From: Methanohalophilus halophilus
GTDB taxonomy: Archaea; Halobacteriota; Methanosarcinia; Methanosarcinales; Methanosarcinaceae
DNA length: 64,000 bases
Reading direction: 5' to 3'
Assembly (NCBI RefSeq): GCF_001889405.1
Contig: NZ_CP017921.1
Coordinates: 386,057 to 450,056 of the forward strand
The notes beneath the pieces are model-generated. The model was not told the DNA's origin. It worked only from the letters and a program-made list of their open reading frames with translations, and did no database searches. Each line of letters starts with the position of its first letter. Within the stretch, counting starts at the first letter, position 1. The position numbers and the translations under genes are program-made. This document shows positions 1-64,000 of the stretch, piece by piece.

Positions 1-1433
1 GAACCCATGGAAAAGTGTTTTCCGTCCTTGAAGTTGAGCTTTTCTTCAAATTCATCATCATCTTCTGCATTTGCAGAAAACTGATAGGCACAGCACTGGT
101 AACAGGAGATCCCTTCACCTGCTCCCCTGTAAGGAGGAAGCTGGTTATCAAAGTAAGGAGTGCCAAACTTGGCGGTAAGTTCGAACGTCAGGTTATAAAG
201 ATCATCATAGGTCGGAAGTTCTGGATGAGCACGATTGAACATCTCGTCCTCTTCCATGAAATCAGGCTCAATGGAAATCTCCGGTTTGGGGAAATTAAAG
301 GGTTTACCCCAGTAGTCACCTTCAAGCATGACATTCATAAGCGCCTGGAAGCCAAGACGGACCTCCCTTTCATACTCACCATAGACCCTAACGTCACTAC
401 CATCCGAGCCATCCCAGACATGTCCGCGATAGACTACAGGTTTATCTCTCCAGAGTTTTGGAACCCCGGGAGAAAGCTGTACGGAGGAAAAGACAAGCTG
501 TCCTCCCCGGGCCACCATCATCTGAGTCATCTCATAAACGAACATCTGCATCAGCTGTTCGATCTCCTTGTATGACTTACCCTCTAAAAAGGGCGCAAGG
601 AATGTAAGGAAATTATAAAATCCCTGACCTCCGGCAAAATTCGTCTGGGCACTACCCAGAGCTTTTACCGCATGAAGAACTGCAACTTCAGCTTTCATTG
701 CAGGACCTGCAACACTGGCCTTGGCACCGGAACCATCCGGCATGAGTCCATAATAGAAGAAATATCTCAAATCCCAGTCCTGACAGAAAGCCCGGGTTCC
801 CATGTATTCCAGGTCATGGATATGCAGATCACCATTAAGGTGAAGGTCGGAAAGTTTGGGTGGCAGAAGTAAAAGATACTGTTCCTTGGAGATCTTGTCG
901 GCCTTTTTCTTGTGAGAGGTTTCCGCATTCTCCTGGAGATTGGCATTTTCCTTGGCTTCAAAGCCGGTACCCATATCGATCTCGCAGGCATCATAAACAG
1001 GAGTACCTACCCTGGTGGAAATATTACGCCATTCCACATCATTGCGCTCAATCAGGACCATATTAACAACTTCCCTGATAAGCGGGCCGGAGAGGAACCT
1101 TAGATTCATACTACGAATCCTTTTTTCCGTTTCCTTTGCTATACCAAGGGCCTCATCCCGGGTGATAGCCGGTATACCATGGAAACGTTCACTGAGAGAG
1201 GTTTCTTTTAGCAGCTGGTTTACAACGATATTGCGATCCCATTCAACCATGTGTCCGTCAGTGGTCCTGACTTTAGGCATTATTGAAACAAAACTCCCGT
1301 CAAGAGTCTGCTGTCTTGGAGATGATTCGGAAGTCGTGTCAACAATATTGGACGAAGGGATGGTGTCCTCAGGGACACCGCTTATATCGGTATTTTTTAC
1401 TTTCTTATCAATTTCTTCTGCCATAGAATCCAT
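1..1433 (-). CDS. nrdD: Anaerobic ribonucleoside-triphosphate reductase, N-terminal part (cut by window edge)
   Basis: The minus strand reads open from an ATG at 1433 to the left edge, about 477 codons, so the C-terminal glycyl-radical part is outside the window. The first 50 residues are polar and variable. Then comes an ATP-cone-like region (around residues 50-140, beginning PKVRTTDGHMVEWDRN), followed by the catalytic domain with HIHDLEYMGTRAFCQDW and the NFAGGQGFYNFLTFLAPF segment typical of class III reductases. The enzyme makes deoxynucleoside triphosphates without oxygen. GGGG lies 7 bases before the start. The redoxin gene ends 13 bases upstream on the same strand, so the two are probably co-transcribed. 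Translation was by hand from the reverse complement. Confidence 0.9.
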   Translation of the reverse strand, partial: MDSMAEEIDKKVKNTDISGVPEDTIPSSNIVDTTSESSPRQQTLDGSFVSIMPKVRTTDGHMVEWDRNIVVNQLLKETSLSERFHGIPAITRDEALGIAKETEKRIRSMNLRFLSGPLIREVVNMVLIERNDVEWRNISTRVGTPVYDACEIDMGTGFEAKENANLQENAETSHKKKADKISKEQYLLLLPPKLSDLHLNGDLHIHDLEYMGTRAFCQDWDLRYFFYYGLMPDGSGAKASVAGPAMKAEVAVLHAVKALGSAQTNFAGGQGFYNFLTFLAPFLEGKSYKEIEQLMQMFVYEMTQMMVARGGQLVFSSVQLSPGVPKLWRDKPVVYRGHVWDGSDGSDVRVYGEYEREVRLGFQALMNVMLEGDYWGKPFNFPKPEISIEPDFMEEDEMFNRAHPELPTYDDLYNLTFELTAKFGTPYFDNQLPPYRGAGEGISCYQCCAYQFSANAEDDDEFEEKLNFKDGKHFSMG

Positions 1434-1446
1434 ATTAAGCCCCCAT

Positions 1447-1701
1447 TTAATTTAGTAAATCCTGAAGGACATCCATATCCACATCACTACCTTTGAATAT
1501 ATTGTCAGATGTGAGGAAATCATCCCCTATCTGCAATACAGGTGCTTCACTTGTAAAGACACCATTTATGCGCAGTTCTGTAAGTGCTTCCGCAGATGTC
1601 ATATCTGCTTCTTCAAACTGTACATTATTCTCTTTTAGCGTCGCTTTCAGACGGGCACATTTCGGGCAGACATCGGTGGTATAGATAATAATTTCAGACA
1701 T
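1447..1701 (-). CDS. Glutaredoxin/NrdH-like redoxin
   Basis: A protein of 84 residues starting MSEIIIYTTDVCPKC. The CPKC motif near residue 12 is the redox pair of glutaredoxin and NrdH-type proteins, and a cis-proline follows in the SEAPVLQ segment. I chose the ATG at 1701 rather than one seven codons earlier because a GGATGGAG ribosome site sits just in front of it. It lies directly upstream of nrdD, so its likely job is to supply electrons to the anaerobic reductase. That role is inferred from position. Confidence 0.85.
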   Translation of the reverse strand: MSEIIIYTTDVCPKCARLKATLKENNVQFEEADMTSAEALTELRINGVFTSEAPVLQIGDDFLTSDNIFKGSDVDMDVLQDLLN

Positions 1702-2032
1702 GATACTCCATCCTTGTAACAATAAACACCATCAGGAGAGCCAAAGAAGATAGAACGGAATCAACAATCATAAATCCAGTTCCGATTTCCCCTAAACAAC
1801 TGACTTCCCGCAGTAAGTAGATACGAAATAGGATTCATTCATTTATAATGCTTTTTCACCCTATGTCTGGATACACTGAAATGTGATTGATAACAAATAT
1901 GATATACAATAAAATAGTCTAAATATTCTGAATTTAGTTTATTATCCGACCTGGTAACAAACAAAAAAAAGGAAGTTTCCAAAAGATGTATAACCTAAAC
2001 ACTGATAATAGCAGTAACTCAAACCAATTGAG
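1702..2032. other. 331-base intergenic region between divergent nrdH-nrdD and radB
   Basis: No reading frame here looks like a gene. On the minus strand a TATAAAT-type box near 1840-1848 could drive the redoxin and nrdD with a leader of about 115 bases. On the plus strand a TATAA element near 1988 lies about 43 bases before the radB start. I saw no tRNA, hairpin terminator or repeat. Confidence 0.5.
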
Positions 2033-2710
2033 GTGTACACTATAACCGACTTACTTACATCAGGATGCAAGCCTATAGATGAACTTCTTGGAGGAGGGTT
2101 CGAACAGGGAGTTGTGACCCAGATATATGGAGAATCAGGAAGCGGAAAGACAAACCTCTGCCTCCAGCTTGCAGTCCATTGCGTAAAGGGTGAAAAAAAA
2201 GCAATTCTTGTTGATACTGAGGCAATCTCGCCGGAAAGGTTCAGGCAGATAGCAGGTGAAAATGCCAGGGAAATTGCCCAGAACATAATTATCTACGAAC
2301 CCCACAGTTTCGAGGAACAGTATTCTGCAATCCACGAGATAGAAAAAATAAGTGCCCAGAACATCGGACTTATAATTGTGGATTCAGCAACTGCTTATTA
2401 CCGGTTTGGCCTTGAAGACGAAGAGAAAAGTATCCGCACTCGCAGGGAACTTGCCAACCAGATAGGCTATCTCCACGGCCTGGCCCGCAAGAGAGGAATT
2501 GTAGTTGTTATCACAAACCAGGTCTATTCAGACATAGGAACGGGCAAACTGAAACCTGTGGGTGGCAGTACGGTCGAGCACATGTCAAAAACCATAATTC
2601 AGCTTGAGCGTACAGGTGAAAATAAAAGAAAAGCCAACCTGCTCAAACATCGCTCCCGTCCGGAAGGATTGAGCAGGGAATTCATAATTACCGAAGAAGG
2701 GCTGAAGTAA
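2033..2710 (+). CDS. radB: DNA repair and recombination protein RadB
   Basis: A RecA/RadA-family ATPase of 225 residues, the short size of archaeal RadB, which lacks the N-terminal helix-hairpin-helix domain of RadA. Walker A is GESGSGKT near residue 31 and Walker B is LIIVDSATAYY near residue 115. The protein ends soon after the core (SRPEGLSREFIITEEGLK). RadB is regarded as an accessory factor to RadA in homologous recombination. The start is GTG; a stop codon lies six codons upstream in frame, so little choice exists. No separate ribosome site fits, so the message may be nearly leaderless. The downstream gene is convergent and ends ten bases away. Confidence 0.93.
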   Translation: MYTITDLLTSGCKPIDELLGGGFEQGVVTQIYGESGSGKTNLCLQLAVHCVKGEKKAILVDTEAISPERFRQIAGENAREIAQNIIIYEPHSFEEQYSAIHEIEKISAQNIGLIIVDSATAYYRFGLEDEEKSIRTRRELANQIGYLHGLARKRGIVVVITNQVYSDIGTGKLKPVGGSTVEHMSKTIIQLERTGENKRKANLLKHRSRPEGLSREFIITEEGLK

Positions 2711-2720
2711 ATAAGAACAT

Positions 2721-3449
2721 TCACTCCAGATACGGAGACTGGGCAAGCACCGACATCCCATTATCCGAAATATTGAGCACACGCACCTCATTGATTGTGC
2801 TCGAGCCCCTCAGTTTCATAACAAAGATGGTACGCTGGAGATTATTACCTACCCTGACACGTTCCAGTTTGATAACTGAATCCGCACCATATTCCACCAT
2901 CTCATCAAGACCAAACATCTTGCCAACTGAAATCACAGAAGTTACATCGCGGCTGCGCAGGACACCAAACACATCATCTATCAGGGTTCTCAGTTTGTAA
3001 TTTGAATCTATAGCAAGGAAAAGGGCTTCAATTGAATCAATGAATACCCTCTGAGGCTGCACATCATCTATTTTGCTTTCAATTAGCTTTTTGAAACTCT
3101 TGATAAGCTCTGAGGGTGCGATCTCCACACTTTTCTGGAGACGAAGCCCCGGATCGGTTATATCGACAAAAGAAAGTAAACCATCATCCTCAAGTTTCTT
3201 GAAATCCCAGTCAAAGGATGCTTTCATTTCCCGAACAATGGATTTGGATTCTTCCGATGTGATTATACACATCACCTTTTCCCCGTTCTTTGCCCCTTCA
3301 TAAATGAACTGGGATCCAAAAATTGTTTTACCGGTACCTGATTTCCCGGAAACAACGTTTGCAGTACCTTTAAAGTACCCGCCCTTGAGCATCTCATCCA
3401 GTCCCTTAATACCAGTACTAACCCTTTCAGGAATTGTCGTCTCCTCCAT
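2721..3449 (-). CDS. KaiC/GvpD-like single-domain ATPase
   Basis: A RecA-fold ATPase of the KaiC family with one domain only, about 242 residues. The start MEETTIPERVSTGIKGLDEML is typical, Walker A is GKSGTGKT near residue 36 and Walker B is RVFIDSIEALFLA near residue 135. KaiC paralogues of this size are common in archaea, often as signalling or regulatory ATPases. Its substrate is unknown. I prefer the ATG at 3449 over the GTG three codons earlier, because AAGGTG then sits as a ribosome site six bases before it. It converges with radB, a distant relative in fold. I infer no functional link from that alone. Confidence 0.85.
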   Translation of the reverse strand: MEETTIPERVSTGIKGLDEMLKGGYFKGTANVVSGKSGTGKTIFGSQFIYEGAKNGEKVMCIITSEESKSIVREMKASFDWDFKKLEDDGLLSFVDITDPGLRLQKSVEIAPSELIKSFKKLIESKIDDVQPQRVFIDSIEALFLAIDSNYKLRTLIDDVFGVLRSRDVTSVISVGKMFGLDEMVEYGADSVIKLERVRVGNNLQRTIFVMKLRGSSTINEVRVLNISDNGMSVLAQSPYLE

Positions 3450-3588
3450 TTGAAACACCTTATAAATATCTCACAATGTAATTAGAACATAATAGCAAAA
3501 ATATCCACCTGTGATAAACAGCGATGGAATTTATTTACGTATAAAAAAAGGGATTCCTGATATAAAAATTCATGTATCTTCCCGGGAG

Positions 3589-3963
3589 TTAACAAAAACC
3601 GCTTTCATCAGACGTATCCGGTTCTTCGACAACTTCAAGCAGCACCTCACTGAAAAGCAATTTTTCCAGTGTGCGCGTAACATAACTACGTTGCTGATGT
3701 TTACTTATGTCCTCCCCAAGACGCAAGTCAGAATCAACCTGTACCCTCCACAGTGCCAAACGGAAATTTTCAGGGTCCTTTATGTCCATAGTATAGAATT
3801 TCTCAAGGAAAAAAGGAAGAATAAAAGGATTATCCACAACTTCACACAATAAGAGATATTCTTCAGCGAAAGAATTTGTAATCTTCAGGTCCTGTCTACC
3901 CACAATAAGCCTTAATGTATCCAGAGAATAATCCTTGCCCTTAATATTGACACAATTTGTCAT
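3589..3963 (-). CDS. Conserved-looking hypothetical protein, 124 residues
   Basis: I do not recognise this protein. It has no membrane segment or signal peptide, is rich in Leu, Glu and Asp, and looks all-helical (for example the EEYLLLCEVVDNPFILPFFLEKFY segment region near residue 35). A GGGG run precedes the ATG at 3963. It lies 14 bases downstream of cobY on the same strand and may be the last gene of the cobamide operon. A role in that pathway is only a guess from position. Confidence 0.65.
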   Translation of the reverse strand: MTNCVNIKGKDYSLDTLRLIVGRQDLKITNSFAEEYLLLCEVVDNPFILPFFLEKFYTMDIKDPENFRLALWRVQVDSDLRLGEDISKHQQRSYVTRTLEKLLFSEVLLEVVEEPDTSDESGFC

Positions 3964-3977
3964 AGAAGAACCCCGAA

Positions 3978-4595
3978 TTATTTATTCTGTCTTTTTTCCA
4001 GAATATCAGTGCAGCGCTGCAGGTCCTCTGCAGTATTGACATTCAGGGCTACTTCCGGATCTTCCAGAAGATAATTATAATATTCCTGTTCCTCCCGGAT
4101 TTTGCTTCCGTCAAGGATATTTATTCCAGTGGGGACTATGAGGTTTCCACTCCAGTTGAAAACGGTATCCGGACGCAAACCCACTTTTTTACACAGGGAA
4201 AGGGGTATAAATACCGACATTGAAGGTTTTCCACACCTGTAGTATTCCTCCACAATGGAATCGAGAAGACCGGCTGTTATCAGGGGGAGATCGGACATAA
4301 TTACCATCAGGGGCTCTGCAACTTTAGCCTGCTCCACAGCATAAACCATGTCACCAACATAATTATCACCGGCAGTATCAATGGTTTTAACATTGCCCCC
4401 ATAACAATTCTGTACAACTTTTTCGGTATGAGGGGTAAAAGGGGACACTGTCACATAAACATCACCAATACTCTCTGACTCCTCCAGGGCATCCACAACA
4501 TAACATATCATGGGCTTACCCAGAAGATCTACACAGGGTTTCTCACCCATACCCAGGCGCAAACCCTGTCCACCAGCCATTATAAAAGCATCCAT
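3978..4595 (-). CDS. cobY: Adenosylcobinamide-phosphate guanylyltransferase CobY
   Basis: A nucleotidyltransferase of 205 residues. The N-terminus MDAFIMAGGQGLRLGMGEKP is the nucleotide-binding signature, with the metal-binding MSDLPL near residue 101. CobY is the archaeal, non-orthologous replacement for bacterial CobU: it transfers GMP from GTP to adenosylcobinamide phosphate, giving adenosylcobinamide-GDP, the substrate of CobS. The start overlaps the end of cobS by 16 bases, and a GGAGGG ribosome site lies inside cobS, so the two are translationally coupled. The neighbouring cobS, cobZ, cbiB and cobD make the assignment firm. Confidence 0.95.
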   Translation of the reverse strand: MDAFIMAGGQGLRLGMGEKPCVDLLGKPMICYVVDALEESESIGDVYVTVSPFTPHTEKVVQNCYGGNVKTIDTAGDNYVGDMVYAVEQAKVAEPLMVIMSDLPLITAGLLDSIVEEYYRCGKPSMSVFIPLSLCKKVGLRPDTVFNWSGNLIVPTGINILDGSKIREEQEYYNYLLEDPEVALNVNTAEDLQRCTDILEKRQNK

Positions 4596-5407
4596 GAAAG
4601 CCCTCCGTATCCTGCATTGATGGCAAATAGCACCAGGGTAATGGCAATCAAAGAAGTAAGCCTGGCAATTTCATTGGCGGTACCTATACAATCCCCGTTG
4701 ACACCACCAAAATGCCTGTTGGAAACATTGAGAACTCCGAAAGCCCCCAATATGGCTGCCACAAAACCTATCAGGCCAATTATACCCAACCCAAGAACAG
4801 ATACAATACCACCCATTACCAGGCCAGCCAGATATTTACCGCCGTGCGTTGTGTCGATCACCATGGAACCCAGGCCTTCATGGATCGATTTGCCAAAAGC
4901 TGCTATTGTGAGCATACCCTGTTTGGCACCGACCTCTGCCACAAGCAGGGACAGGGGCAAAATTGTCCACTGTGGTAGCGATGAGATTGTTCCGGTCATG
5001 TATACCTGCTGCTGAAGAGAGGAAATACTGGCATAGAGCAAAATCAGGCCTATGACACAATATGCCACCCCTCCTATACCCAGAGACATATCCTTAAGGG
5101 CCTTGATCTTCTTTTCAAGAGAGCCGTGAGCCGTACAACCGTCACCAAAATCAGAAAGCCCGTCCAGGTGATTGAGACCTGTTAGATAGTAAATAAAAAC
5201 AATAACCAGGGCTGCGGAAATATTTGCGGGGAACACATATTCCACAATTCCTGTAAATATGCCAATCAAAAGACCCAGTATAATACCCGTAAAGACAAAC
5301 AGGTAACTTCTTTTTACCAGTTCATCAAGGCCTTCCATGGTAATTCCCACGGGAATTGTCGATAAGAAACCAAAACCCGTCCTGACTGCGAGTAGAAATC
5401 CGCTCAT
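4580..5407 (-). CDS. cobS: Adenosylcobinamide-GDP ribazoletransferase (cobalamin synthase)
   Basis: A polytopic membrane protein of 275 residues with about six hydrophobic spans. The conserved acidic motif LNHLDGLSDFGDG near residue 96 marks the CobS family. CobS joins adenosylcobinamide-GDP with alpha-ribazole (or its phosphate) in the membrane to give the complete cobamide. The start ATG overlaps the stop of cobZ (ATGA), and its end overlaps cobY. Confidence 0.95.
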   Translation of the reverse strand: MSGFLLAVRTGFGFLSTIPVGITMEGLDELVKRSYLFVFTGIILGLLIGIFTGIVEYVFPANISAALVIVFIYYLTGLNHLDGLSDFGDGCTAHGSLEKKIKALKDMSLGIGGVAYCVIGLILLYASISSLQQQVYMTGTISSLPQWTILPLSLLVAEVGAKQGMLTIAAFGKSIHEGLGSMVIDTTHGGKYLAGLVMGGIVSVLGLGIIGLIGFVAAILGAFGVLNVSNRHFGGVNGDCIGTANEIARLTSLIAITLVLFAINAGYGGLSWMLL

Positions 5408-5988
5408 CCGGCTATCACACCACCGCCGGGTTTTTCATCATCTTCTTTTTTAGAGTTGTCAATCTCTGCCATTCCCCTGGTATACATATTGGCAGAAACT
5501 CCTCCGATAAGTCCACCGATGACATCATCCATGAAAGGACCGAGTTCTGCAAGTATACCCGGTTTTTGTTTGTCGAACCTGACAAACTCAAACATGCCCT
5601 TGTCACCACTGATATATTTGGAAATGCTCATCCCCAGTACCTCATCGGCTATCAGGAAGGTCAGGTCCCTTTCATAGGAATCACGACTTATGTTGGGCAG
5701 TGTCCCATTGCGACCCTCTCTTTCAAGCAGGATACCGGAATAGATCAGCATGCAAAGATTGGGATCGGAAAGCGCAAGACGAAGCTCCCTTATAAAAAGG
5801 GCTTCTGCCTTTTCGCGAGTCTCGATTCCCGGATGAGGTGTGTAAAGTCCCATTGAAGCCTCCACAAGTACCTCTTCAGTAATACCCTCTTCCTTCAGGA
5901 TATCCATAATATCATAAGTATAACCGGTATCAGCTTCTTCGGGCTGTTCTCCTTTTGTATTCCTGGATTCTACATCAGATAGTTTCAT
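5404..5988 (-). CDS. cobZ: Alpha-ribazole phosphatase CobZ
   Basis: 194 residues. The C-terminal half carries the PgpA/YutG-like signature (DEVLGMSISKY, ELGPFMDDVIGGLIGGV), and CobZ of Methanosarcina mazei belongs to that fold family. CobZ removes the phosphate from alpha-ribazole phosphate or adenosylcobalamin phosphate, replacing bacterial CobC. It sits between cbiB and cobS and overlaps cobS by four bases. The N-terminal 30 residues are polar and variable. Confidence 0.9.
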   Translation of the reverse strand: MKLSDVESRNTKGEQPEEADTGYTYDIMDILKEEGITEEVLVEASMGLYTPHPGIETREKAEALFIRELRLALSDPNLCMLIYSGILLEREGRNGTLPNISRDSYERDLTFLIADEVLGMSISKYISGDKGMFEFVRFDKQKPGILAELGPFMDDVIGGLIGGVSANMYTRGMAEIDNSKKEDDEKPGGGVIAG

Positions 5989-6006
5989 AGTATCACTTTG
6001 ATCAGA

Positions 6007-7005
6007 TTATGTAAATTTCCATATAAAGTTTGACAAAACATAAATTACAAGCGAAAAACACGCTATAGATATAAGAGCTGCTCCTTCTACAAGCCGGTTT
6101 GCCCTTTTAATAGATTCCGCACCCGGGGATGCAAGTCCCTGCCCCAGTACATAGACTCCTGGTTTTTCCAGTTTGACACCTACAGCCCCGGCCACTGCTG
6201 CCATGGGATATCCTGAATTTGGAGAATCCGGCAACTTGCAATCATTAGTTGAGCAGGAGCATGCACCTGAAGGATCAAAAGACATCGTTTTTGGCAGAAT
6301 GTTCAGGAAAAGTGCAGCTATCCAGATGAAAAACAGGGAGATCCGGGCAGGAATCCAATTAAGTACATCATCCAGTTTTGCCGAGAAGAACCCAACTTCC
6401 CTGTGTGCCTCGTCCCGGTAGCCAACCATGGAATCAAGGGTACTTACAGCTTTAAAGGCATAAGCTGCTATCAGACCGAAGGGGCCTGCTACCGAATAAT
6501 AGAGCAGGGGAGAGAGAATAGAATCTACATAATTCTCGGACACGGTTTCTATGGCAGCAGAAGATACATGGGAGCCACTAAGTTTTGAGGTATCCCTGCT
6601 TACATACATAGAAAGTTGTCTCCTGGCCTCTTCCAGGGCGCCCACTTCCAGAGATGATGCAACTTCTTCTCCGGCAAATAATAATCTGCGGATAGCAAAA
6701 GTACTTTTGAGGAAATAGGCTTCAATAACTATACCCACAAGTTCGGGCACCAGGGATTGACTCGACACTAAAAGTACAATATAGGCAATAAGGGATGCAA
6801 AAAAAATGCATGAAAGAGCCATGAAGACACCATAGGCTTTTCTTCCCGATGAAGGAATGTGCCTTTTGAAAATACCAATCAGTGTCCCGATCCAAACAAC
6901 CGGGTGCAGGCGAGCCGGTGGCTCCCCTACTGCAAGATCAATTAACACAGCGAATAAAAGCACATAAATCATATGCATATAACCGGTAAAAATAAAATCC
7001 ATCAT
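6007..7005 (-). CDS. cbiB: Adenosylcobinamide-phosphate synthase (CbiB family)
   Basis: An integral membrane protein of 332 residues. The N-terminal DLAVGEPPARLHPVVWIG and the central AAIETVSENYVDSILSPLLYY are hallmarks of the CbiB/CobD synthase family. It attaches aminopropanol phosphate, the product of the upstream decarboxylase, to adenosylcobyric acid. The first ATG overlaps the stop of the upstream cobD-type gene. A second ATG follows immediately, so the protein may start one residue later. Confidence 0.95.
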   Translation of the reverse strand: MMDFIFTGYMHMIYVLLFAVLIDLAVGEPPARLHPVVWIGTLIGIFKRHIPSSGRKAYGVFMALSCIFFASLIAYIVLLVSSQSLVPELVGIVIEAYFLKSTFAIRRLLFAGEEVASSLEVGALEEARRQLSMYVSRDTSKLSGSHVSSAAIETVSENYVDSILSPLLYYSVAGPFGLIAAYAFKAVSTLDSMVGYRDEAHREVGFFSAKLDDVLNWIPARISLFFIWIAALFLNILPKTMSFDPSGACSCSTNDCKLPDSPNSGYPMAAVAGAVGVKLEKPGVYVLGQGLASPGAESIKRANRLVEGAALISIACFSLVIYVLSNFIWKFT

Positions 7006-8480
7006 AATAGAGGCTCCATTACCTCATCCCAGGCCTTTTTGAGTTTGCCTTCAATTTCCCCTTCACCTTTGAGGACATCAAGGAGATTCTGGACATTTTG
7101 TTTTCGGTGAACCAGGCCACATTTTTCACAACTCCACACCTTGCCTCCGCTTGAGCGACATATCCATCTGCCTCCTGTGCGCTCATCCTTGCAGGGATAA
7201 AAGGGGCAGAAGCAGAAAGTGCAATCCTGACCTTTGAAATGGCAGGGATAATAGGGACAAGCCCTGTTCGCACCAAGGGGCCTGACAGGTTCTTCATCCA
7301 GTATTTGGTTAAGATTCTCCATGGCACTATCCCGTGCACTGTCAACTACAACTGTCCCTATAGCTTCCACAAGCCTATCAGTATCCTCTTTCGGCCTCAC
7401 CGAGACCCTGATAAAATTACGGTCCATGGAATAAAAGTCGGAACAATCCCTTACAAGAAGACCCTTTTCAGCGAGCCTGTGAGTCAATTCAACCGAATCC
7501 AGACTTGCAGCACTTATATCAACAAGGACAAAAGATGTGTTACTTTCATGCGTTTTGAACCTGCGCACCTTGCCCAGGCGTTCCATAAGGTAGCGGCGAT
7601 TTTCCCGGACAAATTGCCTTGAAGCAGTTAGATAACCATTAGCAATATCAGAAGGCATATCTAACAAGGACATCGCGACTGCTTCATCCATTGGCCCTAT
7701 ATTACAGCAGTTGCGAACCCTGTTCAGAATCGTTGCAAAATCCACACCAGTAATACCGCAAGCAATTCCTGCTGCGGGAAGTGAAAAAGTGTCTTTCAGG
7801 AAACGTATCACTAAAAGATTGGTAACAGAAGGAACTTCATCCACCAAAGTAGCAGATACATCTGTTAAGTCTAACAGACTTTCATCGACCACCAGCAGAG
7901 TAGAATGGTCATTACAGCGTTGCATAAGGGAAATTAAATCCGTTTTTGAGTAAAGCTGGCCGGAAAGATTGTCCGGATTGGTGAGCAGGAATATTTTTGC
8001 CTTGCTAAGCAAAACTGAAGATATATTTTTTAAATCTTCTTCAAAAACATAGTTCACTTCCCCACCACTGATTATACAATGTTTTTCATTGGCCGGATTC
8101 TGAGACCTGTTCAGAAGAACGGTATCCCCTGTTTCAATTACCGAGGAAAATACCATACGTATTAAATCTTCAACTCCCAGAGCAGGAACAATATTATCTC
8201 CAGAAATATTATTTCCAAAATATTTGGCAGCACTGGTCCTTAATTCTGAATATTCATTATCAGGGAATTGGGAATACATGGATTCCACCCGGGAAAAAAT
8301 GTCCTCCAGACAGAGGTTGCAATCAGGGCGATCAAAGGGACTGCCCAGAGGATTGGATGTTGAACTAAAGTCAATTATAGCTGTTTCACTAATACCTTTT
8401 TCCAGAGCAATTTTGTGCCCATCTTCTAAAGGTTTCCTGATTGATTCAGCATCCTTTTTCCATAATCCATTACCAGACAC
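7002..8480 (-). CDS. cobD: L-threonine-O-phosphate decarboxylase with C-terminal cysteine-rich domain (probable threonine kinase/decarboxylase)
   Basis: 492 residues. Residues 1-375 are a PLP aminotransferase fold, starting with the DFSSTSNPLGSP motif of CobD/HisC-like enzymes. Residues about 400-465 form a cysteine-rich domain (CPYYPCHFKGQDCTFCFCP, then a pair of CxxC). In Methanosarcina mazei a protein of this architecture was reported as a bifunctional L-threonine kinase and phosphothreonine decarboxylase. It supplies aminopropanol phosphate for CbiB. The start is GTG with no ribosome site; a TATA-like stretch near 8508-8518 suggests a leaderless message. It is the first gene of the cobamide operon. 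A second copy lies at 33.1-34.6 kb. Confidence 0.9.
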   Translation of the reverse strand: MSGNGLWKKDAESIRKPLEDGHKIALEKGISETAIIDFSSTSNPLGSPFDRPDCNLCLEDIFSRVESMYSQFPDNEYSELRTSAAKYFGNNISGDNIVPALGVEDLIRMVFSSVIETGDTVLLNRSQNPANEKHCIISGGEVNYVFEEDLKNISSVLLSKAKIFLLTNPDNLSGQLYSKTDLISLMQRCNDHSTLLVVDESLLDLTDVSATLVDEVPSVTNLLVIRFLKDTFSLPAAGIACGITGVDFATILNRVRNCCNIGPMDEAVAMSLLDMPSDIANGYLTASRQFVRENRRYLMERLGKVRRFKTHESNTSFVLVDISAASLDSVELTHRLAEKGLLVRDCSDFYSMDRNFIRVSVRPKEDTDRLVEAIGTVVVDSARDSAMENLNQILDEEPVRPLGANRACPYYPCHFKGQDCTFCFCPFYPCKDERTGGRWICRSSGGKVWSCEKCGLVHRKQNVQNLLDVLKGEGEIEGKLKKAWDEVMEPLL

Positions 8481-8606
8481 GTTAATCGAAATGAACTAAT
8501 GAATAGAACCTATATTAAATTAATCAAATTGAGTTTCCTATGCTCCAGAGTAATCTGCCTGTGGAAAACATCATCTAAAAATGTAAAGATAAAAATCTAC
8601 CCTCGG

Positions 8607-9359
8607 TCATTTTCTGGCAAAGGTCAGATAACCGGTGTGGCCTACTCTTGCAGGTGCGGGCCTTGTGCCTCTTTCGGATACAGATAGCTCCCTTTCCAGG
8701 CATTCAAGGGTATGTACACTGTAAAATCCTGCTTCCACGGCTTCCAGGTATGCGGCTTTTGCCTGTTCAATGAAAGGTGAATAAACAACAAGGAAACCTC
8801 CGGCAAGCAGGCTAGAACAGGCATATTTGACAGATTCTGCCGAATCTTTAATGTCAAGTACTATAACATCGAAAAAATCACTGCCCTGTCTCATCACATC
8901 CACAATATCCCCGCAGCGGACTTCCACATTGGAAAGGCCGGCCATGGACAAATTGGTCCGGGCGTTCTTCACAAAATCCTCACGTATCTCATAGCTGATC
9001 ACTTCCTTTGCTACAGAACCCAGATAAATGGCAAGCACACCGCTTCCTGTACCGGCTTCGAGGATCCTGTCAGAAGAATTTATACCTGCATGGGAAATAA
9101 TCTGGCCCACATCCTTGGGCATGATAGGTGCCCCGGTGCGTTTTGCAAGCCTGAACATATCCGGGGCCCGGGGCCTGATGACAGAGAATTGCTGACCCAT
9201 ATGGGACACAATGGTACCACCGGGTTTTATACTCAGCAACTCGGCCGTTTCAACAATACCAAATTCGCAGTGGAACTGTTTACCCGAGACTGTGGTCAGG
9301 TATTCCCGGAATTTGTCTTTATGACGGGTGCGTAAAAGCACCGTTTCATTTTCTTTCAC
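8607..9359 (-). CDS. trmI: tRNA (adenine-N1)-methyltransferase TrmI
   Basis: A class I SAM methyltransferase of 250 residues. An N-terminal beta-rich domain (residues 1-75) is followed by motif I EAGTGSGVLAIYLG near residue 101, then IVLDIKD. Archaeal TrmI methylates N1 of adenine 57/58 in the T arm. The start is GTG, six bases after a GAGGTG ribosome site. The HD-phosphohydrolase gene ends 9 bases upstream, so the pair is likely an operon. Confidence 0.9.
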   Translation of the reverse strand: MKENETVLLRTRHKDKFREYLTTVSGKQFHCEFGIVETAELLSIKPGGTIVSHMGQQFSVIRPRAPDMFRLAKRTGAPIMPKDVGQIISHAGINSSDRILEAGTGSGVLAIYLGSVAKEVISYEIREDFVKNARTNLSMAGLSNVEVRCGDIVDVMRQGSDFFDVIVLDIKDSAESVKYACSSLLAGGFLVVYSPFIEQAKAAYLEAVEAGFYSVHTLECLERELSVSERGTRPAPARVGHTGYLTFARK

Positions 9360-9368
9360 ATATACACC

Positions 9369-11192
9369 TCAGGACTGTTGATAACGACGGGCAGGAATTG
9401 TTACGATATCCCGGGGAATAGAGTGTTTATCCTGCCGGAGTACCTTTGAAAGTTCCCTGAATTCACGGCCGTAGGCTTCTGAAAGTTGTTTTCCGTATTT
9501 AACTCCGTGCATCGTCAGGACATATTCATAGCGCTGGTGGAACCTGTTATACTTTTCATAATAACGCAGGTCTTCGTCCACTATACCCATTGCCACGAGC
9601 AGCTGGATGTCCTCAAAAACCCGGTTGCTATAAGGAAAACCATAGTCCCGATGGAATTTATAGTCAAAGAGATTACGAAGGCTTACATCTTCACTGAACC
9701 GCTGGACCATGCGATATATCCAGGTTATATTACGTAAACGGGGAATTGAGATAAAACCATCTTCCTCTTTCCAGAAGATGGAATTAACGGTATAGAACAA
9801 CAAAATCAGCCCCTCTATGGGCAGGTAATTTTCCTGGCGTATGAATCTCAGCAACTGAGGAGACAGGGTGTCAACAGTATGGCCTACAACATCCTTAAGC
9901 TGTGCGGATTCTGGGCATCCGACACCATCAACAGGAGAAAAAACAACCAGTGAAAGTTGCCTGGAAATTGCCCTGACCAGACCGTTTGCAAGGGCAGATT
10001 CATCATAAAAGAAACTATCCTCACCGTTCACAACAACCCTTGTACTGCGAGGCACTCCGCTGGCAACACTCAAGTCTACAAAAACATCCCCTATTCTCTT
10101 TTCAAGCTGTTCCTCGAACATCTTCTTTGCCACACCATGCCTGGCGATTGTAGACAGGGCCATGCGGGTTGCCGGATTGAGGGTTTTCTGGTTAAATCGC
10201 ACAATCGGGTCACAGATATTTCCCGCCAGGACTGAACTGATAAGCTGTTGTGCCTGATTGCTGCCATATGTTTTAATGAAATAGAGCAAGTCCGCATCAT
10301 TATATTCAGTGAAAAACAAACCCACCTGGTTATTCACAGATTCTGCATCCTTCTTTTCCCCGAATATAGCCAGAGCATTTTCAAGAGCTCGCAATAACAT
10401 AATCCTGGCAGACTGGGTATGAGGATGATGGACTATAGCATTATAGTGATGTGCACGTGCTATGAGCATTGATTCAGCAACCGTCAATGTCATATCTTCA
10501 TCGTAACTGCAACCCTCCTTTCTACCCAGTACGATATTGCCATTACGGATGCTCAGGTTCTGTATAATCTGATCCACGTCTATTAATCCCAGGGATATGC
10601 CGGTGTGATAGGAATCACGAAGCAAAAAATCTATTCGATCCGCATCTATATCACCGGATATTAACTGTCCCAGATAGGGTTTCTCCAGAAAGGAGGATTT
10701 ACCTGTTGCCATGAGGGCAATTTGATCGAAAAAATCAACAGGATCCTGACCCAGCTCATCCTCAACTTTTCTTGCAATATTTCCGTTGTTTGCAAAACAA
10801 TTTCTTATGACATATTCACTGAAAGCTTCGTGGTTTTCCCTAATTATACCACCGTATTGTGGCTTGATATCAGGATTGCGTTTTAGGACATCTTCCACGG
10901 CATGAGAATATGCAGAGTGGCCTACATCATGCAAAAGACCTGCAACCTCTACTTTCACTTTATCCTCTTGCGGCAGAGACAGGGCATCGGCTATCAGGGA
11001 CGCCATATGCATGGTACCCAGGCTATGTTCAAACCTGCTGTGCTTTGCACCCGGATAAACGATATCAACAAGGCCTAGCTGCTGGATGGAACGTAACCTC
11101 TGCACCTGAGGAGTTTCTACCAGTTCCTTTTGGAGAGGAGTCAACAGGATGGTTTTATGCACAGGATCATGAATAGCCCTTGAACTGACCAT
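9369..11192 (-). CDS. HD-superfamily phosphohydrolase
   Basis: 607 residues. The N-terminal 250 residues carry the HD metal centre: His in RFEHSLG (about residue 54), the HD pair in LLHDVGHSAYSH (about 88) and Asp in SGDIDADRIDFLLRDS. This is the SAMHD1/dGTPase-like branch, which cleaves phosphate from nucleotides. The C-terminal 300 residues are less conserved and helical. The exact substrate cannot be told from sequence. The start ATG lies 27 bases from the centre of a strong TATA box, so the transcript is probably leaderless. Confidence 0.85.
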   Translation of the reverse strand: MVSSRAIHDPVHKTILLTPLQKELVETPQVQRLRSIQQLGLVDIVYPGAKHSRFEHSLGTMHMASLIADALSLPQEDKVKVEVAGLLHDVGHSAYSHAVEDVLKRNPDIKPQYGGIIRENHEAFSEYVIRNCFANNGNIARKVEDELGQDPVDFFDQIALMATGKSSFLEKPYLGQLISGDIDADRIDFLLRDSYHTGISLGLIDVDQIIQNLSIRNGNIVLGRKEGCSYDEDMTLTVAESMLIARAHHYNAIVHHPHTQSARIMLLRALENALAIFGEKKDAESVNNQVGLFFTEYNDADLLYFIKTYGSNQAQQLISSVLAGNICDPIVRFNQKTLNPATRMALSTIARHGVAKKMFEEQLEKRIGDVFVDLSVASGVPRSTRVVVNGEDSFFYDESALANGLVRAISRQLSLVVFSPVDGVGCPESAQLKDVVGHTVDTLSPQLLRFIRQENYLPIEGLILLFYTVNSIFWKEEDGFISIPRLRNITWIYRMVQRFSEDVSLRNLFDYKFHRDYGFPYSNRVFEDIQLLVAMGIVDEDLRYYEKYNRFHQRYEYVLTMHGVKYGKQLSEAYGREFRELSKVLRQDKHSIPRDIVTIPARRYQQS

Positions 11193-11214
11193 GGATGTGT
11201 ATTTAGGTGGAAGA

Positions 11215-11224
11215 TATATATAAA
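11215..11224 (-). promoter_or_regulatory. TATA box for the HD phosphohydrolase-trmI operon
   Basis: TTTATATATA on the minus strand, centred 27 bases before the ATG at 11192. This is the standard archaeal distance from TATA box to transcription start, so the message would begin at or next to the start codon. Confidence 0.6.
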
Positions 11225-11276
11225 GGTGTAAAATATCTCAATCAGACCTAATTAATTATCACCAGAGTGAAACATA

Positions 11277-12296
11277 ATGAGAACAATTCAATGGAATGCT
11301 GAGAATTCTACCGTGAGAATGATCGACCAGACCCTGTTGCCTGTCGAATACAGGGAAATCGAATGTGAAAATCTTGCCCAGCTGTGTGAAGCAATCAAAT
11401 CATTACGGGTCAGGGGAGCACCCGCATTGGCAGCAGCAGGTGCCTATGGTATTGCCCTTGCCAGCAAACTCAGCAGTGCAAATGATATGGAAAGCCTCCT
11501 GGAAGATCTCAAAAATGCCGCACGGATCATCCTGGCAACCCGACCCACAGCTATAAACCTGGGATGGGGAATACACCGGGTTATCAAAGCGGTCTCAGAG
11601 GCCTACGACACCGAGGGTATAAGGGACATAGCTCTCAACGAAGCCCAGGCTATTGCCGATGAAGATGTACAGATCAACAAAACTCTCGGCAAACATGGTG
11701 CTGCCCTGCTGGAAGACGGGGACACCGTGATGACCCACTGCAATGCCGGCAGACTGGCCTGTGTGGACTGGGGCACAGCCCTGGGAGTGGTACGCTCCGC
11801 TGTGGAACAGGGAAAAGATATCAATGTTATCGCATGTGAGACCCGGCCTTTGAACCAGGGAGGCCGGCTTACGACCTGGGAGCTGATGCAGGACAACATC
11901 CCGGTCAAACTGATCTCGGACTCCATGAGTGGTTATGTAATGCGCCACGAGCTTGTGGACAAGGTGATAGTCGGGGCAGACCGCATTACAGAAGATGCTG
12001 TATTCAACAAGATCGGAACCTACAGCCATGCGATAGTGGCCATGGAACATGAAATTCCCTTTTATGTAGCAGCTCCTGCCTCAACCTTTGATTTCAAGGG
12101 CTGGGAAGGCAGCGTGAAGATAGAGGAGCGAAGTCCTGATGAATTGCGCTACATGCAGGGAGTACAGATAGCACCTGAAGATGTACCGGTTATCAATCCT
12201 GCTTTTGACAGCACACCGATGGAATATATTGAAGCGATAATTACAGAAAAAGGAATCTTCAGGCCACCATTCCTGATAGATGAAGTAAGAACCTGA
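11277..12296 (+). CDS. mtnA: S-methyl-5-thioribose-1-phosphate isomerase
   Basis: 339 residues of the eIF2B-alpha-like family. Diagnostic segments are SLRVRGAPALAAAGAYG near residue 43, THCNAGRLACVDWGTALG with the catalytic Cys near 157, and VGADRI with the catalytic Asp near 238. It isomerises methylthioribose-1-phosphate to methylthioribulose-1-phosphate in methionine salvage. Archaeal relatives also include ribose-1,5-bisphosphate isomerase, but the CNAG and NKIGTY segments fit MtnA. A GAGTGA ribosome site lies upstream. No other salvage genes are close. Confidence 0.88.
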   Translation: MRTIQWNAENSTVRMIDQTLLPVEYREIECENLAQLCEAIKSLRVRGAPALAAAGAYGIALASKLSSANDMESLLEDLKNAARIILATRPTAINLGWGIHRVIKAVSEAYDTEGIRDIALNEAQAIADEDVQINKTLGKHGAALLEDGDTVMTHCNAGRLACVDWGTALGVVRSAVEQGKDINVIACETRPLNQGGRLTTWELMQDNIPVKLISDSMSGYVMRHELVDKVIVGADRITEDAVFNKIGTYSHAIVAMEHEIPFYVAAPASTFDFKGWEGSVKIEERSPDELRYMQGVQIAPEDVPVINPAFDSTPMEYIEAIITEKGIFRPPFLIDEVRT

Positions 12297-12365
12297 GGGC
12301 GCAAACTTTTAAAGTATAAAATACAATCAGGGTACAAGTAAACAAAAGGAAAGAGCTGGAAGAAT

Positions 12366-12539
12366 ATGGGAAAAAAGAAACAGAGTAACAACGGATTGAT
12401 GTCTTCTGCTGGTCTTATGAGATATTATGAAGAGGACAAAAGGGCAATCCACCTGGACCCAAAAGCAGTTATAGTCTTTGGATTGCTTTGTGGATTTGCT
12501 GTTCTTCTATTAAGCGCCAGTTATGGCACCTGGCCATAA
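12366..12539 (+). CDS. secG: Preprotein translocase subunit Sec61 beta/SecG
   Basis: 57 residues: a polar N-terminus with GLMSSAGLMRYYEEDK, then one membrane span (AVIVFGLLCGFAVLLLSA). This is the normal build of archaeal Sec61 beta, the small non-essential subunit of the SecYEG channel. It lies 70 bases after mtnA and is followed by the convergent SRP19 gene, also part of protein targeting. Confidence 0.92.
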   Translation: MGKKKQSNNGLMSSAGLMRYYEEDKRAIHLDPKAVIVFGLLCGFAVLLLSASYGTWP

Positions 12540-12571
12540 AATAATATCCATTATAAAGAAAAAAAGGGCAT

Positions 12572-12865
12572 TCAGCCCTGTCTGACTTTTTTAATCGTTT
12601 TAGAGATCTGTCTTGCCGTGGTAGTTCTGGATTCGTTCTTATCCACTAAGATGCGTCCGCTTTTCTCCCACCAGGAACGTGGATAAGCTTTGTCTTTTTG
12701 AACCTCTGGATTTAGGTCCAGAGACGCAGCTGCCTTTTCCATCTCTTCCAGGTTCGGCTCCTTTACTGAACTTTTGCGAGATATAATTCTTCCCTCATTC
12801 CTGCTTTTGGAACGATCTATGGAAGCCGGCCAGATTACAAGCCTGCCTTCATCTTTCATTAGCAT
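12572..12865 (-). CDS. srp19: Signal recognition particle 19 kDa protein
   Basis: 97 residues from the ATG at 12865. LVIWPASIDRSKSRNEGR and RSWWEKSGRILVD are the SRP19 signature. It binds 7S RNA and helps SRP54 load. An ATG seven codons upstream (12886) is also in frame, but a TATA-like ATTATATTTA lies right before it and would place the transcript start near 12867, favouring the later ATG as a leaderless start. A further ATG at 12859 is possible. Confidence 0.88.
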   Translation of the reverse strand: MLMKDEGRLVIWPASIDRSKSRNEGRIISRKSSVKEPNLEEMEKAAASLDLNPEVQKDKAYPRSWWEKSGRILVDKNESRTTTARQISKTIKKVRQG

Positions 12866-12973
12866 GGTCCATAGATTGGAATTCATTAAATATAATTCTT
12901 GGTGATAAACAACCTCCAGATAAACCTAAAATAGTAAAGTGGCATCTAGTATAGCAAGTAGGAGAGTTTACAA

Positions 12974-14320
12974 ATGGGCCTGTTCGGAACCAACGGAGTA
13001 CGTGGTATAGCTAACGAATTCATTACACCTAAATTTGCAATAGACCTTGCCAGGAGTCTGGGGACCTATCTGGGAGAAGGTAAGACCGTAGCAATCGGAA
13101 GGGATACACGCATCTCAGGAGAGATGCTAAAAGCAGCTGCAATGTCCGGTTTACTTTCAGCAGGCATAAAAGTTATCGACATTGGAACCTGCCCAACCCC
13201 CTCTGTCCAGTATTATGTGCGCGACCATGCAGATGCAGGGATTGTTATTACTGCGTCCCACAACCCCCGGGAATACAACGGCATAAAACTTATAGACGCA
13301 GATGGTACCGAGTTTTCCAGAGAAGGAGAGAAAAAGGTCGAAAATATCTACAATACCGGCGAATTCCACACTGCTAACTGGAACCTGACAGGTGAACTGA
13401 ACAGGGATTATAATGCCAATGATTACTACATCAACGGAATAATTTCATCGGTCAATTCCACAGAAATCAGCGCAAAACAATTCCGGGTGGCCATAGATAC
13501 AGGATGTGGTGCAGGTTCTCTCACACTACCCCTATTATTGCGTAAACTGGGATGTGAGGTCATCACGATCAACGCCCAGCCGGATGGTACTTTCCCCTGG
13601 AGAAATCCCGAGCCAACACCCGATGTACTGGGAGAACTCAGGGATATTGTCAAAAACTACGATGCTGACCTGGGAGTTGCCCAGGACGGTGATGCAGACA
13701 GGGCAGTCTTCTTTGATGAAAATGGTACATTCATTGATGAAGAAATACTGCTTTCCATGATGGCAAAATATGTGCTAGCCTGTAAAAAAGGCCCAATAGT
13801 GACACCGGTAAGTTCATCCCGACGCATGCTGGACATTGCAGAAAAAGCAGGTGTAAAACTTCACTGGACAGCTGTAGGATCCATTAATGTAGCACGCAGG
13901 ATGATGGAAATAGACGCTGTTTTTGGAGGAGAAGGTAATGGAGGCCTTATTTTCCCCGAACACCAGTATTGCAGGGATGGCGCAATGGCCTGTGCCAAAT
14001 TACTTGACATAATGGCAGCTGGCGTGAAACCTTCACAGATGGCTGCAAATGTTCCAGAATACCACAACGCCAAAACAAAGTTGAAATGTGGTGATCTGGA
14101 TAAGACACTTGAAAACGTAGCCAGCCGTGTACAGGGAGAGGGAATTGAGATTGATGCCACTGATGGTTTCAAGATATGGTATGAAGACGGGTGGTTACTG
14201 ATACGCCCTTCCGGCACCGAACCAATTGTAAGGGTATTTGCCGAAGCTAAAACGGATCAAAAGGCAAAAGAACTGCTGGAAAGAGGAGAAAAAATAGTAC
14301 TGGCTTCAATCCAGGATTAA
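12974..14320 (+). CDS. glmM: Phosphoglucosamine mutase/phosphomannomutase family
   Basis: An alpha-D-phosphohexomutase of 448 residues. The active serine lies in TASHNPREYNGIKL near residue 94, the metal loop is DGDADRAV near 235, the sugar loop is GGEGNGGLIFPEH near 320, and the phosphate loop is RPSGTEPIVRVFAEA near 415. The N-terminal MGLFGTNGVRGIAN is typical of archaeal GlmM-like enzymes, but mannose and glucose mutases share these motifs, so the substrate is not certain. AGGAGAG is a clear ribosome site. Confidence 0.85.
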   Translation: MGLFGTNGVRGIANEFITPKFAIDLARSLGTYLGEGKTVAIGRDTRISGEMLKAAAMSGLLSAGIKVIDIGTCPTPSVQYYVRDHADAGIVITASHNPREYNGIKLIDADGTEFSREGEKKVENIYNTGEFHTANWNLTGELNRDYNANDYYINGIISSVNSTEISAKQFRVAIDTGCGAGSLTLPLLLRKLGCEVITINAQPDGTFPWRNPEPTPDVLGELRDIVKNYDADLGVAQDGDADRAVFFDENGTFIDEEILLSMMAKYVLACKKGPIVTPVSSSRRMLDIAEKAGVKLHWTAVGSINVARRMMEIDAVFGGEGNGGLIFPEHQYCRDGAMACAKLLDIMAAGVKPSQMAANVPEYHNAKTKLKCGDLDKTLENVASRVQGEGIEIDATDGFKIWYEDGWLLIRPSGTEPIVRVFAEAKTDQKAKELLERGEKIVLASIQD

Positions 14321-14324
14321 ACCA

Positions 14325-14897
14325 TCAGGGTTTACCGCAGGATTCCCCGCAAATAATACCGGTGGCAATGAGATGTGCAACCCTCAAAGGTTCAGGGATA
14401 TTGCTATGGGTGGCACTTAACTGGACTATCCTGGTGGCGGACATTTCATCGATGCCTGCACACTGGATGTAAACCGGTGTATGGGAATGAGAAGTTACCA
14501 CCCTGGATATTCTGCCTGCTTTTTTTATTATCTCAAACCTTTCATCCGGGTATTCCAGATGATATAGAGCATTTTTTATATTCTCAAAATCGGGCATCGA
14601 GCGCATCAGCACAATCACACCCATCCCTGTAGATTCATTTAAGCGCACGATGTCAATCGGATTGAACCCACCGTATGTGACTCCATCCAGCATTATCACA
14701 CGAGCCTGATTCCTGTGTTTGCTGGCTGATATCATCCTTATTAATGAATCGGTAGCATCCATACCATCCCTGGTAATGTAGGTGGATAACACTCCGTCAA
14801 GCCACATTCCCCCTCTGAAAAAAGTCCCTACCACAAGTATACGTTCACTTACCAGCGCCGAATCATCAATACCCAGGATCCTTATTTCCGGTTTTAT
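14325..14897 (-). CDS. DUF99 family protein, probably with a non-standard ATA start
   Basis: DUF99 proteins have an endonuclease V-like fold. Reading from ATA at 14897 gives 190 residues beginning with KPEIRILGIDDSALVSERI, the conserved DUF99 start, where GIDDS carries a family-conserved acidic residue. The first usable standard start (GTG at 14834) would delete this. No ATG, GTG or TTG occurs in frame between the TGA at 14952 and 14834. Either ATA is used as start codon, or the start codon is mutated, or the message starts at the GTG and the protein is truncated. Its function is unknown. It lies 29 bases downstream of the PAN gene. Confidence 0.75.
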   Translation of the reverse strand: MKPEIRILGIDDSALVSERILVVGTFFRGGMWLDGVLSTYITRDGMDATDSLIRMISASKHRNQARVIMLDGVTYGGFNPIDIVRLNESTGMGVIVLMRSMPDFENIKNALYHLEYPDERFEIIKKAGRISRVVTSHSHTPVYIQCAGIDEMSATRIVQLSATHSNIPEPLRVAHLIATGIICGESCGKP

Positions 14898-14926
14898 ATG
14901 AAAAAGAGAAAAGGGTATACCCCCTT

Positions 14927-16216
14927 TTAAGCAAACATTGCGCCCGGATGCTCATTAACTTGAGGTTGCCGGGGCTTTAGGACCTTATCGATGGCATCCA
15001 TAAAGTCAGCCATTGTAACACTGTCACGATCATTGCGTACAGCAAACATACCGGCCTCGGTAGTCAGTGCATGCAGGTCCGCACCACTTGTATTTTCTGT
15101 AAGGGTGGCAAGTTTGTCAAAGTCAACATCCCGGGCAAGGGAAAGCCCTCTGGAATGAATCCTGAGGATCAAACTACGTGCTTCTTTATCCGGCATCGGA
15201 ACCTCCACCATCCTATCAAAGCGACCCGGACGGATTATGGCAGGATCCAGGATGTCCACCCTGTTGGTGGCTGCAATTATACGAATATCACCCCGGTTCT
15301 CAAATCCATCCATCTCCGCAAGAAGTTGCATGAGAGTGCGCTGCACTTCCCTGTCAGCACCGTTGGTGTCACTCAGCCTGGTTGCTGCAATGGCATCGAG
15401 CTCATCTATGAAAATAATGCTGGGAGCTTTCTTTCTTGCCATATCGAAAACTTCCCTGACCAGCCGGGAACCTTCACCAATGTACTTTTGTACAAGTTCC
15501 GAACCCACAACACGGATAAAAGTTGCGTCAGTACGATGGGCTACCGCTTTTGCCATCATTGTTTTACCGGTGCCAGGCGGGCCGTGCAGAAGCACACCTT
15601 TAGGTGGTTCCACACCCACCCGTTCAAAAGACTCGGGTTTAATGAGCGGTAGTTCGACACATTCAATAATATCCTGGATCTGATGATCCAATCCACCGAT
15701 ATCTTCATAGCTCATATCCTGGGATTCCAGGACTTCCATTGCCGAAACTTCCGGTTCTTCTGTCGAGGGAAGAACATCCACTATGGAAAGGGTCTGCTGG
15801 TTCAGGGCAACCCTGACACCGGCAACCAATCTGGACTCATCTATGTACTGGGAAACCCCTACCATAAACTGGGGTCCCGAACTACTGCGTATCAATACTT
15901 TATTGGAATCAATGACATCAATGATATTTGCCACGATCAAAGGAACAGTCTTCAGTTTATTAATCTCAGAGCGAAGCTTGCGAACTTCTCGTTCATACTT
16001 CACTTTCTGGGATTCGACATACTTTTTTTCAGATTCGATCTGGTCGCACTGCTCTTTAAGTTTACTGTTGCGGGATTCGAGTTGTTTCATTCTGTCCAGA
16101 AGGTACTTTGAAAAGTCTTCGTCTCCTTCAGAACCCATATAATCATATTCAACATCGGACATATTTTTAAATCCGTAATTCCCCTGATTTATCGTATCAT
16201 CACTAGTTTCGTTCAT
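14927..16216 (-). CDS. pan: Proteasome-activating nucleotidase
   Basis: 429 residues. An N-terminal coiled coil (about residues 30-85, ending near [17 protein letters not shown]), an OB domain, and one AAA+ domain with Walker A GPPGTGKT and Walker [13 protein letters not shown]. The C-terminus PGAMFA approximates the HbYX tail that docks on the 20S proteasome, but here the last three are M-F-A rather than the usual hydrophobic-Tyr-X. PAN unfolds substrates for the proteasome. I chose ATG 16216 because of the CGGAG ribosome site and TATA box. The open frame continues far upstream only as antisense of the next genes. Confidence 0.93.
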
Positions 16217-16244
16217 ATAGCTCCGAATAATATTTAAGTCCATA

Positions 16245-16254
16245 GGTATATAGC
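16245..16254 (-). promoter_or_regulatory. TATA box for pan
   Basis: GCTATATACC on the minus strand, about 33 bases upstream of the pan ATG at 16216. The transcript should start near 16225, leaving room for the GGAG ribosome site. Confidence 0.5.
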
Positions 16255-16301
16255 ACTTTCGAAAAGATGCATGGCAGCTTCCATGTAAGAGATGATTTTT
16301 T

Positions 16302-16784
16302 ATGCAGTGTGAAATATGTGGTGCAGAGATAAAAGGGGAGCCTTTTAAGATAAATGTCGAGGGAAGCGAACTCAACGCCTGCAACCGATGTTCACAATAC
16401 GGAACATCAGTAAGCACCCGGAAACCGGTATCCAGAAAGAACGCCCCTGTGCGGCAGGGGATTAAAAAGAGTTCAAAGCCCAAAAAGAACCCGGTAACTG
16501 CTCCTACAGAAGAACTCATAGACGAATACGAACAAACCATAAGAGAAGCAAGGGAAGCAAAGGGTCTTACCCAGGAAGAACTTGCTTCCAAGATAAAGGA
16601 AAAAGCATCCCTTATAAAAAAGATTGAGAAGGGAGACATCGTACCCGAGGATTCGGTACGTACAAAGCTTGAACATGCCCTTGATATCGAACTCACCGAG
16701 AAAGTGGGAGAAGACGACTGGGATACAAATACCCTGAACCGGGGTACTACTCTTGGGGATATAGTAACCATCAAGAAAAAATGA
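16302..16784 (+). CDS. Multiprotein bridging factor 1 homologue (aMBF1)
   Basis: 160 residues. An N-terminal zinc ribbon (CEICG, then CNRC), a charged linker, and a Cro-type HTH near residues 80-135 ([18 protein letters not shown]). This is the archaeal MBF1 layout. aMBF1 binds ribosomes or transcription components. It is divergent from pan and six bases upstream of proC. Confidence 0.9.
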
Positions 16785-16790
16785 AGTGAT

Positions 16791-17609
16791 ATGATGCACC
16801 TCGAAAACAAGAAAGTCGGCATAATAGGGACTGGCAAGATGGGGCAAAGCCTGCTAAGAGGCATAATACGTGCAGGAAAAGCAAAACCTGCAAATATCTA
16901 TGCCAGCGATGTTTATGAACCTGCACTGCAGGCGCTTAAAGATGAACTTGGAATAAACGTATCAACAAATAACTTTGATACAGTGGATAATTCAGACCTC
17001 ATCATCCTTGCGGTCAAGCCCCAGATACTGCGCAATGTACTGAGAGGTTTTGCAGACCATATCAACGAAAACAAACTCATAATTTCAATTGCAGCAGGAG
17101 TTCCTGCAGCCACTATTGAAGAGGAGTTGCATGAAGATACAAGAGTAATTCGTGTGATGCCAAACATTGCCGCAACCGTAGGTGAAGCGGCCTCTGCAGT
17201 CAGTGCGGGGAAGAATGCATCCGCAGAAGATGCGGAAGTTGCAATGGAAATCTTTTCAAGCATGGGTTCTGCCGCCCTTGTGCCCGAACATCTAATGGAT
17301 GCAGTTACAGGTGTTTCCGGAAGCGGGCCCGCATATATTTTCCCCGTAATCGAGGCTATGGCGGACGGTGGTGTGCTTGAGGGACTTGACAGGGAAAGTG
17401 CACAAAAACTGGCAGCCCAGACAGTACTAGGCGCAGCAAAGATGGTCCTTGAAACAAAAAAACATCCAGCAGAACTAAAGGACATGGTGACCTCTCCTGC
17501 AGGGACAACCATACACGGCGTTCATGCACTTGAGAAAAACGGAATAAGGGCAGCTTTCACAGATGCAGTGATGGCTTCTGCAAAACGCTCCCGTGAAATG
17601 GGGAAATAA
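16791..17609 (+). CDS. proC: Pyrroline-5-carboxylate reductase
   Basis: 272 residues. N-terminal Rossmann motif [23 protein letters not shown] near residue 66, and the C-terminal signature with GVSGSGPAY and [18 protein letters not shown]. It reduces pyrroline-5-carboxylate to proline with NAD(P)H. Two ATG codons are in tandem at the start. Confidence 0.95.
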
Positions 17610-17693
17610 TTCCCCTACCTTTCCTGAAACGATACAAAAATTGATATAGTTTTATGATTTAATTAATTACAAAGCCTTCAACGGGGGGTTTGT

Positions 17694-18035
17694 ATGAAAT
17701 CCTTTGCGGTAATCAGGGGAGAAGACAAAAACAAAGTCAGGATTGCGCTGCACGATTTGCAGCAATACGGGAGCATGAAGTTCAGCTCCTGTCCAAAACG
17801 TATCGAACCAAACTATGCAGACACTCTTCTTGTAAAGGTCGTGGGAGTACCCTTGCGTTCAAATTGTAAGTTTGCAGCACTTGTGGGCCTGGAAAATAAT
17901 GCCGGCTCTGCGATAAACAAACTGAGGAAAATACATCCACCAGCCCATATTGTAATAATAAGCCCCAGGCACGATGCTTACGAAGAATTAATGGATAATT
18001 CTGAAATCTATCCTGAATTCGAAATAAACAATTAA
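17694..18035 (+). CDS. DUF356-like methanogen protein
   Basis: 113 residues with a GGGGGG-containing ribosome site (ACGGGGGGTTTGT before the ATG). It looks like a small alpha/beta protein with no membrane segment. Segments such as FAVIRGEDKNKVRIALHDL and KIHPPAHIVIISPRHDAY resemble the DUF356 family found in methanogens, whose function is unknown to me. The family name is from memory and should be checked. Confidence 0.65.
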   Translation: MKSFAVIRGEDKNKVRIALHDLQQYGSMKFSSCPKRIEPNYADTLLVKVVGVPLRSNCKFAALVGLENNAGSAINKLRKIHPPAHIVIISPRHDAYEELMDNSEIYPEFEINN

Positions 18036-18086
18036 TGCTTTTAAAAAACATTAAAAAATAAGTTTTCCTGCGAAAATTAAAGAAAA

Positions 18087-18161
18087 TGGGGCCGGGACCG
18101 AGAATCGAACTCAGATCGTAGCCTCCACAGGGCTACAGGATAACCGCTACCCTACCCCGGC
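18087..18161 (-). tRNA. tRNA-His (anticodon GTG)
   Basis: The minus strand folds as a tRNA: acceptor GCCGGGG pairs with TCCCGGC, anticodon stem TAGCC/GGCTA with loop CTGTGGA gives anticodon GTG, and the T arm contains GTTCGATTC. Base 73 is C, as in tRNA-His, and CCA is encoded (18087-18089). With a seven-base acceptor the base at -1 is T in the gene, so the G(-1) typical of tRNA-His would have to be added after transcription. Confidence 0.95.
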
Positions 18162-18170
18162 ATTTTGAGA

Positions 18171-18189
18171 ATACCCTACGCGAGGGTAT
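18171..18189. repeat. Perfect 7-bp inverted repeat between thi4 and tRNA-His
   Basis: ATACCCT and AGGGTAT flank a five-base loop (ACGCG). It begins ten bases before the 5' end of tRNA-His. It might end thi4 transcription, or lie in the pre-tRNA leader. No T-run follows on the minus strand, so a terminator role is doubtful. Confidence 0.6.
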
Positions 18190-18228
18190 CCTATACATGT
18201 ATTTCTCTTAAATAAACTTTTCTCTGGA

Positions 18229-19005
18229 TCAATCTTTCAGACGGGAAATTGCAAGCTGTGCGGCCTTTTCACCTGAGAGAAGCATCCCTCCAAAAACAGG
18301 ACCCATCCGTGGAGAACCTGCAACGGCATTGGCAGCCATACCTGTAACTATCAAACCAGGATAAACCTCCCGGGTATTTTCCATTACAAGACGCTCACCA
18401 GTATCAGCCCACATTGGTTTTTCACCCACTACCCCCTTGCCACCAAAAGCTCCGGGAATCTTGCGCTGCACAGTATTGCATACAGTAGCCTCATGGCCGG
18501 TTCCATCAAGTACCAGGCGAGAGCGGATTGTGAGAGGATCAACATGAAGACGACCTATTTCAACTGCTGTCCAGTTAATAACAAGCCCGCATACCTCATC
18601 GTTATCCCGTATCATAACATCTTCAAAACTTACCAGATTGAATATCTCAACTCCTGCAGAAACTGCTGCACTTATGAGTTTACCCACGGTACCAACCGAG
18701 TTTGCCACATAGTAACCTTCTTCATACTCATGATAAGGCACATCAAAGTCATCAAGTATCCTGCGCGCTTCTTCCTGGACCACAATACGCGGGAACATCA
18801 TGCCACCGCCCCACATACCGCCTCCTACAGATAGTTTCTTCTCAAAAAGTACAGTCTTTAATCCTGCTTCTGCAAGATAACGTGCAGCAACAAGGTTTGC
18901 CGGACCTCCGCCCACAAGGGCCACGTCAACATCAGTATAGTCCAGGAAAACATTGGTAAATTCTTCAACTATCGCTCGGGTAATAATTCTCTCATCAAGT
19001 TCCAT
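18229..19005 (-). CDS. thi4: Thiazole synthase Thi4 (sulfide-dependent type)
   Basis: 258 residues. FAD/NAD-binding GGGPANLVAARYLAE near residue 31, GGGMWGGGMMFPRIVV near 61, and the C-terminal GMAANAVAGSPRMGPVFGGM. Thi4 makes the thiazole phosphate of thiamine from NAD and glycine. Yeast Thi4 gives up its own active-site Cys. Methanogen enzymes have His there and use sulfide. Here the matching segment reads GRLHVDPLTI with no Cys, which fits the catalytic sulfide-using type. An AGGCAGGATC ribosome site precedes ATG 19005. Confidence 0.9.
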   Translation of the reverse strand: MELDERIITRAIVEEFTNVFLDYTDVDVALVGGGPANLVAARYLAEAGLKTVLFEKKLSVGGGMWGGGMMFPRIVVQEEARRILDDFDVPYHEYEEGYYVANSVGTVGKLISAAVSAGVEIFNLVSFEDVMIRDNDEVCGLVINWTAVEIGRLHVDPLTIRSRLVLDGTGHEATVCNTVQRKIPGAFGGKGVVGEKPMWADTGERLVMENTREVYPGLIVTGMAANAVAGSPRMGPVFGGMLLSGEKAAQLAISRLKD

Positions 19006-19244
19006 GATCCTGCCTCAAATGCTGCTAATTCTCTCATTTGATAGGCCACATAGATATTAAAACTATTGGGATACAGGAAAAACAAGACCCCTGTCTATGA
19101 AATATATTGAAATATCCCTGGCAAAAAGTGCCAGATATTTATCGAAAAGAGATTAGATGCAGAAGTTGTATTGTAATGAATGCAAGAATGAAGCCCTTGA
19201 ATAAGTATTTTTATTTCATCGCTGAAATCCCGGAATAATCACAA

Positions 19245-19610
19245 TCAATTCTCGACATAAGATGAGACGGTTTGTTGGAAATCATGTATGTCTATTGGTT
19301 TGGATATATAACCCGCACATCCTGCATTAATAAATTTCTTATCATCGCCCCTCATTGCATGTGCTGTCAATGCAACTACAGGCGTATCTTTTGTATTTTC
19401 AATCTCTTTGAATTTTTCCAGAACTTCAAGGCCGTCCATTTTGGGCAGCTGCATATCAAGCAAGATGAGATCAAAAGCATTTTTCTCTACAACTTCAAGA
19501 GCCTGTGAACCGTCTTCTGCCTGCATTACTTCATATCCGTAAGACTCAAGCAAGTCCACTGTAAGTTCCATGTTCATTGGATTGTCTTCAACTACAAGAA
19601 TTGTGGTCAT
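19245..19610 (-). CDS. CheY-like response regulator
   Basis: A stand-alone receiver domain of 121 residues. The acidic pair is VVEDN, the phosphorylated Asp is in LILLDMQLPKMDG near residue 54, the Thr/Ser switch is VALTAHA, and the Lys is in SKPID. It has no output domain. It lies 217 bases downstream of the large hybrid kinase on the same strand, and GAGGTATT is its ribosome site. It may relay phosphate from that kinase. Confidence 0.9.
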   Translation of the reverse strand: MTTILVVEDNPMNMELTVDLLESYGYEVMQAEDGSQALEVVEKNAFDLILLDMQLPKMDGLEVLEKFKEIENTKDTPVVALTAHAMRGDDKKFINAGCAGYISKPIDIHDFQQTVSSYVEN

Positions 19611-19826
19611 TCTTAATACCTCTAAATATGATTTGATAATTATCGATAGCTCCCTTTTCCCGGAAAATACCTGACTGATTTGATCACAACTTAAATTACA
19701 AAGCTGTTGTAGAGTATGTTTTCATATATATATAGTAATAGGCATACAATTTATAAATCTGAACATTTTATGCAAAATCAGACATAAGAATTACCAAAAT
19801 TAATTCTTATGGCCTCATAAATCAAA

Positions 19827-22800
19827 TTAACCGTTGCTAGCAGAATCACCATGACTTCTCTTTGAATCAAGATGTTTTATTATTTCAATCAGATGATTGC
19901 GAGTAAAAGTTCCTTTCTGGAGAATTGAAACTACATTACTTTCAAAAACAGCTTTATTTTCCAGATCCTTGGCCGTATGGATAATTATAGGGATGCCTGC
20001 AGTATTACTGTTTTCCCTCAAAGCTGCCATAACATCAAACCCACTTGTAATTGGCATCATCAAATCCAGGATAATGAGGTCCGGAGAATAGGAAAATGTT
20101 TTATCGATGGCCTCCTGGCCACCATAGGCAGGTATAACATTATACCCCTCAATATCAAGGAAAGATTTGAGCATTTCTACTGCAGATGGATCATCGTCCA
20201 CAACAAGTATTGAGGAAGGAGAACCGCAAGGGGCCTCGAGACCATCCAATACAGTCAATAACCTTTCCCTATCAATGGGTTTGGAAATATAAGCGGATAT
20301 GTCATACTCTCTTTTAATTGCGTTGGCATTAAGGACAGAAACAATAATTACAGGAATACCGGTAGTATCAGAACTTTTTTTCAATTTGCCTAAAACATCC
20401 CACCCATTAACCCCGGGCATCATGATATCAAGCAATATCGCGAAAGGTTTTACGACATTCACATAGCGGGATACAAGATACCCACGAGAAAGGGGCAATG
20501 CCCTGTAGCCGGCATTGACAACAGTTGAAACAAGCAAATTACGTGACGAGTAGTCATCCTCAACTACCATTACAATAGGTTCCTTATTGCTGGAATTCAG
20601 AGGTTTTTCCAAAAGGGGAAAAGGATCAATATCAGTGTTTTCAGGAGTCCTGGGTGTAGAACCAATAAAATATTGACCATCTTCGGTTTCACCGGTTTTT
20701 TCATGATCAGCTTCACAGGAAACCTGGCTTAAAGGAATCGTAAAAGTAAAGGTACTGCCTTCTCCCTTTTTGCTTGTCACCCATACATCACCACCATGCA
20801 TATTCACAAACCTTTTTACAAGGGACAAACCAAGACCTGTCCCTTCATAATTGCGTGAAGAAGATGTATCTTCCTGGGTAAAAGCATCGAATAAAGTATC
20901 CTGAGCTTTTTCAGAGATTCCTACCCCGGTATCTGATACCGAAACGTACAATACATCGTTTTCCACATGGGAAAGTAAACACACGTTTCCCCCCTCGGGT
21001 GTAAATTTTATTGCATTGCTGAGGAGATTGTAAAGTACCTGCTTGAATTTGCCCTTATCGGCACATATCTCTTCCGAATAATTATGTTCAACTGAAAGAG
21101 AAAGAGATTTCTTATTTCCAAGAGGCATAACAAGTTCCACTACTTCTCTGGAAGCCTCATTTAAAGAGAAAGTCTCACATTCAAGCTCCATCTTACCGGC
21201 TTCCACTTTTGACAGGTCAAGAATATCATTAATCAGGTTTAAGAGATGTTTGCCGCTTTTGGCAATGTTGGACACATATTTCTTCTGAGGATCATTGAGT
21301 TCACCCCTTACTTCTTCCAGCAGGATATCCGAAAATCCAATCACCGAATTCAAGGGTGTTCTCAATTCATGACTCATGTTTGCCAGAAATTCACTCTTGG
21401 ACCGATTTGCCTGTTCTGCAGCCATTTTTGCATTGTAGAGAGCTTCTTCAATATTTTTTCGCTCTGTCATATTATAGACTACACCCACGATTACAAGATC
21501 CCCATTGGATTTTTCAAGTGGGAGAAGGGTTTCTTCGACCTGGTAGCCTTCTATAGTGAATTCAAAATTGCGAGTTTGCCCATCCAGTGCAGCATATAAA
21601 TGAGGAAGGAGGGTTTCAACCATATCTGCAGGCAATACATCTTCAGGCAGCTTACCTACGAAATCATTTTTATCGAACTTAAATCTATCAAGCATTTTAC
21701 CCCCTATTGAAATATATCTCAAATCACTGTCATGCAGGACAACTATTCCATTGGGAAAATTAGATATGATCAATTCAAGCTGTTTATCACGTTCCTGTTT
21801 TTCTTTTTCTGCACGGTCCCTCTGATAGATTTCCACCTGTAAATTACGGTTCTTACTGTTAATAGCCTGACTGGCCCCACCAAGAGTAACTATTGTGATA
21901 CCCATCAAAAGAAAGACATACCAATACTGATTAATCACATCGGAAAGAGCGACTTGCCCATAGTTTTCATATGGCCCTATTTTTAATTCTTTCATGGAGT
22001 CATGGACTGTGCCATAATCCAGAGGAACAGTCCAGCCTGCATATCCACCTTTTATGGTGGCTTCCGAAAAACGAGGCAATTGAAGCAGGTTCGCAAGCAT
22101 TTTTTCGGCTACATCCTCAGATACATGAGGACTGCGGGAAAAAGCCCACTGTGGATATAGACGGGTGCTGTGCTTCTGTAAGAAAGGAGAAGCAAAATGA
22201 TCTCCCTCATATAAACCAGTAGAATGATCCACATTCAAGCACTTGATATCAACAAAAGATATCTTGCCTTCCTTTTTCATAGATTCAAGGATCCCGGTAC
22301 TAACAATCCCCACATCAACATCCCCGCAAAGCACTGCTTCTACCACTTTGTCCTCTGTACCCCCATAAGTGACATCCATGGCATCTATATCCAATCCTGC
22401 ATCATTAAATTCTCTCGCAGCTATCCACCATCCCCCAAAGGAATGTTCGTTAACTGCCATTACCGATAAACTTTCAACATCATTAAGAGAATTCACATCT
22501 ATCCTGTCGTTTTTCGTGAATATGACTGAACCAAAGACAGTGTATGAGCGGCCTCCCCAGGATTCTTTCAAAGTTGCTATCCTCTGGACATTGTGATCGA
22601 CTTCCAGCTCAACATATACCAGTGGGTTTGTGATAAGGAAATCAATTTGTTCATTAGCTATTTCAGAAGGCATCTGTTCAAAATCCATGGGGACAAGCAC
22701 CACATCCCTTTCCGGGAAACCAGCATCCAGATAATCTATAGTAGGCCCCCATCTCTCCATTGCAGCTTCATCTCCCCTATTTGCAAGCACCCCAATCCTG

Positions 22801-22895
22801 AGCTGATCATCGGAAGCAGAAACTACAATAATGCAAGTCAAAATAAGAAATAATAAGGTGATAGACATACATAAGTACCTGGATATTGGTTTCAT
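19827..22895 (-). CDS. Hybrid histidine kinase with PhnD-like extracellular sensor and two receiver domains
   Basis: 1022 residues. A signal or membrane segment (1-27), a PhnD/TauA-like periplasmic binding domain (about 30-310: LRIGVLANRGDE, FLITNPLVYVELE, SVMAVNEHSFGGWW), a membrane span near 325-345, a short coiled coil, a PAS domain (about 370-490), HisKA with phospho-acceptor His in MSHELRTPLNS (near 515), HATPase with the N, G1 and G2 boxes (DTGVGI, GTGLGLSL), then two receiver domains (LLDIMMPG and LILDLMMP). The binding fold suggests it senses a small anion or organic ligand outside the cell. The phosphorelay output is unclear, as the second receiver ends the protein. The HisKA part is nearly identical in DNA to the kinase at 31.2-33.1 kb. 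Confidence 0.9.
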   Translation of the reverse strand: MKPISRYLCMSITLLFLILTCIIVVSASDDQLRIGVLANRGDEAAMERWGPTIDYLDAGFPERDVVLVPMDFEQMPSEIANEQIDFLITNPLVYVELEVDHNVQRIATLKESWGGRSYTVFGSVIFTKNDRIDVNSLNDVESLSVMAVNEHSFGGWWIAAREFNDAGLDIDAMDVTYGGTEDKVVEAVLCGDVDVGIVSTGILESMKKEGKISFVDIKCLNVDHSTGLYEGDHFASPFLQKHSTRLYPQWAFSRSPHVSEDVAEKMLANLLQLPRFSEATIKGGYAGWTVPLDYGTVHDSMKELKIGPYENYGQVALSDVINQYWYVFLLMGITIVTLGGASQAINSKNRNLQVEIYQRDRAEKEKQERDKQLELIISNFPNGIVVLHDSDLRYISIGGKMLDRFKFDKNDFVGKLPEDVLPADMVETLLPHLYAALDGQTRNFEFTIEGYQVEETLLPLEKSNGDLVIVGVVYNMTERKNIEEALYNAKMAAEQANRSKSEFLANMSHELRTPLNSVIGFSDILLEEVRGELNDPQKKYVSNIAKSGKHLLNLINDILDLSKVEAGKMELECETFSLNEASREVVELVMPLGNKKSLSLSVEHNYSEEICADKGKFKQVLYNLLSNAIKFTPEGGNVCLLSHVENDVLYVSVSDTGVGISEKAQDTLFDAFTQEDTSSSRNYEGTGLGLSLVKRFVNMHGGDVWVTSKKGEGSTFTFTIPLSQVSCEADHEKTGETEDGQYFIGSTPRTPENTDIDPFPLLEKPLNSSNKEPIVMVVEDDYSSRNLLVSTVVNAGYRALPLSRGYLVSRYVNVVKPFAILLDIMMPGVNGWDVLGKLKKSSDTTGIPVIIVSVLNANAIKREYDISAYISKPIDRERLLTVLDGLEAPCGSPSSILVVDDDPSAVEMLKSFLDIEGYNVIPAYGGQEAIDKTFSYSPDLIILDLMMPITSGFDVMAALRENSNTAGIPIIIHTAKDLENKAVFESNVVSILQKGTFTRNHLIEIIKHLDSKRSHGDSASNG
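21179..21421 (-). repeat. HisKA-coding repeat copy 1 (inverted relative to copy 2)
   Basis: About 242 bases that match 32381-32622 on the other strand with roughly 15-16 mismatches (about 93 percent). The first 67 bases are identical, including silent positions. Confidence 0.9.
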
Positions 22896-23134
22896 GGGTT
22901 AATATATAGAAAAATTATCTCATATAAATATAACCAACTGAATTTGTATTCAAAGACGGAGAATACATATAAAAGTCTCAATATTATCAATATAAAGCAG
23001 CAATAATGAAAAACCGAAAGAGTTAGAAGAAGATAACTATCTTTAACAGAGCATCTAAAATTTAAGTTTACAGGAAAAGCTATGGACAAACTTTTAATAC
23101 TCCAACACGACCCATATGAACTAAAGGAGAAAAT

Positions 23135-24238
23135 ATGGCAAGATCCGCACAACGTTCCAGTCTGAAAAAAATACCCCAGGAATCAATCGAGGCAAAAGAA
23201 GCTACTGCAGAGATTGTAATTTTGCAACCTATTGGTTATCCCCTCTGTGGAATTATTGAAGAATACCCACGCATCGAAGAACCCGAACTTTTCGAATGTT
23301 ATGCAAGAATGCAATGGAATGGTTACATTGCCCGAAAAAACGATTACCTCTTTGATCACCGAATGTTCCCTGATTTTGCATACAGGATCCAGGAAGTAAG
23401 ACCCGAAGCTACAATAATAGGCCAATCCACAACAATTGTAGTAAATCAGGAAGAGAAAGAAAAAACGGATATCGAATACCCCGTGGAAATTGCATTTGAT
23501 GATATCGTCGGACAGGTTAAAGCAAAACGCAAATGTAAACTCATCGAGCGATATCTGGAAGAGCCCGAAAGGTTTGGCAAATGGGCACCCCGCAATATCC
23601 TTTTTCATGGACCATCAGGTACAGGAAAGACCATGGTCGCAAAAGCCCTTGCAAATAAAACTGAGGTGGCATTCCTCCCGATCAAGGCCACACAACTTAT
23701 AGGAGAGTTTGTAGGTGAAGGATCCCGGCAGATACACCAGTTGTATGAAAGAGCTGCTGAAATTGCACCCAGCATTATTTTCATAGACGAACTGGATGCC
23801 ATTGCCCTTGACAGGCGATACCAGGAACTCAGAGGCGATGTCGCCGAGATCGTCAACGCCCTGCTCACTGAAATGGACGGCATCAACCAAAGAGAAGGAG
23901 TATGCACCATCTGTGCCACAAACAGGACAGCAGTACTCGACGGCGCAGTGAGGAGCCGTTTTGAAGAAGAGATAGAATTTGTACTCCCCGACAAAGAGGA
24001 AAGAAAAGAAATAATAGAGCTCAATCTACAGACATTTCCCATAAAAGCTGAAGCTAACGTGGGCGAACTTGCAAAATTGACCAACGGTCTTTCGGGAAGG
24101 GACATTGTGGAAAAAGTCCTCAAAAGTGCTCTCCACCATGCAATAATGGATGATATGGAAAAAGTTGAAGCACATTATTTTGAAAAAGCTGCATCCGGGT
24201 TGCAGAAAAAGGAAACAAATACCCATCTTTACGCCTGA
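23135..24238 (+). CDS. AAA+ ATPase with atypical N-terminal domain
   Basis: 367 residues. Residues about 1-125 match no domain I know (start MARSAQRSSLKKIPQESIEA). Then one Cdc48/PAN-like AAA+ module: DIVGQVKAKRKCKLI, Walker A GPSGTGKT near residue 163, Walker [16 protein letters not shown] near 218, sensor TNRTAVLDGAVRSRFEEEIEF, and a C-terminal helical lid. Archaeal genomes often hold such stand-alone AAA ATPases of unknown substrate. An AAAGGAG ribosome site is clear. An 87-residue gene follows 14 bases later and is probably co-expressed. Confidence 0.88.
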   Translation: MARSAQRSSLKKIPQESIEAKEATAEIVILQPIGYPLCGIIEEYPRIEEPELFECYARMQWNGYIARKNDYLFDHRMFPDFAYRIQEVRPEATIIGQSTTIVVNQEEKEKTDIEYPVEIAFDDIVGQVKAKRKCKLIERYLEEPERFGKWAPRNILFHGPSGTGKTMVAKALANKTEVAFLPIKATQLIGEFVGEGSRQIHQLYERAAEIAPSIIFIDELDAIALDRRYQELRGDVAEIVNALLTEMDGINQREGVCTICATNRTAVLDGAVRSRFEEEIEFVLPDKEERKEIIELNLQTFPIKAEANVGELAKLTNGLSGRDIVEKVLKSALHHAIMDDMEKVEAHYFEKAASGLQKKETNTHLYA

Positions 24239-24252
24239 GAAGAGGTGAAAAA

Positions 24253-24516
24253 ATGACAGAAATAGAAGAATCAGACAGGTTCGAGTGCAAAGTTGTCAAC
24301 ATAATAAACAACCTGAAGTGGAAAGGAGTAATGGTTAAAGAGATAAAAAGTGGAGGGAATGTTTATTTTGCCCGCACTGATCCGAAGAGGGATTTGAAAG
24401 CCGGAGATACCCTATACCTGGGAGTCAGAGAATTACCAAGCCAGATGGAAGAGATGCAGGCCGAAGTTACCCTTTACGACAAAAATGATGAGAAAATCGA
24501 TTGGACCTTCATTTAA
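24253..24516 (+). CDS. Hypothetical protein, 87 residues, in operon with AAA+ ATPase
   Basis: I do not recognise it. It is a soluble, acidic, likely all-beta protein (KVVNIINNLKWKGVMVKEI, then FARTDPKRDLKAGDTLYLGV), reminiscent of small beta-barrels. GAAGAGGTG precedes the ATG. Its tight spacing after the ATPase suggests an adaptor or substrate-side partner. That is inference only. Confidence 0.75.
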   Translation: MTEIEESDRFECKVVNIINNLKWKGVMVKEIKSGGNVYFARTDPKRDLKAGDTLYLGVRELPSQMEEMQAEVTLYDKNDEKIDWTFI

Positions 24517-24537
24517 AGGCCCAGGAAAACTGCCCTA

Positions 24538-25452
24538 TTATTCCCCATAGAGAACTTCAAATTCCATCAGGTCATCTGCCACACAGGTATTTTCGAAAAC
24601 TTCTTTTGCCTCCTCCAGAAGTACTGAGGAATCGTCAGTATACCTCGAGCTGATATGAGTCAGGATGAGCCGCTTTACCTTTGCTTTTTGTGCCGCCTCG
24701 GCAGCCTCTTTTGCTGTCGAATGCAATGATTCATGGGCCCAATCCGCTTTTTCCTGTGCAAGTGTCCCATCATGAATTAATACATCAGCGTTTTTACTTG
24801 CCCTAATAATTGCCTCACATGGACGAGTATCACCAGTATAGATAAGTTTACGCCCTTTGCGGCAGGGACCTATCACTTCATTCGGTTGGACTAGCCTGCC
24901 ATTTACTTCTACCGGTTCCCCTTTTTGGAGACGGGAAAATAGTGGGCCTATGGGTACACCCAGCTCTTCAGCACGACGACGGTCAAATCTGCCCGGGCGC
25001 TCATTTTCTACAAGAGCATAGGCAAGGGAAGGGACACTGTGCTCACTTGCAATGGCATTTATCGCATAACCCTCCCGAAAGACAGTATCCCCGGCTTTGA
25101 GAGGTACTGCCTTGACCTCAAAATTCAATCTGCTGTAGCCAAGCAATGATACCAATTTTACAAATTGTTCCACCCAGGCAGGACCGTATATAGTCAGTGG
25201 AGCATCCCTGCCGTGGAAAGAAAGAGTTTGCAAAAGGCCCGGGATTCCCAGAACATGGTCTGCATGAAAATGTGTAATGAATATAGAGGAAAGGGACATC
25301 ATGCCCGTCCTGGCACGCATCATTTGTTGCTGAGTACCCTCCCCACAGTCAAAAAGGAGCAACTCCCCATCCCTGTTAACCAGAATAGAAGAGGGATTCC
25401 TGTTCACAGTTGGGAGAGCTCCCCCAGTACCAAGGAACACTACACGAAGCAT
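24538..25452 (-). CDS. rnz: Ribonuclease Z
   Basis: 304 residues of the metallo-beta-lactamase superfamily. N-terminal MLRVVFLGTGGALPTVNRNPSS, zinc motif FITHFHADHVLGIPGL near residue 59, and IYTGDTRPC near 206. It cuts the 3' trailer of pre-tRNAs. The frame opens eight codons earlier, but ATG 25452 gives the canonical N-terminus, and an ATAAATAA element about 30 bases upstream suggests a leaderless message. Confidence 0.93.
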   Translation of the reverse strand: MLRVVFLGTGGALPTVNRNPSSILVNRDGELLLFDCGEGTQQQMMRARTGMMSLSSIFITHFHADHVLGIPGLLQTLSFHGRDAPLTIYGPAWVEQFVKLVSLLGYSRLNFEVKAVPLKAGDTVFREGYAINAIASEHSVPSLAYALVENERPGRFDRRRAEELGVPIGPLFSRLQKGEPVEVNGRLVQPNEVIGPCRKGRKLIYTGDTRPCEAIIRASKNADVLIHDGTLAQEKADWAHESLHSTAKEAAEAAQKAKVKRLILTHISSRYTDDSSVLLEEAKEVFENTCVADDLMEFEVLYGE

Positions 25453-25604
25453 AATAAATATCATAAGTAAAAGCATTATTTATGATTATCCAAACTCGTG
25501 AGAAGTCTATATTCGAAAGGTTCATATACAATATTACAATTAATGAACTCTCCTAATAGCAAAGCTTAGTATTATACTTAAATCACAAAACAGAGGTTCC
25601 AATC

Positions 25605-25982
25605 ATGATATCCCAGGGAAGATCAAAGAGAACGGCCACATCTGCCAAGAGAAAAACAGCACGCGGAAAAAGGAAATATGAAATCGGCAGTGAACCTGCA
25701 GAAACACATGTCGCGGAAACAAGAAGGAAATCTGTAAAGACCAGGGGCGGCTCCCACAAAATAAAGCTTCTCCAGGAAAAAATTGCCAATGTCACAGATC
25801 CCTCTACCGGCAAGACAGTAGCCACAACAATCGAGAATGTTACCGACAACGAAGCCAACGAGCACTATGTCAGGCGTAACATACTCACAAAGGGAAGCAT
25901 CATCAAGACCGAACTTGGAGATGCCAGGATCACCAGTCGTCCGGGCCAGGATGGCGTTGTCAACGCAATACTTACACAATAA
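25605..25982 (+). CDS. rps8e: 30S ribosomal protein S8e
   Basis: 125 residues, basic N-terminus with [13 protein letters not shown] and [12 protein letters not shown], the S8e signature, and a C-terminal [27 protein letters not shown]. The start ATG gives MISQGRSKR. The Lrp-type gene follows 27 bases later. Confidence 0.95.
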
Positions 25983-26009
25983 ATAAAAAATACAGGTGGT
26001 TCAAAGAGC

Positions 26010-26501
26010 ATGGACAGGAAAACAAGGGACATATTGGAGATTCTGGAAAATGATGCCAGATCAAGCTATGAGGACATCTCCGCCCTTGTTGACATGACCC
26101 CGGAAGAAGTCCAGAAGCGAATCCATCAGCTTGAAAAAGCAAAGATAATCCGCAAATATAAAACAGTGATTGACTGGGAACTTGCCGGGGAAGATTATGT
26201 CTATGCGATCATTGAACTGAAGGTAACACTGGAACGCAAGCAGGGATACCAGGGTATCGCAGAAAGACTGTACCGATTCCCAGAAGTGCGTTCTGTCAGA
26301 CTGCTTTCAGGAGAACATGACATAGCCCTTACGGTCCGTGGCAAATCCATGAAGCAGGTCGCTTTTTTTGTTGCAGAGAAAATAGCCACCCTGGAACAGG
26401 TGCATAATACTGCCACCCATTTCGTACTCAAGACATACAAAGAAGACGGGTTGATTATGGAAGAGCCCGAACATGTAAAACGTCTGCCAGTTTCCCCCTA
26501 A
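26010..26501 (+). CDS. Lrp/AsnC-family transcription regulator
   Basis: 163 residues. An N-terminal winged helix (MDRKTRDILEILENDARSSYEDIS) and a C-terminal RAM ligand domain (VYAIIELKVTL, GEHDIALTVRG). Such regulators often respond to amino acids. The aminotransferase gene begins 14 bases after its stop, so it may control or sense the product of that enzyme. Confidence 0.9.
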   Translation: MDRKTRDILEILENDARSSYEDISALVDMTPEEVQKRIHQLEKAKIIRKYKTVIDWELAGEDYVYAIIELKVTLERKQGYQGIAERLYRFPEVRSVRLLSGEHDIALTVRGKSMKQVAFFVAEKIATLEQVHNTATHFVLKTYKEDGLIMEEPEHVKRLPVSP

Positions 26502-26515
26502 AGGAGGTATGAAAA

Positions 26516-27682
26516 CTGACAGAAACTTCACGCTTTGTAGCCAGTTATCTGGACAGGGTTCCCCCTTCGGGAATCCGCCGCTTTTTTGACATGGTCTCCG
26601 ACAATGAGGACGTAATATCCCTCGGAGTTGGAGAACCTGATTATATTACTCCCTGGCACATCCGGGAAGCCTGCATTCATTCACTGGAACAGGGAGAAAC
26701 ATCCTATACATCCAACTATGGACTTGTAGAACTCAGAGACGAAATATCCAGGACCTATACCCAGAAGCAAGGACTGTACTATGACCCCACATCCGAAATA
26801 CTGGTGACATCTGGGGTAAGTGAGGCACTGGACCTGGCGGTACGTGCTATCACCGATCCGGGTGACGAGATAATAATTGTGGAACCCTCTTACGTTGCCT
26901 ATGCACCGGCAATCATTTTTGCGGGAGGATACCCGGTTTCTGTACAAACATGCAGGGAAGACAAATTCAAACTTACTTCCGAAAACCTGAAAAAGGCGAT
27001 CACTCCTAAAACCAAAGCCATCCTGCTCAATTATCCAAACAATCCCACCGGGGCCGTGATGGATAAAAAGGAACTGGAACCCATCGCAGACATTGTGGAA
27101 GAGCATGATATAATGGTCATCTCAGATGAAGTCTATGAGAGAATGACCTATGACACACAGCATACATGTTTTGCCTCCCTTGATGGTATGAGGGAACGCA
27201 CCATAGTCCTCAACGGATTTTCCAAGGCATATTCGATGACCGGTTTTAGAATGGCCTATGCACTCGCCCCGGCACCGGTGTTATCAGCCATGATGCGCAT
27301 ACACCAGTATAGCATGCTTTGTGCCCCTATAACTGCACAGGTAGGAGCGATCGAGGCCCTCAAGAATGGTGAGGAAGAAGTGGAGAAAATGGTCAATGAA
27401 TATAACCGGCGCCGCAGACTTATTGTCAAAGGATTCAATAATATAGGCCTGGACTGCTTCAACCCGGGCGGAGCTTTTTACGCATTCCCATCTGTTGCAT
27501 CCACAGGCCTGACATCGGAACAATTTGCCGAAAGGCTGCTTGAACAGCAACAGGTTGTTACCATACCAGGAGATGTATTCGGCAGGGCAGGAAATGGATA
27601 CCTCAGATGTGCCTATGCGGCCTCCAGGGAAGACATCAAGGAAGCTCTTGAGAGAATCGAGACTTTCATATCAAACATCTAA
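26516..27682 (+). CDS. Class I/II aminotransferase, probably starting at CTG
   Basis: 388 residues when read from CTG at 26516. The PLP lysine lies in NGFSKAYSMTGFRMAYAL near residue 230, and the first conserved motif is ISLGVGEPDYITP near residue 38. The segment SYLDRVPPSGIRRFFDMVSD upstream of the first ATG (26591) is conserved in archaeal members of this family, so the true start must be earlier. A TGA at 26510 blocks the frame, and only CTG remains as a plausible start. A perfect AAGGAGGT site sits seven bases before that CTG. The substrate is likely aspartate or another amino acid, not settled by sequence. Confidence 0.85.
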   Translation: MTETSRFVASYLDRVPPSGIRRFFDMVSDNEDVISLGVGEPDYITPWHIREACIHSLEQGETSYTSNYGLVELRDEISRTYTQKQGLYYDPTSEILVTSGVSEALDLAVRAITDPGDEIIIVEPSYVAYAPAIIFAGGYPVSVQTCREDKFKLTSENLKKAITPKTKAILLNYPNNPTGAVMDKKELEPIADIVEEHDIMVISDEVYERMTYDTQHTCFASLDGMRERTIVLNGFSKAYSMTGFRMAYALAPAPVLSAMMRIHQYSMLCAPITAQVGAIEALKNGEEEVEKMVNEYNRRRRLIVKGFNNIGLDCFNPGGAFYAFPSVASTGLTSEQFAERLLEQQQVVTIPGDVFGRAGNGYLRCAYAASREDIKEALERIETFISNI

Positions 27683-27695
27683 AAACGGGCCCGCA

Positions 27696-27720
27696 AAGTG
27701 ATTATGAAGGGAAATCACTT
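27696..27720. repeat. Inverted repeat between convergent genes
   Basis: AAGTGATT at 27696-27703 pairs with AATCACTT at 27713-27720. It overlaps the stop of the minus-strand NYN gene and lies just after the aminotransferase. It could act as an RNA 3' end structure for both genes. No T-run follows directly. Confidence 0.45.
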
Positions 27721-28491
27721 CCCATCACTTTTCTTATCTTTCACGTAAATCAACCGGTTATTGCTGGAATTATCCGCCCGGACTTCATCGATATCAAAAA
27801 GATCTATTGCCCGGAAAATGTCCCACATTTTTTTGTAACCATAATTACGAGGATCAAAATCCGGCTGTTTCTGCACAAGATTGCTTCCCACATTGCCCAG
27901 GAAGGCCCATCCACTTTCTTCAGCTGAATCTTCTACAGCATCCCTTAGCATTTTAACTAGCTTGCTGTCACCTTTGAGGCGGTTAGTATCCCATTTTCCC
28001 GGGGCCTGCATTGGTGACTCAGATACTGTGCCTACTACATCTTCCTCTTTACGCAGGTTTTCCGTATATATGAACTTGTCACAAGCCGCAATAAAGGGTT
28101 TTGGAGTCTTGATTTCTCCGAAACCATAGACCTTGCGACCTGATTCCCTGATCCGGGATGAAAGACGTGTGAAATCACTGTCACTTGAAACAATACAGAA
28201 ACCATCCAGGGGCTCGGAATAAAGCAGGTCCATCGCATCGATAATAAGGGAGCTATCGGTAGCATTTTTGCCGTAAGTATAGCTGAATTGCTGTATCGGC
28301 TGGATGGAATGTTCCAGGAGGCTGTCCTTCCAGTTTTTCAGATTGGGACGCGTCCAGTCACCGTAAATCCGTTTTACGCTTGCGATCCCGTATTTGGCTA
28401 TTTCCGAAAAAAGTCCCTCCACTATGGAAGGTTGTGCATTGTCAGCATCGATAAGTACTGCCAGTTTCTTCTGTACTGCATCGGTCTCCAT
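27715..28491 (-). CDS. NYN-domain (LabA/DUF88-like) protein with C-terminal LOTUS-like domain
   Basis: 258 residues. The N-terminal NYN/PIN-like nuclease fold has the acidic residues in LAVLIDADNAQ, the GKNATDSSLIIDAMDLLY segment and CIVSSDSDFTRL. The C-terminus (about 175-245) resembles an OST-HTH/LOTUS RNA-binding domain (GWAFLGNVGSNLVQKQPDFDP, YGYKKMWDIF). The predicted role is RNA cleavage or binding. Target unknown. Confidence 0.85.
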   Translation of the reverse strand: METDAVQKKLAVLIDADNAQPSIVEGLFSEIAKYGIASVKRIYGDWTRPNLKNWKDSLLEHSIQPIQQFSYTYGKNATDSSLIIDAMDLLYSEPLDGFCIVSSDSDFTRLSSRIRESGRKVYGFGEIKTPKPFIAACDKFIYTENLRKEEDVVGTVSESPMQAPGKWDTNRLKGDSKLVKMLRDAVEDSAEESGWAFLGNVGSNLVQKQPDFDPRNYGYKKMWDIFRAIDLFDIDEVRADNSSNNRLIYVKDKKSDGK

Positions 28492-28607
28492 TAATATTCC
28501 CCAAAAACATAGTGTGAAATCCAGAGCACATCAATCTAATAAATAACCTACTGGGTTAATAAATATAACGAGTTCATATCGGTTTGTACTGTCGAACCTA
28601 ACTAAAT

Positions 28608-29768
28608 TCAGACATCAACAAACCATTCCCTAACCATATAAACAGAAATCCCGGCAAACAAAGCCAATAAACCCGCAAGCAAGAAAACAGTTTGCAGCCC
28701 AAAATAAAAGTAAACCATCCCCATCAGGGCAGGAGACAAACTCATTCCCACATATTTTGTGGAATTGTGAATGGAAAGTACACCCCCTCGCACCTGAGGC
28801 GGGGATATGTGAACTATCATCCCGTCTATGACCGTCTGGGAAAGGCCATACCCACAGCCAAAAATGAACATAAGGGCAAAGACAGGGAGCACAGAGTCCA
28901 CCTGTGTCAGCAACAATATAGCAACACTTACAAGGAAAAAGCCAATACCTATCATTGAAATCATCTCAAACTTTGCGGCTATTTTACGTACATTTGAAGC
29001 GACAATAATAACGGCAATCCCCTGGAAAGCAAGCACAATTCCGGATTTATCTGCAGTATATCCGAAATAATCCTTAAGCATAAACGGAACATAAACTACT
29101 ACTGAATACAGCAGGAAAAATGTCACAAAAACCAGAAATATTGTGTAGGCTACACGGAAATCCCGCATTGCAACAAATGCATCCAGTAACCCCCTTTTAT
29201 TGATTTCCAGATTTTGGGGTCTTGTTTCGGGCAGATGGAAAAACATAATTACTGCAAAGGGCAGGGAAAGAGCATAGAACAGGAATGGATAATTCCAGCC
29301 GGCAATTGCCAGGCCACCTCCAATAAGAGGAGCCGCGATTACGCCAATCGCTATCGTCGTACTGACCCGACCCATTGCTTGTAAACGTTCACTACCATCA
29401 TAAGCTTCTCCGATAATCAACATTGCAAGAGACATCATTCCGGCCACTCCCGTACCCTGCAAAAGTCTCAGAACCAGAAGGGTTTGCAAATTAGTGGCAA
29501 AAAAACTTGCCAGCCCCATTAAGCCATATATCAAAAGGCAGGGCACCAGTACTTTTTTCCGATTCAGCCGGTCCACAAAATGACCAATGATGAGAGTGAA
29601 AATTGCGGTGGAGATGGTATAGACCGAAATAACAAGCCCTATCTCATGAGATGTTGTATCAAGAGGAGACACCATATCAGGCAAAACAGGCGCAAGAATT
29701 GCACCGCCTGCCATGGCAAAAAAAGCAGTGATACAAAGCAACAAGAGATGACTTTTCCCGAACTTCAT
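28608..29768 (-). CDS. Major facilitator superfamily transporter
   Basis: 386 residues with about twelve hydrophobic spans. The motif between spans 2 and 3 is GHFVDRLNRKKVL, as in MFS drug-efflux-like carriers. Charged residues inside membrane segments are few. The substrate cannot be told. The regulator gene upstream is on the same strand, 137 bases away, and could control it. Confidence 0.9.
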   Translation of the reverse strand: MKFGKSHLLLLCITAFFAMAGGAILAPVLPDMVSPLDTTSHEIGLVISVYTISTAIFTLIIGHFVDRLNRKKVLVPCLLIYGLMGLASFFATNLQTLLVLRLLQGTGVAGMMSLAMLIIGEAYDGSERLQAMGRVSTTIAIGVIAAPLIGGGLAIAGWNYPFLFYALSLPFAVIMFFHLPETRPQNLEINKRGLLDAFVAMRDFRVAYTIFLVFVTFFLLYSVVVYVPFMLKDYFGYTADKSGIVLAFQGIAVIIVASNVRKIAAKFEMISMIGIGFFLVSVAILLLTQVDSVLPVFALMFIFGCGYGLSQTVIDGMIVHISPPQVRGGVLSIHNSTKYVGMSLSPALMGMVYFYFGLQTVFLLAGLLALFAGISVYMVREWFVDV

Positions 29769-29905
29769 AGTTCACACCAAATACCAGAGCCAACCGACAC
29801 AGTTGCGAAAGGATTCTTCATATAAATAAATGAGTGAGGAATCAGACAAAACACAGGAATTAAAAATCAGAAAACAGGGGAATTATTCCATACATATGCG
29901 GATGT

Positions 29906-30289
29906 TTATGGCATTTCTTCCCTTACAAGTTCCGTATCAATTTTATTAATAAGATAACTTACTTTATCATACCACTGGTCAACACTTTCCTGAAGCATTC
30001 GCCTGACCTCGGCGGGGTTTACGGCCACATATTCATAAAAATAACCACCTACATCTATGGTATGGGTTTCCCTGTAAACGAGTCCACAGGAGATCAGGTT
30101 CTGGAGAGAACGATAAGCTGTACTGCGCTCACGGCCCAGATACTTGCCAAGTTTTTCGGCTGTCAGAGGGCCATTGGAAAGCAGTATCTTATAAGCCTTT
30201 AGATCCAGGTCTTTTAAACCCAGAATACACTTGGCAACATCATCACATTCACAATTCGCTTTCAGCATTTCCGAAATTGAACCCGTCAT
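29906..30289 (-). CDS. TrmB-like helix-turn-helix regulator
   Basis: 127 residues from ATG 30289. A winged helix (YKILLSNGPLTAEKLGKYLGR, ERSTAYRSLQNLISCGLVYRE) is followed by a short helical C-terminus. The N-terminus has a CECDDVAKC cluster, which could bind a metal. The open frame continues 21 codons upstream, but AGGTG nine bases before ATG 30289 supports this start. It is divergent from the DUF5591 gene, with a TATATATA stretch between them at about 30362-30372. Confidence 0.82.
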   Translation of the reverse strand: MTGSISEMLKANCECDDVAKCILGLKDLDLKAYKILLSNGPLTAEKLGKYLGRERSTAYRSLQNLISCGLVYRETHTIDVGGYFYEYVAVNPAEVRRMLQESVDQWYDKVSYLINKIDTELVREEMP

Positions 30290-30394
30290 TTTAAAATTCA
30301 CCTGAAGCCCTATAAACAAAGTTGCACAGATTGTACAAAACCATACTAACAAAATCGTTAATTATATATATAGTTTTTTAGCAACGGTAGTCCA

Positions 30395-31078
30395 GTGCCC
30401 CCAATAATACCAGAAAATGAAAGGTCCGATGAACCGCTTGATACAGAGCGATTAATCTATCATCCGGACATGATACGTGCCAATGAGTGGGTACTCAATG
30501 AATATGAGGCACCTACGCGCAAATTCTGCATATTCGTCCCCTGTTCGATGAGGAAGCCCTACCATACGAGTCCATCCCACAGGATGTATGACAGGATCAT
30601 TTTTGATCTGCTAAAGCCCGAAGATGTCCATATCGTAGTTTTCGGGACATGTGGTGTAACTCCACGGGAAATCGATAATGAGTATCCTTTTACAGATTAT
30701 AAATTCATGATGGGAAAATGCAACGTGGCAAAGATCAAGCGGGATTTTATAAATATGGAAAGCAAAAGAATTGCAACATATCTCGAGAAGACCCGTGATA
30801 ATTATAGCCACAGGATAGCCTACTGCACGGGAGACTTCAGGAAGGCAATGCTCAAAGGTCTTGAGAAGACGGATATCGAAGTAGATATCGCACCCCGACA
30901 GAAAACAATGGAAGAGCACATCCGCCCCAACAAGAGATTCATTTACGGCAGCCTGAGCCAGAAAGGATATCTTCAGGACCTCTCCGATGCAATCACCGCT
31001 AAATTGGACATCGAAAAAAGAGTCGTGGGAATTGACCCCGGGTGTTCAGAAAACGATAATGACTGGTATCTTTTATAA
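30395..31078 (+). CDS. Stand-alone DUF5591 protein (archaeosine-synthase-like domain)
   Basis: 227 residues beginning at GTG. FCIFVPCSMRKPYHTSPSHRMYD and VVFGTCGVTPREIDNEYPF match the DUF5591 domain that occurs inside archaeosine synthase (ArcS). Here it stands alone, without the TGT-like and PUA parts. It may act in tRNA archaeosine formation with a separate protein. Role inferred from the domain only. Confidence 0.75.
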   Translation: MPPIIPENERSDEPLDTERLIYHPDMIRANEWVLNEYEAPTRKFCIFVPCSMRKPYHTSPSHRMYDRIIFDLLKPEDVHIVVFGTCGVTPREIDNEYPFTDYKFMMGKCNVAKIKRDFINMESKRIATYLEKTRDNYSHRIAYCTGDFRKAMLKGLEKTDIEVDIAPRQKTMEEHIRPNKRFIYGSLSQKGYLQDLSDAITAKLDIEKRVVGIDPGCSENDNDWYLL

Positions 31079-31224
31079 ACCTGAGCAAACGTGCAGAGTC
31101 AATTGCTGGATCACATTAATAAAATATACACAAAGAATAAATAAAAAGAGATACTTTGTCCATCCTAATTGAAATACCTATACATAAATTTTGTAAAAAT
31201 ATTATACATCATATAATATATAAT

Positions 31225-33093
31225 GTGATTGATGTGCATACTTTAGAACTTAATGAACCCGCGAGCAAATCAAAAATATTTGCGGATATGATCCAGCAGT
31301 CCACAGATGCCATGATATATACTACTCCTGATTTTACCATCAATTTTGTAAACCGAACTGCAGAAGAAATGTTCGGATGGACCCTGCCTGAAATAAAAGG
31401 CAAACCAATAAGCATCTTCCATGAGAACGATATGACTTGGGAACAGAAAAAAGAAATGTTTTCAAACCTTTATTCAGGAAAGGCTCATGAGGTTGAAGGC
31501 ATCAGTAAACGCAAGGATGGAAGTACGTTTTACTGCCAGATTAAAATATCACCTCTTTTTACAGAAAAATCCAGAATATACGGATACCTGGGAATAATAA
31601 GGGACATCACTGAAGAAAAACAGAATGAAGACAGTTTGATTAAAGAAATAGACCTTTTAACCGGCCTAATCGGCACTGCTAGAGTGATTGTGGCTGTTCT
31701 TGACAGGCAGGGAAAGATAGTATATTATAATCCCCATATGGAAAAACTCTCCGGCTACGAACTAAAGGAAGTAAAAGGAGAAAATTGGTTTTCCAGATTC
31801 ATACCTGGCATAGAAAAGGAAAAAATCAAATCTGCATTCAAAAAGGCGATTGCCGGTCATCCTACTGAAGGCAATATCAACCCTATTGTCACAAAAGAAG
31901 GCAATGAAGTCATTGTCGAGTGGTATGACACGGCCTTAAAAGATGATAATGGAGAAGTCACCGGCCTTCTTGCCATCGGAAATGACATTACACAAAGAGT
32001 CGAAGCTGAAGAAAAATTAAAGACGATATATGAAAACATGCCCGGTGGCATCCTGATGATAGGTCATGATTACATCATAAAAGATGTAAACTACCGTACA
32101 TGTGAGATTACAGGCTATAAAAGGGAAGAACTTGTTGGACAACTATGTGACATCGTTTGCCCCAAGGGATCCGCCTCAAAAAAATGCCCCATATGGGAGG
32201 AAGGAGAGGAAGGATTCAGGGGAATGGATACCACAATAAAGTGCAAAAACGGAAGAAAAAAACCTATATTAAAAAATGCACAGGAAATTACCATAAATGG
32301 AGATAAATACATCCTGGAATTGTTTCAGGATATCTCAGAACGTAAGAATGCCGAAGAAAATGCCATCGAAGCAAAAAAGGCTGCAGAACAGGCAAATCGG
32401 TCCAAGAGTGAATTTCTGGCAAACATGAGTCATGAATTGAGAACACCTTTGAATTCGGTGATTGGATTTTCGGATATTCTGTCAAAAGAAGTAAGAGGAG
32501 AACTCAATGATCCTCAGAAGAAATATGTGTCCAACATTGCCAAAAGCGGCAATCACCTGCTAAGTCTGATTAATGATATTCTTGACCTGTCAAAAGTGGA
32601 AGCCGGCAAGATGGAGCTTGAATACAGTAGTTTTGACCTGCATGAAGTATTGGATGAAATCAGCATATTGACCAAACCTCTTACCTCCAAAAAGAGTATA
32701 GACCTGCAAATGGATTTACCTCCTGAAGATATCAGGGTTTATGCTGACAGGAAAAAATTCAAACAGATTATGTATAACCTGCTGAGCAATGCATCCAAGT
32801 TCACCCCGGATAAAGGAACAATTACAATTATTGCCAATCAAGAAAAGGACGAATTGAAAGTTGCAGTCTCGGACACTGGCATAGGCATACCAGAGGCTGA
32901 TCGGGCTACAATTTTCGAACCTTTCCAGCAGGTCAAATCCTCCAAATCCAGTGAACATAAGGGCACCGGACTCGGGCTTTCCCTTGTCAGGGAACTCGTG
33001 GAAATGCACGGCGGACAGGTCGGACTTAAAAGTGAAGTAGGAAAGGGAAGTACATTTACCTTCACAATACCGGATAAACCGACTACGAATTGA
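31225..33093 (+). CDS. Cytosolic histidine kinase with three PAS domains
   Basis: About 622 residues. Three PAS domains (about 15-135, 145-265, 270-385 in this start), then HisKA with MSHELRTPLNS and HATPase (DTGIGIPEADR, GTGLGLSL). No membrane span or receiver domain is present. The third PAS contains a cysteine cluster (CDIVCPKGSASKKCPIW) that could hold a metal or sense redox state. The start is uncertain: candidates are GTG 31225, GTG 31234 and ATG 31288, with no ribosome site. A TATA-rich stretch ends near 31222. The HisKA-coding DNA is nearly identical to the hybrid kinase at 19.8-22.9 kb. Confidence 0.85.
   Translation: MIDVHTLELNEPASKSKIFADMIQQSTDAMIYTTPDFTINFVNRTAEEMFGWTLPEIKGKPISIFHENDMTWEQKKEMFSNLYSGKAHEVEGISKRKDGSTFYCQIKISPLFTEKSRIYGYLGIIRDITEEKQNEDSLIKEIDLLTGLIGTARVIVAVLDRQGKIVYYNPHMEKLSGYELKEVKGENWFSRFIPGIEKEKIKSAFKKAIAGHPTEGNINPIVTKEGNEVIVEWYDTALKDDNGEVTGLLAIGNDITQRVEAEEKLKTIYENMPGGILMIGHDYIIKDVNYRTCEITGYKREELVGQLCDIVCPKGSASKKCPIWEEGEEGFRGMDTTIKCKNGRKKPILKNAQEITINGDKYILELFQDISERKNAEENAIEAKKAAEQANRSKSEFLANMSHELRTPLNSVIGFSDILSKEVRGELNDPQKKYVSNIAKSGNHLLSLINDILDLSKVEAGKMELEYSSFDLHEVLDEISILTKPLTSKKSIDLQMDLPPEDIRVYADRKKFKQIMYNLLSNASKFTPDKGTITIIANQEKDELKVAVSDTGIGIPEADRATIFEPFQQVKSSKSSEHKGTGLGLSLVRELVEMHGGQVGLKSEVGKGSTFTFTIPDKPTTN
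32381..32622 (+). repeat. HisKA-coding repeat copy 2 (inverted relative to copy 1)
   Basis: The counterpart of 21179-21421, about 93 percent identical in opposite orientation, with identical silent sites over the first 67 bases. The similarity drops sharply on both sides. Confidence 0.9.
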
Positions 33094-33112
33094 TAATTAG
33101 AGATTATATAAA

Positions 33113-34588
33113 TTATAAACTGAAACCTATCACTTCATCCCAGGCTTTTTTGAGGCTGATTTCAGTACCACCATCCTCCATGAGAATATTAAGCATCTTG
33201 TGTACAACATCCGAATCATGGACAAGCACACAATCTTCACAGCTCCAAACCCTGCTACCTGTAGTGCTATCTATCCATTTACCCCCCGTGCGCATATCCT
33301 CGCATGGATAGAAGGGGCAGAAACAGAAAGTACAGTCCTGACCTTCGAAATGACAGGGATAGTATTCACAGGTATTGCGGCTTGAAGAACACCCGGATGA
33401 AACGCCTTTTATGGTTTCTTTCAGTTTTTCCTCGGCATAATCCTTACCGGATTCTGTAAGGACCTCACCAATTGCGTGAATCAGTATATCCGTTTCTTCA
33501 GGAGGCCGAACGGCAAGACGGATAAAATCGTTTTCCATCAGCGGGAAAGAACTGCAATCCCTTATAAGTACACCATGTCTTGCAAGCCTTTTCGTGAGTT
33601 CTACAGAATCCATAAGGAGCTCGGAGATATCCACAAGTATATAATTTACAGAACTTGAATGAGGATGGAAACCGTAGATGTCGATCAGCCGATCTATAAG
33701 ATAATCCCTGTATTCTGTTATCTTCTGGCGGGACACATCAAGGTATGTTGATTCCATACCGCCCTCCATCCCCATCAGGGCACATCCCACCTCTTCAGCA
33801 AGAGATCCCATATTCCAGGGCAGACGGGCAGTATTCAATTTTTCAGCCATTGCCCCAGATGCAACACCAAATCCCATACGTATACCCGGCAGTGCAAATG
33901 ATTTGGTAAGGGACCTCATTACGAAAACATGATCATTAGAGATGGCAACGTCAACGACAGTGCTTGATACATCGGACAGTTCAATAAAAGCTTCATCAAC
34001 AAAAAGCAGGGTACCTGTTTCTGCACAAAGTCCTGCAAGGCGCAGGATATCTTCCCTTGCCAGCAACTTACCTGTAGGATTATTTGGATTGCACACAAAA
34101 AGGATACGTGCCGATTCCAGGGCATCCTCAGAGATGGAAAGCAGGGATTCTATCGGGTAATACACAATCTTTGCCCCTGCAACCCTGCATTGCTGCTCAT
34201 ATTCAGCAAAAGTGGGCTGAGGAATCATTACCTCATCCCCTTCGTTGAGAATGCAGCCGGCGACAAGCCTGATGATTTCCGATGAACCATTACCGGGGAC
34301 AATGTTAACAGCACCTGCGCCCCCACCCACAAAAAAGGCAGCTTCAGTCCTGTATTCAAGATAGCGATTATCAGGATATTGCCCCATTCTTTCAAAGGAA
34401 GTGGCAAACAAATCCTGCAGGTCCATACCCCATTCAGGATTATCAAAGGGGCTGCCCAGAGGATTCAAACTAGCACTAAAATCCACTATATCGGACAGGG
34501 GAATGGAATACTGCTGTGAGGTCTTCCGGATAAGTCCGCCATGGGTGGAAGGAATTAACTCAAGTATATTTTCTTTGAAGGGGAGCAT
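33113..34588 (-). CDS. cobD: Second CobD-type protein: PLP decarboxylase with cysteine-rich C-terminus
   Basis: About 491 residues. It shares the architecture of the cobD at 7.0-8.5 kb: DFSASLNPLGSPFDNPEWG, the PLP region (FVMRSLTKSFALPGIRMGFG), and the cysteine-rich domain CEYYPCHFEGQDCTFCFCP, then two CxxC pairs. It is thus a paralogue, likely threonine-phosphate decarboxylase and possibly kinase. It is separated from the cob operon and lies divergent from pylT. An ATG at 34633 is also in frame, but a TTTATATAAC box ends three bases before it, so the transcript should start inside that segment. I therefore prefer ATG 34588. Confidence 0.88.
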   Translation of the reverse strand: MLPFKENILELIPSTHGGLIRKTSQQYSIPLSDIVDFSASLNPLGSPFDNPEWGMDLQDLFATSFERMGQYPDNRYLEYRTEAAFFVGGGAGAVNIVPGNGSSEIIRLVAGCILNEGDEVMIPQPTFAEYEQQCRVAGAKIVYYPIESLLSISEDALESARILFVCNPNNPTGKLLAREDILRLAGLCAETGTLLFVDEAFIELSDVSSTVVDVAISNDHVFVMRSLTKSFALPGIRMGFGVASGAMAEKLNTARLPWNMGSLAEEVGCALMGMEGGMESTYLDVSRQKITEYRDYLIDRLIDIYGFHPHSSSVNYILVDISELLMDSVELTKRLARHGVLIRDCSSFPLMENDFIRLAVRPPEETDILIHAIGEVLTESGKDYAEEKLKETIKGVSSGCSSSRNTCEYYPCHFEGQDCTFCFCPFYPCEDMRTGGKWIDSTTGSRVWSCEDCVLVHDSDVVHKMLNILMEDGGTEISLKKAWDEVIGFSL

Positions 34589-34762
34589 ATGTTTATCATC
34601 TGCCGGCTTTAATTGGTGTTTTTCAAGATGCATGAAGTTATATAAAGCAATTTTTAGCAGCGAACTTATAATTAATATAATTTATGATAGGAAACTGTTA
34701 TTTCCCGTTACACACCCATAAAGTTAAATACAAATTCAAAGAAATAAAGCAGACTATCCTGT

Positions 34763-34834
34763 GGAAACCTGATCAGGTAGATCAAATGGACTCTAGATCC
34801 ATTCAGCCGGGTTAGATTCCCGGGGTTTCCGCCA
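34763..34834 (+). tRNA. pylT: tRNA-Pyl (anticodon CTA)
   Basis: 72 bases including CCA. Acceptor GGAAACC pairs with GGTTTCC, the D arm is very short, and the anticodon loop CTCTAGA carries CTA at 34793-34795. The T arm GCCGGGTTAGATTCCCGG is as in known tRNA-Pyl. From memory of the Methanosarcina barkeri sequence, base 37 is A there and G here. It reads UAG as pyrrolysine. A GTTAAATAC element near 34724-34733 is a likely TATA box. Confidence 0.97.
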
Positions 34835-34915
34835 GTAAAATAGAAAGTGACGGTCTGGATATGTTGCAAAATTAGACGCCTCAGCAAATGTAGATATCAG
34901 AAGTCGCCCCTATAG

Positions 34916-37206
<2,291 letters not shown>

Positions 37207-37207
37207 A

Positions 37208-38290
37208 ATGAAAACAATATGTCTGATTGGGGGCAAGCTACAGGGCTTCGAAGTGGCTTATCTTGCCAGGAAATCCGGGATACAGGTACATCTGATCGAC
37301 AGGAAAAACAAACCTCTGATACGTAATATGGCGGATGAGCATTTCTGCTTTGATATTACAGAAAGACCAGAAAGGCTCATAGAATTATCCTGCCACTCAG
37401 ATGCTATAATCCCGACAAATGAAAACCTTGATACCCTTCTCTTTTTGAAAAAAATAGAACCAGAACTACATTGCCCTCTTCTTTTCGATTTTACCGCCTA
37501 TCATACCAGCATGGACAAAAAGCGTTCAAGAAAATATTTCAAATCGAACGATATACCCATCCCTTCAGAAAAACCCCAATCTCCTCCTTATTTTGTGAAA
37601 CCCCCATGCATGAGCAGCAGTAAGGGGGCGCGCATAATTGACAACGAAAGTGAACTGGCAAACATTGATGAGTCGATGGTCATTGAAGAATATGTACCCG
37701 GACCAGTTGTTTCACTGGAAGTGGTGGGTGACGGGAACAATTTCATGATAGGCCAGCAGACACAGGTCCATATTGACCAGGAATATGATTGCCACAGGGT
37801 CACCCCAATGGAGACAGATGCAAATTTCAGGGAAATAGCACACCTGCTGGCCAGCAATCTGTGCCTTAAAGGAATCATGGATGTGGAGGCAATACTCTCC
37901 CCTGAAGGAATCCGGGTTATTGAGATTGATGCACGATTCCCCAGCCAGACACCTACCGTAGTATATCACAGTAGTGGTGTAAACCTGCTCGAATGGCTAA
38001 TGGGAAGTTTTGCAGGAAAAACAAGGGAAAACAAACCTCTTCCTGTTGGCAAACAATGTAACTATGAGCACCTGATGGCATCCGATGGAAAACTTATCCC
38101 TGTTGGAGAACATGTACTTTCAGGCGGTGATGACTACCGGCTATTCCATGAGTCAAACGGGTTGGAAATATTCAAATGCAGGTGTGAAAGGCCAACCTAT
38201 ACCCTTATATGCAGCGCCACGACCCGGCAAGAGATGTGTGGTAAAAGAAAAAAAGCAATTCAACTCATCAAATCCGATATGAAGCAATAA
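37208..38290 (+). CDS. pylC: Pyrrolysine biosynthesis ligase PylC
   Basis: 360 residues of the ATP-grasp superfamily. It starts MKTICLIGGKLQGFEVAYLA one base after the pylB stop, and the ATP-grasp core shows VIEEYVPGPVVSLEVVG and DVEAILSPEGIRVIEIDARFPSQTP. PylC joins methylornithine to the side-chain amine of lysine with ATP. An earlier in-frame start inside pylB is not plausible. Confidence 0.96.
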   Translation: MKTICLIGGKLQGFEVAYLARKSGIQVHLIDRKNKPLIRNMADEHFCFDITERPERLIELSCHSDAIIPTNENLDTLLFLKKIEPELHCPLLFDFTAYHTSMDKKRSRKYFKSNDIPIPSEKPQSPPYFVKPPCMSSSKGARIIDNESELANIDESMVIEEYVPGPVVSLEVVGDGNNFMIGQQTQVHIDQEYDCHRVTPMETDANFREIAHLLASNLCLKGIMDVEAILSPEGIRVIEIDARFPSQTPTVVYHSSGVNLLEWLMGSFAGKTRENKPLPVGKQCNYEHLMASDGKLIPVGEHVLSGGDDYRLFHESNGLEIFKCRCERPTYTLICSATTRQEMCGKRKKAIQLIKSDMKQ

Positions 38291-38303
38291 AAGGAGGATC
38301 AAT

Positions 38304-39083
38304 ATGGCACTACTTACACCACAAGATCTGGAAGGACTTACAAAGCAACTTGAGTGCAATAACAATACTATCAAAAAAGCAACCGGAATGGACATTGCTG
38401 ACATATGCAAACAAATATATGGCACCACTCTTGACGGAGAAAAGGTAGGTATTGTGCCTATAACTTCCGGTAACGGTATCATTACCAATTTTTCATCATC
38501 CCTGCTTACGATAACCGAATATTTCGGCCTTGATGGTGCTGTAACCGAGCATCCTGACGTTACCGGTTACTATGAAGCTGTTTCCAGTGATGCCGATATA
38601 ATACTGATGGCAGATGACCACATTTTTATTGCACATAATATGAGAAACGGCAAAATTGCAACCAATCATGTATGCACAGGCGTGGTTTACGCTGAAATCG
38701 CCTCCCGTTACAGATATGCCGACTCAAAAGATATACTTGTAATCGGCCTGGGAAGAGTGGGTTATGCCGGAGCACAACATCTTGTAAAAAGGGATTTCGA
38801 TGTGTATGCCTATGACCCCGACCGGGAAACTATGGAAAAAGCCCGCAAAGAACTGGGCATCATACCCTACGAACCCGAAGAAGAACACAAGTTCTCCATG
38901 GTCCTGGAGGCTACACCAAACCCCAATACGATCTCTGAAGGCATGGTGGCAGAAAGATGCCTCGTATCCACACCGGGAATCCCCTGTGGCTTACCTGAAG
39001 ACATTGGGGAAAGGAACGAAATCGATCTGGTAATGGAACCTCTGATGATCGGCGTGGCTTCAATGCTTTATGCTGTAATGTAA
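38304..39083 (+). CDS. pylD: Pyrrolysine biosynthesis dehydrogenase PylD
   Basis: 259 residues. An N-terminal helical domain and a Rossmann domain with VIGLGRVGYAGAQHLVK near residue 147. PylD oxidises the PylC product with NAD, and the ring then closes to pyrrolysine. An AAAGGAGG ribosome site stands before the ATG. It ends the pyl gene series. Confidence 0.96.
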   Translation: MALLTPQDLEGLTKQLECNNNTIKKATGMDIADICKQIYGTTLDGEKVGIVPITSGNGIITNFSSSLLTITEYFGLDGAVTEHPDVTGYYEAVSSDADIILMADDHIFIAHNMRNGKIATNHVCTGVVYAEIASRYRYADSKDILVIGLGRVGYAGAQHLVKRDFDVYAYDPDRETMEKARKELGIIPYEPEEEHKFSMVLEATPNPNTISEGMVAERCLVSTPGIPCGLPEDIGERNEIDLVMEPLMIGVASMLYAVM

Positions 39084-39154
39084 AGTAGAGAGCCCTCAAG
39101 ATCAAAACAAGTGTATTGATAGCGCTTTTTTCATGAAAAATTAGACATGAAAAG

Positions 39155-39164
39155 ATATATATAT
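39155..39164 (+). promoter_or_regulatory. TATA box for mtbA
   Basis: ATATATATAT at 39155-39164, about 64 bases before the mtbA ATG. The transcript should start near 39186 and carry a leader of about 38 bases with AAGGAG at 39210-39215. Confidence 0.55.
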
Positions 39165-39223
39165 GCTAAATGCGTAGCCAGATTACCTTTTAGAATAAAA
39201 ATAAGTTTTAAGGAGTAAAGGTT

Positions 39224-40252
39224 ATGGTTGAATATACACCCAAAGAGAGATTAGCACGCGTATTTGCAGGTGAAAAAGTAGACAGGATGCCTGCTATCTG
39301 TGCCACCCAGACAGGAACAGTAGAACAGATGGATGCAGTAGACGCTTACTGGCCAGAAGCTCACGAAGATCCTGTAAAAATGGCAGCATTGGCAGAAGCA
39401 GGGCACACAGTCGTAGGATTTGAAGCAGTGCGTGTTCCTTTCGACATCACAGCAGAAGCAGAATTTTTCGGATGCGGAATCAAGCCAAGTACCAAGGAAC
39501 AGCAGCCATCCGTAATCAGCCACGTTGTCAGCAAGATCGAAGACGTCGAGCAATTCGAAGGATATAACGTTGAAGATGGCAGGATCGGAAACGTATGTAA
39601 GGCAGTCAAGATCCTCTCAGACAAATACGGCGACGAACTTCCAATCATCGGCAGTATGATCGGACCATTCTCCCTCGCACAGCATCTTAACGGTGACTCC
39701 TGGTTCATGAACATCATGACAGATCAGGAATTTGGCCTCAAGCTCATGGAATTCACCACTGAATTCTGCACACAGTACGCCCTCAAGCAGGTCGAGAACG
39801 GTGCCGACACCTTTGCAATCATTGATCCAACAGCCAGCTACCAGCTTATTGGTGCTGACTTCTACAAGACTTTCGTAGTCCCATTCCACCAGAAGATTGT
39901 TGAAGCACTTCACGAGAAGGGAGTACCATCCATCCTCCACATCTGCGGAGACACAACAAACGGACTTGCGATCATGGAAACCTGCGGCGTAGACGCAATC
40001 AGTGTAGACCAGAATGTCGACCCTGCAGCAGCAGTTGAGAATGTGGACAAGGCCCTCATCTTAGGTAACCTCGACCCTGTAAGTGTCCTATGGAACCAGG
40101 GTGAAGACAATGTCGAAGGCGTAAAGGAAGAAGCCAAGAACGTCCTCGATGCAGGAGTACAGCTTCTCGCACCGGGTTGCGGTATTGTGAGCAAGACTCC
40201 TACCCAGAACCTTCAGGCAATGATCGAAGCAGCAAAGAACTGGACATACTAA
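39224..40252 (+). CDS. mtbA: Methylcobalamin:coenzyme M methyltransferase, methylamine-specific type
   Basis: 342 residues of the uroporphyrinogen decarboxylase-like methyltransferase family. The zinc ligands are His and Cys in LHICGD near residue 242 and Cys in APGCGI near 325. It moves the methyl group from the corrinoid protein to coenzyme M, the step before methane. MtaA (methanol) is a close paralogue; I choose MtbA because it adjoins the pyl genes, which serve methylamine methyltransferases. A strong ribosome site, its own TATA box and a terminator point to high expression as a single unit. Codon use is clearly biased (frequent ATC, AAC, TTC, GAC), as in highly expressed genes. Confidence 0.93.
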
Positions 40253-40276
40253 GTCCAGTTTTTTATCTCTTTTTTT
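40238..40276 (+). terminator. Hairpin plus T-run terminator overlapping the end of mtbA
   Basis: AACTGGAC (40238-40245) pairs with GTCCAGTT (40253-40260), the loop holding the last codon and the TAA stop, and a T-rich run follows to 40276. The 8-bp perfect stem made in part from coding sequence is a compact terminator. Confidence 0.7.
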
Positions 40277-40410
40277 ATAAATTCTAAATTTGTTTGATTT
40301 TTACAAGCTTTAGATGCTTACTGCAGTATTTATATTTGCATTATCCTACTGGCATCATTAGCTTAATATATGCAGCATAAGAGATTTTCTATAATATCAT
40401 TTTGAGAAAG

Positions 40411-40419
40411 TTATATATA
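40411..40419 (+). promoter_or_regulatory. TATA box for the NifX/Fsr-like operon
   Basis: TTATATATA, about 49 bases before the first ATG (40464). The predicted transcript start near 40442 leaves a leader of about 22 bases containing AGAGGAAT. Confidence 0.6.
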
Positions 40420-40463
40420 CTTCCTCCTTTATGTGTCAAATATAGTACATTAGAGGAATAACA

Positions 40464-40856
40464 ATGAAAATCTGCATAACATCAAAAGGCAATGAACCTG
40501 ATTCAGATATTGAGCCCCGTTTTGGCAGAGCTCCTTATTTCATAATTGCCGACACCGAGAACGGAGAATTTGAAACAAAGGAGAACCCCGCAGTGAGTGC
40601 TACCGGTGGTGCCGGCATACAGGCTGCCCAAGAAGTCGCAAAAATGAAGGCAGATGTTTTGATCACCGGTAATGTGGGACCTAATGCCTACGAAGTCCTT
40701 TCCACAGCAGGGATAGAAGTCGTAACCACTTCCGGTGTATCAGTAAAAGAAGCAATTGAACAGTATAATAAAGGAACCCTGGAAAAAGTATCCGGTCCAA
40801 CTGCCAAAGCACATGCAGGCATGGGTCGCGGACAGGGCAGAGGAGGAAGAAAATGA
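40464..40856 (+). CDS. NifX/NafY-like (dinitrogenase cofactor domain) protein A
   Basis: 130 residues. The fold of the NifX/NifB-C-terminal family is shown by MKICITSKGNEPDSDIEPRFG, ITGNVGPNAYEVLSTAGIEV and the C-terminal EAIEQYNKGTL. The tail is glycine and arginine rich (GMGRGQGRGGRK). Members bind iron-molybdenum cofactor precursors or other metal clusters. No nitrogenase genes are here. The end overlaps the next gene by four bases (ATGA). Confidence 0.88.
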   Translation: MKICITSKGNEPDSDIEPRFGRAPYFIIADTENGEFETKENPAVSATGGAGIQAAQEVAKMKADVLITGNVGPNAYEVLSTAGIEVVTTSGVSVKEAIEQYNKGTLEKVSGPTAKAHAGMGRGQGRGGRK

Positions 40857-41218
40857 AAGTATGCATACCGGCAACCGAAAACAGTGGAATAGATTCACCC
40901 GTAGGGCAGCACTTTGGTAAAGTCCCTTATTACGCAATATACGACAGTGAGACCGGCAAGATAAATGTTCTGGAAAATACCAGTGAGCATATGGGCGGCG
41001 TCGGATTGCCCCCCGAATTACTTGCAAATGAAGGCGTTGAAACCATGCTCTGTGGAGGCCTGGGGTGGAAAGCTGTCCAGATGTTCGACCAGTTTGGCAT
41101 CAAAGTTTTCGTGGGAGCACAGGGAAAAGTTAGTGATGCCATAGAGGACTGGAAAAATGAAAGGCTCGAACAAGCTGGTGCAAACAACTCCTGCAGTGGA
41201 CATGATCACGAACACTGA
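40853..41218 (+). CDS. NifX/NafY-like protein B with histidine-rich tail
   Basis: 121 residues of the same family: MKVCIPATENSGIDSPVGQHFG, then CGGLGWKAVQMFDQFGIKVFVGA. The tail CSGHDHEH could bind a metal. It differs clearly from copy A, so the two probably form a pair with distinct roles. It overlaps the upstream gene and ends ten bases before the reductase. Confidence 0.88.
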   Translation: MKVCIPATENSGIDSPVGQHFGKVPYYAIYDSETGKINVLENTSEHMGGVGLPPELLANEGVETMLCGGLGWKAVQMFDQFGIKVFVGAQGKVSDAIEDWKNERLEQAGANNSCSGHDHEH

Positions 41219-41227
41219 TGTGATCGT

Positions 41228-43144
41228 ATGCTAGAAAAAAAATGGTTCCTGAAAGATGCTATTGTAGATACGGGCATGTGCACCCTTTGTGGTGCATGTG
41301 CTGCTGTTTGTCCTTATGATCTTATACGTTTTGATGAAAACGGACCATATCTTAAAGATGAATGCTACAGGAATGGAGAGGGAGCATGCAAAGATGTATG
41401 TCAGCGGGTAATGACCGATGCTTCCCGGATAGCGCTTAACACTTTCAATTTCAAGGCAAAGCCTCCAAGCTTGTTGGGACAATACGAAAAGATAGTGTCC
41501 GCAAGAGCAACAAATGAGACTCTTGCAGAGAAAGGACAGGATGGAGGAGCTGTCTCATCCCTTATTGCATACTGTATGAACAAGGGACTTATAGACGGTG
41601 CCATAACAACAGCTGGTTTTGCCAAACCTGCAGCAAACATAATTGGAAAAGGGGAAGATATAACAACATCTCAGGGAGCAAAATATTCAACCGTTCCATT
41701 ATTATCCACCCTCAGAAATGAAAAAGATAATTTCAACAAAGTAGCACTCGTAGGAACTCCATGTCAAACCTATGGTGTCCGTAGAATGCAATATTTCAAC
41801 GGCCTTAACGTGCACCCTGTAGAAATAGGAATGGATGGAGAATTTGCCAATAATCCTACTATTGAATACACGATTGGTCTCTTTTGCATGGAAAATTTCA
41901 ATTATCACAAGCTATCCGATTTCCTGGAAAATCAGGGAATCAAACTTAACGATATTAAAAAATATTCCATCCAACTTGATGAAATGATTATAACCACGGA
42001 TAATAAAAATATTGAGATCTCTCTGAAGGACCTTCAAGATTGTGTATGGGATGGCTGTAAGATATGCAGGGACGCAGTATCAAAGGTCGCTGATATTTCT
42101 GCAGGAAGTTCCGGGTCTTCAAAAGGGTGGACTACATTGATAGCCCGCAATGCCAAAGGATTGAAATTGCTTAATGATGCAAATGAAGCGGGCTATATTG
42201 AGATTTCAAATGAAGTAGATATTGAAATGACAAAAGAACTGGCAGAATTCAAAATGAGAAAGTTCCGTCATGAACTTGACAAACGTCTCAATTCAGAAAA
42301 AAAAGTCAGCTGCTACTGGGTTCGTGACTATCCGGGCGTAAGGCCTGAAGTAAATGGAACCAATTTTGTCAAAATAAAAACCGATTCAGGGATTACCACC
42401 CATGAATACCTGGGAAAAGTTGCCGAACTTGCCAAAAAATATGGTGACGGTACACTGGAAATGACCACAAGAAAAAGCATAGAAATACAGGGCGTGCCTG
42501 GAAGAAACATCGATGATCTTATGGCAGAGATCTATGACAAAGGGTTAAAAACAATTGGAATGGGGTATGCTACAGCATGCCCGGGAATGGATTATTGCCC
42601 CGAAGGCCTGGTAAGTACAAAAGAAATTGCCAACAAACTTACAATGCATTTTGCCCAGAAATTGACTCCACATAAAATGAAAGTAGGTGTCGCCGGTTGT
42701 CCAAATAGTTGTGTCCGCGTAAGAGACCATGACATAGGTATAATGGGCCAGCTCAGGCCTGTCATTGATGAAATAAAGTGCACAGGCTGTGGAAGATGTA
42801 CCGAACTATGCAAATTTAATGCCATATCAATAAAGGGAAGAAAAGCAGTTATAAACCGGGATCTTTGTGGAAATTGTGGATGGTGTGTCCGAGGATGCCC
42901 CCATGAAGCTGCTCTGGAAGATAAACGCGGTTACTCTTTATGGATAGGAGGTAATGGTGCACGCCGTCCTACAGAGGGAGTATTGATCAAATCATTCTGT
43001 GACGAGGAAGAAATCATAGAAACGATCAATGATATAGCTAGAGCATTCATAAAATATCGCACAAACCCCGGTAAAGAAAGGTTAGGCAATATTATGGACA
43101 AAATCGGCCAGGGAACTTTTATCAAAGAAATCCTGAAAAACTGA
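41228..43144 (+). CDS. F420-dependent sulfite-reductase-like fusion protein (Fsr family)
   Basis: 638 residues. Residues 1-60 hold a ferredoxin-type cluster (CTLCGACAAVC). Residues about 70-330 match the FrhB/FpoF F420-oxidising subunit (KGQDGGAVSSLIAYCMNKG, VGTPCQTYGVRRMQ). Residues about 340-620 are a siroheme sulfite/nitrite reductase half: CPGMDYC (Cx5C), CPNSC (Cx3C), followed by a two-cluster ferredoxin domain (CTGCGRCTELC, CGNCGWCVRGC). This is the layout of Fsr, which reduces sulfite with F420H2. Relatives in methylotrophic methanogens and ANME archaea belong to a separate group whose substrate is less certain (sulfite, nitrite or another). It is the third gene of the operon. Confidence 0.9.
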   Translation: MLEKKWFLKDAIVDTGMCTLCGACAAVCPYDLIRFDENGPYLKDECYRNGEGACKDVCQRVMTDASRIALNTFNFKAKPPSLLGQYEKIVSARATNETLAEKGQDGGAVSSLIAYCMNKGLIDGAITTAGFAKPAANIIGKGEDITTSQGAKYSTVPLLSTLRNEKDNFNKVALVGTPCQTYGVRRMQYFNGLNVHPVEIGMDGEFANNPTIEYTIGLFCMENFNYHKLSDFLENQGIKLNDIKKYSIQLDEMIITTDNKNIEISLKDLQDCVWDGCKICRDAVSKVADISAGSSGSSKGWTTLIARNAKGLKLLNDANEAGYIEISNEVDIEMTKELAEFKMRKFRHELDKRLNSEKKVSCYWVRDYPGVRPEVNGTNFVKIKTDSGITTHEYLGKVAELAKKYGDGTLEMTTRKSIEIQGVPGRNIDDLMAEIYDKGLKTIGMGYATACPGMDYCPEGLVSTKEIANKLTMHFAQKLTPHKMKVGVAGCPNSCVRVRDHDIGIMGQLRPVIDEIKCTGCGRCTELCKFNAISIKGRKAVINRDLCGNCGWCVRGCPHEAALEDKRGYSLWIGGNGARRPTEGVLIKSFCDEEEIIETINDIARAFIKYRTNPGKERLGNIMDKIGQGTFIKEILKN

Positions 43145-43155
43145 AGTGAATAACT

Positions 43156-43980
43156 ATGAAAATAACTGTGGCAAGCGGAAAGGGAGGAACCGGGAAAACA
43201 ACAGTTGCTGTAAATTTCTTCCTTTCCGTTCCAAAAATCAGCCTCCTTGACTGTGATGTGGAGGAGCCAAATTCCAATCTGTTTTTACACAATGACCTTG
43301 AAAAAGTAAAAGATGTTACGATACCAGTTCCTGTAATCGATGAGCAAAAATGCGAACATTGCGGCAAATGTGCTGATTTTTGTAATTACAATGCACTTGC
43401 AGCACTACCACAAAAGGTGATGGTCTTTTCCGATCTATGTCACGGTTGTGGAGGCTGTAGCCTCGTCTGTCCCAATGATGCTATCAGTGAAACAGGACGC
43501 AGCATAGGGGACATAGAGCGATCCTTTTCAGGAAAATTCCATACAGGACTCCTGAATATAGGAGAAGCAATGGCATCACCCCTGATAAAAGAACTCAAGA
43601 CCTATGCAGGCGAAAATACAGTAATAATGGACGCCCCCCCTGGTACCGCATGCCCGATGATCACAACAGTTGAAGATACTGACTATTGCATCCTTGTTAC
43701 CGAACCCACACCATTTGGACTCAATGACCTGAAACTAGCAGCGGAAGTTGTCCGGGAGATGAAAATTCCTGCGGGAGTGATAATCAACCGTGCAGGAGTA
43801 GGGGATGGAGGTGTTGAAGAATATTGCCATCAAACCGGTCTACCAATAATAATGGAAATTCCCTACGACCGCAGAATAGCTGTAGCTTATTCAGAAGGCA
43901 TACCTTTTGTTGAAACAATGCCGCAGTGGAAAGAAAAATTCCTGCAGATGTTTGAAACTATAAAGGAGGCAGTTAGATGA
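43156..43980 (+). CDS. MinD/Mrp-type ATPase with ferredoxin insert, copy 1
   Basis: 274 residues. The deviant Walker A is GKGGTGKTT near residue 9. An inserted two-cluster ferredoxin domain lies at about 60-110 (CEHCGKCADFC, CHGCGGCSLVC), then APPGTACP and the C-terminal P-loop partner VTEPTPFGLNDL. Such ATPases are related to iron-sulfur scaffold and CooC/NifH-like proteins. It ends with the ATGA overlap to copy 2. Confidence 0.92.
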   Translation: MKITVASGKGGTGKTTVAVNFFLSVPKISLLDCDVEEPNSNLFLHNDLEKVKDVTIPVPVIDEQKCEHCGKCADFCNYNALAALPQKVMVFSDLCHGCGGCSLVCPNDAISETGRSIGDIERSFSGKFHTGLLNIGEAMASPLIKELKTYAGENTVIMDAPPGTACPMITTVEDTDYCILVTEPTPFGLNDLKLAAEVVREMKIPAGVIINRAGVGDGGVEEYCHQTGLPIIMEIPYDRRIAVAYSEGIPFVETMPQWKEKFLQMFETIKEAVR

Positions 43981-44840
43981 GACAACTCACAGTAATCAGT
44001 GGCAAAGGTGGCACCGGCAAAACCACCCTCACTTCTTCCTTTGCAGCTCTTGCAGAAAATGCCACCATTGCAGACTGTGATGTCGATGCTGCAAACATGC
44101 ACCTGCTGTTGCAACCTGAAATAATAAAAACCTATGATTTTACCGCGTTACCTACAGCAGTCATACACCCTGAACAATGTACAGGATGCGGAATATGTGT
44201 TGACCATTGCAGATTCGGGGCAATAAAGGAAGGTTTCGAAATCGATCCCTATATATGTGAAGGTTGTGGAGTCTGCGAGTATGTCTGCCCTGTCGATGCA
44301 GTGACAATGGAATATAATAAATGCGGGGAAGCCTATGAATCAAAAACCCGGTTCGGACCGCTTGTCCATGCCAAACTCGGAATAGGGGAAGAAGCTGGAG
44401 GAAAACTTGTCACACTCGTTCGGGAAATTGCAGAAGAGGTAGCCCAAAAAAATAATTGTGACACAATAATCATAGATGGACCACCGGGCACCGGTTGTTC
44501 GGTAATTGCAGCCCTTACTGGTGTGGACATTGCCCTTGTAGTCACCGAACCCACCGTAGCCGGAATACATGATCTGAAAAGAGTGATAGAAGTAGCAGAA
44601 CATTTCGATATACCATCTCTTGTTTGCATAAACAAATCCGATATAAACGACAGCAAAAGAAGAGAAATAGAAACTTTCTGCACTCAGAAGGGCATTAGAA
44701 TTGCAGGCGAAATCCCCTATGATACAACACCCACCGAGGCAATGGTGAAGGGAAAAACAATTGTGGAATATACCGACAATTCTTTTGCAAAATGTGTCAT
44801 AGAAGTATGGGAAAAAGTAAAAGAAGAGATGGGATCATGA
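43977..44840 (+). CDS. MinD/Mrp-type ATPase with ferredoxin insert, copy 2
   Basis: 287 residues. SGKGGTGKTTLTSSFAALAE, insert CTGCGICVDHC and CEGCGVCEYVC (about 65-105), DGPPGTGCSVI, and VTEPTVAGIHDL. It shares the layout of copy 1 but has an insertion after the ferredoxin domain. The paired copies with four-base overlap suggest a heterodimer. It overlaps the DUF1847 gene start. Confidence 0.92.
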   Translation: MRQLTVISGKGGTGKTTLTSSFAALAENATIADCDVDAANMHLLLQPEIIKTYDFTALPTAVIHPEQCTGCGICVDHCRFGAIKEGFEIDPYICEGCGVCEYVCPVDAVTMEYNKCGEAYESKTRFGPLVHAKLGIGEEAGGKLVTLVREIAEEVAQKNNCDTIIIDGPPGTGCSVIAALTGVDIALVVTEPTVAGIHDLKRVIEVAEHFDIPSLVCINKSDINDSKRREIETFCTQKGIRIAGEIPYDTTPTEAMVKGKTIVEYTDNSFAKCVIEVWEKVKEEMGS

Positions 44841-45409
44841 GATGTGCAGCCTGTCAGGAGAAGGAATGTCGCAACGGGAAAGATTGCAGCGGTGTTGCAG
44901 AAGATATCGAATATAGCGGTGAAGACCTTGATTGTATGCAGGTTGCAGCTGCTATCGAAGGGCAACATTATATGCAAAAAACCCGGCTGGAAGAGCTTAT
45001 CCTGTTTGCCAAACAAATGGGTTACCAGAAACTGGGAATTGCTTTTTGTATCGGGCTGGCAAATGAAGCCGCAACTATCACCCGGATACTGAAAAAGGAT
45101 TTCGAGGTTTATTCTGTCTGCTGCAAAGTATGTGGAATCCCCAAGGAAAAATATTCCCTTGAAAAGATACAGCCCGAAAAATTAGAGGTTACATGTAACC
45201 CCAAGGGACAGGCCTTCTTACTTGCCAAAAAACAAACCGAGCTTAATATCATCGTTGGTCTCTGCATGGGTCATGACATTATATTTACCCGCAACAGTGA
45301 AGCCCCGGTAACCACCCTGATTGTCAAGGACAGGGTGCTTGCACATAATCCTGCAGGTGCAATCTATTCCGGCTATTACCTGCGTAAGAAATTCAATATG
45401 GAAGATTGA
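44837..45409 (+). CDS. DUF1847 cysteine-rich protein
   Basis: 190 residues from ATG 44837 (MRCAACQEKECRNGKDCSG). There are several Cys positions: the N-terminal cluster, IAFCIGLANEA, VCCKVCGIPKEKY, VTCNPKGQAF and GLCMGHD. They probably bind a metal or cluster. The DUF1847 family has no known role. The start overlaps the stop of the second ATPase, which rules out the earlier in-frame ATG. Confidence 0.85.
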   Translation: MRCAACQEKECRNGKDCSGVAEDIEYSGEDLDCMQVAAAIEGQHYMQKTRLEELILFAKQMGYQKLGIAFCIGLANEAATITRILKKDFEVYSVCCKVCGIPKEKYSLEKIQPEKLEVTCNPKGQAFLLAKKQTELNIIVGLCMGHDIIFTRNSEAPVTTLIVKDRVLAHNPAGAIYSGYYLRKKFNMED

Positions 45410-45411
45410 AT

Positions 45412-46068
45412 ATGCAACTTACCGTTGTTTATGATAATAATGCAGCCGAAGGTTTTCATGCAGGATGGGGTTTTGCCTGCCTGATTCGACATGGAGACAC
45501 CACGCTTCTTTTTGATACAGGTTGGAACGGACCCGCCCTGCTGGAAAACCTTCAAAATGTGGGAGTGAGACCCTCAGAAATAGACATACTTATCCTATCC
45601 CACCAGCACTGGGATCATATAGGAGGGCTGTCTGCAATATTACATAATTCAGATACCCTGGAAGTGTATGTACCCCGGGAATTCTCCCCGAATCTAAAAA
45701 AAGAAATAGCCAGACATTCCCATCTTATAGAAGTCACAAAATCCAGGCAGGTCTGCAAAGGAGTTTTTAGCACCGGTCAACTGGGAAAAAGCATAAAAGA
45801 ACAATCCCTTATCCTGCAATCTGAAGATGAATTGTATGTTATAACCGGATGTGCCCACCCGGGATTGGGGGAAATAATTGACAACGCTGCAAAAAGGGGC
45901 CATGTCACAGGTGTACTCGGAGGACTGCATGATTTCAATGACATGGATATATTGGGCCGACTTTCATACATCGCAGCCGGACACTGCACATCTCACCATG
46001 ATGAAATTAGAAGAAAATTTCCGGATAAATTTGCATACATTTATGCAGGATACTCCGTAGACATATGA
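45412..46068 (+). CDS. Metallo-beta-lactamase-fold protein
   Basis: 218 residues. FACLIRHGDTTLLFDTGW, then the metal motif LSHQHWDHIGGL (HxHxDH), VITGCAHPG and YIAAGHCTSHHDE supply the remaining ligands. It resembles the archaeal group named after the dihydropterin/RFA-P synthase-related hydrolases, whose real substrates are mostly untested. It is the last gene of the compact operon, two bases after DUF1847. I use ATG 45412 rather than TTG 45406. Confidence 0.88.
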   Translation: MQLTVVYDNNAAEGFHAGWGFACLIRHGDTTLLFDTGWNGPALLENLQNVGVRPSEIDILILSHQHWDHIGGLSAILHNSDTLEVYVPREFSPNLKKEIARHSHLIEVTKSRQVCKGVFSTGQLGKSIKEQSLILQSEDELYVITGCAHPGLGEIIDNAAKRGHVTGVLGGLHDFNDMDILGRLSYIAAGHCTSHHDEIRRKFPDKFAYIYAGYSVDI

Positions 46069-46124
46069 CAATATAGCAAGAACTATATTCTAAGATTTCT
46101 ATAATGTTTGATAGGAGGATACGT

Positions 46125-46409
46125 ATGTTATCAAAGATACCAATTGACCTTGATGCTGTAGAGGATGAGAACATAGACAAGGAAATCTTAAGGGCTGGCA
46201 TTATAGCCGAACTTGATGCTATAAACCTCTATGAACAGATGGCCGAACTATCTTCCAGCGAGGAGATCCGTGCAGTGCTGCTTGACATTGCAAAGGAAGA
46301 AAAGACCCACGTGGGAGAATTCCAGACCATGCTGCTTGAATACGATGATGAACAGGCAGATGAACTGGAAGCAGGCAGAAAAGAAGTTGAAGAAGAAGTC
46401 CTTAAATAA
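46125..46409 (+). CDS. Short ferritin-like di-iron protein
   Basis: 94 residues. Two helices carry the di-iron ligands: EILRAGIIAELDAINLYEQM and EEIRAVLLDIAKEEKTHVGEF (ExxH-type). One half of a four-helix bundle is encoded, so it should dimerise, as in encapsulated ferritin-like proteins. No encapsulin shell gene is nearby. An AGGAGGA ribosome site precedes ATG 46125. It may store or handle iron for the neighbouring cluster. Confidence 0.85.
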   Translation: MLSKIPIDLDAVEDENIDKEILRAGIIAELDAINLYEQMAELSSSEEIRAVLLDIAKEEKTHVGEFQTMLLEYDDEQADELEAGRKEVEEEVLK

Positions 46410-46446
46410 AAGAACTTAAGGATTTTACCAAGCCAGAGGTGGAATT

Positions 46447-47742
46447 ATGGAAATTATACCCACCATCGGGCTTGATCCTTTTTTATTTGATTTTCTGGAA
46501 AAACTCATCCTATCCCTGATGATAGGTATAATCATCGGGATAGAAAGAGAACACCGAAGAGCAGAACATCCGGTTTTTGCAGGTGTGCGTACATATTCTC
46601 TGGCTGCTGTCACAGGCATGCTGGCAACAATTGCAGGAAAGACAATCGGTAATGATATTATAATTGCTGCAGCCGTTTTGATAATAGCATGTAGTATTGC
46701 CCTGATATACCGTACCTACACAATGCGGGGCAAACTGGGCATGACAAGTGCCCTGTCTCTCTTCTGCACCTTTCTACTGGGAATTTTGGTAGCAAACGGC
46801 AATTACCTGTTTGCTATTGCCGGCGGAGTTGCAATAACTTTCCTGACTATTGAAAAGCGCCCCCTCCATTCTTTTGCCCAAAATCTTTCCAATGAAGATA
46901 TCCTGAACAGCCTGCAGTTCCTTGCCGTGGCTTTCATCCTATATCCCCTGGTACCTGATGAAGAATTATGGGGCATTGTGGATCTTAAAGCCACAATCCT
47001 TATTGTCGTACTTGTGATGTTTATTGGGTTTATCAGTTACATTTCCCTCAAACGCTTCGGAGCAGGGGGAGGCATACCCTATTCTGGGTTGTTGGGAGGA
47101 TTTGTGAGCAGTGAGGCCACCACTGCTGCCCTGGCATCGATAGCAAAGGAAAAATCCGGGCTTGTAAATGCTTTTTACATCGGGGTCCTTTTATCCAACC
47201 TTTCCATGTTCATCAGTAACCTGGTGATTGCCCTGATTGTAGATAATTCAGGCAAGACCACCCTGAATATGCTACCTCCCCAATTATTGATGATACTGGT
47301 AGTAATAGGGATTTTTTGGAAGAACAAGAATATAGCAAAGAAAATGGAAGGAACCCTTGACATTGGTTCACCCTTTGCCCTGAAGCCTGCACTGCGTTTC
47401 GGAGCGATATTTTTGGTATTACAGCTTTTTGCAACTTTTGCCAACGAATACGCGGGAACATATGGCACATATGTAACTGCGCTGGGAGGTGTGGCCAGCA
47501 GTTCGGCAGTGACAGCTTCCATGGCATCCCTGGCAGTAAAGGGCGAAATTTCTTACATGTTGGCCGCTGAGACAGCAGTTATTGCCGGTATTGTGAGCAC
47601 ACTCAACAAAATCACCTACATCCGGATTGCAGGTGCTTTGGAACTTGAAAAAAGAGCCCGCATGACATTGATACTGTTATCTATTGTGGGAATTATAGGG
47701 CTTGTTGTATGGGTATATGCAGATGTTAAACCTGTCTTCTGA
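46447..47742 (+). CDS. MgtC/SapB and DUF4010 membrane protein
   Basis: 431 residues with about twelve hydrophobic spans. The N-terminal MgtC-like part shows LSLMIGIIIGIEREH and FAGVRTYSLAAVTGML, and the C-terminal DUF4010 part has GGFVSSEATTAALAS and GGVASSSAVTASMA repeats. Possibly linked to divalent metal or ion balance. It is followed by a DtxR-type regulator. Confidence 0.88.
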   Translation: MEIIPTIGLDPFLFDFLEKLILSLMIGIIIGIEREHRRAEHPVFAGVRTYSLAAVTGMLATIAGKTIGNDIIIAAAVLIIACSIALIYRTYTMRGKLGMTSALSLFCTFLLGILVANGNYLFAIAGGVAITFLTIEKRPLHSFAQNLSNEDILNSLQFLAVAFILYPLVPDEELWGIVDLKATILIVVLVMFIGFISYISLKRFGAGGGIPYSGLLGGFVSSEATTAALASIAKEKSGLVNAFYIGVLLSNLSMFISNLVIALIVDNSGKTTLNMLPPQLLMILVVIGIFWKNKNIAKKMEGTLDIGSPFALKPALRFGAIFLVLQLFATFANEYAGTYGTYVTALGGVASSSAVTASMASLAVKGEISYMLAAETAVIAGIVSTLNKITYIRIAGALELEKRARMTLILLSIVGIIGLVVWVYADVKPVF

Positions 47743-47787
47743 GCAAAACCTCATAAGACTTAAATATATTTTTAGATAACTCCCACC

Positions 47788-48207
47788 ATGGAAAAGATAA
47801 CAGGGCTTGAGCTTTCCCCGCGTAAAATAGAATACCTCAAATATATTCATCAGAGAAAAGAAAACGTACGCACCAATGAACTTTCAGCCCACCTTAAGGT
47901 AGACCCCTCTACAACAACCAAGACAATCAACGAACTTGCAGAGGAGGGATACGTCAACCATGTACCTTATCGTGGTGTGAAACTTACAGAAAAAGGGAAA
48001 GAATATGCTGCTTTTCTGATTCGCAGACACAGGATATTGAGCCTTATGCTCAAAAACTATGGCCTCTCACCCGAAGAAGCCTGCAGCGAGGTGAACCGTT
48101 TTGAAAGCTTTGTTTCCCTGCAGGCTATCGATACCATATGCAGTACCATGGGGCATCCGACAATGGGAGTGTGTGGCAAAATAGAGCACCCCCACTGTGA
48201 CGTATAA
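47788..48207 (+). CDS. DtxR/MntR-family metal-dependent regulator
   Basis: 139 residues. A winged helix (SPRKIEYLKYIHQRKENVRTN, DPSTTTKTINELAEEGYV) and a dimerisation/metal domain with Cys and His in CSEVNRF, CSTMGHPTMGVC and HPHC. It probably senses iron or manganese and could control the membrane protein and ferritin genes upstream. Confidence 0.88.
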   Translation: MEKITGLELSPRKIEYLKYIHQRKENVRTNELSAHLKVDPSTTTKTINELAEEGYVNHVPYRGVKLTEKGKEYAAFLIRRHRILSLMLKNYGLSPEEACSEVNRFESFVSLQAIDTICSTMGHPTMGVCGKIEHPHCDV

Positions 48208-48210
48208 AAT

Positions 48211-48858
48211 TTAGATATCCAGCTCCTTTATTCTGGAAAGAACCGCCTGAGCATCTTTTCTTTTGATATCCACTTCAGTGTCACGACAAAAATCAAGTAA
48301 ATATGCTGCCGTCTGTTCATCCAGCATTCCTTTGTCCCGGGCACTTTTTATTATGCCATAGTAGCTCCTTAGAGAATAATGGGTAGCTTTTGCAATATCC
48401 AGCAGGAAAGTTTCCTGACCTGACGAAATGATGCCCTCATCCATAGCAGAGAGGAAGGTACACCGGATATTCACAAGTGGAGCAGAAATGGACTCATAGG
48501 TATCAGGGTTTGTGGCAACCGCCACTTCATCGTCATCTTCAATCACACCATCGCGGTACCATTCATAGATTTTACCCACACCTATCATGCCGTGGCGATC
48601 CATTTCGGATGCACGCAAAGCTCCCATGCTACAGCCGCCGACAATTGTTACATTTTTGCGCAGAGCCCCCAGTATTTCCCTGTGACCAACCGCAGCCCTG
48701 TGGAAAAAAATACCATCAATGATGCCAATCAAGTCATAACCCTGTTTTACAGCCTGTGTAACATCTCCGCGTTTAACAGGGCCCTGGACGGTGGCACCAC
48801 TGAGTTTTCCTGCTTCTTGAAGATCTATACTGGTGCCGGCAAAAACGATTGTTTTCAT
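48211..48858 (-). CDS. tfuA: TfuA-like protein
   Basis: 215 residues. KTIVFAGTSIDLQEA, GIIDGIFFHRAAVGHREIL and VGGCSMGALRASEM are the TfuA signature. TfuA partners YcaO in thioamide formation. In methanogens the pair installs thioglycine on McrA, TfuA probably bringing sulfur. It overlaps ycaO by four bases. Confidence 0.93.
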   Translation of the reverse strand: MKTIVFAGTSIDLQEAGKLSGATVQGPVKRGDVTQAVKQGYDLIGIIDGIFFHRAAVGHREILGALRKNVTIVGGCSMGALRASEMDRHGMIGVGKIYEWYRDGVIEDDDEVAVATNPDTYESISAPLVNIRCTFLSAMDEGIISSGQETFLLDIAKATHYSLRSYYGIIKSARDKGMLDEQTAAYLLDFCRDTEVDIKRKDAQAVLSRIKELDI

Positions 48859-50135
48859 ACTTTCGGCCTGCGTTTCCAGGGTTTTTCCCTTTCAGTACCT
48901 TTTCTTTTGCCTGCCAGACGAATCCTTTTACCAACCCTTTCACGATCAAGAGTGTATTGCTCGAATCCGGGAATTATTACCCTGACTACAGGTATATTGA
49001 TAGAACTACGGCTCAAATCCACAACAATAGCATTGCGAGCAATCTTTTCCAGATGGTACAGAACGGTATTGATGTTTCCTGCGGGTGTCGCAGAGGAGAT
49101 GTCCTGCATATCTGCCAGGGATATCTTATCCACACCTTCCTCATACCAGTAAACGTTCATCCTTCTCATACGTTCATACCCAATCTTGCGGACCAGGTCT
49201 TCCCGGGTTGTATCCTCACGTGCTCCGTGTATCTGGACAACACGGGACTGTGCAGCCTCAGTAATAGCACGCATAACAGCAATCTCTGGCCTTAGATGAG
49301 AACCCGCCCCCATAACCAGCAGGGCTGGATCTTTCAGCTGTACATCATCCGTAGCAGCGACCACTGTTGTTACAGGAGTGTCATGTAGCAAAACCCATAG
49401 ACGAATATCCACACCACTATCCCTGAAGGCTTTGAGCATCTCGTAGGCCTGCCCGTCTTTTTCAGTTAGCACAAGTTCCATTCCAGGATTGCGGTTGAAC
49501 TCGGCCATACTTAAAGCATCCCTTTCAATTACTTCCAGCAAACCATGCAGTATGGCTTCTTCCATAACATTACCCGAGGCAAGTCCATTGGTATTGCTGC
49601 GGAAAAGATGGGCGGACATACCCGGAGCATCATAGGGATGATAAACAGCATTGGAAGGCACATATACTTCTTTTCCGGAAAGCAGGTCAAAACCTCCTGT
49701 CCATTCGATCAATGAAGAAGAATCAAGAGGTTGCGGCATCAGGAATTCTTCAGGATGGATCAGGTCATGCTGGACGCCAGCTTCTTCCATTGTAGCCATG
49801 AATTCATCAGCAGCTACGTTTTCGCCAATGTCCGCATTCACCCCGTTGCGCTCTGCAAGACAGCGTTCGTAGCATTCCATAATTGTGGAGATGCGGGCCT
49901 GCTGCGGATTCACCCCTTTACCGGAATAAACGGAGATGGCACCATCAGCAGCTGTGGGGCGGATGCCTGAAAACACAGGGATACCCAGCCGATCAAGATC
50001 AGTAATATTGGCAATACGGGTCACACCAATTGTATCCAGGCCGACACTGGCCTTTTCCAGGGTTGCTTCACCATCCAGCACCCTCTGGCTGTCTCCCGCA
50101 TACTTTACAGAAGGATCAATGTTTATGATAGGCAT
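48855..50135 (-). CDS. ycaO: YcaO-domain protein (McrA thioamidation)
   Basis: 426 residues. ATP-binding segments lie in SGKGVNPQQARISTIMECYER near residue 70 and NVMEEAILHGLLEVIERDA near 190. YcaO activates a peptide amide with ATP. With TfuA in methanogens it forms the thioglycine of methyl-coenzyme M reductase. The C-terminus is very basic (about the last 25 residues). Confidence 0.93.
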   Translation of the reverse strand: MPIINIDPSVKYAGDSQRVLDGEATLEKASVGLDTIGVTRIANITDLDRLGIPVFSGIRPTAADGAISVYSGKGVNPQQARISTIMECYERCLAERNGVNADIGENVAADEFMATMEEAGVQHDLIHPEEFLMPQPLDSSSLIEWTGGFDLLSGKEVYVPSNAVYHPYDAPGMSAHLFRSNTNGLASGNVMEEAILHGLLEVIERDALSMAEFNRNPGMELVLTEKDGQAYEMLKAFRDSGVDIRLWVLLHDTPVTTVVAATDDVQLKDPALLVMGAGSHLRPEIAVMRAITEAAQSRVVQIHGAREDTTREDLVRKIGYERMRRMNVYWYEEGVDKISLADMQDISSATPAGNINTVLYHLEKIARNAIVVDLSRSSINIPVVRVIIPGFEQYTLDRERVGKRIRLAGKRKGTEREKPWKRRPKV

Positions 50136-50297
50136 GGAAGGGAAGTCTCCTGCATCGCTAATAATCCTTACGATAACAGGTATTGCAAGGGCCGATAACG
50201 TTGCAATTAAGACAATTTATTGGTAAATGCAAGGATAAATGAGAATTGTACCACCAATGTAATGCATTTCCATAACCCGACAAAAACATCAACAAAC

Positions 50298-50309
50298 AAA
50301 TATATATAG
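50298..50309 (+). promoter_or_regulatory. TATA box upstream of the 50-residue protein
   Basis: AAATATATATAG, about 113 bases before the ATG at 50417. The transcript should start near 50331, giving an unusually long leader of about 86 bases. Confidence 0.5.
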
Positions 50310-50340
50310 AAAGAACACCGATAAAGTTGTTTAATATTCT

Positions 50341-50386
50341 AATATGCTGCTGATGCCTGAGGGGTCATGTATGGCAGCAGAGTATT
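50341..50386 (+). promoter_or_regulatory. Hairpin in the leader of the 50-residue protein
   Basis: CTGCT and GCC on the left pair with GGC and AGCAG on the right, extended by AATA/TATT at the base. The stem is interrupted by small bulges and has a loop of about 15 bases. It lies 16 bases before the AGGAGGT ribosome site. Confidence 0.5.
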
Positions 50387-50416
50387 GAAATTGAAGAAGA
50401 CAGGAGGTTATACTAT

Positions 50417-50569
50417 ATGACAACTATAATGAAAAAACATGATATTCTAAGATGTGAAGACAAGAAGGGAAAATGCTATTCAGTGGTAGGAGGACGTACA
50501 GAAGGCAAACTCAATGAAGATGATGAGGAACTCTACCACTTTATGGTAGGCGGGATGCAGGCCAAATAA
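50417..50569 (+). CDS. Small protein of 50 residues, unrecognised
   Basis: MTTIMKKHDILRCEDKKGKC begins it, then a GG-rich middle (VVGGRTEG), an acidic stretch and the end FMVGGMQAK. It has two Cys, seven residues apart. An optimal AGGAGGT site stands eight bases before the ATG, which strongly suggests real translation. It lies between ycaO-tfuA (divergent) and a cysteine desulfurase (42 bases downstream, same strand). A sulfur-related role is possible but unproved. Confidence 0.8.
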   Translation: MTTIMKKHDILRCEDKKGKCYSVVGGRTEGKLNEDDEELYHFMVGGMQAK

Positions 50570-50610
50570 CCTGCAAAACCTATTTTACTCTTTATCAATA
50601 ACTTGCCTGC

Positions 50611-51789
50611 ATGTATGACGTCGAAAATATACGTGCAGATTTTCCCGTATTAAAGGATAACATATATCTGGACAATGCCGCCACCACTCAGACCCCGGTG
50701 CAGGCGGTAAGGGCCATGGAAGACTATTTCTTCAAGTATGCGGCAAACCACGGAAGGGGAGCCCATCACCTGGCCCGCCAGACCACTGATCGTTTTGAAG
50801 ATGCCAGGGAAACAATAGCGGATTTGCTGAACTGCCCGGCAGAAAATACCATTTTTACCAAGAATGCAACCGAAGGCCTTAATCTGATAGCCCAGGGCAT
50901 AGACTGGCAGGAGGGTGACCACATAATAACAACACTGATGGAACATCACTCAGACCTGCTACCCTGGATGGAACTCAGAGAAAGGGGAGTTGAAATTACC
51001 ATTGTGGAACCGGACAATGAAGGGCATGTGTCCGTGGGTACCCTGGAGCAGTATATCCGCCCTTCCACACGCCTTGTTGCGATTACACATATATCCAATT
51101 CCTTCGGTTCCATACAGGATGTGAATGGCATCTGCAAACTTACCCGGGACCACGGAAGCCTTTGCCTGATAGATGGTTCCCAATCCGCAGGGCACATGCC
51201 GGTAAACCTCAAACAGATGGATTGTGATTTTTTCGTTACCCCAGGACACAAAGGCCTGCTGGGCCCCCAGGGAACCGGCGTTGCATATATCAAAGAACCC
51301 GAATCAATCAAACCTCTCAATGTAGGAGGAGGAGCTGTAAGATCGGTTACTACCACCAGCTACGAACTGGAAGAAACACCTGCCAGGTTTGAAGCCGGCA
51401 CACCCAACATCCCGGGAGGAATCGGGCTGGGCAGGGCTGTGAAATATGTCCAGGAAATAGGAGCCAGCGACATCGAGAAACATGAAAGACAACTTGCAAA
51501 AAATGCCGCATACAAACTTGCGCAAATAGAAGGAGTGGATGTATACGGCCCCCAGGACAGGGGTGCAGTTGTACCTTTCAATGTCCGGGGACTTAATCCC
51601 CACGATGTGGCAATGATACTGGATGAAACCCGGCAGATATGCCTGCGCAGTGGTTACCACTGTGCCATGCCGGGGATTGATTTCATGAAGCTGGAAGGAA
51701 CGGTGCGGGCATCCTTTGCCCTGTATAACACCGAAGAAGAAGTCGATGCCCTGGTGGAAACCGTTGAACAGATCACCACCCTGGCCTGA
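50611..51789 (+). CDS. Cysteine desulfurase (SufS/CsdA-like class V aminotransferase)
   Basis: 392 residues. NIYLDNAATTQTPVQAV near the start, the PLP lysine in TPGHKGLLGPQGTG near residue 214, and the catalytic Cys in RSGYHCAMPG near 352. It takes sulfur from cysteine as a persulfide. Its location near tfuA-ycaO suggests it could be the sulfur source for thioamidation or for iron-sulfur clusters. Selenocysteine lyase activity is an alternative. Confidence 0.9.
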   Translation: MYDVENIRADFPVLKDNIYLDNAATTQTPVQAVRAMEDYFFKYAANHGRGAHHLARQTTDRFEDARETIADLLNCPAENTIFTKNATEGLNLIAQGIDWQEGDHIITTLMEHHSDLLPWMELRERGVEITIVEPDNEGHVSVGTLEQYIRPSTRLVAITHISNSFGSIQDVNGICKLTRDHGSLCLIDGSQSAGHMPVNLKQMDCDFFVTPGHKGLLGPQGTGVAYIKEPESIKPLNVGGGAVRSVTTTSYELEETPARFEAGTPNIPGGIGLGRAVKYVQEIGASDIEKHERQLAKNAAYKLAQIEGVDVYGPQDRGAVVPFNVRGLNPHDVAMILDETRQICLRSGYHCAMPGIDFMKLEGTVRASFALYNTEEEVDALVETVEQITTLA

Positions 51790-51791
51790 TA

Positions 51792-53936
51792 TTATTCCAT
51801 CATCAATCGGGTGAGAGAAGCACGGGCATCCTTAATCTCATCCAGATCTACGTCAATGTGCTCATTGTTTACTGTAATCCTTACACTGCCACCACCGGTA
51901 GTACCAATTACAACATGCGGGATATTGCCAAGCTGTGCAGAGACTGCATCCGGGTCATCTGTTGCAAGCAGAGCCCTGCCGTGGGACTCGGAAAAGAGCA
52001 CATCTTCCATGGACATATTATTTTTAATTTCAGAGAGGTTCACTTTTACACCCACATTTCCGCACATCTCACAAAGAGCAGCTGCAAGCCCGCCCTGTGA
52101 AACATCGTGAGAAGCAGCGACTTTACCAGCCCTGATTGTTGTAATCAGGGACTCAACTATTTCCGCCATATCAGCCGGCACTTGAGGAGCATTCCCTGCA
52201 TTTGGACTACCCCTTACAGTATAGTATTCCGAACCACCCAGTTCTGCTTTTGTGGTTCCCACAAGGATGACAGACTGACCTACCCCTGTAAATTCCGAAG
52301 GTGGGACTGCAGAAACATCCTCCACTTCCCCTACAACTCCTATTGCAGGAGTTGGAAGGATTGCGGTATGGTGCTCCTCACTCTCGTTGTACAGGGAAAC
52401 ATTACCCCCTACCACCGGAATGGAAAGTTCACGTGCTGCATCAGCAAGTCCATTTATGGCATACTTGAATTGCCAGTAGATATCAGACTTTTCAGGATTG
52501 CCGAAGTTCAGGCAATCTACCAGGGCCAGGCCACGTCCGCCTTTTACAGCAAGGTTCATTGCATTTTCAGCAAGAGTTCCCTTTCCTCCTTCGTAAGGAT
52601 CAAGATAGGTATGCCTGGGATTACAACCACAGGAAAGAGCTATGCCCCTGTCACCGACAATTCGCTGGATTGCAGAATCACTTCCTGGTTTGGCTACAGT
52701 CCGTATCTGGACCTCATGGTCATACTGGCGGTATATCCAGTCCTTTGAAGCCACATTGTGGGATGCAAGCACATCAAGAACTGCCTGTTTCAGGTCGCCT
52801 GTTGCATCCGGTACAGGATCTTTTTTGATTGTAAAAGGTGTGGAAGGGCGCTCAAAGGTGGGTGCACCTTCTGTTAAAAGATGGATGGGAATATCCGTCT
52901 CAGTATTGCCTTCAAACTCAACTGTAAAGTAAGGTCTCTCGGTCAATTCGCCAATGACAGCACCGTTGAGATCATATTTTTCGGCAATTTGGAGCATATA
53001 GTCCACATTTTCAGGTTCCACTTCGAAAAGAATACGCTCCTGAGATTCTGCTATCATAATCTCAAAGGCATTCATTCCGGCCTCCCTCTGGGGCACACTG
53101 TCTGCAAGTATATGAATACCCAGACCACCCTTGGAAGCCATTTCTGAAGAAGCACCTGCAAGTCCGGCAGCCCCTAAGTCACGGCAGGATTTTACGACAC
53201 CTGCTGCAACTGTTTCAAGAGAGAGTTCAATAAGAAGTTTTTCAGTAAAAGGATCACCTATCTGGATGCTGGGCCGGTCCTCTGCCTCGGCGCTTTCAGA
53301 CAGGTCCCTGGAAGCAAAAGAGGCACCACCCAGGCCATCACGTCCGGTAGTGGAGCCAATAAGTACGATCTTATTACCTGCCTTTTGGGCAGTGGCAGTT
53401 ACAAGCTGATCTTCCCTAGCAAGCCCCACACATACAACATTCACCAGAGGATTGCCGCTGTAGCGTTCGTCAAAAAATGCTTCCCCCCTAACAACCGGCA
53501 CACCTATACAGTTACCATACCCACCGATGCCTTCGATGATATGCTCAAACAGATACAGATTCTTGGGAGTGTTCAGGGGGCCGAAATAGAGCGGATCCAT
53601 AAGGGCAATTGGACGGGCACCCATTGAGATGATATCACGGACAATGCCCCCCACACCTGTAGCCGAGCCATTGTAGGGATCGACATAGGATGGATGATTA
53701 TGGCTTTCCATACCCAGGGCAAGTACCCAGCCATCACCAAACCGCACAATTGCAGCATCATCACCAGGACCTATGATTACACGGTCACCGGTAGTTGTAA
53801 AACTCTTAAGCAATGGGGCGCTGGAGCGATAGGAGCAATGTTCACTCCAGAGATTGAGAAAACAACCCTGCTCCACATTATTCGGCTGCCGTCCCATTTT
53901 TTCTACAATGATCTTCAGGTCATCTTCAGGTAGCAT
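51792..53936 (-). CDS. purL: Phosphoribosylformylglycinamidine synthase subunit PurL
   Basis: 714 residues, the size of the small-type PurL. It starts [20 protein letters not shown], with [30 protein letters not shown]-like and [21 protein letters not shown] segments, and a second AIRS-like half with [12 protein letters not shown]. It makes FGAM in purine synthesis together with PurS and PurQ, which are not in this window. Confidence 0.96.
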
Positions 53937-53997
53937 GTGAGAACCTCATTAAATTGGAATGATGTACCCATAAATAGGGCATGTAAATAAACATTTC

Positions 53998-54357
53998 TTA
54001 TGAAGGGATGTTTTCCAGGGACATCTGCTGCCCTACCTCAAGTCCATACTTCTCCACGGAACCTGCAGCCATTTCAACCATATATAGGGTTGCATTTTTT
54101 GCGCGGGCAAGTCCCAGCCATGGGCGTAGGGATTCAATTTGTGTTATACGATAATTCGAATCGAGGAAAAAAACATCCAGGGAGAAGGGAACAAAAAACA
54201 TATGTATGGAAAATTTGCAGGGTTTGTTTATAGAAAAAAACATAGCATAATCCTGCGGGATATTCATCCTGAACATCAGACCCATTGTTCTTTTCAGTAA
54301 CGTATCGGCCAATTCAACGTCTCTTGCAATCATTTTACCATTAACTTTTAATAGCAT
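53998..54357 (-). CDS. DUF192 family protein
   Basis: 119 residues. [15 protein letters not shown] and [26 protein letters not shown] match DUF192. No signal peptide is seen, so it is probably cytosolic. The function is unknown. Confidence 0.85.
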
Positions 54358-54434
54358 CGCATTTAACTTCTATTTGTCTGTATATAAATTATACAGACAA
54401 CATAATACTAAATTTTCGGAGGAAAAACCAGAAG

Positions 54435-54743
54435 ATGAGTTCAGAAATGTGCTCTGTTTGCGGATTGCCAAAAGAATTGTGTATCTGCGAAGAAGTGGCC
54501 AAGGAGCAACAGAGAATAACCGTAAAGGTAAACAGGCGAAGGTATGGAAAAGAAGTTACAGTGGTAGAAGGTTTTGATGCCAATGAAATTGATCTCCATG
54601 AACTTTCAACATACCTCAAATCAAAATTCGCCTGCGGTGGTACAGTACGTGGCAATGCCGTAGAGTTGCAGGGCAATCATCTTGGAAGGATGAAAGACGT
54701 TCTGGTCCAGAAAGGGTTTTCTCCCGATCAGATCAAGAATTAA
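54435..54743 (+). CDS. Translation initiation factor aIF1 (SUI1)
   Basis: 102 residues. A short N-terminal metal motif ([13 protein letters not shown]) is followed by the SUI1 fold: [40 protein letters not shown]. It guides start codon choice, which is of interest given the unusual start codons in this window. GGAGG lies 12 bases before the ATG. Confidence 0.95.
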
Positions 54744-54919
54744 ACTTTTTTCAATGACTAATTATATGACAGAAATCCGAAAAACATCTGTCCCGGCAAA
54801 AGGAAGAAGCACAAAATCTTTTTTGAGCCGGCCTTTTCAGTTACATATAGCACCTTATCCTGCAGTAAAGAGAGGGTTTAGTGTCATCTGAATAAAACTA
54901 ACATTGAGGATACCATTAA

Positions 54920-55279
54920 ATGAAACCTACCTGTGAAATAATGGTGCAAAGGGTATTGCCAGCCATCAGAGCCGTGCTTGCACGTGAGCTTATGAATGAA
55001 CATAAGTGCACACAGCAACAGGTGGCCAACCTATTGGGTCTGTCAAGAGCCGCCGTATCCCAGTACGTAAGTGAGAAAAGAGGTGCAGAAGTAGGATTTT
55101 CTGAAAATACAAATGAAGAAATCCGAAATTTTGCCTTCTGCCTTGCAACGGATGGCCTAACCCCCAAGCAAAAAGTAAAACGTATGTGTGAAGTATGCAA
55201 ACATGTCCAGAAGTCCGGCTGGCTTTACAAGAATGCACCAGAAGTAGGATATTGTATCCTGTGCGGTGAAGATGATTGA
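54920..55279 (+). CDS. XRE-like helix-turn-helix protein with cysteine tail
   Basis: 119 residues. The HTH is at about 20-55 (CTQQQVANLLGLSRAAVSQYVSE), and the C-terminus has CEVCKHV and YCILCGEDD, likely a zinc site. It overlaps the Nre gene by four bases, so the two should be made together. It could regulate that gene. Confidence 0.85.
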   Translation: MKPTCEIMVQRVLPAIRAVLARELMNEHKCTQQQVANLLGLSRAAVSQYVSEKRGAEVGFSENTNEEIRNFAFCLATDGLTPKQKVKRMCEVCKHVQKSGWLYKNAPEVGYCILCGEDD

Positions 55280-56493
55280 AAAATCGGTGTATTGAATGTA
55301 AAGGGAAAGGACTTTGTGGGAGAGCGCGGTGTCCCATACTTGAAAAGTTCAGGGCCACCGCTAAATATTCCCCTCAAAAGCAAGGGGAAAAAACTATTTT
55401 TGGAGCATCTCCTCCTGCTGTATTTGTTGGTAGGTATGGATATCCCGAGGTAAGTGCCGGACCCATGGTACCTCCTTTACTGGAAAGTGAGGACGCTGCA
55501 CAACTGGAGGACCCTCATGCATTACTTGGCATGGGAATAGACGATATCATACAAAAAAGATGCCAGCTGGTACGGGCTAACACCACTGTTAAAGTAGAAC
55601 AATTTGAAAAAAGCCGCCTGATAGAAAAAGCCCAGGAAATGGCACTCTCCCGCAAACCTGTGGATACAGAAGTGTTGCTCAGCAAACCCTTAAAGCCTGC
55701 CCAAAAATTCGATGGTGTGCTCACACCGATGGGGCCGGCCGGGAAAATGGAACGTTTTCATATCGCAGAAAACCCGAAGGTTCCTGATAAAGTTGACTAC
55801 CTGACCTATGACACCGATGTAAAGGCGACTGATGCTGCCCTGGAGCTTTATGGCCATGATATTGGATGTGAGCATATAACCCGGCTTCTTTCCATTGGTT
55901 TGCTTGGCCAGGAAAGGAAACTTGTCCCCACACGCTGGGCAATTACCGCCACAGATGATATGGTAGGCAAAGAACTGGCAAAGGGTTTACTGGATTACCC
56001 CGAAATAAAGGATATACAACTATACAGCGGAGGTAATCTTGGAAACCACTTTGAAATACTGTTGATACCCCGGAGTTATTCTTTTGAGTTGCTGGAGTTG
56101 TGGATGGCACGTACAGTGTGGTCTGCAGACAAACCCTGGATTGGACAGGACATGGAAGGAACTTCAGGAAAGAAAGGATATTCACCCCTGGCAGGAGGCT
56201 ATTATGCAGCCCGTCTGCCGGTTCTGGAAAAACTTGAGAGCATAAGAAAGCAGGCTGCAGTATTTGTAATCAGGGAAATTACTCCTGATTACTGGGCACC
56301 CCTGGGAGTGTGGGTTGTCAGAGAAGCAGCACGCAATGCCCTTACAACAGAGCCATATTCTTTTGAAACCCTGGAAGAAGCACTGATGGATATGAAGACC
56401 CGCATCAATACGCCCTTCTACCAGTGGAGAGAAAAATCAGAGCTTCTGTCCTTTATAAAGGAGCAAACAACGCTATCAAGGTTTTTATCATAA
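55276..56493 (+). CDS. Nre-family DNA repair protein with PIP box
   Basis: 405 residues. An N-terminal zinc motif (CIECKGKGLCGRARCP), the core of the archaeal Nre family (DUF650/DUF651; ASPPAVFVGRYGYPEV, DDMVGKELAKGLLDYPEI) and a C-terminal QTTLSRFLS, which fits the PCNA-interacting pattern QxxLxxFL. Haloarchaeal relatives act in the response to DNA damage. The start is TTG with GGTGA upstream, overlapping the previous stop. Confidence 0.9.
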   Translation: MKNRCIECKGKGLCGRARCPILEKFRATAKYSPQKQGEKTIFGASPPAVFVGRYGYPEVSAGPMVPPLLESEDAAQLEDPHALLGMGIDDIIQKRCQLVRANTTVKVEQFEKSRLIEKAQEMALSRKPVDTEVLLSKPLKPAQKFDGVLTPMGPAGKMERFHIAENPKVPDKVDYLTYDTDVKATDAALELYGHDIGCEHITRLLSIGLLGQERKLVPTRWAITATDDMVGKELAKGLLDYPEIKDIQLYSGGNLGNHFEILLIPRSYSFELLELWMARTVWSADKPWIGQDMEGTSGKKGYSPLAGGYYAARLPVLEKLESIRKQAAVFVIREITPDYWAPLGVWVVREAARNALTTEPYSFETLEEALMDMKTRINTPFYQWREKSELLSFIKEQTTLSRFLS

Positions 56494-56650
56494 GCATTCA
56501 AAGCAGCTCTGCAGCAGTAAAATTGGTGTTAGAAAAAGAAAGAGGATGCAGTGGTGCCTGACACCTGACTGAATTGATGAAGACAACCGCGTACACCAGA
56601 CAGGACTGAAAAAATGCAGCCAACAGCCCGCCAACAATGACATTTACAGT

Positions 56651-57379
56651 TTAATTTTCAAATATTTCGGGGACAAGACGACGTGCCATTTTTTCATAGG
56701 TTCCGGATACATCACCCTTGTTAAACCTGAATACATCCTTATCCAGGGATTCACGGGTGCCTGCGTCCCAAAAACGACAGGTGTCACAGGATATTTCATC
56801 GGCAAGTACAATTTCACCGTTTGCCCAACCGAACTCAAGTTTGAAATCAACGAGTAAAAGGCCCTGTTTTTCCATGTAACTTTTGAGGATGGAATTGATA
56901 TTCAAAGCAAGTTCACGGATTTTTGCAATATCCTCACTTGTGGCTATCCCAAGGGCAAGAGCTATGTCCTCGTTCAGCATGGGATCCCCATATTCATCGC
57001 TCTTATAATCCATTACAAGCACGGGTTCTTTGAATTCGTCCCCTTCAGTGAAAGGATATTTCCGGGTGATAGAACCTGCAGCTATGTTGCGTGGAATCAC
57101 CTCAATAGGAATAATTTCCACTTTTTCCACAAGCATCCGTTCGTCGTCAAACATCCCAAGATAATGGGTATTTATACCCACGTCCTCAAGCATCTCGAAC
57201 AACTTGCGAGATATCTGGGCATTATAATATCCCTTTTTCTCAGCCTCACTTTTCTTCTTGCCATCAAAAGCGGTAAGGCTGTCCCTGAAATGGGATACAA
57301 GTACTTTCGGATCATTCGTTGTATAGATGGTCTTGGCTTTTCCTGAGTATAATTCTTCCTTGATCTGGATATCAGACAT
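56651..57379 (-). CDS. purC: SAICAR synthetase PurC
   Basis: 242 residues. [43 protein letters not shown] and [24 protein letters not shown] are the PurC signature. It couples aspartate to CAIR in purine synthesis. AAGGAGATTGC precedes tandem ATG codons at 57382 and 57379; either may start the protein. Confidence 0.95.
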
Positions 57380-57518
57380 CATGCAATCTCCTTCCATAGT
57401 AGATACACAAAATCCAATATAAATCTATCACACCGTTTACACATAGTATAATATATAGCAATTTAAAGTAACACAAAATATTATTAATACGCAAGACAAT
57501 TGAAATAAAGGTGATAAC

Positions 57519-57941
57519 ATGGAACAAGAACTTATGCGAATCGGAGTTTCCCTGCCCAATAACCTGCTGGAAAAGTTTGATTCCATTATAGAACAGCGTG
57601 GTTACTCATCCCGGTCTGAAGGAATAAGGGATGCTATTCGAAGTTATATAAATTATCATGAATGGATGGGTGATATCAGTGGCAGGAGAGTTGGTACTAT
57701 AACCCTGATCTATGATCATACAAAAAGGGGTTTGTCCAATGCCATTGCAGATGCACAACATGATTACACAGACCTTATTAAAACTTCAATCCACATACAT
57801 CTTGATCCTGAGAACTGTATGGAAATCATAATCTTTGACGGGGACGGGGAGAAAATAAAGAAACTTGATGAAAATCTTATTTCCCTCAAAGGTGTCAAGT
57901 ATGTCAAACTCAATACGACACCACCTGCGGAAAAATTGTGA
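57519..57941 (+). CDS. nikR: Nickel-responsive regulator NikR
   Basis: 140 residues. An N-terminal ribbon-helix-helix ([20 protein letters not shown]) and a C-terminal ACT-like domain with the nickel ligands in [18 protein letters not shown]. It represses nickel uptake genes when nickel is bound. Methanogens need nickel for F430. A nickel transporter is not in the window. Confidence 0.93.
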
Positions 57942-57992
57942 AGAATAACATTAATTGAGCACATTAACAGTAAAAAAGAATGATCCATAAAT

Positions 57993-59129
57993 ATGTCACT
58001 CAAGATACTCATATTCGTTTGCGGAGAAGGGCTTGGCCATACAGGCAGGTGCCTTGCAGCCGGCAGGGAATTATCCAGTGCAGGACATGAAGTTACCTAT
58101 GGTGCTTATGGTTATTCCGCAAAATTTCTGGCCGAACATGGAATGAATGTAAAAGAGATCCCTCCCGAAATTCGACTTGTGGGAGAGAAAGGGTCTCTTA
58201 ACCTGGGAAAATCCATAAAGGAAAGTATTAAGTTGGGACAGGTACCCGGCCTTTTTAATGTTCAAAGTCTTGTTGATGAAGAAAAACCGGCTGTAATTCT
58301 TTCAGACAGTTATTACCTTGGAACTATAGCAGCCCTGAGAAGGAAGATACCGGTTGCATTGATGGTTAACCAATCCAATATGGAAATATTCTTTCAGGAG
58401 AATTATTTGTTTCAGGGCCTGGGGATAATTGCGAAAGAATTCTATAACGGAATTTTCAAACGCGTGGATAGGACAATCATACCCGATTACCCACAACCCA
58501 ATACTATCTGTGCCCTAAATCTCAACTTTGAGGATGAATCGACTTCAAAAGTGGAATACACGGGCCCTCTACCCGCCAGAAGTTATGAAGATGTGATAGC
58601 ACAAGATTTGCCCAGACCTCATGTACTTTCCCTTATAGGTGGTTTTGGCTACAGGGCACCTATTTTTCGCAGAATAATCGAAGCTGCCAGTATGGACAGC
58701 ACTATCAACTATACGCTGCTCTCCGGCCCCGGTCTTGACAGAGAAGAACTACCCCCACTCCCTGATAATGCAGAACTTCTACCGTTTATTCCCGACCAGT
58801 TCCCCTACCTTAAAAGCTGCGACCTGGCAATTGCTCCAGGAGGCCATACAACCATGATGGAGGCTCTTGCCTATGGCGTACCAATGTTGTCGTTCCCTGA
58901 CAGGGGACACAGCGAACAGCAAAATAATGCAGCGGGACTTGAAGCTAAAGGATGCGGAAAGCAGATGGATTACAAAGCATCGGCTTCTGAAATACTCGAA
59001 GCTGTCAGAGAAGCTGTAAACGGTAAATACAGGGATAAAACCGAACAAATGAAAAAAAGTTCTAGTGAAATAAACGGACCTGAAAAGCTAAGAAAAATAC
59101 TAGAAGAAATGGCATACCAAAGATTATAA
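57993..59129 (+). CDS. MurG-like (GT28-type) glycosyltransferase
   Basis: 378 residues. The N-terminal FVCGEGLGHTGRCLAAGRELS and the C-terminal nucleotide-sugar motif APGGHTTMMEALAYGVPMLSFP match the GT28/MurG-like group. The sugar and acceptor are unknown. A putative lipid flippase-like gene follows on the same strand. Confidence 0.85.
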   Translation: MSLKILIFVCGEGLGHTGRCLAAGRELSSAGHEVTYGAYGYSAKFLAEHGMNVKEIPPEIRLVGEKGSLNLGKSIKESIKLGQVPGLFNVQSLVDEEKPAVILSDSYYLGTIAALRRKIPVALMVNQSNMEIFFQENYLFQGLGIIAKEFYNGIFKRVDRTIIPDYPQPNTICALNLNFEDESTSKVEYTGPLPARSYEDVIAQDLPRPHVLSLIGGFGYRAPIFRRIIEAASMDSTINYTLLSGPGLDREELPPLPDNAELLPFIPDQFPYLKSCDLAIAPGGHTTMMEALAYGVPMLSFPDRGHSEQQNNAAGLEAKGCGKQMDYKASASEILEAVREAVNGKYRDKTEQMKKSSSEINGPEKLRKILEEMAYQRL

Positions 59130-59223
59130 ATGTCTGATCTACATCTAGAGAATAGCCTCTGCATGCTGATTCCACAAAATCGTTACCAGCATGGCATCCA
59201 GCAAAAAATATAAGGTGCACAGG

Positions 59224-60252
59224 ATGAATAAGTTCGCAAAATGGCTTGCTGTTTCTTCAATAATCAGTATTGTGACAATAATAGGGGTATTCGTTTACAC
59301 AATCGACCCTAAAACTACGGAGAGTCTTTACAATATCCGCCCACTTTACCTTGTTGCGGCTGCTGGCATTCATTTACTGGGATTTGCTATGTGGGGAATC
59401 CGGACTAAAATAATGGCGGGAGCCCTGGGGTACAACCTTGAAATCAAAAAGGCATTTGAAATCGTTATATCCAGCTCGTTTCTTGCAGCAATGACCCCTT
59501 CGTCTGTAGGAGGAGAACCATTAAGGATACATCTGCTTCAGAGTGACCGAATGCCTGTAGGAAGTGCCACCGCAGTCGTGCTTGGCGAAAGGGTACTGGA
59601 CGCTATAATAATATTGACAGCCGCACCCTTTGCACTATCCCTCTTTGGAGAAGTACTTGGAGGCGGCAAACTTGACAGTTTACTTATGTTTGGTCAATTA
59701 TTCTTATTTTTCATACTTGCAATACTTCTATATGCAATCTGGAAGCCCCACTACACACGCAGATTTCTCCAGTGGATAGTAAATAAGTGCAGCAGGCTCT
59801 TTGGAGACGATAAAAAACACATATTCTGCAAAATATCTGAAAAAGTTGACACCGAACTTGAAGAGTTTCATTACAGTATATTCTTTTTCCTGAAAGAAGG
59901 CAGGCTGGGATTAATGGCAGGAATATTATGCACATTTGCATTCTGGTTCATTGAATTTTCCATGTTACCTGTACTTCTCATGGGCCTAAACCAGTACCCT
60001 TCAGCAATCATTGTTTATGCGGCCCAGGTTCTGCTGATGATCGTGGTAATCATACCCGCAACACCAGGTTCCAGTGGAGTTGCGGAGATTGGGGCAACCA
60101 CACTTTTTTCAGTTTTCGTGCCTACTTATATGCTGGGAATCGTTGTGGTGGCATGGAGGGCACTGACATTCTACCTGAACCTGCTTGTCGGCGGGTTTGT
60201 GAGCTTCAATATTCTCAAGGATACAGTTGAAGTCGATGAACTTTTAAAATAA
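59224..60252 (+). CDS. Lysylphosphatidylglycerol-synthase-TM/AglD-C-like membrane protein (UPF0104)
   Basis: About 342 residues and eight membrane spans. SSSFLAAMTPSSVGGEPLRI and GERVLDAIIILTAAPFALS are typical of the UPF0104/LPG synthase membrane domain, also found in archaeal AglD. Such proteins may flip or transfer lipids. ATG 59224 is preceded by AAGGTG; an upstream ATG at 59191 is possible. It probably works with the preceding glycosyltransferase. Confidence 0.82.
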   Translation: MNKFAKWLAVSSIISIVTIIGVFVYTIDPKTTESLYNIRPLYLVAAAGIHLLGFAMWGIRTKIMAGALGYNLEIKKAFEIVISSSFLAAMTPSSVGGEPLRIHLLQSDRMPVGSATAVVLGERVLDAIIILTAAPFALSLFGEVLGGGKLDSLLMFGQLFLFFILAILLYAIWKPHYTRRFLQWIVNKCSRLFGDDKKHIFCKISEKVDTELEEFHYSIFFFLKEGRLGLMAGILCTFAFWFIEFSMLPVLLMGLNQYPSAIIVYAAQVLLMIVVIIPATPGSSGVAEIGATTLFSVFVPTYMLGIVVVAWRALTFYLNLLVGGFVSFNILKDTVEVDELLK

Positions 60253-60257
60253 TTCCC

Positions 60258-61304
60258 TTATGAAGAAAAGCGCTTTCTGAAACGTTTCAACAATGAGCCC
60301 ACACGGACTTTGATGTTATATTCAGTACCACAATAATCACATTGCATAACCGAATCAAAATTGATTCGCCTGTTACACCCCACGCACGGCAGTTTTGGAC
60401 CTTTGAATTTCCAGGCTATCATGGCCACAATCCAGCGATAAATGGCAAATAAATGCTCACTGTAGCGAAAAGCAATCATACAACATACAATCGCAAGCAA
60501 TATACCTGCTATAAGATCGCTCAGCCAGTGAATCCCCAGATAGAGAATTGTGAAAAGAATTGCTGCTGTGGTAATAACTGCAAAAACCTGATATCTGCGG
60601 GATTTCACATTATGCAGGACCATTATCATAGCCATTACCGAAAGAGCCGCATGGAGACTCGGGAAACAATTATTGAGTTCAGGATCCACAATACGCACAC
60701 CTTCGGCTATGAGCGGACTCAAATTATAAAGAAGCGGAGTTACACCTGAAAGAGTATAACCGGTCACATGAACAGGGAAAAATATGTAGAACGGAAATGC
60801 CAGCATATAAATCAGGATGAAAGCCACCACAAACTCCTGTATGGCTTTGTGCCTTTGCAGATAAACCAGAAGCAAGAATGTGAATACCATTAAGAAGGGA
60901 AACATTAAAAGATAAAAAAAACCGCTTACATAAGTTAGCAGAGGAGTAGCGATTTCCTGAAGAAGGCTTACTGTATTACCTTCCAGGATCATGATGTAAC
61001 GAGCATAATTCTGGTTTGCCGGGATTCCAAGCAATGTGGCAGCAGTTGTTTGCATATGCACAAGTGCAAAAACTATTAACATTGGGATGGCATAAATCGC
61101 AACATCCACCACAAAATGGATAAATCCTTTCACACTGCTGAATTCAGGACGCCTGTTCTCGACAGGCACAAAAAAAACATACCCGGCAGTAACCATAAGA
61201 AATAATAATGGAATCATTACGATTGTCATTATATATTGAGATAACCATTGCCCGCTGAAGCTGGATATAATCTCAGAGAGCAAAAACTGGATGAAAGAAT
61301 ACAT
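60258..61304 (-). CDS. PAP2-superfamily membrane phosphatase with C-terminal zinc ribbon
   Basis: 348 residues. Several membrane spans, the PAP2 active site in NNCFPSLHAALSVMAM (His near residue 220) and GIHWLSDLIAGILLAI, then a cytosolic zinc ribbon (CVGCNRR, CDYCGTEY) near the C-terminus. PAP2 enzymes remove phosphate from lipids or move phospho-head groups. The zinc ribbon is unusual. ATG 61304 fits a TATATATATA box about 30 bases upstream; an earlier TTG at 61325 is less likely. Confidence 0.85.
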   Translation of the reverse strand: MYSFIQFLLSEIISSFSGQWLSQYIMTIVMIPLLFLMVTAGYVFFVPVENRRPEFSSVKGFIHFVVDVAIYAIPMLIVFALVHMQTTAATLLGIPANQNYARYIMILEGNTVSLLQEIATPLLTYVSGFFYLLMFPFLMVFTFLLLVYLQRHKAIQEFVVAFILIYMLAFPFYIFFPVHVTGYTLSGVTPLLYNLSPLIAEGVRIVDPELNNCFPSLHAALSVMAMIMVLHNVKSRRYQVFAVITTAAILFTILYLGIHWLSDLIAGILLAIVCCMIAFRYSEHLFAIYRWIVAMIAWKFKGPKLPCVGCNRRINFDSVMQCDYCGTEYNIKVRVGSLLKRFRKRFSS

Positions 61305-61484
61305 ATCCGACCTACCGGTTTTCAATATGCGGAGACTTATATATATATTTTAGGTAACTGAGCATAAAATCCATATTTCAAGTGAACCCAGGACAACCAA
61401 TAATAAAGGGAAGAAATCGCCTTTAGCCCGTTAAAAATATTAACATTCAAAACATAGGTTCATTATCAAAAAGGAGGTCAATTC

Positions 61485-61664
61485 ATGCAATCTTTCATAG
61501 TGAAACATTACCTTGGAACAGAACTTGATATCTATTGTGGCGGACCCGATACCTTTAAAGGTACCGTTGAATCATGCGCAGACGGCGTGCTAACCATAAA
61601 TAAAGACAACAGATACACCCATATAGCCATCGACAAAATCATAGCTGTCTGGGAAGAAAAATAA
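61485..61664 (+). CDS. Small protein of 59 residues (MM0924-like, Sm-like fold possible)
   Basis: MQSFIVKHYLGTELDIYCGG begins it, then FKGTVESCADGVLTINKDNRY and HIAIDKIIAVWEEK. The beta-strand pattern resembles the Sm/Hfq type of fold seen in small archaeal proteins. An AAGGAGGTC ribosome site lies six bases before the ATG. A terminator-like hairpin follows. RNA binding is a guess. Confidence 0.85.
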   Translation: MQSFIVKHYLGTELDIYCGGPDTFKGTVESCADGVLTINKDNRYTHIAIDKIIAVWEEK

Positions 61665-61672
61665 AATTCAAG

Positions 61673-61693
61673 CAGGCTCATGCCTGTATTTTT
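61673..61693 (+). terminator. Hairpin and T-run after the 59-residue gene
   Basis: CAGGC (61673-61677) pairs with GCCTG (61682-61686) across a four-base loop and is followed by TATTTTTT. It begins eight bases after the stop codon. Confidence 0.65.
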
Positions 61694-61782
61694 TATGGAA
61701 TAATGTATGCAACTCTATTGGCTTGCAAAAAAAGACAAAAACCCAAAGCATTACTTCAATAAAGACAAAGTAAAAAATATAT

Positions 61783-61800
61783 GACAGGCAGTTGCCTGTC
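61783..61800. repeat. Near-perfect 18-base palindrome before the TRAM gene end
   Basis: GACAGGCA and TGCCTGTC are separated by GT. It is located 20 bases downstream of the minus-strand TRAM gene stop. It could be a 3' RNA hairpin for that gene or a protein-binding site. On the minus strand, ATATATTTTTTAC follows it, which would fit a terminator there. Confidence 0.6.
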
Positions 61801-61819
61801 GGTTTGTGAAATAGAAATT

Positions 61820-62035
61820 TCAGACTACTTCTCCAAAAGCGAATTTCGAAAGGACTTTGGTTACTTTTATTGAAAGTTCATCGCCCACTTCTGTTTCGGG
61901 CACAAAAATGACAAAACCGTCAATACGAGCTATTCCGTCGCCTTTCTTGGCAATATCTTCAATCACAACATCGTAGGTTTCCCCAGATTCTACCGGAGCA
62001 CTTGATTCAACACGTTCGAACAAACTAATACACAT
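61820..62035 (-). CDS. TRAM-domain protein
   Basis: 71 residues. VESGETYDVVIEDIAKKGDGIARIDGFVIFVPETEVGD is the TRAM signature (an RNA-binding beta-barrel). Single TRAM proteins in methanogens act as RNA chaperones, especially in the cold. The start ATG gives MCISLFERVESS; it may begin a few codons later. Confidence 0.9.
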   Translation of the reverse strand: MCISLFERVESSAPVESGETYDVVIEDIAKKGDGIARIDGFVIFVPETEVGDELSIKVTKVLSKFAFGEVV

Positions 62036-62199
62036 CCTTATTTAAGTTAGCCTTTCTAGAAGGCACAAATTAATAAATACACTTCCCCTATATCAAACCT
62101 TTGCAAGAAGGAAAAACAGGGGCAGTACCATAAATATATATCATTTGGGAATTTAATAAGATAGACATATCAGTACAACATATTTTCGGGATGAACTAA

Positions 62200-64000
62200 A
62201 TGGAAGAGTTACAGATAAAAGTGGAGAAAGCGCATCCTATCGATTTTGGCAGGGGTATAATACGACTTGATCCAAGTACCCTCCTGAGCCTGCAGCTTTC
62301 CCCCGGAGACATTGTCCTCATCGAAGGAAAGCGTCAAACTACGGCAAAGGTATGGCGTGCTGACAGGCAGGATTGGGGACAGGGAATTGCCCGTATAGAT
62401 GGTTATACACGACAGAATGCAGAAGTGGGGATTGGTGAGAGGATAACGCTTAGTAAGGCAGAGCCAATAGCCGCGGAAAAAGTACTCCTTGCACCTCCCG
62501 AGGGAATCGTCATGGAGTTTGGTGACAACACCAGTGCCGTGATCAAACATAACATCCTGAAACGTCCCCTTATAAAAGGTGACATTATTCCTATAATCAG
62601 TTCCATGGGGCAAACCACCCCTGGCAGTCAGGCCATTCCTCTAATAGCTGTTGAAACGGAGCCATCTGATGGCATACTTATCATCAATGAAAATACTGAG
62701 ATCCAGCTCCAGCAGAAACCTGTAGTGGGTTATGAGGGAGCTGCCAGAGGTATCAACTACGAGGATATCGGCGGACTTAGAACGGAAATTCAACGGGTAC
62801 GTGAAATGATAGAACTCCCGTTGAAACATCACGAGCTTTTCCTACGTCTTAATATAGATCCACCAAAGGGTGTTATTCTCTATGGACCACCCGGCACAGG
62901 GAAAACCCTGATAGCAAGAGCAGTTGCCAGCGAATCTAATGCCTATTTCATCAACATTGCCGGCCCGGAAATAATGGGTAAATATTACGGGGAAAGTGAG
63001 GAAAGGCTGCGAAAAATATTTGATGAAGCTGCGGAGAATGCCCCTTCAATAATATTTGTTGACGAAGTAGATTCCATTGCCCCAAAAAGGGAAGATGTGA
63101 CCGGAGAAGTAGAAAGAAGGGTTGTAGCCCAGCTTCTCACCCTGATGGACGGAATGGATGAACGTAAACAGGTAGTTGTAATTGCAGCCACAAACAGGCT
63201 TGATTCTATTGACCCGGCCCTGCGCCGCCCTGGCAGATTTGACAGGGAAATCGAAATTGGTGTACCCGATAGTGAAGACCGGCTCGAAATACTCCAGATC
63301 CACACCCGTGGAATGCCACTGAACGAAAATATCGATGAAGAATATTTTGAACACCTGGCAGAATATACCCAGGGTTTTGTGGGAGCCGATTTATTAGCCC
63401 TTGTACAGGAAGCCTCCATGCGGGCACTGAGGAGATTACTTCCCGACATCAATCTCGATGAAGAGGAAATTCCACAGGAAATACTCGAGAAACTGGAAGT
63501 CACGCCCGATGACTTCGAGGAAGCCCTGAAAGAAATTGAGCCCTCGGCAATGAGGGAAGTTATGGTCGAAATACCGTCTGTGGGATGGGATGATGTTGGC
63601 GGGCTGGACCTTGCCAGAGAAGATATCAGCGAAGCAGTCGAGTGGCCTCTTAAATGGCCCGATAAAATAAGCCGGATGGGCATAAAACCTCCCACAGGAA
63701 TACTTTTATATGGCCCTCCGGGAACAGGCAAAACCCTGCTTGCCAAAGCTGTGGCAAACGAAGCTAATGCCAATTTCATAAGTGTCAAAGGACCCCAGAT
63801 ATTGTCCAAATACGTAGGGGAATCTGAAAAAGCAATTCGTGATACTTTCAAAAAAGCACGACAGGTTGCACCCTGCATAATATTCTTTGACGAAATCGAT
63901 GCTATATCTTCGACAAGACAGGGTGGCAGTGATGTAGGCAGCCGGGTTTCCGAACAGGTTGTCAATCAGATGCTTACCGAGATGGATGGACTTGAACCCC
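62200..64000 (+). CDS. Cdc48/VAT-type AAA+ ATPase, cut by window edge
   Basis: About 600 codons are visible. An N-terminal VAT-N/Cdc48-N domain (about 1-180, [17 protein letters not shown]), the D1 AAA+ domain with GPPGTGKT near residue 228 and [14 protein letters not shown] near 285, then D2 with the same Walker A near 505 and [14 protein letters not shown] near 565. The C-terminus is beyond the window. It unfolds proteins, partly for the proteasome. The first ATG (62191) leads to a stop after one codon. The ATG at 62200 opens the gene. Confidence 0.95.

Follow-up and report, generated by a model that had tools for sequence, protein, structure and literature searches.

The gene at positions 41228 to 43144 (+ strand) of the window (the whole 64,000-nucleotide stretch of Methanohalophilus halophilus DNA analyzed here, from a genome of one 2.02-Mb contig) was confirmed by sequence comparison as a predicted group II Fsr, a member of an already published family. 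In this salt-loving methanogen, the F420-using enzyme probably reduces nitrite, which is toxic, to ammonia. Its gene is optional, being inserted in an operon of NifX- and MinD-type genes that close relatives have without it. Two things that have been treated as one in the literature can now be separated, as group II Fsr falls into two subclades with different neighborhoods. The sole assayed group II enzyme appears to belong to the other subclade, and the nitrite reductase label for the culturable methylotrophic methanogens is one by analogy.

The open reading frame is intact (ATG to TGA, 638 amino acids, exact bounds). Pfam, phmmer, tree, alignment, and AlphaFold/Foldseek results agreed on a group II Fsr-type F420H2:oxyanion reductase, with the activity predicted, and confirmed the makeup suggested by the sequence, an FrhB-type F420H2 oxidase fused to a siroheme sulfite/nitrite reductase with a two-cluster ferredoxin insert, as defines the Fsr family. 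An N-terminal ferredoxin (about residues 1 to 70; Pfam Fer4; C18/21/24/28 and C46/54/58) is followed by the oxidase part (about 80 to 356; FrhB_FdhB_N and FrhB_FdhB_C, E 2e-43) and the siroheme reductase part (about 360 to 638; NIR_SIR_ferr and NIR_SIR, E 2e-27), within which lies the Fer4 dicluster insert (about 511 to 561; C518/521/524/528 and C547/550/553/557). The siroheme-[4Fe-4S] motif CX5CXnCX3C characteristic of the family (C451-x5-C457 and C491-x3-C495) was invariant among the compared sequences. The first-pass annotation had proposed such an Fsr-like fusion with Cx5C and Cx3C motifs and a two-cluster ferredoxin, and the Pfam, phmmer, and Foldseek results and the cysteine positions bear it out. 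Full-length phmmer matches were to Fsr proteins of known structure, namely 9tn7 (E 2e-132; Methanocaldococcus infernus Fsr, PMC13381448), 7np8, and 7npa. Likewise, 7npa and 7np8 were the best Foldseek matches (E about 1e-59) of the AlphaFold model (pLDDT 81.5, pTM 0.72), with a model-to-structure fit (TM about 0.7, rmsd 7 Å) in which the arrangement of the domains relative to each other is unreliable. Judged by these comparisons, the likeness to Fsr is far beyond chance. Among fsr carriers, the nearest named relative was Methanohalophilus profundi (Fsr 95% identical), and the Methanohalophilus mahii homologue is already present in published alignments.

Fsr-family matches were detected in 48 of the 186 genomes of the order. 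The tree was built from 64 non-identical Fsr-family sequences, drawn from whole genomes of the order and from named contigs, together with MjFsr from a PDB search. Group II (51 rows) formed a single clade (SH-aLRT 100) apart from group I (14 rows), and the window protein was placed in this Methanosarcinales/ANME clade rather than in the group I clade, which holds the sulfite-induced enzymes. The phylogeny that the first-pass annotation had asked for thus upholds its assignment to the group of methylotrophs and ANME. Within group II, the window protein belonged to a subclade of 31 rows (support 100) that also held further Methanohalophilus, Methanococcoides, and Methanolobus sequences, the group II copy of genome G103, ANME-3-type and ANME-2a rows, and two records labeled Methanofastidiosia. 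The ANME side comprised ANME-2c, the second ANME-2a copy, and GoM-Arc1 and relatives (15 plus 2 rows), and three Methanothrix rows also fell in group II. An AU test rejected the Methanohalophilus sequences and the ANME side alone as one clade (p 0.0025). Contigs named Ca. Methanogasteraceae, an ANME-2 family that we take to be the ANME-2c family, grouped on the ANME side. The tree covers ANME-2c by genome sequences other than the assayed FNiR (MH823235), whose ANME-side position, deduced from those genomes, would place it in a different subclade from the window protein. The window protein was 57 to 58% identical to Fsr of the ANME-2c type. At 18 positions the ANME side and the window's subclade each have their own fixed residue, among them a Gln on the ANME side versus K416, beside the active-site residue R415.

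Several placements within group II deserve mention in their own right. Group II Fsr (62 to 64% identical) was encoded on two Methanofastidiosia-labeled contigs (L101, 868 to 2883; L120, 7526 to 9436). These fall outside the Halobacteriota, the range of group II Fsr in the literature, and their label may reflect MAG mislabeling or contamination. Loci L120 and L102 had carAB-like genes just 3' of fsr on the opposite strand. Methanothrix/Methanosaeta contigs (L103, L104, and L121) carried a group II Fsr (58%) on a branch of its own, and in the ANME-2a genomes G008 (L100/L113) and G009 (L061/L080), both group II subclades were represented by one fsr each.

Residues were mapped on MjFsr numbering in the 51 aligned group II sequences, with residue roles taken from PMC10229431. 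At the sulfite site, Arg355 of group I was replaced by Lys in 51/51 sequences (Lys382 in the window protein) and Arg423 was lost within a 4-residue deletion in all 51, including the window protein, which therefore has the group II and not the group I site. Arg388, Lys460, Lys462, and the siroheme-cluster cysteines were invariant in group II. The other Fe-S cysteine ligands were also kept, with an Arg at one cysteine position in 1 of the 51 sequences, as was the equivalent of Glu180 (E199 in the window protein), which ligates a cluster in MtFsr (PMC10229431). As the cluster ligands are conserved, the group I electron path appears to be intact in group II. The published idea that FsrII is without one N-terminal cluster for want of ligands found no support in ligand conservation, as all seven N-terminal cysteines and the Glu180 equivalent are invariant; the published iron counts are a separate matter. 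The substrate cannot be read from these residues alone, because the authors of the ANME-2c study concluded that the altered oxyanion site did not itself explain the lost sulfite reduction (PMC9295563).

F420H2-dependent reduction of nitrite and hydroxylamine is nevertheless the favored function of the window protein and is probably correct, because the ANME-2c enzyme, the one group II Fsr that has been assayed, reduces nitrite (Km 5 μM) and hydroxylamine (Km 11 μM) with F420H2 and does not reduce sulfite with this donor (PMC9295563). Donor and acceptors would both carry over from a homologue about 57 to 58% identical. The substrate uncertainty expressed in the first-pass annotation is genuine, as a search of the literature turned up no enzyme of the window's 31-row subclade whose activity had been assayed. 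Nitrite is also reduced by group I Fsr (PMC13381448, PMC10202398). By analogy with the characterized enzymes, F420H2 from methyl-group oxidation would reduce the FAD of the FrhB-type half by hydride transfer. Electrons would pass from the oxidase cluster through the two N-terminal clusters and then the inserted ferredoxin's two clusters, presumably on the other chain of the dimer, the arrangement of MtFsr, to the siroheme-[4Fe-4S] center, where nitrite and hydroxylamine would most likely be converted to ammonium. Removal of nitrite could shield methyl-coenzyme M reductase from nitrite traces. A literature search combining Methanohalophilus and nitrite returned nothing specific, and no nitrate reductase or nitrite transport gene was found beside fsr in the window, which counts against nitrite reduction, as do the 18 fixed differences from the ANME side. 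In its favor, the SirC-type siroheme synthase domain (PF13241, NAD_binding_7) gave a strong match in 8/8 genomes of the genus. Hybrid-cluster-type proteins (PF03063) and other siroheme reductases (PF01077) were also present in all eight, and no co-loss of fsr with nitrosative-stress or siroheme genes was seen among them.

The main rival explanation is that enzymes of the window's subclade are sulfite reductases after all and drive the reduction of sulfite to sulfide with F420H2, for detoxification or sulfur supply. The scaffold and full set of cluster ligands shared with group I Fsr, the retention of both active-site lysines and Arg388, and the ability of the ANME-2c enzyme to reduce sulfite when methyl viologen is the donor, and only then (PMC9295563), would all be consistent with this. 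However, Arg355 and Arg423 are altered in every group II member, the window protein lies outside the sulfite-induced clade, and the ANME-2c enzyme reduced no sulfite with F420H2. Furthermore, sulfite is a growth inhibitor of Methanococcoides burtonii despite the alSir and group II Fsr of this species (PMC6286981), and Methanococcoides Fsr falls within the window's 31-row subclade. Sulfite reduction by the window protein is therefore unlikely, and sulfite detoxification is disfavored. A role other than plain sulfite detoxification had been suggested previously from the operon position. The altered sulfite-site residues and the nitrite activity of the ANME-2c enzyme (PMC9295563) speak for such a role, but the operon-based argument is weak, as four of the eight genus genomes have all the other genes of the operon and no fsr.

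The location of fsr inside an operon, as first annotated, is clear from the gene spacing. NifX1 (40464 to 40856, 130 amino acids; Nitro_FeMo-Co, the dinitrogenase FeMo-cofactor domain, PF02579, E 1e-24), NifX2 (40853 to 41218, 121 amino acids; PF02579, E 1e-20), fsr, MinDa (43156 to 43980), MinDb (43977 to 44840), a DUF1847 gene (44837 to 45409; PF08901, E 5e-52), and a metallo-beta-lactamase (MBL)-fold gene (45406 to 46068; PF00753), the last of the tightly overlapping genes, all lie on the + strand with gaps of -4, +9, +11, -4, -4, and -4 bp. MinDa is a P-loop ATPase of the MinD/Mrp type into which two 4Fe-4S motifs are inserted, an Orp3/Orp4-like architecture (Pfam ParA/CbiA/Fer4), and MinDb is a second MinD/Mrp-type ferredoxin ATPase (Pfam). 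The DUF1847 product is 190 amino acids long from the ATG at 44837; the start at 44792 in the ORF list is probably too early, as homologues are about 190 amino acids long. Upstream alignment points to a TATA-like element at 40404 to 40426 (+; GAGAAAGTTATATATACTTCCTC) as the probable promoter core of the operon. Six members of the genus share it, fsr carriers and others alike, and it is weakest in G107. As the gap before fsr is only 9 bp, there is little space for a separate fsr promoter, and the operon, including fsr, is presumably cotranscribed. Directly 5' of the operon, pylSBCD and then mtbA (34931 to 40252) form an arrangement that most of the genus has, whether or not fsr is present; at locus L038 (10164 to 15836, genome G108), mtbA and NifX1 are about 5 kb apart with other genes between them, and the promoter core is retained. 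Positions 46104 to 46409 encode a small ferritin-like protein that matches the encapsulin-cargo EncB family below the cutoff.

A 2012 survey reported that the surroundings of fsr are not conserved (PMC3448663). Contrary to that survey, with present genomes they are conserved within the window's subclade. A NifX-type gene was located within 6 kb of fsr at 25 of its 31 loci (24 by automatic ORF calling and L038, where both NifX genes were recovered by tblastn), compared with 1/33 other Fsr-family loci (a CDF-NifX fusion) and 0/21 control loci, mostly FpoF-type (Fisher's test on the 24 automatic calls, p 2.5e-10, relatedness ignored). Five changes are needed on the tree to explain the linkage state, and six members of the subclade are without the linkage. 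NifX1 adjoins fsr in sister genera too, and the order differs among lineages: NifX-NifX-fsr-MinD-MinD in Methanohalophilus, NifX-(NifX)-fsr-CDF/NifX fusion-MinD in Methanococcoides and ANME-3, and NifX-DUF5320-fsr-MBL-radical SAM-MinD in ANME-2a. The fusion gene directly 3' of fsr in Methanococcoides and ANME-3 (L042, 6586 to 7818, - strand) encodes a cation-efflux (CDF) transporter with a C-terminal Nitro_FeMo-Co (NifX-type) domain. On the ANME side, a divergent Lrp/AsnC-type regulator lies beside fsr at 15/17 loci, with no MinD nearby; this gene (L066, 2662 to 3168, and 14 other loci) may encode a regulator of the FNiR that has been assayed. A literature search combining sulfite reductase with the Nitro_FeMo-Co name returned nothing specific.

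The operon is maintained without fsr, as four of the eight genus genomes keep it intact in the absence of the gene: NifX2 adjoins MinDa on one contig, with the rest of the operon and the neighbors in place. Two of these genomes share 91.7 to 95.3% nucleotide identity with fsr carriers over the neighboring genes, and a neighbor-gene tree of six close species, bearing on gain versus loss of fsr within the genus, was star-like. MinDa occurs in 107/186 genomes of the order, most of which have no fsr. Conversely, two Methanococcoides genomes keep NifX1-fsr-CDF and have their MinDa match elsewhere. The linkage of fsr to NifX/MinD genes is thus a real, lineage-specific association that is not obligatory in either direction, and fsr would be an optional, presumably cotranscribed passenger of an Orp/NifX-MinD type metal-cluster operon. 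As the operon persists without fsr and fsr of the ANME-2c side occurs without these neighbors, context cannot name the substrate.

These observations bear on the proposal that Fsr functions within the NifX/MinD module, supplying sulfide or electrons for the building or repair of metal-sulfur clusters or acting on a bound metal or oxyanion intermediate. The enrichment of NifX near fsr in the window's subclade, the persistence of the association through changes in gene order, and the cation-efflux/NifX fusion as the next gene in Methanococcoides and ANME-3 argue for it. However, it is rather improbable given the fsr-less operons of the genus, the mostly fsr-less distribution of MinDa, the displaced MinD of the two Methanococcoides genomes, and the six unlinked members. 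A related and more doubtful idea is that the methanogen/ANME-3/ANME-2a subclade was recruited by the module to reduce a module-related substrate, either a metal-bound oxyanion or sulfite, with the resulting sulfide used in cluster building. Such a function would be distinct from both sulfite detoxification and the nitrite reduction of ANME-2c. That the NifX/MinD genes are dedicated maturation factors of the siroheme-[4Fe-4S] enzyme, as the operon position and the transfer of Fe-S clusters to ORP proteins by MrpORP in Desulfovibrio (PMC6345978) might suggest, is very improbable and as an obligatory role largely refuted, since the operon is intact without fsr, fsr occurs without an adjoining operon, and ANME-2c FsrII acquired siroheme when made in M. 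acetivorans (PMC9295563), though many Methanosarcinaceae carry MinDa.

Nitrite and hydroxylamine reduction thus remains the preferred reading. The split into two subclades with distinct neighborhoods and the clean presence or absence of fsr inside one operon appear to be unreported among the papers searched, and closely related Methanohalophilus, some having and some lacking fsr within an otherwise near-identical operon, constitute a natural experiment in cultivable organisms.

Among known systems, the operon resembles the ORP (orange protein) complex of Desulfovibrio (Orp3/Orp4/Orp8; PMC6345978), in that Pfam identified Nitro_FeMo-Co proteins and two MinD-like ATPases with 4Fe-4S ferredoxin inserts, a likeness by parts and description and not by Orp sequences. 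Further hallmarks of the ORP type are biochemical, a Mo-Cu sulfide cluster and complex formation. The complex as described includes no Fsr, and the window adds DUF1847 and MBL-fold genes. Group I Fsr (MjFsr 7np8, MtFsr 7npa, and MiFsr 9tn7; PMC10229431, PMC13381448) shares with the window protein the domain order, the Fe-S ligands, the Glu180 equivalent, Arg388, Lys460, and Lys462, but differs in overall sequence (about 35% identity), in Lys382 for Arg355, in the deletion that removes Arg423, and in its separate clade. Closest is the group II Fsr/FNiR of ANME-2c (PMC9295563; Yu et al., PMC6286981), with which the window protein has in common the fusion, the changes at the Arg355/Arg423 sites, the cluster ligands, and the group II clade. 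The two differ in identity (57 to 58%), in subclade (AU p 0.0025), and in setting, with an Lrp/AsnC-type regulator beside fsr on the ANME side and a NifX/MinD operon in the window.
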